Positions 1 through 64,000 of a DNA stretch of 64,000 nucleotides are shown here, piece after piece (within the stretch, counting starts at the first letter, position 1; every line of letters starts with the position of its first letter). Origin of the DNA: Solicoccozyma terricola (taxonomy: Eukaryota; Basidiomycota; Tremellomycetes; Filobasidiales; Piskurozymaceae). The position numbers and the translations under genes are program-made. The notes under the pieces are model-generated. The model was not told the DNA's origin. It made no database searches and was given only the letters and a program-made list of their open reading frames with translations. The stretch is taken from contig BCLD01000002.1 in the NCBI GenBank assembly GCA_001600875.1, forward strand, positions 155,164 through 219,163, in the 5' to 3' direction.

Positions 1-78
1 AGCTTCATAGACCTAGCAGTGCCCCTCCTCCCCAGTCGCATTCTAATTACACAAACAAACATCTCCGCTCGCTTTAAT

Positions 79-867
79 ATGTTTAGTTGGTTTCAAGACC
101 TCTCGAACAGGACAGTCCGGTATAAAGTTACAACTGCAGATGCGGAAAAACTTCTTGGAGAGGCTCGGGCAAGGTTTGCAGAGGCTGCGCCGTCCAAAGG
201 CGCAGCACCCCATTTATACTTACATGGAATGAAAGGACGGGAGCCGTCGCCAGGACTTGCAGTTTTGACCGTTAACGAAATCGAGAAGTTTATCCTTAAG
301 AGAGGCGAGTTCTTGCCAGCACCTTGGCTTGTGGCGAACTTGGCTGATCTGCAGCTAACCACTTTGTTGTTCAGATGCTTCCGATCTCCCTTACTCAGGC
401 TTCAACACCGTGACTGCTTTCGTTTGCTCCATTGGAATCGCCTTTTCATTGAATGGTGCTTTAAGTGGGGATCAGCTTCACATCAAGAAACTCTATGGCC
501 TCGCATCTGTGTTCTTCATGGCCGCGTTGGCACTCAGCACCCTTTCATCTTTATTCCTCACAGATCCAAAGGCGAAAGCCCATCTTACCATTCGATCGCG
601 CGTGCTTGCCATCAACAACAAAGCAAAATCTGGGACAATCATTTTATTTCGTTAACCGTCTTGTCCTGGACCTCTCTGTTCATGATTATTTCGGCATTCC
701 TCACCATTGGCGTAGCACTGGAGCGTGGAATGGACTTTAAGCTCGGGTGGGCGTTCTTGGCGGTGATAATGACGTCGAATGTGGTTGGGTTCGTGATATG
801 GCCGTTGATTCTGTGCTCCGCAGACCCAGAGAATTCACTCTTACCCCAGGGGGCAGGGCGGTCCTAG
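79..867 (+). CDS. Putative multi-pass membrane protein, spliced
   Basis: I do not recognise the family. An N-terminal soluble part of about 85 residues starts at the ATG at 79 (MFSWFQDLS) and is followed by hydrophobic stretches in two frames. One lies at about 375-655 (TAFVCSIGIAFSLNG and ASVFFMAALALS), the other at about 657-830 (LSWTSLFMIISAFLTIG and WAFLAVIMTS). The frame change is explained by an intron ending at 374, with a good CTAAC branch site at about 354 and a TTGTTGTTCAG acceptor; the donor is probably the GTGGCG near 330. A second intron or a frameshift is needed between about 600 and 715 and I could not place it. The protein would have about four membrane segments. Exon limits are approximate. 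Confidence 0.4.
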   Translation: MFSWFQDLSNRTVRYKVTTADAEKLLGEARARFAEAAPSKGAAPHLYLHGMKGREPSPGLAVLTVNEIEKFILKRGEFLPAPWLVANLADLQLTTLLFRCFRSPLLRLQHRDCFRLLHWNRLFIEWCFKWGSASHQETLWPRICVLHGRVGTQHPFIFIPHRSKGESPSYHSIARACHQQQSKIWDNHFISLTVLSWTSLFMIISAFLTIGVALERGMDFKLGWAFLAVIMTSNVVGFVIWPLILCSADPENSLLPQGAGRS

Positions 868-2193
868 TGACGAAAGAAGAGAAACGATGGCCACACAAAA
901 GCTGGGGATGAATATGCAGGTGGCAATGGACCCTGGGGGATGATGTGACGAACAACGCACCCTCACTTGCAGGGATATTTGACTGCACCCCTTGCACTTG
1001 CGGACGAGGGGATCTCGATATGTAGTACCGAAGTACCGAAGCCTCTTCTTATCGACAGGTCTACAGTATTAAGGAATACAGGTATACTGGAATTCGGCTG
1101 TAGCCCTTTAGAGTAGCAACATAATCTAATAGTTGAACGCAAATGAGACGTAGACCCCTTTCACAATTTTTCTTCCCTCAAGCAATATTATGATCCACTT
1201 AGCACTCTACTAGGCATATGGCCTGTGCAATGCACAGGCAGCAACATCTAGCATCGATCAACCCTGAGCGGCTCTGATAACGGACGTCAATGTTCAAACG
1301 ATAACCCGTTGGGAACGGGACCCCATATTCTCGTTCGCTTCTTCCTGGTGTGTGATTAGATTGATTACAAGTCGAAATGCTGGCATGTAGAACTGTTCGT
1401 GCAACGGTGATGGCGGTCATGGCAGGGACTGCGACCAAGCAAGGTAAATTGAAGGACTGATGGAACTATGTGAGGAATCGCAAAAAGATCGTGGAGTGGA
1501 CAACACTGGATTGGTGGAGCGTCTACGACTCGCTTTTCGAGAGAGATCATATCGGTGAGAAGGAGAGGGGAGGGAAGTATGACGAGGGAGGCATCAACAC
1601 CAATTTCGCATACCCCTCCCTCTATCTTCCAAGTCAGTCTTTAATTTCTTGCCTGCAACTAAAACACTCCGACATTATCGACGACTAAGAATTTCCCCCA
1701 TCCCTCTGACGCCTTGACCCCCTCCCGCCGCTGAATTTCACATGTCATTGAAAGTTCATGCAAGATCCAGCTCATCACTTGTCGCGTCTTAACTTGAATC
1801 TATAACAACTCTACATTGACCTCAAACACCCATTTATCACATTACAAACTATTGTTGAGTAGCCACATGGTCTAATTCTGTACACCTTCGTCTCAAACAA
1901 CAAACGCAGCAGACGAGGTAGTAGTTGATGAGCAGGAGACGCTCTTAGTGAAGATGATATCAGTCGAAATCCGATGAAAAAGATAAGAGGCATTCGAATG
2001 TTCAGAGCATTCGAAGGACGGCTATCGATCCTTGTGAACTCGGAACGCCCTAGGCTCGTGCGTAGCAATCGTCAGCCCCCCTGGGAGCTTGGCCCGAACT
2101 CGGAAATGTGACTGATGTATAACAACAGGTTCATGCGAGGAAACATGCTTAAGGATCTCTAAAGTTGGCTATTCTCCCAGATCTTCCAACCAT
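868..2193. other. Intergenic, nothing recognised
   Basis: Only short ORFs in conflicting frames are present and none matches a family I know. A duplicated GTACCGAA lies near 1025-1040. Confidence 0.5.
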
Positions 2194-2963
2194 CTATGCG
2201 AAAACCTTTACCCTGTCCTCCAACGGGTTGAAGGTCTTTGGAGCTGGCGCACCGGTCGGCTTGCCGAATGGCATCTGAGCGAGCAAGTTCCAGGTGACGG
2301 GTACATTGAAATCAGACTGAACCCTCTGAGCGATGACCTCGTTGTAGTGCTGGAGGGTTGCACCGTAACCTTCCTTCTCGAGAGCGGTCCAGCAGATGAG
2401 TTGGACCACTGTGAGGGGTAGTATGTAAGTGGTAGTTCTTTGGTGGCGAACAACGGCAATGACACTTACTTCCATTGGTCTGCGAACCCCAGACGGGGAA
2501 GTTGTGCGCGTAAGCCTTGAATGCTTCTTGCTGACTCCTGATGATCTCGTCGTCCTCGAAGAAGAGGATGGTGCCATGACCGGCCTGGAAGGATTCGAGC
2601 TTGGCCCGAGTGCCAGCCTCCATAGCCTCTGCTCCAATCATGGCGCCGAGGACCTCCTTGGTAATGTCCCAAAGCTTGACGTGGTGTTCGTCGAAGAGGA
2701 TGACGACACGGGTGGTTTGGCCGTTGCTGTTGGTGATTTGGCGGGAACGTGGTAAGTCGCGGCAACCACCCAACGTCACGCGGGCGTACTCACAACGACG
2801 ACGGAGCATGCTTCACGGCGTGGTTGACAATCTCCACCACTCGCTCGTCGGGAATCACAACCTCATTCGAGATTTGGTAGATCGACCTTCGCTCGGTGAG
2901 GGTGTCGAGGAAAGGCTGGGCGGCGTGGGAGACCTTGGTGGGGTGGATGGTGTCAATAGTCAT
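2194..2963 (-). CDS. Nitroreductase-like oxidoreductase (Frm2/Hbn1 type), 3 exons
   Basis: This is a small flavin-dependent nitroreductase-fold protein of the fungal Frm2/Hbn1 group, cytosolic or nuclear in yeast and linked there to lipid and oxidative-stress signalling. Coding exons are 2963-2794, 2726-2470 and 2408-2194, which sum to 642 nt (213 aa) with no frame break. The introns of 67 and 61 nt have GTGAGT and GTAAGT donors and CAG acceptors. The start MTIDTIHPTKV was chosen because the next upstream methionine lies in low-complexity sequence. Family signatures are ERRSIYQIS near residue 25, the FMN-side HAPSSFNGQTTRVVIL junction across intron 1, the FFEDD segment, and the WTALEKEGYGATLQHYN helix. 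The C-terminus PLEDRVKVFA is typical. Length equals the family norm, so the gene looks intact. Symbol left blank because the subfamily cannot be fixed. Confidence 0.9.
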
Positions 2964-3589
2964 GTTGTGCTGATGGGTGGATGGGTGGATGGATGGATGT
3001 TGTCCAGGTGCTGGTCGCTGCCTCCTTGTTCTCGCTACTTGTACTTTGCAGCAATAAAACACGAACAAAGGAATTTACTGACCCCGCTGACTCAATATTC
3101 CCCCGCTCGGTACCTTTTTACCAATCTTTAACCTTATGTTACCAATCTATCCCATCGGCAAAATCCGGAGGTTGCACCTTCAAACGGCTCGATTGTCATG
3201 TAGGTTACCTTCAGCAGGGTGGGGATGTCGACGGGAGGTGGACGCAACATGCCAATCGGCCAGGACCGTGGCCGACCGACCAGCCACGGAAAACGGACGC
3301 CAATTTACATTCGCCCCGATCCCAGTTCCGTTTCGATGGCAGTCACATCCCGAACAGAGCTTTGCCCACCGCAGCCCGGTTCCTCCACTTATGTATGGTC
3401 AACGTGGTTCAACCGGGGAATCCTCCGCTTCCAACAACTGATGGCGTGGAGAGCATGCTGCAGATGTGGAGGTGTTGATAGTGAATGAGAAAATTCGACA
3501 AGGGGATGACGGCGGTAGGTTTGACTACCAAGCAGTTGAGGTCTTGCAAGAGTGGGAGAGGTTCAGGGTGAAGTAGTTACCAACCCCGG

Positions 3590-3655
3590 AGGCACTACAT
3601 GGAGTATACTACACTACATGGTGCACTACATTTTGCCTGCACTACACTACGTGAA
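3590..3655. repeat. Clustered ACTACA motif
   Basis: ACTACA or ACTACG occurs about seven times in 65 bp, partly as the palindrome-like ACTACATG. The same motif reappears as GTAGTTAACTACATGTAGTG near 57456. Origin unknown. Confidence 0.5.
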
Positions 3656-4792
3656 CGGGTTCCCGGGCCCAGGTGTTGACGGCGTCTGACGGGGAGGTGT
3701 CGTAGGCATTGATTCTGGGTTGTAGGTTTTATTGAATGAGCGATACAGCGGGGTTTTCATGAAGTTTGCTATGCGTCTTTGCGCTTCCTCTGAAGATTAT
3801 GGCTGCCATGATGGACTCAGCTGCATGCAAATGCCCCACCAAGCATCTCCGCCGAACACGGGATCCAAGACCCATCCGGTCTTGACCCCTGATGACCCCT
3901 TGGATTTGATGAACGCATTGGTCACTCATGGGGTGCCGGTGATCAAGAGCGGAGAGTCCAAACGTGTAATGACAAGGCCGAACTTGAACCCGACTGAGGA
4001 TGAGGCAGTGCTTTTGCCGATTCACCAGGAGGAAATCAATGCTAGACACGATGAACCTTTCGATGAGCATTCCGGAGAAGGTAAGTGCGCTACGGGATGA
4101 GGAAAGCAGAAGGCAAATATCCTAATGATGGTAGCCGGTGATATCAGTAGGGGACGGGAGAGTGGCCTGAAAGGCGATGGTCATAAGCCATTTGCGTTTG
4201 AGGCCTCTAGTACCGATAACGGCATCCCAATGCACCGTCACATCTCGTGCCGGCACCCTCACTGTCGTCTTTATTTTCCTCGTTACTACGTCGCAACGTC
4301 TTCCCGGCTAGACCTGAATCCAACAGAGGTGTCCCGAAATCCGTCATCTGGACGGTCTTCACCCTTCACTTCATACCAAAACCTGCGCAAGGGCAAGACC
4401 TGACATGTCTCAACCACTCCCTGTTTGTTCGAAATTGCCCCAACCAGATGGAGTCCGCCTCAGACCAAATCCTGGAACTCAGGATGAAACTTAACCAGGA
4501 TGTTAAGGAATACTACCGAGAGTTCTCGGACATTGCGATCAAGTCCCACCAAACCCACCCAACCAAGCTCCTTGGACAAGAACACGAGCCCATGTTCACA
4601 TCGCCGCCATGCATCGCACCCTTATACAATGAATACGCCGCTGTCTCATCAGGGCTGATGTACCTTTCGCAAGATGTACTGGGTCCATTTCAAGTCTCCT
4701 AAACCATCCACGTCTCTATTGCTCGAAAGGGTTGCGTGATACTGCTTGAATCCATTATCCAAGTTATGTGTATGTAGGAGAGTGGCGGAAAT

Positions 4793-4842
4793 ATCTCGGT
4801 GACCTCGGAAATTGTATCTCGGTGACCTCGGTGATCTCGGCG
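4793..4842. repeat. Short direct repeat ATCTCGGTGACCTCGG
   Basis: Two exact copies of ATCTCGGTGACCTCGG, at 4793 and 4817, are followed by a diverged third unit. It is a small tandem repeat with no coding potential. Confidence 0.6.
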
Positions 4843-5063
4843 AGCTATCTTGCTAAGCTCGGAAAAATACTTGTCCATATGCATTTTTGTTGGTCATGAT
4901 TTATTCCTTTATGTTTCTTGATTAGCAAGCGCCACCAAATTATCAAGGACCCGGAAACCACTGCAGGACATGTAAATATGGCAGGGACTTCAGGTGTTGC
5001 GTTCACGTTCAAAAACACACACATTGAAACACATCCCACAAAGTATCATTATCATTGACGAGA

Positions 5064-6618
5064 ATGGCCGCTCCCACCAAAGATGTTACTTTGCAATCTG
5101 ACCCCTCCAAATTCAAGACGGAGGCGGACGGAAGCTTCAAGCGCGCTCCGTCATCCTTCCGGGACGTTATCGAGAAGGGAGGGTGCTTCGAGCCCGAGAT
5201 CGGTGAGACATATTACCATTTCCGTTATGCTCCCAAGTACTGAAGCCGGTCAAATGTTCAAGGCCGCTATCATCTCTATGTATCGCACGCCTGCCGTGAG
5301 TATATTTACCATGTTCCACCCAGTCCCGCAACTCTGAGAACGCAACTACCTCCCTCCAGCATGGGCAACTCGTACAGTCATCGTCAGAAATTTGAAGGGC
5401 CTCAATGAGATCATTCGTACGTCTTTTTCTTTGCTTCACGGCCCCACATCCTCACAAGGGTTGAGGCTAAATGTATATGTTTTCAGCGGTGACGGTCACA
5501 TCCCCGCATCTGAGCGAACACGGTTGGCCCTTTGCGTCGGTTCACCAGTTCCAGGCTGCTGACGAGGACCCGCTATATGGTGCCAAACACGTTAGCGACC
5601 TCTACCTTCGTGCCGATCCCAACTATGGGGGAAGGTGTGTCTCGTTTTCTTATTTTATCCGTGGTGCCAGTATCGTAACCACTGAATTGGGCGGGTAAAG
5701 GTTCACCGTGCCCGTCCTGTGGGACAAAAAGACGGAGACGGTGGTGAACAATGAGAGCTCGGAGATCATTCGAATTTTCAACACGGCTTTCAATGATATG
5801 ATCCCTGATGACAAGGCTGCACTGGATCTCTACCCTGAGCATTTGAGAAAGGAGATTGATGAGGTTAATGAATGGGTTTATGACAAAATCAACAGTGCGT
5901 TTGTGGGAGTCATGACATGTGCGTCTTCTGCAACTGAGATTTTCCTTTTTTCGTCTGGATGTTTCAAAACAGATGGGGTGTATAAAGCAGGCATCGCCAC
6001 GTCCCAAAAAATGTACACGCAATCCGTGACGGAGCTCTTCGAAGCGCTCGACCGGGTTGAAAAGATCCTTACAGGGAAAGACTACCTCGTTGAAAACCAG
6101 CTCACGGAGGCGGACGTTAGGCTTTATGCTACTATCGTAAGTTTCTGACGGTCAGCTTTCCGGCTCCAATAGTATTTCCCCTCTGACTTGCCAACGTAAC
6201 AAAAAGATCCGGTTCGACCCCGTGTACTATGGCCACTTCAAATGCAACATTAGGAATATCCGGGACGGGTACCCGGAGATTCACAGGTGGGTGGTTCCCG
6301 TGGGGTTGTGGGTTGCTGGGTGAATAGATAATATATGATACGGCACGATATGATGACAGGTGGCTGCGGCAACTGTACTGGAAAAACGAGGCGTTCAAGG
6401 ACTCGACAAACTTTGAGCATATCAAGGAGCATTATTATTGGTCTCATCCTTTTGTGCGTCTGTCGATTTCTCCCAGTGTCTATTCGTCGGCTCCTGATGT
6501 CTTCTCCTTTCTTTGCCTCTTGTCTACCTCATACCTTGGCCAAACCTGGCCATCACGGTAGATCAATCCCACACGTGTCGTTCCTGTGGGACCGATCCCG
6601 AATATTAAGACGTTGTGA
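5064..6618 (+). CDS. Glutathione S-transferase, omega-like / Ecm4 (glutathionyl-hydroquinone reductase type), 9 exons
   Basis: Predicted to reduce glutathionyl-(hydro)quinones or act as a thiol transferase in the cytosol. Exons 5064-5202, 5263-5295, 5360-5416, 5487-5634, 5701-5894, 5973-6136, 6207-6286, 6360-6453 and 6562-6618 sum to 966 nt (321 aa) and keep frame throughout. Eight introns of 60-108 nt all obey GT-AG. The catalytic Cys-Pro-Trp is in HACPWATRT, its proline codon split by intron 2; the usual WAHRT is WATRT here. Further family marks are GRYHLYVS, the [14 protein letters not shown] segment, the SNAIL-like ESSEII motif in [10 protein letters not shown]...NNESSEIIR, the C-domain [12 protein letters not shown], and the terminal [14 protein letters not shown]. 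The 33-nt exon 2 is notable. The start ATG at 5064 ([10 protein letters not shown]) is the first in frame. Length and ends match the family, so the gene is judged functional. Confidence 0.93.
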
Positions 6619-6990
6619 CTGTAAAGGGCGACTGCGACTGACAAGGACGGCGATGTCGTGCATATATGAATTGGAAGTGGTTACCTCTGATAGCCTTGAC
6701 AAGATCTAGCCACGATCCACCGTTATCCAAATCACACTGTCTGATCGGCTAGATCTGTGTCCAACAGCGAGGGGATCCCGAAATCCGTTGTCTGCAGAGT
6801 TTCACCTCGTACCGACAGTCTCTCCTATCGATAGAGACTATCATGCAAGGTCTGGAACCAACATTCGCAGGACCCTATGACAGTTATCAACAGATCCAAC
6901 AAGGATTACCATAGTCAAATATGTTGCCGAAGGGTACCCATCGGAAATGATCTGCAGACGAGGTCGTATCCTCCCTGTTATTCGATCTTG
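6619..6990. other. Intergenic, nothing recognised
   Basis: Only the 3' flank of the GST gene. No ORF worth reporting. Confidence 0.5.
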
Positions 6991-6994
6991 TGAA

Positions 6995-7140
6995 AGCTGT
7001 AAGGAATGTAACTGCAAAGTAACATTCATTAACCGGACTTCCTACCACTAGGGCAAAAGGTCACAATTTCAGACCAGAGGTGAAATTGCATTTTGCAGTT
7101 GTTATAAACCCAACACGCCTCAGGATCAGATCCCTATAAT
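6995..7140 (+). repeat. Dispersed repeat R5, copy 1
   Basis: About 140 bp with clear similarity to 57507-57645. Shared blocks include GAATGTAACTGC, TACCACTAGG, CAGAGGTG and GAATTGCAT-like stretches in the same order. A TATAAACCC follows in both copies. It looks like a fragment of an LTR or non-autonomous element. Confidence 0.75.
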
Positions 7141-7915
7141 CCTGACAAGAGCCATCGCAACTCTGATAGTCTAGAAATAGCTCTACTTTGCCCCAGCGAG
7201 AAAGCCTAGCAACTCAGGCAACACTAGTTCAAGCAATGGGAACCGCACAGTGGACCGGAGCATATTGCCCGACTCTACCTTCCTTGTCAACGCCATTCCT
7301 CTCCTCGCGCGCCCATGCTGGCTCTAAACACGTTGGCATGAGGACTGGTCTTGGCAAAGATGTCAATCCCGGTTCTTTAGCCATGACATGGAGTGGAAGG
7401 CAGCGGTGACACCGGACCCACGAAAGGCAAGATGGACACCTGTAGAAGCCCGATAGCACATGTGGCAGCCCGATAGCATCACCTCGTGTTGCATTGCGGG
7501 CTTCTGACCCACGACAACCGGCAAATGGGTGGTGAATGTCATGACAACCAAGAAAAGACAGCAACGGTCAACCACTTCCCAACTCCCTGAATTGATTAAA
7601 AGAGCGAGGTCTGGATTTGTACAATCCCCTCTCCCCCNCCCCCCCCCCAAACCAACTTCCAACATCAACAACTCGTACCATCCCCCCTTCTCACTCAACA
7701 TGCCATCCAAAGCTTCCTCTTCCTCTTCCTCTTCCTCTTCCACCCACCCAATTCCATGATGATTTGATTGTTGTTGTCGTCGCTTCATCATCACCTCTCC
7801 CTGACCGCCGTTTCCATGTTCTCCTAGAATACATCATTAAAATCCCCGAAGATGAGTGAATTTTATGCAAGTGCTGTCTGCACCGTGAGTGTTTCAATAT
7901 GAGTGTTTGAATATC
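7141..7915. other. Intergenic; poly-C with N and CTTCCT microsatellite
   Basis: A poly-C run with an N at 7638 marks an uncertain assembly point. A (CTTCCT)n-like microsatellite occupies about 7713-7740. The translations across both are low complexity and are not counted as genes. Confidence 0.6.
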
Positions 7916-8452
7916 ATGGATATAGCAGCCGATTATCCCACCCCGACTCTGTGTCCCAGCGATTTTCCGCGTCCGCCCATTGCTCACCCCAACACCCTTA
8001 TCATCGATCATAATGGTGATGATGATATCAGCACCCTCCGCAACACTGAGGACGATCCGGACCATGAGTACGAGGAGGATATGGAGGAGGAGGAGGACGA
8101 TTAGGAAGAGGAGGAAGATATCAAACCAAAGGTCGAAGACGAAGACGACATGGACATCAACCCCAAGGTCAAAGATATCAAGGACAACGAAGAAGTCAAA
8201 CCCAAGGTTGAAGACGACAACGATGACATGGAGGATATCAAGCCGAAGGTCAAAGATGCAAATGAGCACCCATGTAGATTCCAAGTCCAAGCAAAATCTT
8301 TTCACCGAGTTCCCAATCCATTTTTGCAGATCTTCCAGATTTTCGGACGGGAGATATCAAGACTGGTGTTCCATGCCGAGGAGTTTGCCAAGTATAGCCG
8401 ACTTTTGGAAATCGTGGAGGTCTTGAATGAGGGGCAGGGTCGATCCCTGTAG
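7916..8452 (+). pseudogene. Acidic PKVxD-repeat protein with in-frame stop
   Basis: A single frame from the ATG at 7916 to 8452 is broken by one TAG at 8102-8104. Before the stop the protein is Pro-rich and ends in an Asp/Glu run (EEDMEEEEDD). After it come four imperfect repeats of the type (I/V)(K/N)PKV(E/K)D within about 45 residues, then a mixed hydrophobic C-terminus near IFGREISRLVFHAEEF. The frame is kept on both sides of the stop, which points to a single nonsense change, or less likely an unseen intron. Family unknown; the Lys/Asp/Glu repeat resembles charged linker or nuclear proteins only by composition. Confidence 0.45.
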
Positions 8453-10229
8453 GCTGTTTAACAATGGGTATGCTCATCCATAGTGAAAGCACGTCCCAGC
8501 GCCCGATGTGAGGGAACCATCTGATCAAGAGAATTGGGATTAACATCAATAATTGAGGAGAGAACATAATGTGGTTGACACGAGGATCCACTTGCCCTTT
8601 TCCCATTTCGGCACAGAACGAGATCAGGATGACTTAATCTGGGATGCGATCCACAGGCACGGGAAATTCCACCGGGCGCTAATGATTCTGTACAAAGGAC
8701 TGGGGAGCACCGACTGGGGAGCATCGAGCTGGGATGTTATGACTTATGCTGTCCGCACTTCCTTCGTCTTGAGGATCGTACGGCGGCGGTTGCTCTTGTA
8801 AGAGGCTCAATTCGGTTGTCAAAGTGTTGATGGTCGATAAGTCACTGGGACTCGGAACGTAAGGGTAATCCAAGCATGGCAGGACTGCAAACTTGGGTGG
8901 ATTCCGAGTTGTAGCGGGACAAACCCATAGCAAATGGGATGTGGCAGGTGACGGTGGCCATCTAATGCCTCCGGGGCTGTTACGATCCTGCCAATGCTCC
9001 TCCGTCAAGGTCCGGTCGTAACAGGGGCCACGAGCTGCGGCGGGTGGTGGGGAAAGGCTTCGTAGAGAGGATATCTTGGGACTTTCCTTGGTTCGTTCGT
9101 GACCGAAACTTGAAGCTAGCCACGAAGGTCAACCAGGAAGTGTGGGACGAGCCGGACGAATGTATTGACGAGCATGTCGTGACCATCTTAACAGTTGCTG
9201 AAGTGTGCGCTGGATGGAGTGGAGATACACAAGTACTACTTTCTGTCGGAATCTATCCTTGCTAGCGATGCATATTGAGAATCAGGAGCTGGAGCTCCAG
9301 GCTCGCTCTTGGAGCTCTGGAGCTCTGGAGCTCTGTCTCAGCACGCAGCACAGCAATGTAGGATTGATGGTGGTGTTAGAAGACTCCAGGTTAACACGCT
9401 ACCAACCGAGCAGTGAAAAGCCGCAATGGCACGTGACGCGATAGGGCGCTTTGTTCCGACACTTTCTACGTCGCTTTGCCCAATCCTATATGACCAAAGC
9501 ACTGGGGGCAAAGCTGCCGTCCTAGCCGCGAGAGGTTCTATGGATTTCAGATCTTTGTGGCACACGGGGAGATAGGTATGCCAAGTGATTTCGTTACGGA
9601 AGCAAAGCTTGAGCAAAACTTTTTTCAAAGTTTGGTAATAAACGGGGCTCGGGATATCGAAGTTAAACATTGCAACCACCGGAGTTTCACCCGCCTACTT
9701 GTGCGACAAAAATTTGCATATTCGACGGTTTCATGAGCGCCGCAATTTCTCCGTTCCACTTGTATGCCGGCCGCACCCGTCCCTAGACGGACGGAGACAG
9801 GCTGCCCGACGATCTCGCCGGAATGATCTGGATCACCAAATCACAACCCCCTACCAACCTTAGCACCCATCAGCGAACCAAACATATCGATAGGAAGCAC
9901 GATTTCAGAGGGGAAACCACGGAAAACGGGATGGAGGATGTCCTTGAGAATCATCTTTTCAATCTGGCTGAATTGCAAACGTGGCAGCATTGCAACGCAA
10001 CCGGATTGTTGAGAGGTTGCACAAGAGACGATATTCACCGTAGGCTCAAGACGTTCCCGAGACTTGGTGTCAAGAAAGAATCTGTGCCCAAGTGGCCGAG
10101 GCTAAAGCCCTCTTTGGCTCTGATGCAGTCAACAGGTAATGAGCGTGTCTTAGGGGGCTGTTCGGCAGCATAAGACGTATATGGGCCAATAGCAGCTGCA
10201 ACTATCGGCTTAGAAGAGTTCTTTCTTAG
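8453..10229. other. Long stretch without a recognised gene
   Basis: Several ORFs of 60-116 codons exist on both strands (for example plus 9823-10173), but none shows family motifs or an intron pattern. A GGAGCTCT tandem lies near 9310-9335. Confidence 0.5.
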
Positions 10230-10233
10230 TATA

Positions 10234-10391
10234 CTGCTTTACTCGCCTCACCACCAAATGGGTTCTCTACTCTTCAACATCACTATAGTTGCTGAAGCAA
10301 AGATCCCAGGTAGGCTCTCTTGTAACTACTACTCTTCAACATCACTATAGTTGCTGAGGCAGAGATCCCAGTCCATACCTCTTAACAGTCT
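10234..10391 (+). repeat. Dispersed repeat R6, copy 1, with internal duplication
   Basis: The segment contains CTCTTCAACATCACTATAGTTGCTGA twice (about 10268 and 10332), each followed by GCAAAGATCCCAG or GCAGAGATCCCAG. An inverted copy of the whole block, with the same internal duplication, is at 31789-31945. It is a non-coding element of unknown class. Confidence 0.8.
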
Positions 10392-10975
10392 CAAGCATCA
10401 CATGATATCTCATATCTGACATATTCCAACATCTTCGCCAGTTGCAAACTCTTATCGGCATCCACATCATCAGCGATTGATTGTTTATCTAGAGCACCAT
10501 GGACAATCAACACATTCCAACATTTTAGAACGACCTTTCAACGTGAATACAAATGGTGGAGATGAACCACGGGCCCCACCGGCTCCGCCTGCTCAGCTAA
10601 GAGGCCTATTGGACCCAGAATTCATACGAGATAACCGCCGCCGTCAAAAGGATAACAGGAGTTAGGATTTGCCCTCTGTTGCACCCACTGAAGTGTCTTC
10701 TATCGCCCATCATCCGGAAATCATCCACTGCAGGAATCTCACACTCCAGGAGAGGATTGCATCCGATGAATCTGTTCGACATTGCAGTGGATGTCGTTCT
10801 ACGCAACATGTGTTCAGCCGGCGCTGTCCTAGGTTCTCAGAACAAGAGAACGTACGTCTATCATCAGAAGAGTCATTAATGTTGGAAGTGGCGAATACTG
10901 TGCTATGGTCGATGCCGAAGTATAGCATTGCAATGCATGGCAGTGCATGGCACTGCAGCATAGCAAAGGATGCAG
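10392..10975. other. Intergenic, short ORFs only
   Basis: Short ORFs such as that at 10669-11046 run into the repeat downstream and have no recognisable motif. Confidence 0.4.
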
Positions 10976-11183
10976 GTGGCAAAGATCTTTGTTCCAATGT
11001 TGTAAGAGTACTATATAGGCCACTTCTGGTCAAGCTCGATGTATGAGAATATGGAGAAGAACCAATTATTTATAACAGTGGCAAAGATCTTTGTTCCAAT
11101 GTTGTAAGAGTACTATATAGGTCGGCCACTTCTGGTCAAGCTCGATGTATGAGAACATGGAGAAGAACCAATTATTTATAACA
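10976..11183 (+). repeat. Repeat R3, two tandem copies with TATA-like core
   Basis: Two direct copies of about 100-105 bp lie at 10976-11077 and 11078-11183. They share GTGGCAAAGATCTTTGTTCC, CTATATAGG and ACCAATTATTTATAAC; the second has a 4-bp insertion. A third copy is at 40276-40392. The CTATATAG core and A/T-rich end suggest a promoter-bearing LTR piece or a small non-autonomous element. Confidence 0.85.
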
Positions 11184-12930
11184 TAAATCCTACATCGCCA
11201 ATGATTCACAGTTGCTCCCTTCGATTCAATGGCTCTCTAATTTGACGTAGAGTGGACAGTCGAGTGCTTGTCGATCGAATACGTTCACAGACGTTGACAG
11301 TTTGGGAACGTGTGGGAGGCAGATACGCTCAAGTTTCTGGAATAAACCTTACCTCTGCTCACCAAAGAATACCTGAAGGCATTGACCCACATTTCGACAT
11401 CCATGCAAGAGAATTCGAGGGCTGAGAGGTCGCAGAGGTATTCAGGAGCTCCGTGTGCTTGCGAGCGGAACGCCGGTATGGGTGGCAACGATTCAAGGTG
11501 CTGGTGGAACAACCTCTACAACGTCGGTTTGCCTCCTCTCCGCTCTACCTTTACTCTTAGAGTTGGCAATAACGAAACGAGACGGCTACGGAACTGACAA
11601 GACCAATGACCAGATACACAGACAAGACGCTCTGCCTATCGACGCTGTATTTGTCTCCCAAAATATAAGATAATGTCCACTATCGCCAGAGGCACAATAC
11701 GAGCGAGAGCTTGTACGTCCGTTTCCATTGTCATTCCGTCTCTACGTTGCTGAACTCGTCCTCCCTTTCACCTTCATCGATATCTTCGTCACCAATCCTC
11801 CTCTTCATCGTCATCTTCATCTTTTTTCTCCATCTTCATTATCATCGCCGTCGACACCGCCATTCTTTTCCTCTTCTTCTCATTACTCCTTCTCCTCCTC
11901 TATCACCCTCCTGTGTACTCCCTGTATCACCCTTCTGTATACTCCTCAATCTTCTCTGAAATTCCACACCACACGCGCCTCTCTGAACCGTTCGCCGATT
12001 GGTTGAGGTTCTGTAAGGTCGAACCTGGCGGGCAGATGATCTCAGCGAGCCCCCCACCGCTTCCCGCCCCTTCCCGTACGTCGACCAATCGTAGCATCAT
12101 ACCATCCATGAGCTGACGCTGCTGTAAAACCAACTCACCCGCCGACGAAATGTTCCGCAGCTAGTAAAACAAGCCGGTCGCCATGTGAGATTATGAATCT
12201 ATCCTTGATCTAACTCAACACTATGCACCTATGGTTATAGAGGATGAGGAAGAGAGGATAGGGAGTTGTCTAAACTAAGATTGAGAACCGAAGTGGGACG
12301 CTGTCACGTGACGTGATTTCCGACACGCCACGCATCCGCCTAAAGCTTCCCAAAGTCAGCCTGCATCCGCTTCATGGTCTCAAGGGTAGTCTCCGTCAGG
12401 AAGCAGACGCGGATGCTGAGGAGAGGTAGAGCGTTTTGCCACCCATCTTACGGCGCTCGATCTCCACCCTACACGTCTCCTTCACCTCCGGGTTGGGACC
12501 TTCCCGCTCATCTGTTTTAGTCCTCCGGTCCGGGATCAATCAGCTGTACCGCTTGTCCGGGGGGTTTGTTCTCTGATAGCTATTTGGACATCGCCCACCT
12601 CCTGCGACTCGAACCTACGTAGCTCGGACTCGGCCCATCTGGATCCCTTACATGCACCGCAAAAGCAATCGCGGGACTCCCCGAATCCAAGCAGGTCTAC
12701 GCTCCGAAGGTGANAGTCGAAAGGAGGTCGGATGAATAATAATCCAGCTTGCGGGGATGNCCAATCACATGAATTTGATGGGTCTTGTGGCGGTCGGATA
12801 AAATAATGAGCGAAAGTCACATGATTAGGTTGCTAGCCAGAAGCTTGCGGGGATGTCCGTCTTGATTACAAACGAGTTATAATCAGCATAAGGGACAGAA
12901 GATTCCAAGTTTGGCCACCAACAATACTCG
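11184..12930. other. No recognised gene; pyrimidine-rich tract
   Basis: About 11745-11965 is strongly pyrimidine rich on the plus strand. N's at 12714 and 12760 lie beside a duplicated GCTTGCGGGGATG (about 12747 and 12842). Nothing matches a known family. Confidence 0.5.
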
Positions 12931-12937
12931 TCCAGAA

Positions 12938-12946
12938 AGTATAAAA
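12938..12946 (+). promoter_or_regulatory. Probable TATA box of the NmrA-like gene
   Basis: GTATAAAAC lies about 80 nt before the ATG at 13022, a usual fungal spacing. No other TATA-like site is closer. Confidence 0.5.
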
Positions 12947-13021
12947 CCAGCCGGTTGCCAAAGGTCTCTGTTATAGGACTTGTTCAGTTCAAAGCTGATT
13001 CTGAACAGAACATCATAACAA

Positions 13022-13144
13022 ATGGCAACCACTACGAAACCGNTTATCGTTATCACCGGTGCAACTGGCGCCCAAGGCGGTTCCGCACTCCGCGCTCTGG
13101 AAGCAACCGGACAGTTCTCTTTGCGGGCCGTCACGCGCAACGGC
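13022..13144 (+). pseudogene. NmrA-like NAD(P)-binding protein, N-terminal fragment
   Basis: The ATG at 13022 opens MATTTKP followed by the Rossmann signature IVITGATGAQGGSAL and RAVTRN, typical of the first beta-alpha-beta unit of NmrA-like redox sensors. One codon contains N (13043). Similarity stops after RAVTRN at about 13142 and the rest of the roughly 300-residue protein is absent, so the gene is 3' truncated. The promoter region looks preserved. Confidence 0.7.
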
Positions 13145-13798
13145 GGCTGGGGGACCTGCCAGCAGCCGCGACAGAGGCTACCTATATTAAAATCCCATCT
13201 GCGGTAGTACATTTGCTGCCAAATCGTTGTAAGAATGACGCACACTTCTCATCGTTGAACTGTGTGTACTAGATTCATATGCTGAATCCTGTCGACGGAG
13301 CCATTAGATCCGTCCAGTGTTGTTCAACGGAACCAGAGATCAACAATAGCAGTGAAGGACGTGGATGGGACGCTTCGACAGGCAAACCTCCACTTCCAAC
13401 AGTACGCAGTACGCGATCACTGACTTGATAGCCAAGTATGATATACGGAGAAGACGCGTATGACACACATATCAGTGCCCGTCATCGGGTCGAAGGGACG
13501 TCTGACTGTTAACCGCGCATGGTTTGAACTCGCGTTTTGCCCTTCATCACACGACAGGCGTAGTGAGAGCCGCCCATATTTTCTCGGTGATTGTTTGTTC
13601 GGATTGAAGCATTCTCGCGACCCTCCTAGTTTTGCTGTGGCAGAAGTGACGGACAAACGACGCAATCAATTCCAACCCGAGAACAGATTACTGTATTAAT
13701 GCTGACATTGAGTACAGATGATTGAGTCAAATAAATCGGCGCGGATCAATCACGGCGACAGCAGCATGAGCCCTGCCTGACTCACCTCCGAGCGGCAC
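13145..13798. other. Intergenic, nothing recognised
   Basis: No continuation of the NmrA-like gene and no other family seen. Confidence 0.5.
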
Positions 13799-16700
13799 TC
13801 AAGCGCCCCAGTGTGCATACGGCGCCCAAGCGAGCGGCTGCTTGCGCAGGTCCAGGTTATCTCGGACGTGCAAGGTGGCAAAGTGGACTGCTTCGGCGAG
13901 CAATTGATCTTGCCAGTCCTTGACACCGGTCTTAAACATGTGGGTCCAGAAGGATGAGGCAAAGTGGGGGGAAAGTCGGTCCATCACCGGCCACATCGAG
14001 GCAATGACGTGCCTGAAGCCAGCAACGAGGAAGCCCGATGCAAGATGGAGAATTTCGTCGTTGAGTGGCTCAACACGATTTTGAGCGGTAGAGCAGGCAG
14101 AAAGGAAGGTGATTGCGGCATAAGGGAGGTCCTGTTGTGTGAGCTCTTCTAGAGTGAGTCGCTCGACAGCTGGAGGATCTTGGAAGTCTGCTTTTGGCTT
14201 GCGAAGGAGGGCGAGGTAGCTTTGGGAGGGCACTTTAACATCGGACAAGCCGTGGCATACGAGATGGGCGACCTGGCATTCTCGGAGACTTGCCAGGACA
14301 TCTGAGGCATAGTTGGTCTCCTTGATACGGATTTGAAGCGCCTCGTGGGCCTCGGAGGCCGACTTGATCATCTCGGAAACCTTCCCAAGTTCTGTCTTAG
14401 CGCTGTCGAGGTCATCCAAGTCAGGATCGGGCGTTTCCTCCATAGCAGACATGATAACGCTGAAGCCGTTCTCGAGAGTGCGCAGTTCCTTGGTCTGCTG
14501 TCTCGAATGAAGGAGAGCATTCAAGGTCGGAGCGTATGACGAGATGACGTAGTCCATGGTGGTATCCACGATTCGTCCGCGCTTGTAATGGGTGGCCGCA
14601 TGATAAGGCAGATGACTAGCAGCACCGCAGCCGATCCACCAAACTCGAGACAGCTTTCGTCCAGTTTCTCGATCGGCAGGAACCAATTTGAGGGCTAGCA
14701 GAATCGGACGGACGACAAACTTCCACAACCAAGGTAGGCTCTCGTCCCGAAGCTTCTTGTTGACTTCACAACGTTGTTCTTCGTGACAGGCCAATTGCTC
14801 TTGCTGGAAGTTGCTTTGAACTTGCTCGATAGTGAAGTCGGGTAGGGGGATCGAGATTATGCCCGTTTCGGTTACGAGGATCGCATCGCTTCGTCTCGCA
14901 TTCCCATTGACGAGAATGATTGAACCTGATTTTGCAAGTTGTCGAAGTTCGTCGTCGCTAGCGGTCGAGAGAGATCGATTAACGCGTACAGCTAACCAAG
15001 CCCTTAGCATCAGTCCTCGAGCATCTTCCAGTAGACTTATGGCTTCCCTGACAGGGACTGCCGCAGATGAAAGCGCAGCAGCACAAGCAAGCGAAGCCAT
15101 ACTCGGCCAGTATTCCAGAGTGAATTGCTGGTCCTCGATGGTCAAGTTTCCGGCGAGCATTTCAGGAAGCCTTTCAATGCCCATTCGGCAGACGGTCATC
15201 GCCTTCTCGAAGTTATTTTGGCGGAAGAGAGCATCTGTCAGCCTGAAGGCCGATTCGGTGTAGATATGGGGCGAGACGTCTGCATGATCCATCGCTCGAT
15301 TCAGAGCATACATGCCTTGCTCAATCGTCTGCTCGAAGAGAAGGAAAACGTTGCCGATGATGAACCACAGGTCAGGGGTGGCGAAGCTTTCGTCCGCGAT
15401 GCACTCGTCGTAGGCTTGCTTTGCGCAGTCCAGTGCTGCCTTACGCTGCTCGAAGGTGCGTTGTCCGTTCTGAAGCACGTATTGATGGCTGCTCAGTTCC
15501 AGCGTACGTAACATGGTGGATTTGGCCATCGGACCTTCTAAAAGTCGACCGAGAAGAGCTGGAACAGGCGCTTGCGTCTGGGTAGCGGGGTCAGCTCCGA
15601 TTGTCAACGGCTGCATCACGGCGGAAAGCATGCTCGTCAGCGGACCTGAATCCGAATGCCCGCTCAAAGCAGCCATAATGCTGCCTGTCAGGTCGCTGCA
15701 GTCCATATTCCGGTCATGACGGATTGAGCCAAAGCTGGTGACCGCTGTGGTCAACAGGTCTCCGAAGAAGAGATCTGCCAAGTTCTGCTGCGGAAGTATC
15801 TGCTGATACCGACGTGCTTCCGCCTGATGATAACTGCTGGTACTGTACGAGCCCTTGACAAGGCGGATATGCATCATCGACAGAGCGCAGCAGCATCCCG
15901 CGCAGTCAATGGTGCCGGTTTGCATTGTTGCCAGCTCCGCTTCAGCGATGGGAATATATTCGAGCAGTTGCGATTGTCCATTGGGCATAGCGTCCGCCCT
16001 CAGTACAAGCAGCAAACCCCAGGTGACTCGATAACAAATCGTGCTGGGTCCGTTGCTGGTGAAATGCGGAGAACCGTAACCTCTCGCTCGATGCAACGTG
16101 TCCAGTCTATACGTTCGGAGAAGGCCATGTAAAGGATGATGTAGAGCTTGTTGAGTTCGTGAAGGTTCCCCGCCTTGAGGTCTCGTTCATTTGGTGAGGT
16201 GACCCAGGGCGATCGCTCGAGGCAGGCTATGGCGTCTTGGACCTTCTCTTTATTGAGATTGAGACCCCCTCCTCCGGGACCAGTAGGCTCAGTCAAGATT
16301 AATGCTAGCCTCTCCAGGCGCTCACCATCCGCATCAAGCTCCCCAAGGCGTTGAGACAAAGCTTCTGACATTCTAAAATGCTCTTCTGCCAGTTGGGCGA
16401 GCGCTTCGCCGCCGTTATAATCGAAAACAAGCTCAGACTCGATGTAGCCAAGGCAATAGTAGAGGCGAAATTCGTACTCGTCCGGAGTTCCTTCTTCCGT
16501 GTTCTCGAGGTATCGCAGAGCGGTCTCCAAGAATATCTTGCCTTTGTTGAGAAGCTCAAGCGAAAGATGTTGGCGGTGCAGCTCGGATAGGATATTCCCT
16601 ATAATCGGGGAGAACTTCAGGTAGGCCTTGGCAACGGCTCCTGCATTGTCCGGGGAGTTCGCCTCGGCGACATCGAACAAGGCAATGGCCTGTTCGGCGT

Positions 16701-16974
16701 AATCGATGGCGTTGAGGAGCGTCTCGACTCCTAGCCAGTCAATATGAACAGCCAGCTGAGCCTTCATTAGTAAGGCTCGGCCATAAAGCATGTCATCGTT
16801 GATAACGATGGCTTGCTGCAGAGCGGTCTCCACTGCTTCCTCGGCGGCGGCAAAATGCTGGCGCCCCAGATAGCGATTCTCCTCGTTTAGGAATTCCTGA
16901 ACGGCGGGGTGTTCTTCTAGAGCAGTGTGGGGGAGACTAATGAAGGCGGCCGAGTTGGACAGCGAGGAAGACAT
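13799..16974 (-). CDS. TPR-CHAT caspase-like protease, 2 exons
   Basis: The protein has an N-terminal helical/TPR-like region of about 700 residues and a C-terminal CHAT domain (caspase HetF associated with TPRs, clan CD protease). Exon 1 runs from the ATG at 16974 (MSSSLSNSAAFIS) and exon 2 ends at 13799. The intron lies between about 16112 and 15999. One frame-consistent solution is 16112-16027 (GTATAG donor, TCGAG acceptor), giving about 1029 aa; other boundaries are possible. The predicted catalytic dyad is intact: His in VCHGLSD (codon 14252-14254) and Cys in LSACSTA (codon 14093-14095), 53 residues apart. Other CHAT marks are WWIGCGAASHLPYHAA, SSYAPTLNALL, GFRHVIASMWPV and the end YAHWGA. 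It faces the gasdermin-like gene at 17488 head to head, 513 nt apart. A paralogue lies at 53137-56547. The proposed role is a sensor protease that cleaves the neighbouring effector; this is inference. Confidence 0.88.
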
Positions 16975-17487
16975 GATGATGGTGCGTGGAAATGGAAAGA
17001 GTAAAACGAGACGCTGGGTGTATGTTAGGGCGAATAGCTGAAGCCAGTTAGCCTCGAAAGCTCAATGGAAGCGGACGGTTTCAGAGTGCGATGGATGCGG
17101 CGTGTTTCGGAGAAGCTGTTCCCGCAACGAAGGCTTGGACTTCGTGCCTTGGGGGCGCCATCTCTTGTCTCATCTGGTACCTTTGCGGACAAGAATTTCA
17201 CCGCGGAAATGTATGGGCGCCTGAGCCACGTTCTCACGCCACTCATGTTCATGATCAAGGTCTCATTGTTTCCGCTTTGGGTGAGAATATCCCCGGAGTA
17301 GACTGGAAGGGGTACGCACTCATACATCCTCAATCAGCTTGCCACGCTGAAAGATATCCTTCACATCGATTGCTTGTGGCACAGTCCCAGGGCGCAATCT
17401 TCGAATCACCCTCCCCTGACTTCCTGAATTGCACAAGATTACAATCTTGTTGCTCTGCATTGGCCAACAAAGGTCTCCCGCTTCACA
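16975..17487. promoter_or_regulatory. Divergent intergenic region of the CHAT / gasdermin-like pair
   Basis: This 513-nt spacer separates the two start codons and must hold both promoters. I see no clear TATA box. Short ORFs inside it have no family match. Co-regulation of the pair is inference from layout only. Confidence 0.5.
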
Positions 17488-18486
17488 ATGAGCTTCATCA
17501 TGAAGAACACCGAGGAAGATCCCTTCGCGGACTTCCTCTCTCCAAAAGATCAGATAGAACTCCAGCCCAGAGAGACTGTGCGACTTGGAACGCTCGTCAC
17601 AGATCCCTCTGACCCCGAAAATGGGTGCTGGAAGCCCTCCGAGGAGCTTGCGAAGAAGTTCAAGTCGAATCCGATCCCCAGGAATGCCTTCGTGCATGGA
17701 AGAGTGCGGGCCAGTACCAGGACCTCGATTTTGTCCCTTACCTCCTCGTTCAAGCTCAGCAGAACGCGAGATGACTCCAAAGGAATCATTTTGACTGCGG
17801 AGAAGGGCGAGGTCGTCATGCTGCAGGATGTGGGTGCTGCTCTCGAGACGATGATCAACGACACCAAGGATTATCGAGACTTGAAGGGGCTGTACGACTG
17901 GATTGAGTCAAAGTACAACGAGATCGGGACCAAGAAGAAGACTGTCAAATACCTCTACCTCATGGTCGGCTACCGAGTCATCGAGAATGCCACTCTGGAG
18001 GAATGGACCCTGTTGTCAAAGGAAAAGTCCGTCCAAACAGAGGTGCCGATCGACAGGCTGATCCAAGTCGCTACTCACGGCACCCTCAACCCTCCCTCGG
18101 CCGTCAACGTCCAGCTCGCCTTCGGCAACAAGAAACTCGGCCAGCGAATTTTCCATGACCAAGTGCCTGGGCAATCGGTCTACTGCGTCGCCTATCGACC
18201 AATCAAGTTAGAACAGCTTGTCGTCGCGCATGAGGAAGAGAAGCATATAAAGGAAAAGTTAGCGCAAGTCGGCAAGGGCATCAAGTTCGAGCAGATGATT
18301 TGGAGCTCCATGAAATCCAGGGCCTCCAGGGAACCCGGCCAGCCTGGCGCGGCATATTTCACGCTCAAGGTGGTCGAGGAGGACGGGCCCGTTCATGATG
18401 GTCCATGCGAGGGTCTTTGGGCACAGGGATTCGAGTTGGATGTCGAGGATGATTTGTCCGAGGAGTCCGATCCGGATGAAGCTTGA
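17488..18486 (+). CDS. Candidate fungal gasdermin-like pore-forming effector
   Basis: An intact, intronless 332-aa ORF starts at MSFIMKNTEEDPF. Two related decayed copies exist at 51173-51870 and 63690-63965. Shared landmarks are VRLGTLVTDPSDP (residue about 31), an SRTRDDS stretch near 95, the hydrophobic strand KYLYLMVGYRVI (about 154), a GTLNPPS segment near 197, and VPGQSVYCVAYRP (about 227). A charged helix from about residue 247 and a strongly acidic tail (DVEDDLSEESDPDEA) end the protein. From memory, a GxLVxDPxxP start and a YLVTGxK-like strand occur in fungal gasdermin homologues (RCD-1 / HET-Q1 group), and those genes commonly sit beside subtilisin or CHAT protease genes. This gene is divergent from a CHAT protease, and so is the 51-kb copy. 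The C-terminal segment would be the natural place for inhibitory cleavage. Gasdermin identity is inference; a lineage-specific unknown family is the alternative. Confidence 0.55.
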   Translation: MSFIMKNTEEDPFADFLSPKDQIELQPRETVRLGTLVTDPSDPENGCWKPSEELAKKFKSNPIPRNAFVHGRVRASTRTSILSLTSSFKLSRTRDDSKGIILTAEKGEVVMLQDVGAALETMINDTKDYRDLKGLYDWIESKYNEIGTKKKTVKYLYLMVGYRVIENATLEEWTLLSKEKSVQTEVPIDRLIQVATHGTLNPPSAVNVQLAFGNKKLGQRIFHDQVPGQSVYCVAYRPIKLEQLVVAHEEEKHIKEKLAQVGKGIKFEQMIWSSMKSRASREPGQPGAAYFTLKVVEEDGPVHDGPCEGLWAQGFELDVEDDLSEESDPDEA

Positions 18487-20284
18487 GAACGGGTAAGTGA
18501 GAGTCTATAGCCCTCCCTCCCGAGGCACTATAGAGCATTACACTGACGCTACAATTGTTAATCGTTCTCTGGAGTGCCGAACTTATCTACATGGCGTATT
18601 CGACAAGACCAGAACATCGTTCCTTTTGATTTCTTTTGGCTCCTGTTTCCTCTCTTGGCCGCCCTGCATGAGTCTTACTCGTTAGGACTGATGGGTGCAC
18701 AGTATCTGCTCAAATGGATTAAATTTTATCGCTCGCAGTGCCTTAGTCTTCCAGCTACGCTGAAGGAATGCACACCTGAAAGTGGCTGCCATAGAACTAT
18801 CCCAGGAAGTGATATAGCTTCAACACCTCACCTTCCGGCCAACTGAAGACCAATTGTCTTGTTATGGATCCTATTTCTGCTTGTGCAGGCGAAGTTCTTG
18901 CTCTCTCTGTGAAGAATATAAGTAGCGTCGGACGGATATGCTTGTATTCGTCTCCGTCTTCTGGCATCCGGACTCCTACGAATTCTGTCACGTTTCCGGG
19001 CGCTTTCCGAATCCACCTGGGTAACTCATCGATATGATGACATGGCGGGATAGCAGGTTGAGCCCTACAACGTTAATTAAGAGCACATTTCCGAACGCCA
19101 TCATATAAGGGTGTTTTTGAGGGCATGAAGTGTGCAGAAACGCGTCCAAGGGTTGTTTTGATCACTTAGAATCATCCCCTATTGCCAGTACTTGTGGCAG
19201 GGCAGATTGGATTACATCAGTACATAGCCCTCTGTGATGACTACAACCTTGACAGAACAGCATCCCCCAACGCCAATTCTTGGAGGATTTAAGTCGCCCA
19301 AAACTTTCGGCCTACCGATAGCGTATATGATTATCAAACGCCTTCGACAGAATGTAACCAGCTTTGGCACCGGAGACATGTTCAAAGAATATGTCCCTAA
19401 TCCAGTTCTTGCCCTCAGCAGTCCTAGCCTTCGAGGTGTATGCATCGTCGTGGCAGGTCTCGCACGTTTGCCCAACAACCAAAGCTTCACCTTGCCACTT
19501 GTTTGTCATCCAGAAGTTTTGTGTCTAGATGTCCCAGCTAGCTGTGGCTAAGACAATTTCAACAAGACGGCCACAGGAGCAACGGGAGTGCTCAGTGCAG
19601 AATTGCCGGGGCTCTGTCTGAACGACTCAATTGTGAAACCGACACCATGCTCCCAAGGGGTCCATCTTGTTTGTGTACATTCCGTTGTCCGGCCACCTCA
19701 AAACTTTGAGATCGAGATAGCTTGTCGCATTCGGGTCACTGCTGCAGGCACTTGACCTCGTTTGCCCCCTCGGATTACCTTCCTCATACCAGTCCACCAC
19801 AGCTTGAATGGCGCAACTAGCGGATATGATTGTCATCTGTCCCGTTCTGTTGTGGTTCATGCACCAGTTAGCTGGGTCCCCCCAGCGGGCAGTGCAGATG
19901 CTTACTCCGGTCGCCCTGGGAGTGTGAATGGTATGGAACTTGGGCGAGCACTTATCTTATGCAAGATGGCAAATCGATGCCTTTCAGCCTTGAGTACTGG
20001 GTCAAGTTTGCAAGACTTGTTAGAATTGTGGATGTGCATGAGAATCGTGGATGCGCATTTTATACTTTAACACGGCACACTGCACACTTACAATATCAAA
20101 TCCCAACAGATAATCCCGCAACATTTTCGTCACCGATATCTTTGCAAACAGCTGAGGGGCATTGACTGACTCAGTGGTGGTTAATTTTTTCCCACCGACC
20201 TTCCTGTTTTGGAAGCAAATCGCTCCTTTACAAGCCCAATGGAATCAGCGGTTCTGTCACGAAGGCCGTTCGGAGCCCAGGGAC
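18487..20284. other. Intergenic; possible degraded spliced gene on minus strand
   Basis: Nothing firm. On the minus strand, two reading frames at 19860-19627 (DWYEEGNPRGQTRSSAC; LKVLRWPDNGMY) and 19509-19312 (KWQGEALVVGQTCETCHDDA) look protein-like and may be exons of one unrecognised gene. I could not find a consistent splice pattern and assign no function. Confidence 0.25.
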
Positions 20285-21420
20285 CTACACCTTCTCCTGT
20301 TTGGTAGTCTCCTTCCACTTGTAAACTCCGTGGAGATGGTGCTCATCCCCATATCCGCAGACGGTACATTTGCTTTGTCCCGAGAAACAAGTGCAGCCCA
20401 AGAGGTCAAGTCGCTTGCTCAAGTCACAGACCATCATCAACACGTACTGAATGTGGCAGTCCTTCTGGCAGGTCCCGCAGATGGTATTGTAAGTGTTGGT
20501 GTTTTCTCGCTCTTTCCACGGAGTTGATACAATCCTCTTGTAGTCTGAGAGATGATTCTTCGAAGCCTTTGTAGCATGAATATCCTTAGATAAAAGCTCG
20601 AGTTTCTCAGCCTGCTCGATGGCTTGCTGTTGCTGGGTAACACACTCGAGAATTTGAAATTCCTAATCACTCTTAGCTTTCCAGAGGGTGATGAATTGTT
20701 TGGTTGGACCAGGTTCCAATCCGTTGATGGCTTTCAGGAATCGTTCGATTGCGCCGACGCTGAGCTCAAAGTAAAGCTGTAGCTCCGCCATCACCTGATC
20801 GAGCTCATCCTCCAGCATTTCCCTGCCGGTGGCTTCATACCCTTGCTACCGATTTCCGATACTTGGACCAAGTGGCATATTGGTTTTGGATCGTGATGAG
20901 CGAAACCGGATTGATGCCTTCCTCGCGCATTGAGTCAAGCGTGAGGTTCTTGGTACTGATCGTGCAGTTGGTACCGATAATGAGGATGTTGTTGGCGATG
21001 TCCTTGGGGAAGACCGAACGGAGGGATCGTGTAACATACTGCTGAGCAATTGAAACGTGTTTGAGTACCGTTCGTAACGATGCCAACCCCGAGAAGGTAA
21101 TGGAGCGTTTGCAATTCGGACATGACGTTCTTGATGTGTATGTCGTCTTGAGCCATCCCAGATGTGTCGTTGACACCCGGGCAGTCGATTCCCCGCAACA
21201 CGACCCCCTCGATCGAGAACAAGTAACATCTGGGTTTCAGAGTCTGTTATTGATTCTCGGATCCGCCCTTCTCGTTGTCTGAGGAGTGGTACTGCCTGAA
21301 ATCCCGGGGAGTACAAGAATCCGACAGATTAAACAGAAGGTTGAGGAAGTCAGTTTTCCCAGCTCCGGTTTCCCCAAGGAGGACGAGGACAATTTCGATT
21401 AATCATTTCAGCTTCGCCTG
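20285..21420 (-). pseudogene. AIG1-like GTPase with Cys/His-rich tail, decayed
   Basis: The gene reads from about 21420 down to a TAG at 20285. The P-loop VLLGETGAGKTDFLNLL (about 21342-21390) is followed by the G3 motif GIDCPGVNDTSG (21158-21193) and by the family segment FPKDIANNILIIGTN. A helical region (LEDELDQVMAELQLYF) comes next, then a Cys/His-rich end: TICGTCQKDCH, LGCTCF, CTVCGYGDEHHLH. This order is typical of fungal AIG1/GIMAP-related G proteins whose C-terminus probably binds zinc. Lesions are a TAA soon after the P-loop, frame changes near 21070 and near 20850, and a TAG near 20665. The gene therefore cannot make a full product unless some breaks are introns. Its function in fungi is unknown. 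Confidence 0.75.
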
Positions 21421-22059
21421 ACAAACCAGTTCCGAGACGGCACTCCTGAATTTCAACAAGTTCGAGTTGGAATGGCTGCATGGTGTAAGTCATCCTTCGA
21501 CTGGAGAATTGATGGAGACGACATGCATAGGATGGGCTGGGAGGGCGATTAGCCCATCTCCGACCTGGCCGTGCCTGCCGCCGCCCCTTGGGGAGTTGAA
21601 AAACGAGTCGTCTTTCAAAGAAGGCGCGGTCACTAAATTGAAAGCAGGTTGGAGCAATTCAGCAAACGTTTTTGAAGCATCTGTCGGGTGGCTCACGCAT
21701 ACCTGTGTAGTTCTTGGTGTCTGACTTTGTGGCAACTTCATCATCGTTCGGCTTACGAAGGGCAAGCGCAACTGTCAGAAGGACAGCAGGATCGTGGCTT
21801 TGAATGAATGATAACTACACATCGAACAGACCTCCAGAAATCCCTTTCGCATGCCAGTTGGTGGCGAGATCATCTCGGCTGGTCATGATAGACTTCGGAT
21901 GGATGTATCCTCCCGGAACTGTCGATTGCGCGAGGTTCGTAAGGTTATGATGAGTCACCTTGTTTGTAATATCCACCTGGGAACTCACCTTGTTCTTCGT
22001 CTGAAGAGAATCCGAAATAAGAGGAGCCTACATGGAAAAGGTTCAGCCCGATACTGTGG

Positions 22060-22400
22060 CTTGGCCGGGGAACAAGAAGTTGACAGGAAGTAACATGATA
22101 ACTCTGTGCGAAGAGTGTAAAAGTGTTACATGACTAGAGTCGGCTCTTTATAACTTATTCTTCGATATGCGTAGCCTCCCCTGGGCGGTGTCAGGTGTGA
22201 CAGCTTGGCGCGCATAGGATAATACAATAGTTGAGCTAGCCTATGTGTGATAGCTTAGCTGGTCCAGGTGTGAAGTTTAGCTGGCACAGGGAGTGAGCTA
22301 AGGAGGGTCGTTTCGTAACAAAAGGGGGGTGAGGGAAAAAAGACTACAGAGAGCGTTTGAGCGGTTTAGCCCCATTCGGCTGTTTGTGGCGCAATCAATA
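22060..22400 (+). repeat. Dispersed repeat R4, copy 1
   Basis: About 340 bp similar to 43855-44225 in the same orientation. Shared blocks include AAGTTGACAGGAAG or AAGTTGACGGGAAG, ATGACTAGAGTC, GCGTAGCCTCCCC, TTAGCTGGTCCAGGTGT and GTGGC(G/C)CAATCAAT. The layout suggests a solo LTR of an element not otherwise seen here. Confidence 0.75.
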
Positions 22401-23039
22401 TACATTTAATCTTCTCAGCCAGCCGTTACATGATTTAAATGCATTCTATTGAAGGATTACTGCTTGATAAGCCATAAATGTCATTTGAGCAGTTGGCTTT
22501 TGCATGCACAAGTTGGTGAATAGATCTATCCTGTGCCTGACTAGAAGGGGCTTGGTGTGTAAGAAAACAGCAAGCTGTGGCAGTTACTGGATGTGGAAAA
22601 AGTGCCACATTCTTAATAACGAGAAGTCTCCTTCGTGAAACACAGACCAATCTGAGAGTGCCGTGGGAGCCCCAACAAAGACGAATAAATCTCCCATGTT
22701 GCCCCTTCTATTAGCACAAGAATGATTTGTCTGTTCACCTGATCGCTGTGGAACATCAGCGCGGAGCGGTCCTGCGGATTAATCGTCTTATTTATCAACT
22801 AGCAGACCGTCTGATATTAACGGGCGCCTCCATCTCGACCAGTGGTCTCGAGGAAGAAAATCACCACCAGTCCCTGAAAGTAGCTGGCTGTCGTCACCCT
22901 GCTTTTAGAAAGACAGCAAGCAGCTCTTAGTCCAATGGGTTTCCGCCCCCGGCTGGGAGTCCCACATGAGAACGCCTCGCAAATGGGAAGACAGTTGCGC
23001 CATCCGGGTGGGGATCTTTGGGATCTCTTTCCTTGAAGA
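22401..23039. other. Intergenic, nothing recognised
   Basis: Only short ORFs without motifs. Confidence 0.5.
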
Positions 23040-23185
23040 CTGAAGGGAAACTGAGCAACATTCATTGAAGTCATATGATACAGTCATCAAGTTCAACTTC
23101 GGTGTTTACAGGGAACTCCACTCTTGATAACAGGAATTGTTCGCCTGGGTTGTTGATTAGTTAGGTGTCCAGTTAGAAGAGCAAA
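23040..23185 (-). repeat. Inverted duplication R7, copy 1
   Basis: Read on the minus strand, this block (TTTGCTCTTCTAACTGGACA, CCTGTTATCAAG, AAGTTGAACTTGAT, CAGTCTT, AGATCCCAAAG) matches 25645-25845 on the plus strand. The two copies point away from each other and enclose 2.5 kb. Confidence 0.75.
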
Positions 23186-23508
23186 CAAATCACACAACGA
23201 GATCTGCAAAGACTTTCCCTCGAAGAGCGACATTGCCTCTTTGAATATCGCTTCCGCCTCTTCGAACTTTGACTGATTGAGGGAGACCCCACCCAATCTG
23301 TGCAGGCACTGTAATTTCCTGAGGAGGTGTCCCACCTGCTCGAGCAGTGGCACCGCCTCTTCAATCTCGCTAGTGCCTCGTGGTATTTCGACTGCTTATA
23401 AGCTGCGCAGCCCTGGTTGTGAATGCACTGCGCCAAGGTTTGCGTTTCGCCGAGCTCCTCGCGCGGCAACCCCAGTGCCGTGGCTGAAGATCTTAACCAT
23501 TGGGCCAA
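23173..23508 (-). pseudogene. TPR-repeat protein fragment
   Basis: Two tetratricopeptide-type units are readable: AQCIHNQGCAAYKQSKYHEAL and, after a frame change near 23350, CLHRLGGVSLNQSKFEEAEAIF. The pattern (QSKYxEA, then QSKFEEA) is the one used by TPRs in fungal NLR proteins, including the locus at 35-37 kb. Upstream (23511-23780, minus) a frame beginning MPSKKEDDATSWRRVRYAIR contains stops and may be the gene's start. The 3' end runs into repeat R7. Confidence 0.55.
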
Positions 23509-23917
23509 GATAAACCTATGTCGAACCCATGCCAGGCCAGAAAACGGACGTCAGCGGTCAAGGCCTGCTTCGCCGGGGTACCGACGTCAGCCTCGAACTT
23601 AGCCATGCTCGCCCCCTATTCAATATCTCCCTGGCCTTCCTCTCATTTCTTGGTAAAAGGCCTCGCAGCCTTCGCTTTCAACTTCAACTCCTGCGCCATG
23701 CGTATCGCGTACCTGACTCTCCTCCAACTGGTTGCGTCGTCCTCTTTCTTCGATGGCATGATCAGATTCAACACTTAAACTATCTGGACTGAACACAAAC
23801 TAAACTCAACAGCTTGTCTAACAAGTCTGTTGGAGAGCAAGAGACAGTTGGAGGAGGCTTTCGGAGGGATGATCTTTGAGGTCACGGTGAGGAGCAGCGT
23901 GGAGATTGTTTGAAGGC

Positions 23918-24110
23918 TTAGCGCGATTTCCATAGCAATAGCACTTTGTTGGCGGCGATGTCATCCCCTCGTGGTGGATCCAGGTAGATGGTTTCCTCAA
24001 GTTCACCATTGAGGAATACGACTGTGATGTCTAACTGATCGCATTCCTCATGAGCCAGGATGATCTGGTAGTGCAGGTTCTGGGGTTGGCCTGCTTGCAC
24101 AAAGAAAGAC
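23918..24110 (-). mobile_element. Ty1/copia reverse transcriptase fragment
   Basis: The minus-strand frame contains CDQLDITVVFLNGELEETIY followed by LDPPRGDD. This is the copia reverse transcriptase block that follows the palm strand (usually QxDVxxAFLNGxLxExIYMxxP). Flanking sequence shows no more of the element. Confidence 0.7.
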
Positions 24111-24839
24111 CTGCGCTCACCGACGAGAATGAGGCAGATCCAAAAGATAGCCTGTCTTTTCAAGCCTAGATTTAACAAGGTACGACTATAAGGTTTGCTC
24201 AAAGAATGACCGAAGTACAATTTTGCCGAGGAGAGCGCTTCCTTCACCCCTGTTTGGCTGGTTTCGTTCTTCTCTCGGGTTTGCGATGTTCAAGCTTGTG
24301 GTTTTGCGAGTTGATAAGAACATGCATAGTAAGTTGCCCATATGGCAACGTAGCCAGCTAAACAGATTGTTTTGTCATGTTGATCCGTCTCATCGTGAGA
24401 CGATTCTGGCTCACCAGACGAGCCCGAGATAGAGCTCCAAGTGAAAGAAAGCCCTGGTAGTATGGCCGTGTGGTAATGAGTACTGGTGAAGATAGAATGC
24501 ACGGAAGAAGAACTACTTTCAAAGCCTCAGAACGGAGATGTATGACCCACCCATAGTGGGTTGACGTGGTTTGACAATATCTCTCAATCTAGTCACATGA
24601 GCGGCCGAGCAGAACTTGACTCCCCCGTGCAGAAGAGGATATAATCGTTCACAGCATCCTTTCTGCTCGATGCCCTTTGCAAAGCCATACCCATACCGAG
24701 ACCCTTGAGAACTTACACACGCGGGTTTCATCACCATGTCTTCTTCCACCAAACCCAAAACCGTTGCACTTCCCTGGTCAACGGGAGGTGATTTTGAGAT
24801 TTGTTGAGAGGGATGTCCGGATAGCTAGCCTATTCTGCC
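24111..24839. other. No recognised gene
   Basis: A short ORF begins at 24737 (MSSSTKPKTVALPW) but ends after about 20 codons. Confidence 0.4.
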
Positions 24840-25100
24840 TCCATTTACGTCAGCAAGGACATCATAGAGAAGAGTATCGAGGCCGCAGGATGTCGAGCTG
24901 GATGGGAGCTGCATAGGAAGCACCTGGCTGGAAACCATGGGGCACTGGAAGTCAGAGAACTATTCCTGCGTGTTGTTTCCTCCATCTTGGAAGCTTCCGC
25001 ACGGATCCCAACAACGCCACCCAGGAACGGTCTTTGTCAACTGAATCCGTTGGAACTCAGATGTCTCCTCCGTCTCGGATCCGAATTTGACGACGCGTAG
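24840..25100 (+). CDS. Unrecognised ORF fragment
   Basis: An open frame ending at the TAG at 25098-25100 reads YVSKDIIEKSIEAAGCRAGW and LFLRVVSSILEAS, which looks like folded protein. No start codon is clear, so it may be an internal or terminal exon. No family is recognised. Confidence 0.3.
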   Translation, partial: SIYVSKDIIEKSIEAAGCRAGWELHRKHLAGNHGALEVRELFLRVVSSILEASARIPTTPPRNGLCQLNPLELRCLLRLGSEFDDA

Positions 25101-25644
25101 GGCGCTCTCAGCTGCTTTCGAGAAGCCCTTGGATTTTGGGCTTGCATCCGAGTGCCTCCAGAACCTGCCAAATCACACCATAGTCGACGTGCATGGGGCT
25201 GATGTTTGTGCAGATTTAGCGGAAGACGACCTTCGGAGTTATTTACAACTCGAGATACAAAAATGGTTCCACAAGCGGAATGCATGTTTATGATTCCGGC
25301 ATGTCGTGTTCTAGAGCGCCTGGGTCGAAACATAATGGAAGTCTGGGCAATGACAGACGTTTGTTCCATTGACATATATGAGAGCAGCTCAGCCGACCAG
25401 CTGCTCTACGGTCTCAATTCAACTGTGGGAAAGTGGCGGGAAGCTTCCATCATGGCAAGTACCACCTTCTCGCATTCCTTGCCGTGATGTCCAATGCTAC
25501 ATTCAAATACACCATCTCGGGAACTACCTCGGGTTCCTGCTATGCAAACCTGCAAGTTGGTGACCTCAGCACTGTCGTCTGGCAGATCAACGGTGATGCT
25601 GGATATAACACTTGTTACGTGGCAATTCCCCCTCTCGTTCTGCG

Positions 25645-25845
25645 CATTGTTTGCTCTTCTAACTTTCCTCTCACTGGACACCAAACTCATCAACACCCAG
25701 GCGAACGAACTCCTGTTATCAAGCGTGGCGTCTCGAGTTCCTTGCAAATGCCGTAGTTGAACTTGATTGCTGTGTCACATGACTTCACGAATGAAAGGTG
25801 CTCAGTTTGCCTTCAGTCTTGAAGCAAACAGATCCCAAAGGTTGG
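25645..25845 (+). repeat. Inverted duplication R7, copy 2
   Basis: Plus-strand copy of the block at 23040-23185 with a 10-bp insertion (TTTCCTCTCA). It follows an unrecognised reading frame at 25433-25640 (SNATFKYTISGTTSG). Confidence 0.75.
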
Positions 25846-25879
25846 TAAAATACTGCCTGGCATGATTTATCGGCATTGA

Positions 25880-26190
25880 ATTCGCATTGAATGATTGCTC
25901 TGCAACAGATGCGGGGCATACTGCGAGCAATCAACTATTTGCAACATTAGCTGGGCATACTGGCAGTCATCATATATCTGCAGCGACGCACAGGATAGCT
26001 GTCATTCAGCAACAGACGCGCAGTGTTGCCTGTCATGCATCATTCATGCTGCCTGCGATGATTGACCAATCTGCAACACACGTGCAGGATGCTACTTGAC
26101 ATGATATCTTTTCGCAGTTAAGTATGCCTGTAAGGATTTATATGCAATGAATCGCAGGATACCTGTCATGATTTATTTGCAAAGAATTTG
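25880..26190. repeat. Degenerate minisatellite (GCAGxATACCTGTCATGATT type)
   Basis: GCA(G/A)GATA, GCATACTG, CTGTCAT and ATTTATTTGCAA recur about every 35-45 bp in diverged form across 300 bp, which suggests an old tandem repeat. Confidence 0.5.
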
Positions 26191-26199
26191 CAGTACCGG

Positions 26200-26766
26200 A
26201 GGAGTGTCCTGTCCGGAGTGATAGAGCGCTCTAAAGACACGGTTATTTCAACAGGACAATCACTGACATTCATCCTAATCCCGTTCGAGAGACTTAGCTG
26301 AATGATACCACGCGTCGTCTCATCCTTCTCTTTCCAGGCTCGCAGTTGCCTGATTTCCTCCAGATAAAGACCACTCTTTCCCTCTTCTTGAACCATCACT
26401 AGTGGTAGGGGTTCATCCTCTTCAAGTACGTGCATAGCGCCTATCACCAGTAGTGCGTCTTCAGCAGCAGTTTGCCACGCGAAATAATTCTCGATTCCCA
26501 AAAGCTTTGGGACCTTAGCTGCGACGGTGAGGCGTTCCATGTTGAACGAGGGGGGGGGGGGGTGTAGTAGAGTGTGGTTAACTTGTTGAAGTGCTTGGTG
26601 GATGGAAGAGATAGGATAATGAGCAACTATGGGCCCATAACCTGTTGCGATTATTTGGGGAATCGCGTGTAAAGTGAATTCCTTGCCTACTACACCAAAA
26701 AGAGAAAGGCAAGTTGCCTGGTTATAGAGACAAACTGACAATAGAGAATGCAGACCATTCCAGAAC
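26200..26766 (-). mobile_element. Ty1/copia deletion derivative: LTR end, PBS, Gag start, LTR start
   Basis: Read on the minus strand: a presumed 5' LTR ending in CGCAACA at 26643, then a primer binding site GGTTATGGGCCCA directly after it. A Gag ORF begins at about 26540 (MERLTVAAKVPKL) with the copia Gag pattern GIENYFAWQTAAEDALLVIG. At 26253 Gag fuses to TGTTGAAATAACC, the start of LTR family B. Everything between early gag and the 3' LTR has been lost. The LTR 5' limit near 26766 is a guess. Confidence 0.7.
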
Positions 26767-27818
26767 AATAGAGAGCAACTGTTACCTTGCTACCATTGTC
26801 CTATAGGTCTCAAAAGAGAATCCATTGTCCATGGAGATGGTTATCAAAGACGTTCCCTGAAACGCAGTGAGGTTCGAACTGAATCACGTGAAAATTTGAA
26901 CAATGATGGACCCCCTAGTTGCAATCTACGGACATGGCGCTTAGCACCTCAATGCTTAGTCGTCTGCATCCGAAGCCTCTTATCGGCACAGCGCAGCGTT
27001 TTGTTCCCATCGCGACCTCCAAGACGGAAACAAGGTGGAGAAGACAGACCGAGACCCTGTCGAGTCCGCCTGCTTCCGCTGGACCTTGAGTTGACCTATT
27101 TGTATCTCTACCCAGATGCGCTTCTGGATGACTCACAGGGACGAAACGGGAGGGCATGAGCGGAGGAGCTTTGCTCACTATAGTGTCCGCAAAGGGTCCT
27201 TTCGAGTCTACGTTAGAGTTTAGGCAAACGCAAGGCTGCCGGATTCAATCGGCTTCTCCGTAAAGCTCTCTGTGACTCTTATCACACAGAAATTTGTACA
27301 TATGGCTGCCCTTCAATTTGGATCTTCCCGTCGTCCCTGTTTAAACTGAACACTCGTACAACACAAACGGTATCGTCGTTTTAACAAACAGGGTTTCATT
27401 GATCTGCTGCCTCAGTCCAGTTTCTCTTGAACCGACTTCGTTAGTCAAGCACCGACAGGAGAACGAAGTAACAGAGTGAGTGCGTTTCTTCTGGATGGCT
27501 GTCACCAGCAGCACCTCACCCTGTCGACGCTATGATAACAGTCCAGATTTCCGCGGTAACACACTTGGATCTACTCGGTTTTGGAACTGTCGACAGCAAA
27601 TACAAGTTACATCGGGTCAGTATGTCCTGCCTTATGTCCCTTCGATACTGTAAGCTTACTCAATTGTCTAATGACATCAGGCCACTTCAACGAGACTCTT
27701 CAAAACAACCTTGCACCGCTTTCGAGGTACTTCGAGTTAATTCTAGGGCTACCACTGCGCCTGAAATACTCCGCGGGTCTTGCGGATTCTCTGAGATACA
27801 AGTATTTACGCGGCTTAT
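26767..27818. other. No recognised gene
   Basis: ORFs at 26896-27159 and 27532-27861 lack motifs. The latter may contain 5' exons of the GTPase gene that follows. Confidence 0.4.
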
Positions 27819-28831
27819 ATGGACCTCCAACCACGTCAAACCTTCTCTTCTGCTCGAATGACTGGCCCTATGTCACGATCCTTAATTCAGAATGGCTCGG
27901 CTGGGAGCATAGCCTTCTTTTTGGGCAACCCTGGCACCGGCAAGAGTGCGCTATGCAACGTTCTAGGGGCTTCTTTTCTCAGCGGTTGGTCCGATGGAAA
28001 AGGACTCACTCGACACCTCCAGACCCATGATATCATTGTCAAGGGACAGGTAATCACCTTGATGGATGCACCGGGTCTTTACGAGATTACGACGAAGATC
28101 ATCACAAAGTATTAAAGGACGGAAAAACAGTCGCGATGGAAAACGCCAAAGAAATATTGGAAGGTCTGAGTCGAGGCAGGCCCTACTCTTTGATATTTGT
28201 GGTTGCGCCGAGAAACGGTCGATTGCTTCCCGATGACGCTGCCCTCGTCAAGGCGGTAATGGGCGCTTTGGAGGTGAAGGATCACACGGTCGGGATGGTA
28301 CTTACCCAGATCGATCCCGAAGATATGAGGGCACTCGCAACAGACGAAATCTCGATGAGAAACTTCCAACAGCTGGCTCAGAGTTCTTTACCCCGAGGTA
28401 CTGTGCTGAAGCTGCTATTGTTGGAAAACGCGAAAACTGAGAAAGAGCCAGCGAAATCTTTGTTCAAATTCAAATTACTCCAGTTCATCGAAGAAGTAGG
28501 GTTTTCGGAGGTTCGGGTTGTGAAGGAAGAGATCGATGTCGGCGACGAGAATGTTCGTCGAGTTCGCAAGGAGCTTTCCGACTTGAGGAAGGCTCAAGAG
28601 GCAGAGGCGCGAAAACATCAGGAGGAGCTTGCCGCTATCAAGGCTAAGGTAACGAAAGCTGAACAACTCTCAGCGCAGGAGAGAGAAAAGTGGGAGGGGG
28701 AGAAGGAAAAGAACCGACAACAGGAGGAGAGGATACGTCGATGGGAGGAAGAGGCAAGGAAGATGAGGGAGGAAATGGACTATGCGGCGAAGCATCCTAT
28801 TGAAACCCTCCTCAAGAATATTTTTAGCTGA
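27819..28831 (+). pseudogene. AIG1-like GTPase with C-terminal coiled coil, one frameshift
   Basis: Frame 1 (27819-28115) has the P-loop FFLGNPGTGKSALCN and the G3 motif LMDAPGLYE. Frame 2 (about 28085-28831) carries RPYSLIFVVAPRNGRLLPDD, the G4-like GMVLTQIDPED, and a long charged coiled coil (KAQEAEARKHQEELAAIKAK onwards) ending in HPIETLLKNIFS. A one-base change near 28080-28095 explains the break; no intron fits the short overlap. The result would be about 335 aa, typical for fungal AIG1-like GTPases. It lacks the Cys/His tail of the gene at 20-21 kb, so the two are different subtypes. A sequencing error at the break would make it intact. Confidence 0.75.
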
Positions 28832-29224
28832 GTGTAATGACTGTACGTGTTTCCGTCCTGTCGTGGGTCACGGTCATGTTACTCATTCATTCGCTCATTC
28901 TTTGACCTTAGACGAAAGCGTCATTCCGGGTTGAACATGTTTACTTTTGCTTTGGCGTGTCCGGTGTTATAGGATATTGGTGAAAACGAAAGAGAGAGGA
29001 CTTGACGTGTATGATAATGACTGGCGCATAATGTACTTCCAAAAGCAATTAAAAAGATCAACTGGTCACGCTTTCATCATTGTCAAATGCAGACAACTCC
29101 TCATTCTTCGGACACAGTCTCCCCAGGCTTCAAAATCAACCTCGGGCCTTTTTTGCGTTACATCATGGTCGTCATCTTCACGGAGAGCCATCTCCGCGAG
29201 GCCTGGCGAATCATGCTCGGTCTC

Positions 29225-29417
29225 GGTTGCATACCTCCTCTTTGACAAATGAATTGGTTATTCTTCTTTACAAAAGCACACATCTGGCTCGACATTCCCT
29301 GTATCTTTATAGTCAAAGAGACAGCTAGAGGACGATGGTTAACCTGATACCTGCATCCTCCCACTGTTCCTCCGGTCCGGAGTGATAGAGCGCTCTAAAG
29401 ACAAGGTTATTTCAACA
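29225..29417 (-). repeat. Solo LTR fragment, family B
   Basis: On the minus strand it begins TGTTGAAATAACCTTG at 29417, continues TTTAGAGCGCTCTATCACTC and includes GACTATAAAGAT and AATAACCAATTCAT. It matches 58042-58300. The 3' end is not defined. Confidence 0.8.
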
Positions 29418-30542
29418 CCCTTAGCTTGCTGTTTCTCCGCTTGAGGTTGCAAGAGCCAGAAGCCATCAAGAGGGAGATCGTGAGGGGCGTGAGAGTGCCG
29501 AACGGTCTCGTTTGAGGTTTTACTGGTGGAGGCTGTTCATCGTCTCCTTGATCTGGTTCATTTACGATGTGAGTGTGCGGAGTGGCGGCGGTCCAGCACG
29601 GTGTTGGCCCACTCGCCTCTTGCAGTTCGTATGTACCCCGTCCACAGTAGAAGACGACGCAGATGGCTGACCAGTTTCGCACGACAGTCGACGTGCTCGT
29701 TCGGTATCTACAGCTCGACAATCTTGGACAATGTCCCTGGGTCGTCCAAGAGCTTGACTGCCGTTTTCGGTTGGAACGCGTAGGTGGCGTGCCTGGATTG
29801 GTATCATTCCTCGCCGCTCATCTTGTCCAACCCGCTGCTCCCTCGCAGTGTCTTCAATTTGGTAGCTTTCCGAAGTCGCACGTCGACCGCTTGCTACCGA
29901 ATGACATGTCCGCTCCAGTTCTACATGCCTGGTGCCTTGCGGCGGTGAGTTCCTACCCATAGGATTCAAGACACTCTCCAGCTAAATCGCACAGCTCCGT
30001 ATTCTCTGACTGGGTGCGTCCCCGATACGCCCTCGCCATCGGAACACATCGGACCCATCTTCGGTGACAACCAAACCTCTGCGGCGCTCTTCTTGTACAA
30101 AAAAATATTTGGCCGTTTCCTCGTTGGCTCGTGGGGACGTTAGGTGAGCGCTAATGCTGTTTGTGGTCCTCTCTTTAATCAAAGCTGATGATTCGGCATG
30201 CGTCACCAGTTCGAACACCCCGTATGACTCTATTCTCCAACGCCAACGATAGGCGTGTCTAACGGTGACAAAGAGCAAGCGTGTCTGCCGGTGAGTTTTG
30301 GCACTTTCTCCCAACATCATCCAGAATCAAACATCGCTGAGACTTCTTTTCAATTGTGACAGCCGAGCTCGAACCAGTCTCTTCTCTCCGCCTCGTCCAT
30401 CCATCTGTCACTGAAATCACAGGCGAACGATACAGTGTAATAACACAGTCTGATCTATTTACTTGAGCACTAACCGCGAGGTACGTCCCAAAACATCTCC
30501 TTGTTTGACGCTTCCCCATCAGCTCAACTTCCTTCACATTAG
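29418..30542. other. No recognised gene
   Basis: A 99-codon ORF at 29663-29962 (plus) and its antisense partner are both open, and neither shows a family motif. Confidence 0.4.
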
Positions 30543-30896
30543 ATGGCCACTCCCATTATCATCGAAAAACACGGCGACGTCCAAGCCGATGGACATACCC
30601 ACGGCAACCAAGATTGGCCTCAAGTTGAAAGAAACGTCAAACGAGATGCTAGAGCGACGATCTACAGCAATCTTTCTAAAGAGGTTGATGTGGCCACCGT
30701 TTTTGTTGGTGACCAAACCGACCACGTTCGTGACCATGGCGAGCGGTACGAATTCATCGACTTCAAAGAGATTGTGGAACAACCAGCATTTACGCACGAG
30801 CACGATGATTTAATGCCAGTCACTACACATCGCACAGCCTGGATAGGAACCAAGTTGTTCAGGTGGGTTGCGCTGATTCAGGTGACCGATATTTGA
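30543..30896 (+). CDS. Unrecognised small protein
   Basis: A 117-aa frame from the ATG at 30543 (MATPIIIEKHGDVQADGH) reads well up to about residue 105. The ATG follows a TTCACATTAG acceptor-like site, so a 5' intron is possible. The tail after FR could instead be an intron beginning GTGGGT at 30861. The protein is rich in His and Asp and has no predicted signal peptide. No family recognised. Confidence 0.4.
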   Translation: MATPIIIEKHGDVQADGHTHGNQDWPQVERNVKRDARATIYSNLSKEVDVATVFVGDQTDHVRDHGERYEFIDFKEIVEQPAFTHEHDDLMPVTTHRTAWIGTKLFRWVALIQVTDI

Positions 30897-31197
30897 GCAG
30901 TCGTTAGACTGTTCAGAAGCTTTGTAAGATGAGAGTGGTGTCTGCCAGATATGAAATGAAGACTTCGGGTCAGAAGGATAGTAAATTACACTACTGCACA
31001 TGATGCGGATGCACTGATTACATATCTCCTCTTTGACATTTGTATCTTGATTGATGAGATGGCCATGTTCAGGAACAAATGCTCGAGAGGGGACTTATTC
31101 CTTTTGGGTTGTGCCGCAAATATTCCAACCGGCATTTTGATTATTGTATCCAACGATAATTCTTTTTACACTAAGCTATCCAGTCTCATTGGCCTGT

Positions 31198-31462
31198 TGT
31201 TAAGATAGGGCTTCTACCGACGCGGCGCGTGTCCTATCCGTAAGACTGTCAGTGCAAGCGCGTGTCCGTAATACTGTCAGCAAGCTGTATGGCTGTCAGC
31301 AACTCTGGATCAGTCTAGGAAGCATCAGCATAAGGTTGGATGCAAGTGTGGCAGATGGGAACTCGTCTGGGATTACATAATACTCAGGTTATCGAGCTAG
31401 AGATGTAGTAGGAGAAATCACCGATAATCATTCCCAGTTTTGCCACCACTTTATTCACAACA
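31198..31462 (+). repeat. Solo LTR, family A (long variant)
   Basis: Begins TGTTAAGATAGGG and ends TTTATTCACAACA. It matches 57835-58041 and 50965-51172 but carries about 55 extra bp, apparently a local duplication around GTGTCC/ACTGTCAG. No target-site duplication is visible. Confidence 0.85.
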
Positions 31463-31788
31463 TTAAGCAGTAAGTTAGTGACAGGATCCTCAGAAAATCT
31501 GCTTCAGCGAATCATCGGGGTCCTTCCATTCGCGTTCAAACTCGACCGTCCCCTTATGAAGTGATCTTGTTTACAGAGTTGAACTAACTCTGTGCGTCTG
31601 TCACCGAGGACCGCAGCATCAGTGCTACATCTCCATGTTTCACAGCTGTTCCCTTGGATACAATCACTCTCTACGCGAGTGCGTGGACTGCCAATGCCCG
31701 GAAATCACTGAGCCGGTTGCCAAGCGAAACCAGACCACAAAACTTCTCGCGTCTGATTCCGCCAGCTCACGCGATCTTCCTCAGTGAT
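31463..31788. other. Intergenic, nothing recognised
   Basis: Short spacer between two repeats; a 65-codon ORF has no motif. Confidence 0.4.
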
Positions 31789-31945
31789 CTGTTAAGAGGA
31801 ATGGACTGGGATCTCTGCCTCAGCAACTATAGTGATGTTAAAGAGTTGTAGTTACAGGAGAGCTTACCTGGGATCTCTGCCTCAGCAACTATAGTGATGT
31901 TGAAGAGTAGAGAACCCATTTGGTGATGAGGCGAGTAAAGCAGTT
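31789..31945 (-). repeat. Dispersed repeat R6, copy 2 (inverted)
   Basis: Reverse-strand copy of 10234-10391, with the same internal duplication of TCAGCAACTATAGTGATGTT. Confidence 0.8.
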
Positions 31946-34006
31946 GAGATGGACGCGACGTAGCCATGAACCTAGACACGTGAAGAGTGCCGATATTCAA
32001 CATGATTAATCACAGTTCAAACATTGGAGACGTCACCACTTTCCAGTGGCAGTACGAAATGTCATGAATTGGATCGTTGAGATCGGTCATGAATCTCTAC
32101 GGATTCAGGCGGGGAGAGTGGTTTTCCTGTTTTCGGGAATTTTTGCGTCTGGCCTTGAGAGATTCGCCGTCACTCATGCAGAATCAAAAGTGGCCGACAA
32201 ATGATCCTGCTCAGGAACGCGGTGGCGGTGGCGTCTTAGTCGAAGGTTCTTCTGGGGGTGCAAAGAAACTTCTTATCCCCCGGGAGGATAACTGTACCTA
32301 TGTTACCCCGGGTGTCGGAAACATCTCTAGAACTTGCGGATGCGGAAATACATTTCGCCACCGCGTTCTCGTTGCTCCTGATCATTCACGAGTCCTCCCG
32401 ACGTGAACGTGACGAGTCATGACATTCGGTCTTCCAATCGTCACCCGCTTGTATACACGAAGAAGGCTAGGGAAATCGATATAGACAACTGATCGGTTCC
32501 TGCCAAGCGGCTATGGGTATACTAGGTACACCGAAGAAAATATTCAGAAGGATCTCGCTAGCATTTCGCGCTCAGTCTTCGCATATATCATCTGAAGAGT
32601 TTCCTATTTCCTTCTTATCCCACGCACTGTCCATCACACCTGGCCAAGGATGATGTGATTGGCCAAGCAAGGCACGTTTGGAAAGCATTGTTGGGGGAGC
32701 ACTTTGGAGCACCCGAATGACACGGCGTTAACTCGATGGAGTTTGTTTGTCAACATCTCGTACGGACCGGATCATCCACGAGAGGCAACAGTCTCTCAGG
32801 AACGGGGAGTCGGCCTACTCAGAGCGGGGTCCGGACACCCCCATACCACGTGTATGATTCCCAAACGATTAGCATGGCACTGTAGAGCACGCTGTGTTGT
32901 AAGGCAAGGATCGGAATTCCGAGGTGTTGGCACAAACAAGTGCCAAAATTAGAAAGGCGTGGACGGGTTCAGCATGACCTCTGGTAAAGAGATGACGAAT
33001 GATTATGTTGGCTACGATCAAGGCCCGGCTAGTGATGCTGTTGAGAAGGCGAAGGTTTGTCGAATATACCCGCTGAATGGCCGTGATAATTATCTTTGTC
33101 ATTGCCTCGTATGGATCGAGTTCGGTTAATTTTAGGCAGATTCTTTTCTGGGGCTAACGAGAAGACACGATACACGAGAAAGGCTGAAGAGGAGGCTGAC
33201 AGCTTGAAAAATTTATCTGGTAAGCCGACGAGGACTGCATATTAGCCAGGTGTGGCTGGAGGTAGACACCCGTTCACTTGTGTGTTTCCCTCATATACAG
33301 CATCATCGGTTTTAGAAAAACCCGGTATGCAAGGAGTCCCCAAATGACTCGCTTAAATCGCCCTGGCACAATAAGAACCGAATGACAGACTGTCCTTTCA
33401 CTGTTTTCTCAGGGGGCCTACTGCATTACAAGGTGATATTGAAGCAAGAACCTCATCTATTGAAGAGAAAAGTGAGCTACCTTCGAGACAAGATCCCCCT
33501 TCAAAAAATAGAAGCTCCGAGGCCTGTCCAATACTGAAAAGACAGGCTGTCTCGTTCTCGACATGGGATCACATACCCGATTGACACCAAATTGTAACCT
33601 GCCGGCGAAATGTTGGGATTATTTTGGGCCTTGGAATTGTCCGTCTTACCCACCGTCAACGATTCCACTAAGTTTTCCTGTATTCAGGTAAGTGATCTTC
33701 GTAATCATGGTTTGGACTGTCATGCTGAATAAGTGCAATCCAGTATCCTCGCTTGTTCGAAAATCGTTGGTATCGATGGAGGAACAACCGCAAACGATCG
33801 CTGGTTCTCAAAGCGGGCGGGTTGTCAGAGTCAGATGGGGCCACTGTTGTACGTCACGTAGCATTTCATTGTGCGAGAAGCCTGCAGGTAGCCATGAATG
33901 GAAATCAAATATTTGGTCATAAAAGCCCCCCCTATTCCGGCCAATGCTCTGTTCTCTTTAAGCCTATCATTACCCAGACCCCCTACAACGTTATCGATGG
34001 ACAGTC
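31946..34006. other. 2 kb without a recognised gene
   Basis: ORFs up to 119 codons occur but show no motif, signal peptide or splice logic. Confidence 0.5.
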
Positions 34007-34800
34007 TCAGCCAGTCTGCCACCACTTGAAGTTGTCCATCGCCTTGAGCAAACCGAATTCCTGTTCACTATCAAGCATAGCTTTCACTTTGTCTCTATTC
34101 CAGTTGCGCTGAATGTTGGACTTCAAGTCCGTCTTGACTCTTCGCCTGAAGGACAACGTGTTAGTCTCGCACTCAGCCCTACCGGAAAATAAGAGTTCGA
34201 AAGGAAAGGGAGTGTCAAGTGTCGAAGGCCGCGGTCCACTTCCTGGATCCACAATGATGAGAAGTGTGTAGACACGAGGAATCTCTGGACAATCCTTGTT
34301 CCTTAGCGTCCAGTCGACGCAATGAAAGAGCGTTCCGTTACGACCACCAGTAAGGGAGACGACGTCGACATCCCCGACTTTCCCGGAAGAGCTCCAACCC
34401 ATTTCGCTGACACCTGCGCTCACCCCCGCGACTCCGACGTTGATATTGGGGTTGAACTGCTTTTCAACTTTTCTCTTCCTGAGGAGGCCTACATGAAACG
34501 GAAAGGCAGCTTTGCCTGAATGTCGAGTGGAATGAGTCAGTTGTGACGGCTACGAGTGTACTGCAATCAACAGCCAAAACTCACGAATACCAGAGGTATC
34601 ATCTTTCTTTAACTCAATTTCCACTAAAACCTGCGCAAAGCCTTCGCTGTACCTCACGGCGGCTATTCCGACCTTCACGCTGAAAGGCCTGATTGTGTCT
34701 AGGGTAGCCCCTTCGTCGCCAAGAAGGCTCGGTGGTCCACCACGATCGAGGTGATCTTCTTGGGCTGAGGAAGGTGGAAGGACATGCGTGACGATTAGCA
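34007..34800 (-). CDS. Unrecognised two-exon gene, start unclear
   Basis: Exon 1 (about 34798-34585) and exon 2 (34515-34007) are joined by a 69-nt intron with a GTGAGT donor and TTCAG acceptor, giving TSGIRKAAFPFHVGLLRKRK across the junction. The joined frame has no stop until 34007. The protein has beta-rich patterns (VGIAAVRYSEGFAQVLVEIE; GWSSSGKVGDVDVVSLTGG) and ends in KAMDNFKWWQTG. No ATG precedes exon 1 in frame (a TGA lies upstream), so another 5' exon is needed or the start is lost. I cannot name the family. Confidence 0.5.
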
Positions 34801-34819
34801 ACCAAACCGCCTCGGTACA

Positions 34820-35350
34820 TGAGGCAACTCAAGGAGGCATACGCGGAGGAGGACCTGATGTTGCCACAGGAGCGACCTCTTGCGCCTGAAGCGGGGGATG
34901 CTTGGCGGGGGCTAGCAATTGCTGTAAAAGCAAGCGCCTTTAGTCCAATTTCGATTAGCCGAGCTTGTGATACGGAAGATACGCGCCACTTAGAGTTGGC
35001 ACTGTGGTCATTGCCGATGTTTGAGTCATGCTTGAACCTCCTTGCTGGCTGTTCGACCTTTCGAGTGACTACGGCTAACCTCAGAACGTCTCTCGGTGTT
35101 ATTTGGTTTGAGAGAGCAACCTTCGCCTCCACCGGGAGGCTTGCTGGTGGGTAATGGCCTCATCCCAGCGACAGTACGCCTGACACATTCAACCGATTAT
35201 TGAAATAACCAAGAAGTTGACTGAAAGAGCTTGATATAGTTGAACCGATACTACTTCGGCTTCATGTGAACTCTCATTTCCTGATCCCAGGCATAAGCTG
35301 ATCGATCCTGGACATCTCTCCGACACCCCTGTTGAATTCGGTGCAGTATG
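34820..35350. other. Overlapping ORFs, uncertain
   Basis: Both strands are open over 34819-35154. Neither frame shows a motif, so no gene is called. Confidence 0.35.
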
Positions 35351-37556
35351 GGCAGGTTGAACGAGTTCAATGCTGTGCCGGAAGAACGCCTTGGAGAGCT
35401 TCAGAACGGCAGCCTATCACCGGAGCCAATCTCGTATCGGGTCGAGTTTGACGGGGTTTGGAAGATAAATGATGTTGTTCAAGACATCTTCTGGCCTTCC
35501 CCACGACTGTGATCGACAGCCCGACGAACGTCTGAGGTCGTCTTCTCCGTCCGGGAGGCATCGGCAAATCAGCGGTAGCGACAGCCGTCCTCAATCACCC
35601 TTCCGTGGAGGAGGGCTACGGCGCCTTCCGGTTCTTCATCCGGTGCGACAGCGCAACAGCGAGTTCACACGGAGCGAGGCCATCTGTGTCATCTGTAGCA
35701 GATGCCGGCGCCCAGCTCATAAGGCTAATCGCAACAAGCCTCCGGTTGGCTGTGTCTCGCGGCCAAGCCAACGACATCGTGGTGGACTTCTTTTCCCGGC
35801 AACCCTCCGTACTCATGCTGGATAATGCGAGACTTTGTGGGATGGAAGCGGGCCAGACCTCAATGCGCTCCTCCAGCCCCTCTTTGCCTTGCCAATGTTG
35901 AGCTTGGCCATAACCAGGCGAGGCATAATCACCCCCACCGATAAATGGCTGTAAAGATGCTGGACGTGCTCGATATAGACTCAGCACGGAAGATGTTCAC
36001 ACACTTCAGCGGAAACGCGAACCATCGCTCCGACCATTTCTTGGACAAGATTCTCGGTGCTGTGGACTGTCTTCCCCTTGCAATTGTCCTCCTAGCCAAA
36101 CAGGCTAGGACAGCACCCGACCTAGAATCCATTTGGCAGGAATGGCAACTCTGTCGAACGGCGATGGTAAAGGATGATCGATACCAGGAGGACTCATCCG
36201 ATGCGAGGTTGCTGAATCTGGAGGCATCCATTCAGGTCTCGCTCGATCACCCATTGATGGCTAAATGCCCTTCCGCACCCAAGCTTTTATCCCTATTATC
36301 GCTTCTGCCGGATGGTGAATCATGCGACGATCTCAAAGCTCTTGTTCCTTCCAGCACCCTGTCCAAAAAACAGGCTCGCCCCGAGATGGTTCTGCTGGAG
36401 CTGGCGCTGGCCTACATCGCTTCGGTCAATGGACGGCCCTCAACGAGCGACACCTCCCATCACGATTTGCAAGGTCGTCTACACGTTTTTAGCCCCCATT
36501 CGGGAGTATGTCCGGAACAAATATTCACCGGAGGCGACGGACTACAAACGGCTCACGAAGCATCACCTGAATATCGCCACCGGCCAAGTGACAGGCACGT
36601 TACTGCTCAGGCTCGGGTCTGAGATCCATAACGTGGAAGCCATCACGATTCGATCCCTCAGCGTCGAATCCGAACGGGAGCAAGCCGTCCATTCCGCAGC
36701 CTCACTATGCAATTTCATGGATATCAGCGGAATTGCACTCCCTGCTTTGAAGCAAGGTCTGCATGAAGTCCTTCCCGTGCTGCGGAATAAAGAGCTTACT
36801 ATTATAGTACAGAATATTATATGGCGCATGTCACTGCGTCAGTTCGACTACGACAAGCGGCAACCAGGTTCCATGAGCCGCTCCGCCTCTACAAGGACGT
36901 CGTGGACTACATTGTCTACCTGGGCCTGGGCTCTCAACCAGTCAAAGTATGACGAGGCAAGACAGAGGTTTCATGAGGCCCTGACAGTCTATGAGGCGGC
37001 CAGCGACCAGCACGGCAAGGCACAGTGCATCCACTACCTGGGCCAGGTCGCTCTTTGCCAGTCATAGTATGACAAGGCCAGACAGAGGTTCGAGGAGGCG
37101 CTCACCCTCTTCGAGGCCACCAGCGAACAGCACGGCAAGGCGCAGTGCATCCACTACCTGTGCCGGGTTGCTCTTCGCCAGTCAAAGTATGACGAGGCAA
37201 GCCAGAGGTTGGATGAGGTGCTCACGCTCTATAACGAGGTTGGCGATTGGTGGGGCAAGGCGCGATGTATTCTCAACCTAGGCGAGGTCGCTCTTGCCCA
37301 GTCACAGTATGACATGGCCAAATATAGGTTCCGGGAGGCGCTCACGCTCTACGAGGCGGTCAGCGACCAGCACGGAAAGGCATGGTGCATCCAATACCTC
37401 GGCCTGATCGCCTTTAGCCAGTCAAAGTATAACGAGGCGAGAGTGAGATTTCAGGAGGCCCTTCCGCTCTGTGAAGATGCCAGTGACAAGCACAGCAAGA
37501 TCCGGAACCATGTGAAAGGACAGGCTGTCTTTTCGTGGGTCTCCCTTAGGGGTTAG
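35350..37556 (+). pseudogene. NB-ARC-TPR (NLR-like) protein, decayed
   Basis: This is a STAND-type signalling ATPase remnant. The P-loop RPGGIGKSAVATAV is at 35551-35592 and the Walker B strand SVLMLDNA near 35805-35830. A region around DCLPLAIVLLAKQ (36070) matches the GLPLA-type motif of NB-ARC, and KLLSLLSLLPDG the winged-helix segment. Five TPR units of exactly 40 codons follow from about 36939, 37059, 37179, 37299 and 37419, each starting QSKYDEA-like and containing HGKAQCIHYLG-like text. Breaks are a TGA before the P-loop, frame changes near 35835, 35940 and 36430, and a TAG in TPR 2 (37065-37067, AAG to TAG against its neighbours). The N-terminal effector domain is not visible. In life it would have been an intracellular non-self sensor. 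Confidence 0.82.
36939..37490 (+). repeat. 120-bp tandem TPR-coding repeats
   Basis: AGTCAAAGTATGACGAGGC and close variants recur every 120 bp five times, and the intervening CAGCACGGCAAGG recurs with the same period. High identity implies recent unequal exchange or conversion. Confidence 0.85.
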
Positions 37557-37728
37557 GGGTTAGGGGGACATCGAGTTCAGATCGAATGTATAACAATTAT
37601 GGCGACCCGGTCCTCAGCCTTGCTCTACCACGCCATCTCCTCTCTTCCACTCCTGTCCTCTCTACCACACCGCCTCCTTCGACAACCCCTTCCAATCCTA
37701 CCCACCTCCCTAGTCCCACATCCATCCA

Positions 37729-39245
37729 TCACTGACGCTCATGGCCAACCAGAAGCATGTAAGAGGTAATGAGTTTCAGGAGGAGGGTCTGTTTTGATGC
37801 ATGGCCCATTCGTCGATGCCACTGCATGGCATTGTTTTCTTCCTCCTCGCTTTCGTTTGGAACATCAAAGGCCGCAAAGGTTGATGATGCTGAATGCTGG
37901 ATAGTCGCTTGGACGATGAGCAGGCGACTGGATCTGTGTGGCTTTGCCACCAATGTGATGGCTCCATTCTTCCCACGCAATCGCACATCCCCATCCGACA
38001 GTCGATCCCAGTGGATGCCCTGCTCCTCCAGTTGGCCAGGGGAGGTTAACAACCCTTGGCCACCCCGAGGACAGTAATTGACGTTGGTGAGCACGATAGT
38101 TTTGCTGCTGGTTTTGCTCTTCAAGAGGACACAGCCCCTGCCTTCTATTGCGACCAATGGTCCATCTGACCATGGTCTGATGCTTCCTTCCACCTTTTCC
38201 ATTGAATGGAAATGACTGCGGTTCGATTAGGTGTGATTGTAGCAGGCTGTGTCGAAGCAGATGGTGTCGGACTTGTTTTGATCCTTAGAGGCAACCATCC
38301 AGACATCCGGCGCTTCAGCATTGGTAAGGTTGTATGTGGCATCCGGTTTATCACCTTGCTGTTTCCATTCCCGCTTCGCTTTGACCCAATCTGGTTGGCC
38401 ATGCAACTTCCAGCAGGTTTGCTGTGTATGGCCGACCTTCCTGCAATGCCTGCATTGTGCGCGATTGCTGGAATTAGTGTCGCCTCCCAGAACCTTCATC
38501 ACCTTTCCCTCGCCATCTCTTTTCGCTTCCGTTTCATCACCAAGGACCAAGAGTGTGCGAGGACGTTGAAGAATCCCTTCGGACATGTCTTTGGAAGACA
38601 GGGATCTATCCAACAGATGATAATGACTTGTTGTTGCCTCAATCCAAGGTGACCAAGAAGGTGGGAGGCCAGAGAGGATAGACAATGCACGGATGTCATC
38701 TGGGACAGTCCAGTTATTTGCGGCTGCTTGAGAACGCAGCTTTCGATGTTCGTTCAGAAAGGCCTGTGTTATAGCGATATCGGCACCCTCCTGTAGCGTG
38801 GTGGTCCTTAGGCGTGTCAAGATATGAAAGTTACCCATTGAGCTTTCAATACAATACTCGGACTGCAGGAGTTTTCAAATCTCCAATGCTGTCCTGCATT
38901 CAGCGATTTTGGCAACATTGATGCTTGACAGATGGCCACCAATTGTTCGCATTACCCTCCTGTCATCCTTCGACCAAGCAGCCCACTTTTCTTTCTCGTC
39001 CTGCGTGGGCATACTTGCCGAAGTGTCGATATGTTTCTCCAACTTCAGCTCCTCCAGCTTCCAGATCATCCGAGTTTGCCATTCTTGATAATTGCCCTCA
39101 TCGAGGGGCTCGAATTGGTAGGACTTATCTTCTTGCTGCTGTCGGAATCGAGTGACATGGTGTGGTTGTAGTCGTTGATCAATTTTTAGTGGCGATTATG
39201 AGTTGTTAGAGCGATGTGGCTATTCAGCAATATGGGCCCATAACC
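37729..39245 (-). mobile_element. Ty1/copia element, 5' part (Gag to pre-integrase)
   Basis: The minus strand holds a Gag region, frame-broken near 38870, running through IAITQAFLNEHRKLRS to a CCHC zinc knuckle CRHCRKVGHTQQTC. A protease-like start (CFDTACYNH, the DSGAS motif changed) follows, then the Gag-pre-integrase motif WHRRMGHAS. Coding sequence stops near 37729, so integrase and reverse transcriptase are missing. The LTR and primer binding site are directly upstream (39232-39426). Confidence 0.85.
39232..39245 (-). other. Retrotransposon primer binding site (initiator tRNA-Met half)
   Basis: GGTTATGGGCCCA on the minus strand starts at the base after the LTR. It is complementary to the anticodon arm of eukaryotic initiator tRNA-Met (TGGGCCCATAACC), the primer type known from Drosophila copia. 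An identical site lies at about 26630-26642. Confidence 0.8.
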
Positions 39246-39426
39246 TGTTGGAAAGAATTCTTGTCTCTATAGGGTAGTGTTGTCTAGTCTACACATCTGT
39301 CTGCCATATATACGTGAGCTGGAAGCAGTGAACCTTCTAGGTCATTGCTGGAGAATTCTCAATCAGAACTCTGAGCAATCTCCAGAATGTTCTAGGAAAT
39401 TTGCCACTCAGAGTCGCCACTCAACA
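39246..39426 (-). repeat. 5' LTR of the copia element (181 bp)
   Basis: On the minus strand it begins TGTTGAGTGGCGACTC and ends TTCTTTCCAACA, with TG...CA ends. It includes ACGTATATATGG as a possible TATA. The primer binding site follows with no gap. Confidence 0.85.
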
Positions 39427-40275
39427 GGTTGCTTCGGCAATATTGTCTGATGATACTGTGGTGATCTCGAGGTGCGTATCACATGCGGATGCAGAGTTTG
39501 ATAGTAGAGCGCATAGCAACGAGGATCGATCCATGCGACCGGCCATAGCTATGATGGCACCGGTCACTAGGCAAGGGAGCATCACACGAGGGTCTGTACA
39601 CGCGGCGTCAAGAAACAAACGCAGCCGAGCGCGAGTGTGATGACTAGAGTGGACGTGGCCGCCGGCGGTGGCTGATGACGGGAGGGTGATGTCGGGGGAT
39701 GTGGTAGATAGGGCGCTACCCATGAGATGTATTGCCAATGCCACGCTGATTGGCAGCGCGCAACCATGATCGTGGCACGATCCAGCTGGTGACTACGTCC
39801 AGTACTGCTTGAACTGCGGAGGACGCATTGGGTTCGTTGCGGGTATCGTCTGTTCGATCCCGGGAATGGTCCTGGTCAGCGCGCTCGAATGCCAAGGTCA
39901 AGGCGGCTTCAGCTACCGGCGTCCACCGCAGAGCGAGGAGAGATTGACGGTTTGCGATGGCGACGGGAAGGGTGATGTAGACCACAGTGATGTCTATCGA
40001 GCAGGTGACGGCTGGAAACATGGTCGCCGTGACGTCGTCCGAGCGAGCTGCTCGACCAGCTTGTGATTGAGCGTCCGAAGGTTTTTTCCACTTGGGCGTC
40101 TGTTACCAAGCTAGCTTCAAGTACTTTTTAATTACGGGTTATCCTGTCAGGGTGGAGTTCCTCAAGATCTCCTCGCCACCATAAAAAAAAATGGCAACCA
40201 CTCACCATAGACGATTTCTGTGTCGGCAATGATCAAAGTCGTCGATTTCCGGTAGGAGGTCGAGGTCGAGGATGC
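39427..40275. other. No recognised gene
   Basis: ORFs on both strands are open but GC-rich and without motifs. Confidence 0.4.
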
Positions 40276-40392
40276 AGGTGGCAAAGATCTTTGTTCCAAT
40301 GTTCTAAGAGTACTATATAGGTCGGCCAATTCTGGTCAAGCTCGATTTACAACAAAAAAGAGAACAACGAGAATAACCAATTATTCATAACA
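40276..40392 (+). repeat. Repeat R3, copy 3
   Basis: Matches 11078-11183, including GGCAAAGATCTTTGTTCCAA, CTATATAGGTCGGCCA and ACCAATTATTCATAAC. Confidence 0.85.
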
Positions 40393-40475
40393 TTTTGGAT
40401 ACCTCTATTGCAGTCTCTGGTGCTGTTCAAGCAGAAAGGACTCGATGCTAATCTGATTCATCGCATGGTTCGGCC

Positions 40476-41270
40476 TTGGCTGTACGTTTGAAGGCTAGTA
40501 GGGATGGGAGGTTCACCGGAATCTCGACATCCTCATCCATGGCATCCACACCACGCCCTATCCCTCCTCAGAAAGACCCGTCTCTCTTCCGTGAGGAACA
40601 TCAACAACATGGCCATTCAACTGAAAATTGTTATCGTCAGGCCAAACGCCTTGCAAGGGAGAATGAAAGAATCAGAGACCGTGGGAGTGCATAGATTGCA
40701 GGAAAGATGGTGGACACGAGGCCGGTGATGGATTCAGAACAGGAGGATGGATTTGCATTTATGGCAAGGACCTCGCCTGGCACTCTAAACAAGGATCCCA
40801 CCTACATCTTCGATTCTGGTGCATCCCACCATATGCTAATGATTCTCTTCTCCTTCAGGATCTCAAAGCCTTTGCCATCTCACCTCAAATCATCATTGGG
40901 AATGGCAAAGCTCTTCCTGCAACACACCATGGCCAACTTGTTCTTGGTACGCTCACTTTCGATGATGTCTACATGGCCTCTGGACTCGATAGTAATCTCC
41001 TCTCGGTGCGATGTCTCACACGTCACTGCAAGTGGGAGTTCAGTCCCAACAGTATGACTTTATCTGGACCAAATGGTGAAGCTCTCATTACTGGCCATCT
41101 ATTCGATAACCTTTACACTTTCAAGGCAAGCAAACTCTTCCGCCGACCCTATGCTCTTGCTGCTACTGACACCAACCTTCATGACTGGCACCGCAGATTG
41201 GGCCATGTGAATGTCGAGCTACTGAACCTCTTGGCACCGTTCACATCGATATATGGGGGCTAGCATCAAC
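40476..41270 (+). mobile_element. Ty1/copia fragment: zinc knuckle, protease, pre-integrase
   Basis: A degraded knuckle (HQQHGHSTENCYRQ) is followed by the aspartic protease motif TYIFDSGASHHM and, after a frame change, a long frame ending with HDWHRRLGHVNVELL (pre-integrase). It breaks off at about 41263 before a poly-C run. It differs in sequence and strand from the element at 37.7-39.4 kb. Confidence 0.8.
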
Positions 41271-41287
41271 TCCATCCAATGGGGGTG

Positions 41288-41308
41288 CCCCCCCCCCCCC
41301 CCCCCCCC
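41288..41308. repeat. Poly-C run
   Basis: About 21 consecutive C, directly after the copia fragment; a likely weak point of the assembly. Confidence 0.8.
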
Positions 41309-41627
41309 TTGTTCCTGTAACTGCGTCGAAATGAGTGCTGGATTCGCGGGGTTCATCCTTTCGACTAGAATTGGACATTTTGGCTCTGCTTTGCTTCGGT
41401 TTGCGTGATGTCAAGAAGAGGCGCTCCGTAAAGCTCCTGCATACACTTGTAGGGTCTCATTTTCCCAGGCTGCTTTGGTCTGTGAACTGAAAATTAGAGT
41501 GTATGATTGTGAGTCCGCTGGCGTTAGGCCACAGTCCTTCTCAAGGTCACTGAAGAGCCTGTCCTCGCCCCATAGCAACGTCCAAAGGACCGGCCTGACA
41601 TTCATCCCGATGGGCATCGGTATGATT

Positions 41628-42443
41628 CTACCCGCGAAATCGATGGCAAATTCGGTTGCCTTCCAGTAAGTTTCTTCCAGGCTGAGATTCCGTCCTTTCC
41701 GACACGTCCGACATCGATGCATTCTTGTCAAACAGAGCGGTAATTTCCTCGGGAGTGCGGCCCCTAACAAGAAAGGAATTAGCATCAGCGTGCAATGGGA
41801 GAAGATCACTGGCATGTATGACTCACTTTGTCCACGCCATGATGAAAAGGAGAGCGTAAAGAACGCCGATGTACACAAAGTAACTTTACACAATTCAGGT
41901 GGTCAGACGGTTGTTAGCAACGCGGACTCGAATGCCACTCACTACTTCCATCCGATTGCATCCAACGCAATAGGATTGACGTATTGGTTGAAGGCCACGC
42001 ACATCGACTGAAAGCCAGAGAAGATTGCCATCCCCTTGGAGCGTATGGCGAAAGGCAGAATCTCGGGGATATCTATCGTATATGGGCAGAAAATCAGTAA
42101 CAACACTCCCCAATGATGTCGAAAACAGAGGTGCTGACAGAGGTACGGAAGAGCTGTAAGAGACATGTCGTAAAATCTAGATAATTTCCAACGTCAATGC
42201 CCCAGTTTCCAACCTCGCATCATCTCCGACTCACGCGTAGAATATGAACAGGAACGCAATGACAGCACTACCGACCGCCACACTGGCGTGATGTGCATAG
42301 CTGCTACTGAGGCCAGCTACTGCAGATAAGGCAACGAGCATCCCTGCAACTCCGATTAGCCACAAAGTTCTTCTGCCAAGGCGTTCAACTTGAGATGCTG
42401 CGGCAACAGCAACAAAGAGGTTCATAAGAACCAGGTCCGCCAT
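41628..42443 (-). pseudogene. MFS sugar transporter, C-terminal half, 5 exons
   Basis: Exons 42443-42235, 42176-42139, 42072-41943, 41883-41827 and 41763-41628 join in frame (190 codons including stop). They read the family marks SQVERLGRRTLWLIG (the loop motif between TM8 and TM9), TALPYLYIPEILPFAIR, NQYVNPIALDAIGWKYY and GRTPEEITALFD. This is the second half of a lactose/hexose permease-like MFS protein. The first six or seven membrane segments are not upstream; that sequence is unrelated. The gene is therefore 5' truncated, though its introns are intact. The third intron boundary (GTCAGC donor) is unusual. Confidence 0.72.
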
Positions 42444-42489
42444 TGATTCCCCTCTCCCAACTGTTCTGGGTCAAACAAATCCGGAACCA

Positions 42490-42660
42490 GCCCCACTCTA
42501 TGGTGGCAAAGCTCCGGGAGAATCTCGACTTCCTGCTGGGATGGCCGGAGCGATCCTCGTTTCGATAGGTCTGCTGTGGTTTCCTTGTCCTTATTCTCCA
42601 AGATGCTCTGGATTATACCCCTACTTGGGACGGTGGTGTTTGGATGCGGGGTAGCTCCTT
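42490..42660 (+). pseudogene. MFS drug/polyamine antiporter-like fragment
   Basis: The plus-strand frames contain PAGMAGAILVSIGLLWF and, after a shift, MLWIIPLLGTVVFGCGV. This is the order seen around TM8-TM9 of DHA1-type antiporters (PEARLPPA... GLFWFAWT... HWIVPIIGS). The rest of the gene is absent. Confidence 0.4.
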
Positions 42661-43340
<680 letters not shown>

Positions 43341-43349
43341 CATGACTCC

Positions 43350-43699
43350 AAACTCAAAGGGAGGATGTTCGCTACAACCGGTGGCGGTGGAACCAATCGG
43401 ACTACTGGCCACAGTACGACGACCACAGCGGCCAATGGCTCCGACACTACGCCGAACCTGACAATGCTAATGGTGCTAAGGTGCCTGAGGTAACCAAGGC
43501 TCCCAAGTATGTCATCGGTCCCGGTGGGCGTGGACTTTACGTTGATTCATCTACGGCCAAGGAATACACACCCGGCCGTCCTCAGGGGGAGGTCCTTGTG
43601 CCAATAGAAAATCTAACATTCCCAGCCGAAGTCGATTATCTCCTCGAAACCGCTCTTTCCTTTTACAAACCGTTCTGGCCACACTTTCCTTTTCCGTGA
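43350..43699 (+). CDS. Unrecognised ORF fragment
   Basis: An open frame after a TGA near 43342 reads EDVRYNRWRWNQSDYWPQY, then KYVIGPGGRGLYV and AEVDYLLETALSFYKPFWP before a TGA at 43697. The composition looks like real protein, but no start codon precedes it. No family recognised. Confidence 0.3.
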
Positions 43700-43854
43700 T
43701 CTTTCTCGACGTCGCGATCAGCCTCGATATCAGTGTGTTAGGCACTTTAACGGTGGCATTCTCGAATGAAGGATTAGGCAGCGTGGGGCGCGCGTCTCGG
43801 ATTGCATGCAATGATCGGTCGGTTGATTGTGAACAGACGGCAAGATAGGTTGCT

Positions 43855-44225
43855 GACGGAGCAACAAGCTAAGTTGACGGGAAGGAAGTAAGATAACTCC
43901 TTATGAAGAATGTAAAAATATTACCATGACTAGAGTCTGCTCTTTTCAAGGTAATCTTCAATTTGCGTAGCCTCCCCGAGGCGGAGGTGCATCAGCCTGG
44001 CGGGCGTGGGATAGTACCAAAGTCGAGCTAGGCTACGGTGTGATTGCTTAGCTGGTCCAGGTGTCAAGCTTAGCGGGCAAGGGTGCGATAGCTAAGCAGT
44101 GTCATTCCGCAAGAAAAGAGGGATGAGGGCAAAGATACTGCACAGATAAACGGTCGCTTGTGGAGCTATCGATGTCCCAGTCGGCTGTCTGTGGCCCAAT
44201 CAATGATAAATCGGACCAAGTTTTG
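43855..44225 (+). repeat. Dispersed repeat R4, copy 2
   Basis: Matches 22060-22400 over its whole length in the same orientation. Confidence 0.75.
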
Positions 44226-44439
44226 CAGAAGCAGATACATCAAACGTTTGCATGTGGCTGAAAGTGGAAGAACGGGTGGCACCTGTAAAATGGCTGACTG
44301 CAGATAAATATACATAAATCAATTCAGCCAAGTGGGTATGCAGGCCATGTAGCTTAGCACTCTAAAAGATAACATTTGCTTCGTCATTGCGAATCTAGAT
44401 CTTTGCAAATGAATCGTTTTGACTTGAACAAGGCAAGGT

Positions 44440-44560
44440 TGTTGGCGTTACCCGAAATAATCCAGCGCAGATAAATCGTGCAGATGTATGGCGCAGACAA
44501 ATCAAATCACGCAGGCAAGTCGCGCAGATAATTCGTGCAGATAAATCAGGCAGATTAAAA
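44440..44560. repeat. GCAGATAAATC minisatellite
   Basis: GCAGATAAATC, GCAGACAAATC, GCAGATAATTC and GCAGGCAAGTC alternate every 14-20 bp. Isolated units also occur at 44144-44320 (CAGATAAA). Confidence 0.65.
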
Positions 44561-45170
44561 TGATGTCTGACACCAAGATTGGGAACTTTGGACACTTTAA
44601 GCTGGAGGAGTTTTGGCTGCGTTCACCATCCTGCCCCAGCTGCTCGTTACAAGTCCGCCCAGGGCCCGTCTACTGAAGAAATTGCAGAACCAAACATTTT
44701 GGTTGCTGCTACCTGGGAAAAACGGAGACTTGTTTGTCCTCCGAAAGCGTAGTGTGGTGCTCTTTGGAACAGTCCACGTTGCATAGGCAGGTGACGATGA
44801 TTCCCCATGCCATGAGAACAGTAAAACTTTCACTCCATCGGTTAAAGGTCTCAGTGTTGATGTTGAGTGGGTGTAGGAAAGGGAGCGTTAGCTGAGGTCG
44901 TAATACCAGCACTCGTCGCTTGTCTTACTGCTCGTCCAATCCTACCCTTTCACATCCTCCTACTATTTCTTGAGCCACTTACCACCCACTGCATCCTTTT
45001 CAACTTCGACTGACAGTCAGCATTCGACGAAAACTTTCCCAGCTCCCTCATCGATTACGGAATAATCTTTTACCTTCGAAAGCGTCTTTTCCACGCGGGC
45101 AAGACCTAATTTCTGTCACACAGCATTCTAGCTTCTGCTGCAACCTGGATACTTTTAAGCCCGAGTCTGT
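44561..45170. other. No recognised gene
   Basis: Nothing with motif support. Confidence 0.4.
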
Positions 45171-45289
45171 TACCAACATGGATGATGGAAGTGGAAGGTG
45201 CCTGGGCAGAGAAGGTGCGGGAGGTGTAATTGGAGAGGCACTGGATATGCTACGACGGAAGGCATGATATGAGCATGTAGAACTGCGGC

Positions 45290-46790
45290 AAACGAGGACA
45301 CACGCATACTTTGTGAAAGATAGTGAACTATGCCTGGATAGAGTGTTGCGATGTAAGGAGATCGCTCAAGCAGTCGATCGATGTATGCCGGTTGCGTAAG
45401 AAATGCCTGCCTGTTTTTGCGATCACGAGTCACTTTCATTCCAAGGATGGTACTCACTTCTTCCATCTCTGAAAGTTTCCAGAAAGTCTTGAGCTTTTCC
45501 AGTAGCTTATCGATGTCGCCTTTAGTTTCTGCGGCTATGACAAAATCATCCACATAGACCAGAATGTTTACGAGACCCTCCTTCCTTGACTTGGTCGTGT
45601 GTAAAGGGCCCAGTCGGATTCAAGCCTATGGAATCCAATCGTTGATAACTTGTTACTGAGCTCCCTCCACCAGGTTCGCCCGGATTGCTTTAATCCATAT
45701 AAAGCTTTCTCGAGCAATAGTCCATCGCAACCTTTCTTTGGAGTGACTCCTTCTGGATACTCCATATAGATATCGACATCAAGCGTGCCATTCAAATACT
45801 CACCTTCGACATCTGCTTGGTGAATCTCTAGATCTAGCGTTGCCGCGATTGTCAAGAGAATGCGCAAGGATGTCGTGCGTCCATCTGGTGCATATGTTTC
45901 TTCAAAGTCGATGCCGGGAACCTGAGAATAACCCTTGGCTACTAGCCTTGCTTTGTATTTGGCGATCTTGCCGTCTGCATTCCGCTTGATCTTTAGCACC
46001 CACTTTGCTCCGACCTTCTTTCGGTATTTCGGCATCAGAACCTCTTGCCAAGTGCCTTTACTTGTCAAGTTCTTAAATTCGTTGTCCATTGCCGCCTTCC
46101 ATTGTGGTCGATACGCTCCAACTAGTGCTTCCTGTAGTGTTTTCGGCTCGTCTTTGTCAAACCCTGTTGATAACGCGCAACCTACTTCAGAAGCTAGATA
46201 GGCGGTGCGAGCATTTGGACCTGTGCTCGTCATGAAAGTGTTGCCAGTGAATCTAAGGTGAGGTTTCCTTGTCCTTACAGGGTTATGCCGGACTCCTTGC
46301 TCATCGACAATTGATGTTGATAGAGGTGCTTCCGGGGGATTCTCTTCCTCCGAGACATAGTCCCAGCCAGGCCTGATACGTTCGGGTCTGATCCTAGTCG
46401 GTGCGGTTTCCGGTACTTCCACATCTTCGGGTTCTGCAGCTTCATTGTTGTCTTCTGCAACATTGTTATCACGATTTGGTTTGGGTTCAGGTTCTTCTTC
46501 CTCCTCATCTTGGAGATCATTGAAATTTATCACGGTTTTGCATGATACCGTGCTAGATCGAGTTTGGTTTGCGGTAATGTTGGAAGAATGCCAGTTCTAA
46601 CTCCCGTTGCCAGTCGGACATCTCTAGACCATACTATCCGTCCGGTACTTTCCAGTCTTACAACTCATCCACTTACGTTCTCCTCCTGTCCAAGGAGTCT
46701 AGCTTCTACGCCGTTTGTCGTCTCGAAGCTAGCCTTTAGTCTGGTTTCTGTGGGAATATGTACAAAGCGCATACTGCCAAATCGTAATAT
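45290..46790 (-). mobile_element. Ty1/copia pol fragment (integrase tail and reverse transcriptase)
   Basis: The minus strand reads RFVHIPTETRLKASFETTNG, a TGA, then VVRLESTGRIVWSRDVR (post-integrase domain). An acidic linker follows (321-aa ORF to 45568), then the RT blocks AKWVLKIKRNADGKIAKYKA, KGYSQVPGIDFEETYAP, EIHQADVEGEYLNG and LYGLKQSGRTWW. A one-base loss near 45568 separates the catalytic YVDDFVIA (45546-45557). RNase H and the 3' LTR are missing. Confidence 0.88.
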
Positions 46791-46814
46791 TGAGTGAATG
46801 TTGGGTTGTCTTCC

Positions 46815-47333
46815 GCTCGTTGGGGTTTGACTTTCTCCGTTGCACTGACCCTCCTCCGTAATGTTCAGCTGGCCTGCCTGTTGACGGAACAGCACGGCTC
46901 ACTCTCAGCGGCTTGGCACTTTTCGGCGTATGCCTACGACATTGCATTCGACCTTGGCATACACTGCCGGATAACATTATATATACTGCCTTCGCTCCCA
47001 GGTACACTTCGGATTGCACACACGGGTGTTCTGGTTCCCGGTGTATTGGAAAGGGACTCTGAGCGTGGTCAACGGTAGACCGGTTGTCCTTGGTAATGTT
47101 GAGTGGGTGACCCATATCGTCTTGAACTGTGCTCTGACGGCATGCTGTATCTCATCAGCATCGACACTGATTTGCCTACCGAGGTCGACGAGCGCTTCTG
47201 GAGGGGAAACAACATCGGCGCTCATCTGAGCAATACCTCAAGCAATGTGACCACGTTCAACTACCTGTTAGATGTCTCTGAGGTCCTGGAAGACATCCTG
47301 AGAGCAATCGTGCATGGAGGAAAGCTGTGCTAG
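46815..47333 (+). pseudogene. Fungal-specific transcription factor domain fragment
   Basis: In successive frames: LLTEQHGSLSAAWHFSAYAYDIAFDLGIHC, TRVFWFPVYWKGTLSVVNGR and SIDTDLPTEVDERFW followed by NYLLDVSEVLEDILRAI. This matches the middle homology region of Zn2Cys6 regulators (alpha-helix ending DLGLHR, then RRVFW...LDRxLSxxxGRP, then DIDxDLP). The zinc cluster itself is not present upstream, where copia sequence abuts. Frame changes may be introns, but the 5' part is lost. Confidence 0.55.
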
Positions 47334-48930
47334 AATGGGCAAATGAGACAGGGTACTGACGACCACGTCAGCTTTCGAGAGGTCAGCTTGGAAAGCCGTC
47401 GCAGACTGATTTTGATGCTTTTTTTGGAAGGCTGCAACGGTGCATCCGCCAGAACCCGGCGGAATCTCCAAGCAGATTTTTTCATATGTAACGATGCAGC
47501 AACGGCAAGTCAGTGAAGCCTAAATAAGCCTGGTGGCCCTGAGGTCAGCACCCTTGCTACGATGAATTGTCGTTCAAAACAGCTCCCTCTGATCCTTTGG
47601 TGAGCGCTAGATTCTTTCTCCTTGCGCGACCTTGTCGACGCTCGTTATCAAGCTCATGCCTTTCAAAACACTTTAGAAACGCCGCTTCCTCCGTCATGCA
47701 AACATGTTCAAATGTGCCGGTCTGATTTCCGGCAACCAGGCAGGTCAAAGCGGCTGCCTTTTGCGGTATCATGCACTTTACCTGTGCGGCTGGGCTACCA
47801 TTACTGGCACTCGGAGGAGGCTCTTAGGTTTCCGACAGTCATCTGGCTGTCCCAGCCGAGAAAGGAGCAGTCAGGCGTGGACATCATTGGCCCAAGATCG
47901 TTGATAGGTTAAGGCATCAAAGTGGTCGCCTCCACAGTCCTCGCCATCATTTCAAACCTCGTTGGGCAAGCTCAGCTTTGGAAGCTCCTGGTTGCCATTG
48001 GATACGACATAGCGATGGGTGTCGGAGCTTGGACCGGCTCGTTGCGACGTATCTCTCTAGCCGTGGGTGGTCCGGTGGCGGGCACTTCCTCATGATATGG
48101 CATGGGCAATGATAGGGGCTGCTGGGAGAAAATGGAACCTTCGACTGTTTGGTCTGCCGTGCTGGCTTCGCTCGTTCGCTCGACATTATATTCCGTGGCC
48201 TGGTCAACGACCTCTGGTGATATCAAAATTTTCTGGGGGTTAGGAGTCAGCTCTTCAGCCACTGTAATCGTTGGGCAGATTACGGGATGTCGAGCATTTT
48301 CGATTTGTTTGCAGCTTTCCCGCCAGCATACTTGATTTATCTGGCATTTGGTTACGCACGGTCAGATAAACGGGCGAAGGAAAGCCTTGCAGACTGAATA
48401 AGGGGAGCTCCGCTGCCGATCAGCCGGACACAGGTTCTTTTGGACCGGGCAAACGGAATCCAGACGATTCAGGCTTAAGTGACAAGGATCTCGGGATACT
48501 GATCCACAAAGGTCTCACCTCTTTGATGACGGTCCTGGCGATCGGGCCCGACGTCAAGCACAGCGGAAGCTGCGTGACCAGGAGTTGGACGGGAGGCCAG
48601 GTGCTCACCGTGACCGCATGCATAGCACCTCTGCTGCTGATGATAATACGCGGTAGCTCTGACTACCGCCGGGACAAAAACAAAAAGCCCAAGAACACGC
48701 TCAAGCGAACGAAAAAGACTTCTTTACCGCGTCAACCTCCATCGGAACAACATTCGAGCTTGATCACATTACATAATATGGTCGACTCCCAACGGGCCAG
48801 AACAAGCATGGAAGTACACCCACTCGGAGGTGGCCAAGACTCCAGTATTCATAACCATGCTGTGGAGAGGACAGAAGAGGACGACGTCGGCCAGAGCAAG
48901 CACCTGCAACGAGGCTTTAGTAGGCTATGA
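47334..48930. other. Two uncertain ORFs
   Basis: Minus 47972-48262 (MAEELTPNPQKILISPEVV) looks like a disordered C-terminus. Plus 48523-48930 has a hydrophobic start (VTACIAPLLLMIIRGSSDY) followed by a Lys-rich stretch. Neither has a recognisable family or a firm start. Confidence 0.3.
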
Positions 48931-50964
48931 TCGAGTGAATGAAACGGGCGTGCTTTGAACGCCAGAAATGTTGCAGCGGACTCGTACTATTGAGCTTGGC
49001 GTTGCAAGTGCATCTTTAGTGCATGAAAGGTATGACACAAGGAGAGTGGGGTACACATGGCTCTCAAGTGCCAAATGGAAACACACCAGTAGAGTGTCTT
49101 CCTTAGGTTGCTGATCTAGAGGGACCAAGTGAGTTTCCCCTTACCCCTAGTTCGTTCCCTTCTCGTGACATGAACTCGCATCAAGGTCTAGCGCCACCCT
49201 TCCTTTAGGTTAGAAAAGTTTGCCCCGTAGAGGTGAAGTAGTCCAAAAGACAAGCTGTCTTCCCGAACCCGACGACCACCAGCGGGGCTCGAGGCTTGAT
49301 TCTGCCGCAGTGAAGGCATCTGTCATCATTCTTCCTCCCTTCGGAACCTGCAATCTGAGACTGCCCCGCAAAGACAACCGTCAGACGATCCATTTGTAGT
49401 GACTCAATGTTATGTTGATGACTGCTCTTTCCCCCTGGTCTATCGGCGGTAGCTCATTAGGGGGTCGACATCGAGAGGTGAACAGCCTACGAGTCAGATG
49501 AATACTTATATCCCCTCGCGAGGTGCACTATTCATTTTCCATTGCGAGCTGCAGTGTTCTCACATCCACTAACGTGTAAGTTCTCACAAACAGAATTGCG
49601 TCGGAAGCAGGGCATTGCCTTGGTTCCCATATGCGCCTATGAGAACGGCGTCCAATGGCATGGAGTATGTCACAGAATGGTCTCCGGGTCCCATCACTTC
49701 AAGAACATGGGCATTTGGGTGGAGTCAGGTCAGCTTGATGACCGGCACAACTGAGCCACAAAATGCCACTTACATGGGCCACAGAAGGGTTGCTGAGCAC
49801 ACCTCGCTGAAAAGAAACGGTGGGCTGATCTAATCGATCCTGTTCCCAATAGGTCCAAGATCGGCGGTACTGTTTACGAGGCCACCTGGATCATCCTATT
49901 GCCTTTAGTTCGTGTTGAGCCTTACCGTGTCGGCAAGTAAATGCCGCATCCTCCTGGGCTTCTTCTTCATCACATCTTCCTCAAGGATGGGACTTTTTAG
50001 CGCGGCGAAGTGTGTGTCGATCCTGCGTTTGATGGGACTGGCAGCGGCGGCTCTTCTCTTTCACGCCCTTGGCCCGGTTCACCCGCCAGGCGGCTACGAT
50101 CTGAAACACGTCTCGCAGTTTGATAAACTTGTTTAGCACCGGTTGATTGCAGGCAACGACGTGCAAATCGGCTGCCTGTCTGCACTGCCCAGCATGATCA
50201 ACTCGTCCATCCTCAACATCACATGCCCCACGCATATGCTGACTACTTCCTCACCCTCATCAACATGGGCTTGACAATCGAGCTCGCCACGATGCCGCTT
50301 ACCACTTAATCCAACACGAGGCCCCTCCCGAGCCAACGCTCGATACATACAAGCTTTTGGTCAAGAATGGAGATGGAGTTAGGGCGTTTGACTGCCGGTT
50401 GGCTACTACCTTGCGAGTCTAGATGACCAGCGCGACTTGACGCTGTGTTGGAACAAGCTCTAAATCTAGTCTCCATCGAAACCCCGCCCAGATGGAAAAG
50501 ACAACGTCGATCATCGACACAACCTCTCCTGAACCACGTTCCTCACTGCATTGCGGTGAATTCACGATAATCGGCGGCGTAGAAGATGAACCGGTGGATC
50601 GACCTGCGGGATTGATTGACACAGAGGGAAGAGCGGACGGACACAAGGAATGAAGGTAAGTAAAGAGGTTTGGAATTTTCTCGGACTCTGTTTCTGATGG
50701 CCGACGTGATGATGGATTCCGGATCGTTAGGATTCTACCACCGTTCTGGGATACCACCGTTCCTGACCGTTCCTCACTGCTACCTACCCATCCTCAATCG
50801 CCGCCGTCCTCAGTCCTGAGTCGTTACTCTAGCTCGAAGGTGAGAAAACCGATCCGCGTCAAATGCCCCCAGCACATCCTGTGCCCTTGAAGGAACGACA
50901 ATGTCAACTTCGACGTCAACGACAACGTCTTCCTATCTTCCGGTTACGCCAGGTCAGTGCGAGG
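48931..50964. other. 2 kb without a recognised gene
   Basis: Short ORFs only; a hydrophobic one at 49912-50136 has no context. Confidence 0.45.
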
Positions 50965-51172
50965 TGTTACGAATAAAGTGGTGGCAAAACTGGGAATGAT
51001 ATTCGGTGAAGTCTTCTACTACATCTCTAGCTCGATAACCTAGGTATTTATGTAGTGCCAGACGAGTTCCCTCTGCCACACTTGCATCCTACCTTATACT
51101 GATGCATCCTAGATTGATCCAGGCTTGACGACAGTGTTACGGACACGTGTCCATAAAAGCCCTATCTTAACA
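50965..51172 (-). repeat. Solo LTR, family A, inside a gene
   Basis: On the minus strand it starts TGTTAAGATAGGG at 51172 and ends TTTATTCGTAACA at 50965 (208 bp). It is nearly identical to 57835-58041. It cuts the coding sequence of the gasdermin-like copy at 51173. Confidence 0.88.
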
Positions 51173-51870
51173 CTTCTGATAGTGAACGAGGAAAATACTT
51201 TCGCCTGGATAGGACCCCAGAGCCGGCAGTCACGACACCTTTCTTAGCCTCGGCGGAGAAGCCAGGATTGAGGCCGGGTACAGGCACTCCGCTCGCGACC
51301 AAAATGATCTGGGACACGGGGATGGATCTGTTGAAGTTGATCGCCTTGAAGCTAACGTAGTATTCCTGGACGACAACGTCCTTGACCAAGTGATCCCGGT
51401 GACTAGATAGAGGTCACCATTCCCTTGAGCGGCCTCGATGAAGCGGTACAATGTGCCTCTGCTGGTCTTGCCTTCCGCCTGCTCTTTGGCAGCCCGGGCA
51501 ACTATCTGATCGAGAACTTTTGACGGTCGCAAGAGCTTTTTGACGTTCTCTTGGGGAGTAGCGACATGGACAACGCTGGTGTCGCCTCGATCTCGACTAA
51601 CGTCCACGAGTTGGTTCAGCTTCAGGCCGCGGTGACTGTCGTGGAGAAAAGCGTAGTATTTCGAGACGTTGTTCTGCTATTTTGGGCCTAGGACCTTGCC
51701 GTCGAGATGGCAATCGAAGGTCTTTGCGGTCGGATTCGACCTATTCTTGACGAGACTTCCGAGCTGAATCGCTCCCATGTCTTCGAAGCTGATCATGGTT
51801 TGCATGTTGGTGGGGATGGCAGATTCAGCAAAGAGGTGTCGGTGTAGTGGGAGAATACCTTCTGATCATC
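51173..51870 (-). pseudogene. Decayed gasdermin-like gene, copy 2
   Basis: Same family as the gene at 17488. Landmarks in order on the minus strand are IQLGSLVKNRSNP (about 51775), SRDRGDTS, GDLYLVTGI (51395-51420), a GVPVPGLNPGF segment, and PGESIFLVHYQ just before the break. The copy is non-functional: a TAG lies at 51677-51679, frame changes occur just after the LVTGI strand and near 51215, and a solo LTR replaces everything downstream of 51173. The first ATG is at 51805. It lies head to head with the second CHAT gene, as copy 1 does with the first. Family membership is read from the sequence; the gasdermin identity is inferred. Confidence 0.7.
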
Positions 51871-52124
51871 CGGTTAGGTTTGACGTCAAGATCGACAAGA
51901 GACAAGTCGGTCGTACGTGGATTTTATTGTTCTGGAACTCGGGATAGCAGAGTGGAAACTTTGCGAACCCGAGGCCAGGCACCATCTCGTTCCATCTGTC
52001 CCCGAATGCTTCCGGAAACTGTAATGTATGAGGTGAGGCGAAGATGGATTCTGCATCCGTCAAGTTCCTCATTCGCATGTTTCGAAATCAAGGCAGATCC
52101 ATATGCCCCGCATTGTATTAGGGC

Positions 52125-52539
52125 TCAACACGCAGTCCCTCCCGGTCGTACATATTCTAGAAGGTATTTTCGACCTTGCAACGCTGATAGAATCCGCTTG
52201 GTTCCGTCGGTGATCCTCTCCAGCTGTTGGTGAACTCGAGTACCGAAGTCATAGCTGAAACGCAGGACGGAAGCAACAGCGGAGGGAACATACGCCCGAT
52301 CCGCGCAGGGGCCGATGACTGGTGCCAACCTGGTCGCCACAAGTAGGAGAATGTTGGATGTTGCCGTGGGAGTCCTGAATGGTTCCACCTCGCTTCCATT
52401 GACGATTCCGATGCATCCAGCAAGGAGAAGAAGGTTCTCTACCGCTTGCTTCCGTGCTGCAAGGTTGGATTGTTCCGCAAACTTTCGGATTGCCGAGAGC
52501 GAGATAATTGACTTGTCTCACATTGAAAGTGGTAGACAT
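52125..52539 (-). CDS. Unrecognised small protein between CHAT2 and gasdermin-like copy 2
   Basis: The ATG at 52539 (MSTTFN) joins over a proposed 40-nt intron (52521-52482, GTGAGA donor, GAAAG acceptor) to a clean frame ending at the TGA at 52125, about 124 aa. Two hydrophobic helices (ENLLLLAGCIGIV; NILLLVATRLAPVIG) are followed by a soluble helical end (HQQLERITDGTKRILSAL). The 40-nt intron is short, so a different 5' structure is possible. Its position in the divergent spacer may be chance. No family recognised. Confidence 0.4.
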
Positions 52540-53136
52540 GCTCTAGTAGTAGGTATATCAATAGCGCAATTCCGGGCGCCAATGTCATTTCCAACGGCCC
52601 CTCTCGAAAAGCACTCCGACGTGCCGATTAGGAATTCCGGGCGCTATGTCATTTCCAACAAATCCCGCTTCCCCCCTCTCATCCAGGTGAACGCTGAGTC
52701 ACACTTTCCACCTCAAAGGCCTAGACCTTCTCCCGGCTTTGCTATACTGCTGCGGTCCGCCTATAAACAGCCCTGCTGGCAGACACAAGGTTGACTGCTG
52801 GACTAGAAAATCGAACAGAAAAGGATCCGCTCATAGGAAATCAATATAAAAGGGGGGAGGGGGAGGGGGAGCGGGAGGGTCGTGAGGACCGCTCAACCGT
52901 TCGTCGAAAAATTAATCAGCTGAGAGCTGACTCTTCTCTCAAAGGTCCCTCGGTGTCTTCTTGTTGAATTCAAGAGTCCCCGGTTTTCAAGACATCTCCG
53001 ACTGACGTAACAATCCGAAAGATTGCAGAGAGCGTTGCTGGTGGCAATCAGCTGCGCGATATATTCCAACCGCTTCAGCTGTTTCTCTCCCAATCGAGAC
53101 CTGCGACCACCATTCACGCAGCACAGCCGGTCCATC

Positions 53137-56100
53137 ATGAATCCGGACAAACTACCTCCCAGGGCCTCTGGTGGCGGAATCATCAGTCACACAGCTCCAG
53201 CAAGGGACGCTAGGCTCCTGGCTCTTCTGGATCCCGAGAACCCTATCAGCAGGTATATCCGAGAGACTGACAAGTCCGTTCGAAAACTTCTTCATCAAGC
53301 GGCTCAAAGTGTACTAGTGGAGATTCATCAACAGTGTCAAGGCCTCGAGGGCGAAGCTCGACCGGATTACCTCTACCTTCTCTACGTTGCGAAGGCCACT
53401 GTTGCGCTACGACACCAGCAAGATCTCGACGTACAGGACCCATTTGAGGAGGCCTTGGACATGGCCGAGATCGCGGTCACAGAAGCTTCGCCTGGTCAGC
53501 GACGTCTGGTGTACAAGGATCTCGTGAATCCGCTCTGGAACGCTTTTCTGGCTAGGCAACCTTCCATCGACACTATTCGCCGCTTACAAACTTTCGTTCG
53601 GGACGCCGTAGCATTCTACTCGAATATCCCCGAAACAGCCAGCACTCGGAGCGCCGGGTATCATTTCTTAGGACAGATGGGCGTCCGCATTTGGCAAAGC
53701 GATCGGGTGAATTTGGACGAGCTGGACGCAGCAGTAGATGACTTCCGCCTGTCGGACGACCTGGCCTCAACTACCGAGGGCGCGAGGGAAAAGACTTACC
53801 GGCTATTCGATTACCAGTACGCTCTCTATGTCGCCGGGATTCAGCGCAAAGACCGAGGAAGGTTGGAGAGGGCTTTGAAAATCGGAAAAAGATCTCCCGG
53901 TGTCTCTTCCTCCGTAGACGACGAGTTGGAAGGAGGTCCTCTCAGGCAACACTTGGACTTGATCGAAGATCTCGAGCTCCTCTACAACGTCACATCCGAT
54001 CACGAGGAAGTTCTGCGGATAATGAGGAAGGGCCTACTTCGGACCGGTCCTCAAGATGCCAACAGGAAGCAAATCGCCGAAATCGGGGGCCGTCTGCTGA
54101 TCAACACGTTCGATAGGCTGCCGGACCGCTCCAGTAAATACGCGTTGTTGAACTGGGTCAATACCTCTATTCCTCCTGCAGCCGCAAACGACATCGCTCG
54201 CCCAACGCTTCTGTCGCTGAGCACTGTTTTTCACCTGCAAGTCCGGCTCAAAGAACACGATTCTCGAGATCAGGCAGCTGCTTTAAATCAAATTGCTTCC
54301 GGTGCCTTTGCAAACCGCCCAGACCTCTCCGAGATGTTGGAGCGTCTCCCACTCCAGCGAACTAGTCATGTCGGCCTTCAACAAGGGGGACCACAGACCT
54401 TCGACGTTGATGCCTGCATGGAAATTTTACACAACCTGCTAATGGCCGATGACGCATTTCTGAACCGCGGTATTTTAGGGCATTCCTACCAATTCCTTGT
54501 CGAAACCTATGTCGTTATGCTCGAATCCTACTACTCAAAGGGTCTTAGTGTGCACCACATCGAGAAAGGCATCAAGTCCTTGTTTGGTCTCATCACCACG
54601 GCGGAAGCTGACTCTTCCGAAATGGGAAAGAAAATCGCACTCGAACTTCGGATCCGCCTTGGAACTCTCCTCATCGCCTTGAAAAATGAGCCCAGTTTTC
54701 GGGATCGGAGCACGTTCGCCGCAGACGAGGCGCTCGAGATCTACTTCTCGGCCTGTCGAGACCGTGTTGATCTAAGTGAACAGGCATGGCATGACCTTGG
54801 CTTTCAGCTCGAACTTCGGTCCCAAACTCTGCCACAGGCCGCTGACGCTTATGAGAAGAGCTTGATCGCTCCAGTTACGGTTTTTTCGTCAGGTATCCTT
54901 ACTCGATACCGCACGATTTCTTTTCTTGTGGAGGTCTATCTGCGGCTAGTTGAACCGGAATCAGCCCTGAGGACTTGCGAGGAAGGAATCGAGGAGCTAG
55001 AGACCCTTCTCGACAGCTCGCTCCCGTTGTCGGATATGGAGGGCCGTTTGGCAGCCATCTGGATGCTCGGCAGCACCGCCTTTGTCCTCGCTATAACGTT
55101 GAAACGGTCCGTCTATCGAGCTTTGGAGCTCTTAGACGATGGTCGCGGCATCGTCATCGGAAGTCTCACAGGAAGCCGTCGGGATTTCGAGGAGTTGCAG
55201 GCGGAAGGCATGCAAGAATTCGTCGATCGAGCTCAAGAGCTCAGATCGAGAATGTCGCCCAATGAATCGCCTCAAGGTGAATCATTTGTAATGGCGACCG
55301 AGCAATTATTGCAAATTCAACAATGTCGAGAGGCCGCCACCGACTTCCGCCGGCTCGTCGACCATGTGAGGAAGATGAAAGGGCATGATCGCTTTTTGCG
55401 AACGCCAGCGGAAGAAGACCTGATGCGCGCCGCTGCGCATGGGCCCATCGTGCTGGTCAACGTTCATAAATTTCGTAGCGACGCCATAGTGATCACGCAG
55501 AAGTGCATCAGTCACCTCCCGCTTCCCAACTTTGACAAGGAGGATATTAAAGTCAAGTTCGATGCTGCCATGTATACCTGCGAGGCGAACGAGACAATGA
55601 CCGTGAACGACAATCTTCTCGAGTCGTCTTTACCATGGCTCTACACGTCGGCCGTGCTTCCGGTCTTGAAAAGTCTCGGATTCGATCAGCCCAGCGGTCG
55701 AAGATCGCGCCTGGAAGATCTCCCCAGAATCTGGTGGATCGGCTGTGGCGCCGCCAGCCAACTGCCCTTCCACGCGGCCGGTCTACACGATGCCAAGAAT
55801 CCAGACAGAACCATGGACCATGTCATCTCCTCCTACGCTCCGACCCTCAAAGCGTTGTTCCATTCAAAGTATCAATCCGCCAAGCTTTCGAGCCTCAAGG
55901 ACGGGTTCACCGTGTTCGGGACGACTATGCCGAACACGCCTGGCATGAACAGTCTTCCCAACGCAGGAGCAGAGCTGGTTGCAGTTCGGAAGGCGTTCAA
56001 GGAGAAGTCGAAAGCCGACTTCATCGAACCCGAATCCCCGTATGCCTCCGATGCCCTCAGCCTACTGCGTGAAACCGAGATCGCTCATCTCGTCTGTCAC

Positions 56101-56547
56101 GGCCAATCCGACCTCAAAATGCCGTCTCAAAGCTACCTTGCTCTTCTGCACAAACCTGAGCCCGATTCTAACGCCCGGCCGATGCTCGAGAAGCTCCGCC
56201 TCGCCCAACTAGCTCAGACGGACCTCGTTCGCGCTTGCATCGTCTTCCTGTCGGCTTGCTCGACCGCTCAAAATCGTGTAGAACAACTAGAAGACGAAGT
56301 GTTGCATCTAGCCTCGGGATTCCTTGTCGCGGGATTCCGTCATGTTATCGCCTCCATGTGGCCTGTCTCTGACATTTTCTCCCCCGACTTCGCGGATATG
56401 TTCTGGAAGACGGTGCTTGAGATGCCGGTGGAGGAATGGGATGATAGGTTGGTGGCGCTGGCCGTGCACAAAGCGACACTTTACGTCCGAGAAGACGTTC
56501 CGGGTAACCCGTTGGCGTGGGGCCCGTACGTGCATTGGGGTGCTTGA
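53137..56547 (+). CDS. TPR-CHAT caspase-like protease, intact
   Basis: An intronless ORF of 1136 aa from the ATG at 53137 (MNPDKLPPRASGGG); the frame is open further upstream but has no earlier ATG. About 780 residues of helical/TPR-like repeats precede the CHAT domain (roughly residues 840-1136). The predicted catalytic His988 is in LVCHGQSD and Cys1041 in LSACSTA, spaced 53 residues as in the 14-kb paralogue. WWIGCGAASQLPFHAA, SSYAPTLKALF, GFRHVIASMWPV and the terminal YVHWGA are shared with it. The gene is divergent from the decayed gasdermin-like copy 2. Unlike its partner it shows no lesion. It should act in the cytosol as a regulated cysteine protease; substrate unknown. Confidence 0.9.
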   Translation: MNPDKLPPRASGGGIISHTAPARDARLLALLDPENPISRYIRETDKSVRKLLHQAAQSVLVEIHQQCQGLEGEARPDYLYLLYVAKATVALRHQQDLDVQDPFEEALDMAEIAVTEASPGQRRLVYKDLVNPLWNAFLARQPSIDTIRRLQTFVRDAVAFYSNIPETASTRSAGYHFLGQMGVRIWQSDRVNLDELDAAVDDFRLSDDLASTTEGAREKTYRLFDYQYALYVAGIQRKDRGRLERALKIGKRSPGVSSSVDDELEGGPLRQHLDLIEDLELLYNVTSDHEEVLRIMRKGLLRTGPQDANRKQIAEIGGRLLINTFDRLPDRSSKYALLNWVNTSIPPAAANDIARPTLLSLSTVFHLQVRLKEHDSRDQAAALNQIASGAFANRPDLSEMLERLPLQRTSHVGLQQGGPQTFDVDACMEILHNLLMADDAFLNRGILGHSYQFLVETYVVMLESYYSKGLSVHHIEKGIKSLFGLITTAEADSSEMGKKIALELRIRLGTLLIALKNEPSFRDRSTFAADEALEIYFSACRDRVDLSEQAWHDLGFQLELRSQTLPQAADAYEKSLIAPVTVFSSGILTRYRTISFLVEVYLRLVEPESALRTCEEGIEELETLLDSSLPLSDMEGRLAAIWMLGSTAFVLAITLKRSVYRALELLDDGRGIVIGSLTGSRRDFEELQAEGMQEFVDRAQELRSRMSPNESPQGESFVMATEQLLQIQQCREAATDFRRLVDHVRKMKGHDRFLRTPAEEDLMRAAAHGPIVLVNVHKFRSDAIVITQKCISHLPLPNFDKEDIKVKFDAAMYTCEANETMTVNDNLLESSLPWLYTSAVLPVLKSLGFDQPSGRRSRLEDLPRIWWIGCGAASQLPFHAAGLHDAKNPDRTMDHVISSYAPTLKALFHSKYQSAKLSSLKDGFTVFGTTMPNTPGMNSLPNAGAELVAVRKAFKEKSKADFIEPESPYASDALSLLRETEIAHLVCHGQSDLKMPSQSYLALLHKPEPDSNARPMLEKLRLAQLAQTDLVRACIVFLSACSTAQNRVEQLEDEVLHLASGFLVAGFRHVIASMWPVSDIFSPDFADMFWKTVLEMPVEEWDDRLVALAVHKATLYVREDVPGNPLAWGPYVHWGA

Positions 56548-57506
56548 GGACCGGCGCGAGGTGAGCGAGAGCTGTCCTTGTATCTCAATGACCTGATTCT
56601 GGGTCTCACCGCGCTCGAAGTCGATTCAGTCGCAAGATCGGTTCCCGACATCGCTCTTCATCCGCCTTCAAAGTTGGTCTCTAGTCTCAACCTTCCAATT
56701 ATTCCTCCATCTTGACAAACACTCAACCTGTCAACTTGCCACACCATATCACATTCGCCGGCTTAGTGGATGAAGCTGCATCTCGATTCGTCGCTGCCAT
56801 CTCTCAACAACGCTGCTGGACATCGGCCGGTTTCTCTGGAGCGCGCTTCCCTGTAAGCCTTTCGAACCTCAGCATGCGACACGGGTACAGATGAACCATA
56901 AGTACTCACGTCTGCTATCGCATCGTTCTCACACCTTCAATATGCCCTACAATCGCACTATGTCGAATATCGTGTCCGGCATTATGCAAACATTCAGATC
57001 CTGTCTGGTCCTGCGCACAACCGTAGATGTGCTGCAGACAGATCTCAGAGATTCAGCCTCGGCCAAAATGCTCTTGGGGTCTCCCAATTCGGTTTCGGGT
57101 GTTCTGTTTACATTCTATTCCCTGAGGTCCTAGACTCGATTCACTTCAGCCCTCGCAACTCTCGGAGCGCCCTCTTTCATTCTGGGAACGTTGTCCTTGG
57201 CCACGGACTGACCCGTCCACGCCACACATGTTTTCACTCTCTCACTGTCCTTTTATCCCGCTCTTATCCCGGTGGCCGATGGATGCTTGCCACCGCAATC
57301 TCTCTGTGTCGGCAGCCTCGGCTTGGCTGGCTCGCCCTCGCCTCCAGCCTTCTTGATCGACCGCCCGGCGTTCACAGTCGCTGATGTTTTCTCTCCGTCA
57401 CTCATGTTTCTTCATGCCAGAGGATCTCTGAATCCGCCCGGCTCTGTGTAGTGTAGTTAACTACATGTAGTGATTTTCGGTTAGTAATCTATCATCTGAG
57501 ACCTCT
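56548..57506. other. Downstream region, no recognised gene
   Basis: Short ORFs at 56712-57133 without motifs. A GTAGTTAACTACATGTAGTG palindromic motif lies near 57456. Confidence 0.45.
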
Positions 57507-57645
57507 TGCTGTAATGAATGTAACTGCGAAGTAACTAATCACTAACCGGGCCTCTTACCACTAGGTCAAATGGTTACAATTCTAGCCCAGAGGTGGAATT
57601 GCATTCCCAATTGTATATAAACCCGACATGATCCCGTGTTTCCTT
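57507..57645 (+). repeat. Dispersed repeat R5, copy 2
   Basis: Matches 6995-7140, with GAATGTAACTGCGAAGTAAC and TACCACTAGGTCAAA, followed by TATATAAACCCG. Confidence 0.75.
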
Positions 57646-57834
57646 ACACTCCCTCCCATCTGTTGACACTTGAAGTTGCTTAAACAGAACCTCCAACTTC
57701 TCTCCTATTTCCACTTTGAGTTCAGGGTAGAGCCCATCAAAGAAGAGCAGCCGATATCGAGGATCAAGAGAGTTGCCATTTGCAGGGGTTAGACATTGGT
57801 TTGTCGGAATGTAGTCGATGACATGACTACACTA

Positions 57835-58041
57835 TGTTAAGATAGGGCTTTTATGGACACGTGTCCGTAACACTGTCAGCAAGCCTGGATCAGTCTAGGA
57901 TGCATCAGTATAAGGTAGGATGCAAGTGTGGCAGAGGGAACTCGTCTGGAACTACATGAATACCTAGGTTATCGAGCTAGAGATGTAGTAGAAGACTTCA
58001 CCGAATATCATTCCCAGTTTTGCCACCACTTATTCGTAACA
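57835..58041 (+). repeat. Solo LTR, family A
   Basis: 207 bp with TGTTAAGATAGGG at the start and TTATTCGTAACA at the end. It abuts the family B LTR at 58042, which suggests nesting. No matching 5-bp flanks. Confidence 0.85.
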
Positions 58042-58300
58042 CAGTGTTCTTACAATAAGGAAGCAAAGTTCTTGTGCCACCTGCACTACCTACTGACAGA
58101 TGAATTGGTTATTCCATCTACCAAAGGACACCTCTGGCTCGACATCCCCTGGATCTTTATAGTGAACGAGAAAGCTAGAGGACAATGGTTAATTGATACA
58201 TGCGTCCTCTCATTGTTCCTCCAGGAAATGTCCTATTGTCCCGAATAATGTCCTACTGTCGGGAGTGATAGAGCGCTCTAAAGACACGGTCTTTTCAACA
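58042..58300 (-). repeat. 3' LTR, family B, of the copia element
   Basis: On the minus strand it begins TGTTGAAAAGACCGTG right after a purine-rich tract (GAGTGATGAGAGCGAGTGCG), as expected for a 3' LTR. It includes CACTATAAAGATCC. Its outer end is interrupted by LTR A. Confidence 0.8.
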
Positions 58301-60060
58301 CTCGCACTCGCTCTCATCACTCTTCAGAACGTAATGGTCCCGTCATCCGTGGGGACAGACCAATACGTCCTCGTAGTGGGTCGAATGTGGTTAGGTTTGG
58401 TGAGCAGGTCCGCGGATTTGTCGACTGATGGAACGTGAGCTAGATCGACCATCCCCTCAGTCACTTGCTCGCAGGAAGTCATGGCGAAGGGCGATATGCT
58501 TTGATCGATTGTGATCTACTGGGTTCTTAGAAAGAGCGATGGCGGCTGCAATGTCATTGAGTATGGAGACCGCCTAGCCGTTCTTGAGTCGCATTTGTAG
58601 ATCATCGAGCAGTTGCCTGAGCCGGATAGCATGTCGAGTTGCATCAGCTGATGCCATGTATTCTGCCTCAGTTGTTGACAGCGCTACCGGCGCTTCTCGA
58701 CGACTCGGGAGTGTCGAGTTCGGCCCCTCAATCGGCATCGGCGTAAACCAGGAAGATCCGTTTGCCGGCTTCGAAGGTGAGACATAATTCTGTCGTACCC
58801 CTAATGTATCAAAACAGGTGCTTGGCAGCGGCCCAATGAGTCTCGTTCCATTTCCTAATGAACTGTGATAGGACACCAGCCGCATGGGATAGGGTGACTG
58901 GCGGTGGAAGCATAGAGGATTGATCTCACCAGTTTTGGGCATCACGGTGCGGGGTCGCCTCAGTCTCCTCGTCTGTGGCAGCCTGATGAGAGAGGGTTGG
59001 GAGCGGGATTGGATCTCTCCATACCGAATCTTTCCAGAAGCGCCTGTAGGTACTGCCCCTGCAAAAGGTGGAGCTTCCGATTTGTGCGATTTCGATGCAC
59101 ATTGAAACCAAGGAAGTATCCCCCTGCTCCAGAGTCAGAGCATTCGAATTTAGCATTCAGCTGTCGTTTGAACTCGTCTAGACTGGTCCGTGCGTTGCAT
59201 GCAATGAGTTGCTCATCCACATGGACCATTAAGAGGAGGAACACCCCCCCCCACGTCGTCTTGTGTAGACGCCCAGTCGGGCGTTGGTGGGGTTCAAGCC
59301 CCGCGATCGTATTGCTTCGATCCATAGAGCGCTTTCCTTAGAAGCAAAGCGCCGCATCCTGCCTTTGGTTTCGCACCTTCAGGATACTCCATATCAATGT
59401 CGATATCAAGTTTGCCATTTAGATACGGTCCTTCGACATCTGCTTGATAGACTTCAAGATCAAGAGTGGAAGCAATAGCCAGGAGGATGCGCAGTGATGT
59501 TGTTAGTCTGAATGGTGCAGATGTTCTCAAAATTGATTCCAGGTATCTGAGAGTGGGCCTTTGCGACTAATCGTGCCTTGTATTCGATGATATTGCCTTC
59601 TGCATCACGCTTGATCTTCAGTACCCATCTTTTACCGATTTTCACTCTATCTTGTGGCGCTTTTGTTGTAATGTGTGTCTTCCTTCTCTCTCCTTCTTGT
59701 ATATCCAACGTGACGAGACAACATGGTTCCCTTTACAATGGCATGGCATCGGTAACTTTTCCTGTGTTACTGCCATGCACTGCCATGTTGTAGCATCGAC
59801 ACGATACGGCATTGGCCAAATCCAATGATAGGGGGCCGAGAATAGAAGCGTCGAGGACAGGAGAGTGTTTCACCTCACGTTTTAACATGCCGAACGGTGG
59901 GCGATGGATACGGTGGACGTCCGGAAGTGTCGGATCATCGAAGATAACTTCAATGAGGTTGTCCGATGCCGGTGAAGGTGAGGGTGGGTCGCCCGGTGGT
60001 GGTCAGCCATGTTCATCTCGTATAATATGGTGCCCCGGATACTCAAGAAGATTCTCATGA
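58301..60060 (-). mobile_element. Ty1/copia pol, decayed, with RNase H and 3' LTR
   Basis: Minus-strand blocks in order: a linker (VIFDDPTLPDVHRIHRPPF), RT (KRWVLKIKRDAEGNIIEYKA; LVAKAHSQIPGINFE), YQADVEGPYLNGKLDID, LLRKALYGSKQ, then a catalytic box HVDEQLIA in place of YVDD (59210-59225). RNase H follows with ALSTTEAEYMA and HNRSKHIALRHDF. Multiple frame changes and the altered active site show it is dead. The 3' LTR follows at 58300. Confidence 0.88.
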
Positions 60061-60589
60061 TTTGAAAACAATCGAATGGACGGTACGTTTCCAGAAATTA
60101 TATCAAGAAATACAATTGACAATGCAACGAACCGTAGGGTCCCCTCCGGAGTGCTTTGCGGACAACCATGATTGCACATTTCACCTGCTCGCACAACCTT
60201 CAGCGAGATATGAGATAAGACCGCGAAGATGATGGGAGAACTTAAGAGGAAGATGTGAACTCACATGACATGTGCATGCGACACCGTAAAACGGGTAATA
60301 AGTGCGGGGATGATCTATCTACGCCGCTGTCGGGACGACAACGCAACATCATAACTGATACCCGGTTGGATGGAGGCGGGTTGCAGGTCTACCTGATAAC
60401 AAGGGCAGAACCAGTCAGCTCTTTTGAACGGCAACGCTGACCACCAAGCCTTTGACTAAGTTACTGTAATAACTCGCTGATGATCTTAGATATTTCATTA
60501 ACCTTATCGTGTAGATCTGGAGGGGAGGAGGTTTCAATAGAGCCAGATCTTGAGACTGAGATTCTTGAATAGGCTTGAGGATGTCTAAT

Positions 60590-60770
60590 GGTTTCTGATT
60601 GAGGTTCTTGAAGAGGAGCGACTATGAAAGGGCCGGAGAAATCGATTTGGTGAGGTTTCAGTAAGGTGCATGGAGCAGCGTCAGATGCTCTACTCCCCTC
60701 CTGAAGGTCCTGGCGTCTCGACAGGGCATCCGGTTTAGACCTGTGTTGACTGTTGTCGCGGAGCGCAAAC
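60590..60770 (-). mobile_element. Ty3/gypsy pol scrap (RNase H-integrase linker)
   Basis: The minus strand reads HRSKPDALSRRQDLQEGS and then CTLLKPHQI, matching the linker between RNase H and integrase in fungal gypsy elements (KADALSRRxDxxEGS...TLLK). It is the only gypsy trace in the window. Confidence 0.6.
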
Positions 60771-61386
60771 TGCCCGACGGTCTGTGCCGTTGTCCTCAGA
60801 GCCTGAGGCCATCGTTGCTGAGTAGAGTAGACCTTTGTGGTGAGTCTTGTCAAGGAGGAAAGGATGTAAGGAGTGAGTGAGGGAGCGAGTACTAAAGCAT
60901 GAAGAGGAAGTGACCAGTAACGCTGCCAGTCGCCAATGTTGTTGAGGATGGACACTCCGCTGATATTTCTTCTCGTTTGTGATACGCCCTGACTTCATCG
61001 AATTCCCTCTTGTGTCCCGTGGCGCTCTTGTTTTGACGCTGAAGAGATCGCGGCTAAGCGCTGGAGCATTTAGCAGATCGACCATGCTTCTTGGATGTTA
61101 GCTTGGTGCGTAACATCCGCTTCCATGTCACAACGTTATCCAGTCCCTTCAAGTTGTTGGAATACAGCAACCGTCATCCCTGAACTAGAAATTCGGACTC
61201 TTTTTAGTGCAGCGGTTACACAACACAACAGATTAAGAGTCATCACCGCCTCAGGACATGTATAATCACCTTGATATCCATGAGCGTACTCATCCTACAT
61301 TCCAACGCATCCTCATCGGATCATACACCTAACAACATAAACAACACAGACTCGTAATATCCTCTTCATCATTCTTATTATTAAAC
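60771..61386. other. No recognised gene
   Basis: The minus-strand frame continuing from the gypsy scrap has no further motif. Confidence 0.4.
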
Positions 61387-61954
61387 TTGACAACTCTCAA
61401 GATGAACCTTCTTCCAACTCCCCCACAAAGAGCACCCTCCCACTCACTGCCCCCTGACGATCCGATCAATTTCCCTTCGCGACCCCGCATTCACCAAATC
61501 TGCCGCATAGCTCCTCGCGCAACTCGGACACGCTACCCTCAACACGATCTCCTCCACCTCCATCTCACGACCAGAATCCGAAAGCGAAGACATGCCAAAA
61601 AACAACGTTTCAATCACGCTGACGTCAGATTTCTTTTTCCCACATCCTTGGCAGACACGATGGGATTGACAGGATGGACCTCGCAGTCCGTTGACCTTTG
61701 TGAAAACTCCTCGGGTCGTCCTGCTTGGAAAAACGTGGGGCGTTAAGATTTGGGTTGATCTCGTAACGCTCAATAGGGCCTTGATCTTGGATATGTCCGT
61801 CGCAAGCTGCCGTCAAGTTGGTGACTGGTTGTGCGCTGGAGTACTTTGCCGTTAGGGCTGGATCCCTGAAGACACAGTCTCCGTTGCTTTCAAGGTAAGA
61901 CATGCCGGAGTTGGGTGTGAAATAAGGTTCCTGCCGTGTCGCGAAGAGCGTCAT
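61387..61954 (-). CDS. Possible small Cys-containing gene, frames uncertain
   Basis: An ATG-started minus frame (61954-61625, MTLFATRQEPYFTPNS) overlaps another minus frame that carries CQGCGKKKSDVS and RVACPSCARSYA, a pair of CxxC knuckles 44 residues apart. The two could be joined by a splice or frameshift to give one protein of about 180 aa. The plus-strand ORF over the same bases is Pro/Arg-rich and less likely. Function not assigned. Confidence 0.3.
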
Positions 61955-62315
61955 TGACCCTGATGACCTTTCCTTCCCCGCCGACTCTCTCTTACTTACT
62001 TAATTGCTTGTACCGGAGTATAAATGTAACTCGGGATGGAATCGTTTTCTGAAGCGTGATGCTCAGAATATATACGCAGCACGCTGCGAAACGTCCCGTT
62101 TCGTTGATAAACTGCTCGGAAGGCTAAAGCTGTAGATTGTGGGGGCAACGTGCGCACGGCTGAGTTTGGCCGCCTGGGTACCGCAATTTGGCGTAAATCG
62201 CCACGGCAGTGGCAAGTGGAACCGATTCAATCGAGATCCTGCCCTTGGCCGACCTGGTGCCACCGAGACGCTCCGACGGGTTTCGTGGATAAAACATCCT
62301 CACCGCCGGCGCTGA

Positions 62316-62324
62316 TTTATAAAG
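62316..62324 (+). promoter_or_regulatory. Probable TATA box
   Basis: TTTATAAAG lies about 85 nt before the ATG at 62407 and is followed by a pyrimidine-rich leader, a common fungal promoter layout. Confidence 0.5.
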
Positions 62325-62406
62325 TCGTGCTGTCCACGCAACTTTCCCCAGTCCACTCCTCTTCGCGCACACATTCGCCACTCCGCTCCTACTTTGCACC
62401 TCGAAG

Positions 62407-62529
62407 ATGACCTTCACCAACGGCACTTCTGTCCCCAACGCGAATGGCCACGCTACAGCGAACGGGGATTCCCCTCGACAGCTCTCGGCAGGCGGCAAGA
62501 TGGTCCTCATCGTGGGTGTCGTTAACTAA
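62407..62529 (+). pseudogene. Gene truncated by a copia insertion, unknown function
   Basis: The ATG at 62407 opens MTFTNGTSVPNANGHATANG, a flexible N-terminus, followed by SAGGKMVLIVGVV, where the frame ends in TAA at 62527-62529. The MVLIVG strand may be the first beta strand of a Rossmann fold. The ORF ends at the junction with copia sequence read on the other strand, so the rest of the gene is displaced or lost. Confidence 0.45.
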
Positions 62530-62790
62530 GTTGCCGTCAAAGTACGCTCTCACAATATCCGCTTGATCAATTTGAGGGTCCAAAGTCGCGGCAACTGTCA
62601 GTTAGATTCTCGATGATGATGTTTGGCGCCCAACAGGAGCACGGGTCTCGTCCACACCAATGTCAGAAACCTGCGAGTGGCCGCCTTCCACATTCATGGC
62701 CTTGTGCTCGGCGTTTCGGCCCTCAACATCCCTTTGATCGTCAGGACCCACTTTGCGCCGATCTCTGATTTGGACCCATTCACATATTAG
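62526..62790 (-). mobile_element. Ty1/copia reverse transcriptase scrap
   Basis: On the minus strand, EIGAKWVL is followed by a broken stretch, then VSDIGVDETRAPVGRQTS and, after a stop, LTVAATLDPQIDQADIVRAY. These are copia RT blocks 1-3 (AKWVLKIK; VPGIDYDETFAPV; ATLDLEIHQADV) with many changes. Confidence 0.7.
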
Positions 62791-63689
62791 CCCACTCACA
62801 CATTCATACGAAGCCGTGACACCAGTCGACATCATCTGCTCCATTTAGTGGCACTGGCGTGTAAAGACAGCCTGTCCTGTCAAGTTCGCTGTGCTAGCGC
62901 TTTCGCATCCCGCACCGGGCTAGGCATCCCTCGACCGAGTCGCGCTGGGACGGCCGCCGCCCGACTCGCGAGCACCGTTAACCAGCGGGGTCACCTGCCC
63001 CTCTGGTGATTGCATGTAATCAGGTCGTTAGCTGTAAATTGCAGCGGCGCCATGTACTGTCCCCCGGAATCGATTCCTATTTGTATGAATCACCTCCGTA
63101 TAGCTCCTTCGCATTGGTCGGGGTTTTGTTGTCGGTGAAACTGACGCCAGCGGTCGTGACCGAATGCGTCACCCTAGAAGCAAAGATCAAGACCGTGACG
63201 GTGGTCGAGTTAGGGCCCAAGCGAATTCCTGATGCTATTCCATCGACGACTCTTGTGTGCTTGCTTGCACAGCCAAGCGCTTGGAACAGCCCCCCTCCAA
63301 GGTTCCGTCGTAACATTGTCCTTGTCTAGAGTAGTACTTCCTCGTTGTGACCAGGCCAGTCGTAAACAGAGCTAGACCCTCCCCGTCTTTCGTCCGATTT
63401 TTGCGACCGAGTGATGCCGTTTCGCAGACTCCACCCACGTGAAATTATTGTGAGAATCCGGTCCCTCACACAATGCTCCTCCACGTCCAGTCTACAAGGA
63501 TGAAACTCAGTTTCTATAAGATTAGATTTGAGGGTTGTACCCATACCAGCGCCGTTAGGGGTAAGCGACCCTTGCTGGGGGAACATAACGGCTGCATGCG
63601 TAGCACAAAGGGTAAACATTTCAGAAAGATAGCCTCAGGATAGGAATTGTAGCACTTGTTGCTTACTCACTCAGGCACTGCCAAGCAAA
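62791..63689. other. No recognised gene
   Basis: A 107-codon plus ORF at 63006 has no motif. Confidence 0.4.
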
Positions 63690-63965
63690 TTGGTGAAGAG
63701 AAGAGGTTGACAAGAGGTCAGGTTACAGTGAGGCCAAGAACGTTCCACTCCAGTTTGAGGCCTCCTCGCCTGTCGTCGAGGCAACTATCGTACCTCGAGA
63801 CGCCGTTCTAACATTTTGGGCCGACGATGTCGTCCTCACCGAGAGGATGGCAATCGAAGATCTTCGCGGTCGGATTCAATCTGACCTTCCACGAGCCTTC
63901 CGAGGGAATCGCCCGCATGTCTTCCAGACAGATTGCCAAGGCGTTCCTCCGGGGAATTGTCCGAT
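63690..63965 (-). pseudogene. Decayed gasdermin-like gene, copy 3 (N-terminal part)
   Basis: The minus strand matches copy 2 at DNA level: GAAGACATG(G/C)G(A/G)GC, AATCCGACCGC, TTCGATTGCCATC and GGCCCAAAAT occur in the same order and spacing. Translated landmarks are RLNPTAKIFDCH and RGGLKLEW. A TAG follows the GGCCCAAAAT block, next to the site where copy 2 also stops. Similarity fades near 63690. LTR family B sequence lies upstream at the window end. Confidence 0.6.
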
Positions 63966-64000
63966 TGTCCGTAGGAGTGTCCTACAGTCCGAAGTGATAG
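63958..64000 (-). repeat. LTR family B, partial at window edge
   Basis: The last bases (GTCCTACAGTCCGAAGTGATAG) match the inner part of the family B LTR at 58245-58270. The LTR start lies beyond 64000. Confidence 0.65.

Follow-up and report, generated by a model that had tools for sequence, protein, structure and literature searches.

The question raised by this locus is whether a caspase-like protease gene and the small gene that diverges from it form a cell-death module, in which the protease would activate a gasdermin-like pore former. The window, that is the whole 64,000-nt stretch of Solicoccozyma terricola DNA that was analysed (G000; contig C2, positions 155164 to 219163), belongs to a genome of 23.9 Mb in 33 contigs. 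The layout set out in the preliminary description was confirmed, with the CHAT gene (13799-16974) on the minus strand and an intact open reading frame for a 332-aa protein (17488-18486) on the plus strand standing head-to-head, and 513 nt between the two ATGs. The protease side of the pair and the region between the genes comprise the following features.

13799-16096, minus strand: C-terminal frame of the CHAT protease gene, 765 aa, assigned by Pfam (CHAT, E=1.1e-30) and by identity to five open C2 CHAT genes
13805-14743, minus strand: CHAT domain, with His615 at 14254-14252 and Cys668 at 14095-14093, from Pfam and motif positions
16000-16974, minus strand: N-terminal frame of the protease gene, 324 aa, a candidate helical repeat arm, from the ORF and a TPR-like match below cut-off (TPR_16, E=0.025)
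16975-17487, no strand: divergent intergenic region of 513 nt, from the coordinates of the two ATGs

The CHAT profile (PF12770) covered residues 452-764 of the 765-aa frame, scoring 107.5 bits against a cut-off of 24 (E=1.1e-30). The His/Cys dyad described earlier was present, with His615 in HLVCHG and Cys668 in LSAC, which we take, from CHAT and caspase enzymes, to be the catalytic pair. Three further open CHATs carry both motifs, and of 16 further CHAT stretches, six matched a simple pattern that required the two in a single frame; the other ten are not called dead, since the pattern is strict and some of the stretches are cut or spliced. A TPR arm on the window CHAT is only suggested, by the TPR_16 match that falls below the Pfam cut-off, and the 324-aa arm matched just one other place in the genome, weakly (34% over query 160-268, E=0.003). 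Pfam detected neither NACHT nor NB-ARC (E≤1) in the two reading frames that make up the window CHAT. Another CHAT of the genome, at C2:340159, is followed directly by NACHT.

The protease did not prove to be one open frame, because the 324-aa (16974-16000) and 765-aa (16096-13799) ORFs overlap in different frames. A scan of 16130-15900 for GT-AG pairs spaced by 40-120 nt gave four that keep the frame open (71, 83, 86 and 101 nt), and the one branch-site pattern tested occurred in none of these four candidate introns, so that an intron and a frameshift are both possible. A frameshift would disable the CHAT gene and make the locus a relic, a reading with which the two frames, the branch-site result and the abundance of broken gasdermin-like relatives on C2 are consistent. 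We regard it as quite improbable, however, since two long open frames remain in the protease gene, its dyad is preserved and nothing interrupts the effector ORF.

The effector side of the pair was described by three features.

17488-18486, plus strand: gasdermin-like effector gene, 332 aa, an intact single-frame ORF with an ATG start, from a family profile built without the window protein (E=2e-7) and from hhalign (95, E 4e-8)
17548-18213, plus strand: gasdermin-like domain (residues 21-242), including the LGTLVTDP start and the LYLMVG strand, from BLASTP to a paralogue at locus L014 and an outside relative modelled with a gasdermin fold
18214-18483, plus strand: C-terminal extension of 90 residues with an acidic end, a candidate inhibitory tail from its composition and by analogy with HET-Q1

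Direct searches with the 332-aa protein returned no match in Pfam, in PDB sequences or among 5.8 billion proteins. A phmmer search over the open frames of CHAT-flanking loci identified one distant relative, a 272-aa protein at L014:8093-8908 on the minus strand (22% identity, E=4.7e-4), with the CHAT domain at C2:564170 lying 2.5 kb away; BLASTP aligned the two over residues 22-242, again at 22% identity. With the L014 protein as query, 13 further genome rows were found, the window gene being the last of them (E=0.046). The 14 rows were merged before counting into ten loci: the window gene, C2:206333, 218911, 242853, 478432, 567592, 616533, 626820 and 628886, and C5:630186. An open frame extends across the domain in six of the ten, with masked bases within 242853. 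The remaining four are broken: 206333 has stops and a frame change, 616533 has a frame change, and 628886 and 218911 are fragments that contain stops.

A profile of six members (L014, L031, L034, L041, P0002 and P0003), from which the window protein had been left out, recovered the window gene (E=2e-7, 28.0 bits) from a set of 2854 open frames. Residue shuffles of the 332-aa protein reached 6.8 bits at best, and none of the 1172 to which the program gave a score, out of 2000 made, attained the real score. Comparison of the protein with the family by hhalign gave a probability of 95 and E=4e-8, with residues 21-202 covered. Single-sequence profile matching of the protein against five members was weak (E 0.006-0.25, an unrelated frame being interleaved at 0.22), so membership of the window protein rests on the family profile. 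Identity between the 332-aa protein and P0002, a family member from outside the genome, was 21-24% in alignments. A protein search with a profile of P0001, P0002 and P0003 returned those three proteins only, a search of viral contigs gave three pattern matches for the family, none of them a relative, and PADLOC gave no result with five family members. Since homologues exist both inside and outside the genome, the 332-aa ORF is more than a chance one. The L014 protein also gave 11 rows of PDB sequence matches, to designed beta-trefoils over ∼30-37 residues (best E 5e-4) and to HigB-2; these were dropped as chance because they are short and the five-member profile does not repeat them.

Structural comparison was made with a model of P0002. 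Gasdermins ranked first in both Foldseek and VIA-align, and fungal, bacterial and animal gasdermins together made up 8 of the 10 best Foldseek rows and the best eight VIA-align rows, the best match being RCD-1 (8jyz, 8jyy). The four best Foldseek rows had query-normalised TM-scores of 0.27-0.39, and Foldseek returned no match for this model at E≤0.001. At the level of sequence the family had no Pfam gasdermin, no PDB gasdermin match and no named homologue, and its lineage appears remote from the gasdermins that the searches used can reach. Membership of the effector in a gasdermin-like fold family is supported, the fold being that predicted for the outside relative P0002, and by homology (E=2e-7) the 332-aa protein itself would share it. 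The likeness to gasdermins claimed in the preliminary description finds support in the family that the protein joins by profile. The protein's own single-sequence AF2 model was useless for fold assignment (pLDDT 40.4), and no confident unrelated fold, which had been named as refuting the idea, appeared. Were the effector a member of another pore-forming or an unrelated beta-rich family, for example MACPF/CDC-like, the gasdermin match would reflect a common arrangement; this is very unlikely in view of the gasdermins that fill the best rows of both programs, and the size of the family (∼250-330 aa) fits a gasdermin N-domain better than it fits the MACPF-like entries (454-521 aa, VIA ranks 9-19).

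If the effector is a pore former of this kind, its neighbourhood bears on whether the adjoining protease activates it. CHAT domains gave at least 25 rows in the genome, 15 of them on C2, where they merged into 14 loci (456252 being joined with 456811) between 168968 and 565099, and all but one of the ten gasdermin-like loci fall within C2:172651-629071. Three further features of the window belong to these two families.

51165-51805, minus strand: broken gasdermin-like paralogue (C2:206333-206968) with stops, one TGA and one TAG, and a frame change, 56% identical to L014 and head-to-head with the next CHAT gene
53023-56547, plus strand: second CHAT gene of the window, an open frame of 1174 aa (Pfam CHAT, E=5.3e-30)
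63748-63930, minus strand: gasdermin-like fragment that contains a stop and has the CHAT domain at C2:219718-220647 lying 0.6 kb away, from the genome search with the L014 protein and measured distances

Distances from gasdermin-like copies were measured to the ends of CHAT domains rather than of genes. Of the 9 C2 copies, 4 had a CHAT domain no more than 5 kb away, where random placement over C2:160-640 kb gave a mean of 2.5 (p=0.22), and 5 had one within 10 kb, against a mean of 4.0 (p=0.37); circular shifts inside the island gave p of 0.24 and 0.39, respectively. With the whole contig as the null, the corresponding values were 0.005 and 0.004. For four of the nine (478432, 616533, 626820 and 628886) any CHAT domain is more than 15 kb away, and for the copy on C5 more than 150 kb. 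The gene association proposed for the two families is borne out in part, within this genome: they occupy a common island (contig-wide p about 0.005), but their closeness inside it is at chance level (p about 0.2) and does not go beyond what the density of CHAT domains gives.

Among 20 CHAT-centred stretches, 36 groups of frames recurred in at least two, the widest in five and the gasdermin-like group in two, in a count that excluded the CHAT genes themselves, L010, L017 and the part of L013 that overlaps the window. Most of these recurring frames are probably dispersed repeats, and since 36 groups recur, some more widely, recurrence beside CHAT genes is not special to the gasdermin-like family. 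Nor is orientation conserved, the pair at C2:564-568 kb being tail-to-tail and the window pairs head-to-head. The idea of a CHAT-gasdermin module gained largely on the side of the effector family, through fold and profile, and less on that of the pairing, for which the island gives p of about 0.2.

These results bear on a rival explanation, in which the 332-aa protein is gasdermin-like but not activated by the CHAT next to it, the two families having piled up in an island of fast-turnover immune genes and the effector answering to another trigger, such as contact between partner alleles as in RCD-1. The chance-level closeness within the island, the many other frames that recur beside CHAT genes, the C5 copy far from any CHAT and the 4 broken copies in 10 all fit this explanation, as does the best structural match, RCD-1, which is activated by two co-expressed allelic variants according to PMC10197012. 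On the other side, the 332-aa protein carries its 90-aa acidic tail, and the C2 copies, judged by eye, also have a shorter tail beyond the domain. The acidic end noted earlier was borne out by composition, with 21 D/E and 9 K/R in the 90-residue extension; of the protein's final 20 residues, 10 are D/E. The two window partners have, moreover, diverged in parallel: three open C2 copies share 57-73% identity with one another, against 20-22% with the 332-aa protein, and the window CHAT aligns with five open C2 CHATs over 398-401 C-terminal residues only, at 48-52%, whereas those five align nearly end to end among themselves at 48-69%. Both partners are outliers, as co-divergence would give, although this is one case and lends weak support. 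As for other candidate activators, S8 peptidases had four rows in the genome and none on C2. HET domains, a mark of fungi, had three rows in the genome, and DUF6533, tried as a marker of basidiomycetes, gave 0 hits, a result that says nothing either way for want of a positive control. On balance we consider a non-activating neighbour unlikely.

Clave et al. in 2022 reportedly described a two-gene TPR-CHAT and gasdermin cluster in Podospora anserina. According to PMC12881547, a TPR-bearing CHAT of P. anserina activates a gasdermin, and the window resembles that cluster in that a CHAT gene adjoins a gasdermin-like gene and the protease would have a repeat arm; it differs in that the window arm is TPR-like below cut-off, the effector is too distant for a sequence match, the pair sits in a many-copy island and cleavage here is a proposal. 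About 80% of fungal gasdermin genes lie near protease genes, and 17-19% near CHAT genes (PMC10197012, PMC10989679). As described in PMC10989679, HET-Q1 is likewise a small gasdermin (278 aa) with a protease-controlled C-terminal piece, of which HET-Q2 removes ∼40 residues; the activator there is an S8 subtilase, whereas a CHAT is found here, and the extension here is ∼90 aa. RCD-1 of Neurospora crassa, which the family model matched best in structure, is reported to depend on co-expression of two allelic variants rather than on a neighbouring protease (PMC10197012). The hetB locus of Aspergillus fumigatus also has a large fungal CHAT protein in non-self recognition, but with alternative alleles at one locus (CHAT-domain versus 149-residue), and no gasdermin is shown there (PMC11138114).

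TPR-CHAT and gasdermin pairs are thus published as a kind, of which the window pair is most likely a further example, and we consider that the two genes probably form a protease-gasdermin cell-death pair, in which the protease would cleave and the effector would kill. The parts of this reading that were observed are the gene layout, the CHAT domain with its dyad, the family membership, the predicted fold of a relative and the common island. By analogy with the known fungal systems, the 90-residue extension is likely an inhibitory tail and the CHAT likely the cutter. In the proposed mechanism, the 332-aa protein would be a gasdermin-like pore former held inactive by its ∼90-residue acidic C-terminal extension, and the divergent gene would supply a CHAT (caspase/separase-like) protease whose N-terminal arm, probably of helical repeats, serves as a sensor. 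On meeting a trigger, which may be non-self, infection or an incompatible partner, the arm would lead the window CHAT to activate the window gasdermin by cutting the tail, whereupon the N-domains would assemble in the membrane, presumably as pores, and bring about cell death.

A broader and more tentative reading, to which we give little weight, is that an unrecognised fungal gasdermin lineage, out of range of the sequence searches used, and the CHAT proteases have undergone joint amplification in the 456-kb island. Many diverging sensor arms would there share few tail-bearing pore formers, with copies breaking and being replaced, as a matching repertoire of sensors and effectors whose partners co-diverge and of which the window pair would be the most diverged. 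A divergent gasdermin-like branch, missed by the family libraries used, is now placed beside caspase-like proteases in a fungus, suggesting that sequence-based surveys may undercount fungal gasdermins, and the many-copy island offers a setting for direct tests of how sensors pair with pore formers.

Open frames outside the CHAT genes recur in 36 groups among the 20 CHAT-centred stretches that were compared. The most widely spread group, comprising L021:7963-8412 and frames in four further stretches of this genome (L015, L022, L026 and L028), lies beside CHAT genes in five of the 20 and could be either a dispersed repeat or a gene. Further frames in the window, and the single gasdermin-like copy on contig C5, are as follows.

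Window 28136-28831: 231-aa frame, by eye resembling the terminal part of a coiled-coil GTPase
Window 35945-37067: a pair of frames that overlap, by eye resembling what is left of an NB-ARC protein
Window 45571-46533: fragment of a Copia-type reverse transcriptase (Pfam RVT_2, E=8.6e-39)
G000:C5:628686-632096 (L041): gasdermin-like copy

No Pfam family scored above the cut-off for the 231-aa frame. The first of the two overlapping frames had no Pfam match, and the second matched TPR_12 (E=1.3e-4) below the cut-off. A retroelement-like frame, recognized by eye, also separates the CHAT domain at C2:564 kb from its gasdermin-like neighbour.

Beyond this genome, the C5 gasdermin-like copy has relatives that are 60–69% identical to it, and no CHAT domain was found within 150 kb of it. 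This copy adjoins a frame that by eye resembles catalase. A possible 5′ splice site, also seen by eye, lies close to the end of this copy, so that its tail may not be readable from the open frame. On C2, another gasdermin-like C-terminal piece (G000:C2:626491-626637) lies shortly downstream of the copy at 626820, as if the tail of that copy had been duplicated.

At a separate CHAT locus (L011, G000:C2:340159-341901), a NACHT domain (C2:341377-341901) immediately follows the CHAT domain, and a frame 3′ of it resembles WD40 repeats by eye. This locus looks like a CHAT-NLR.
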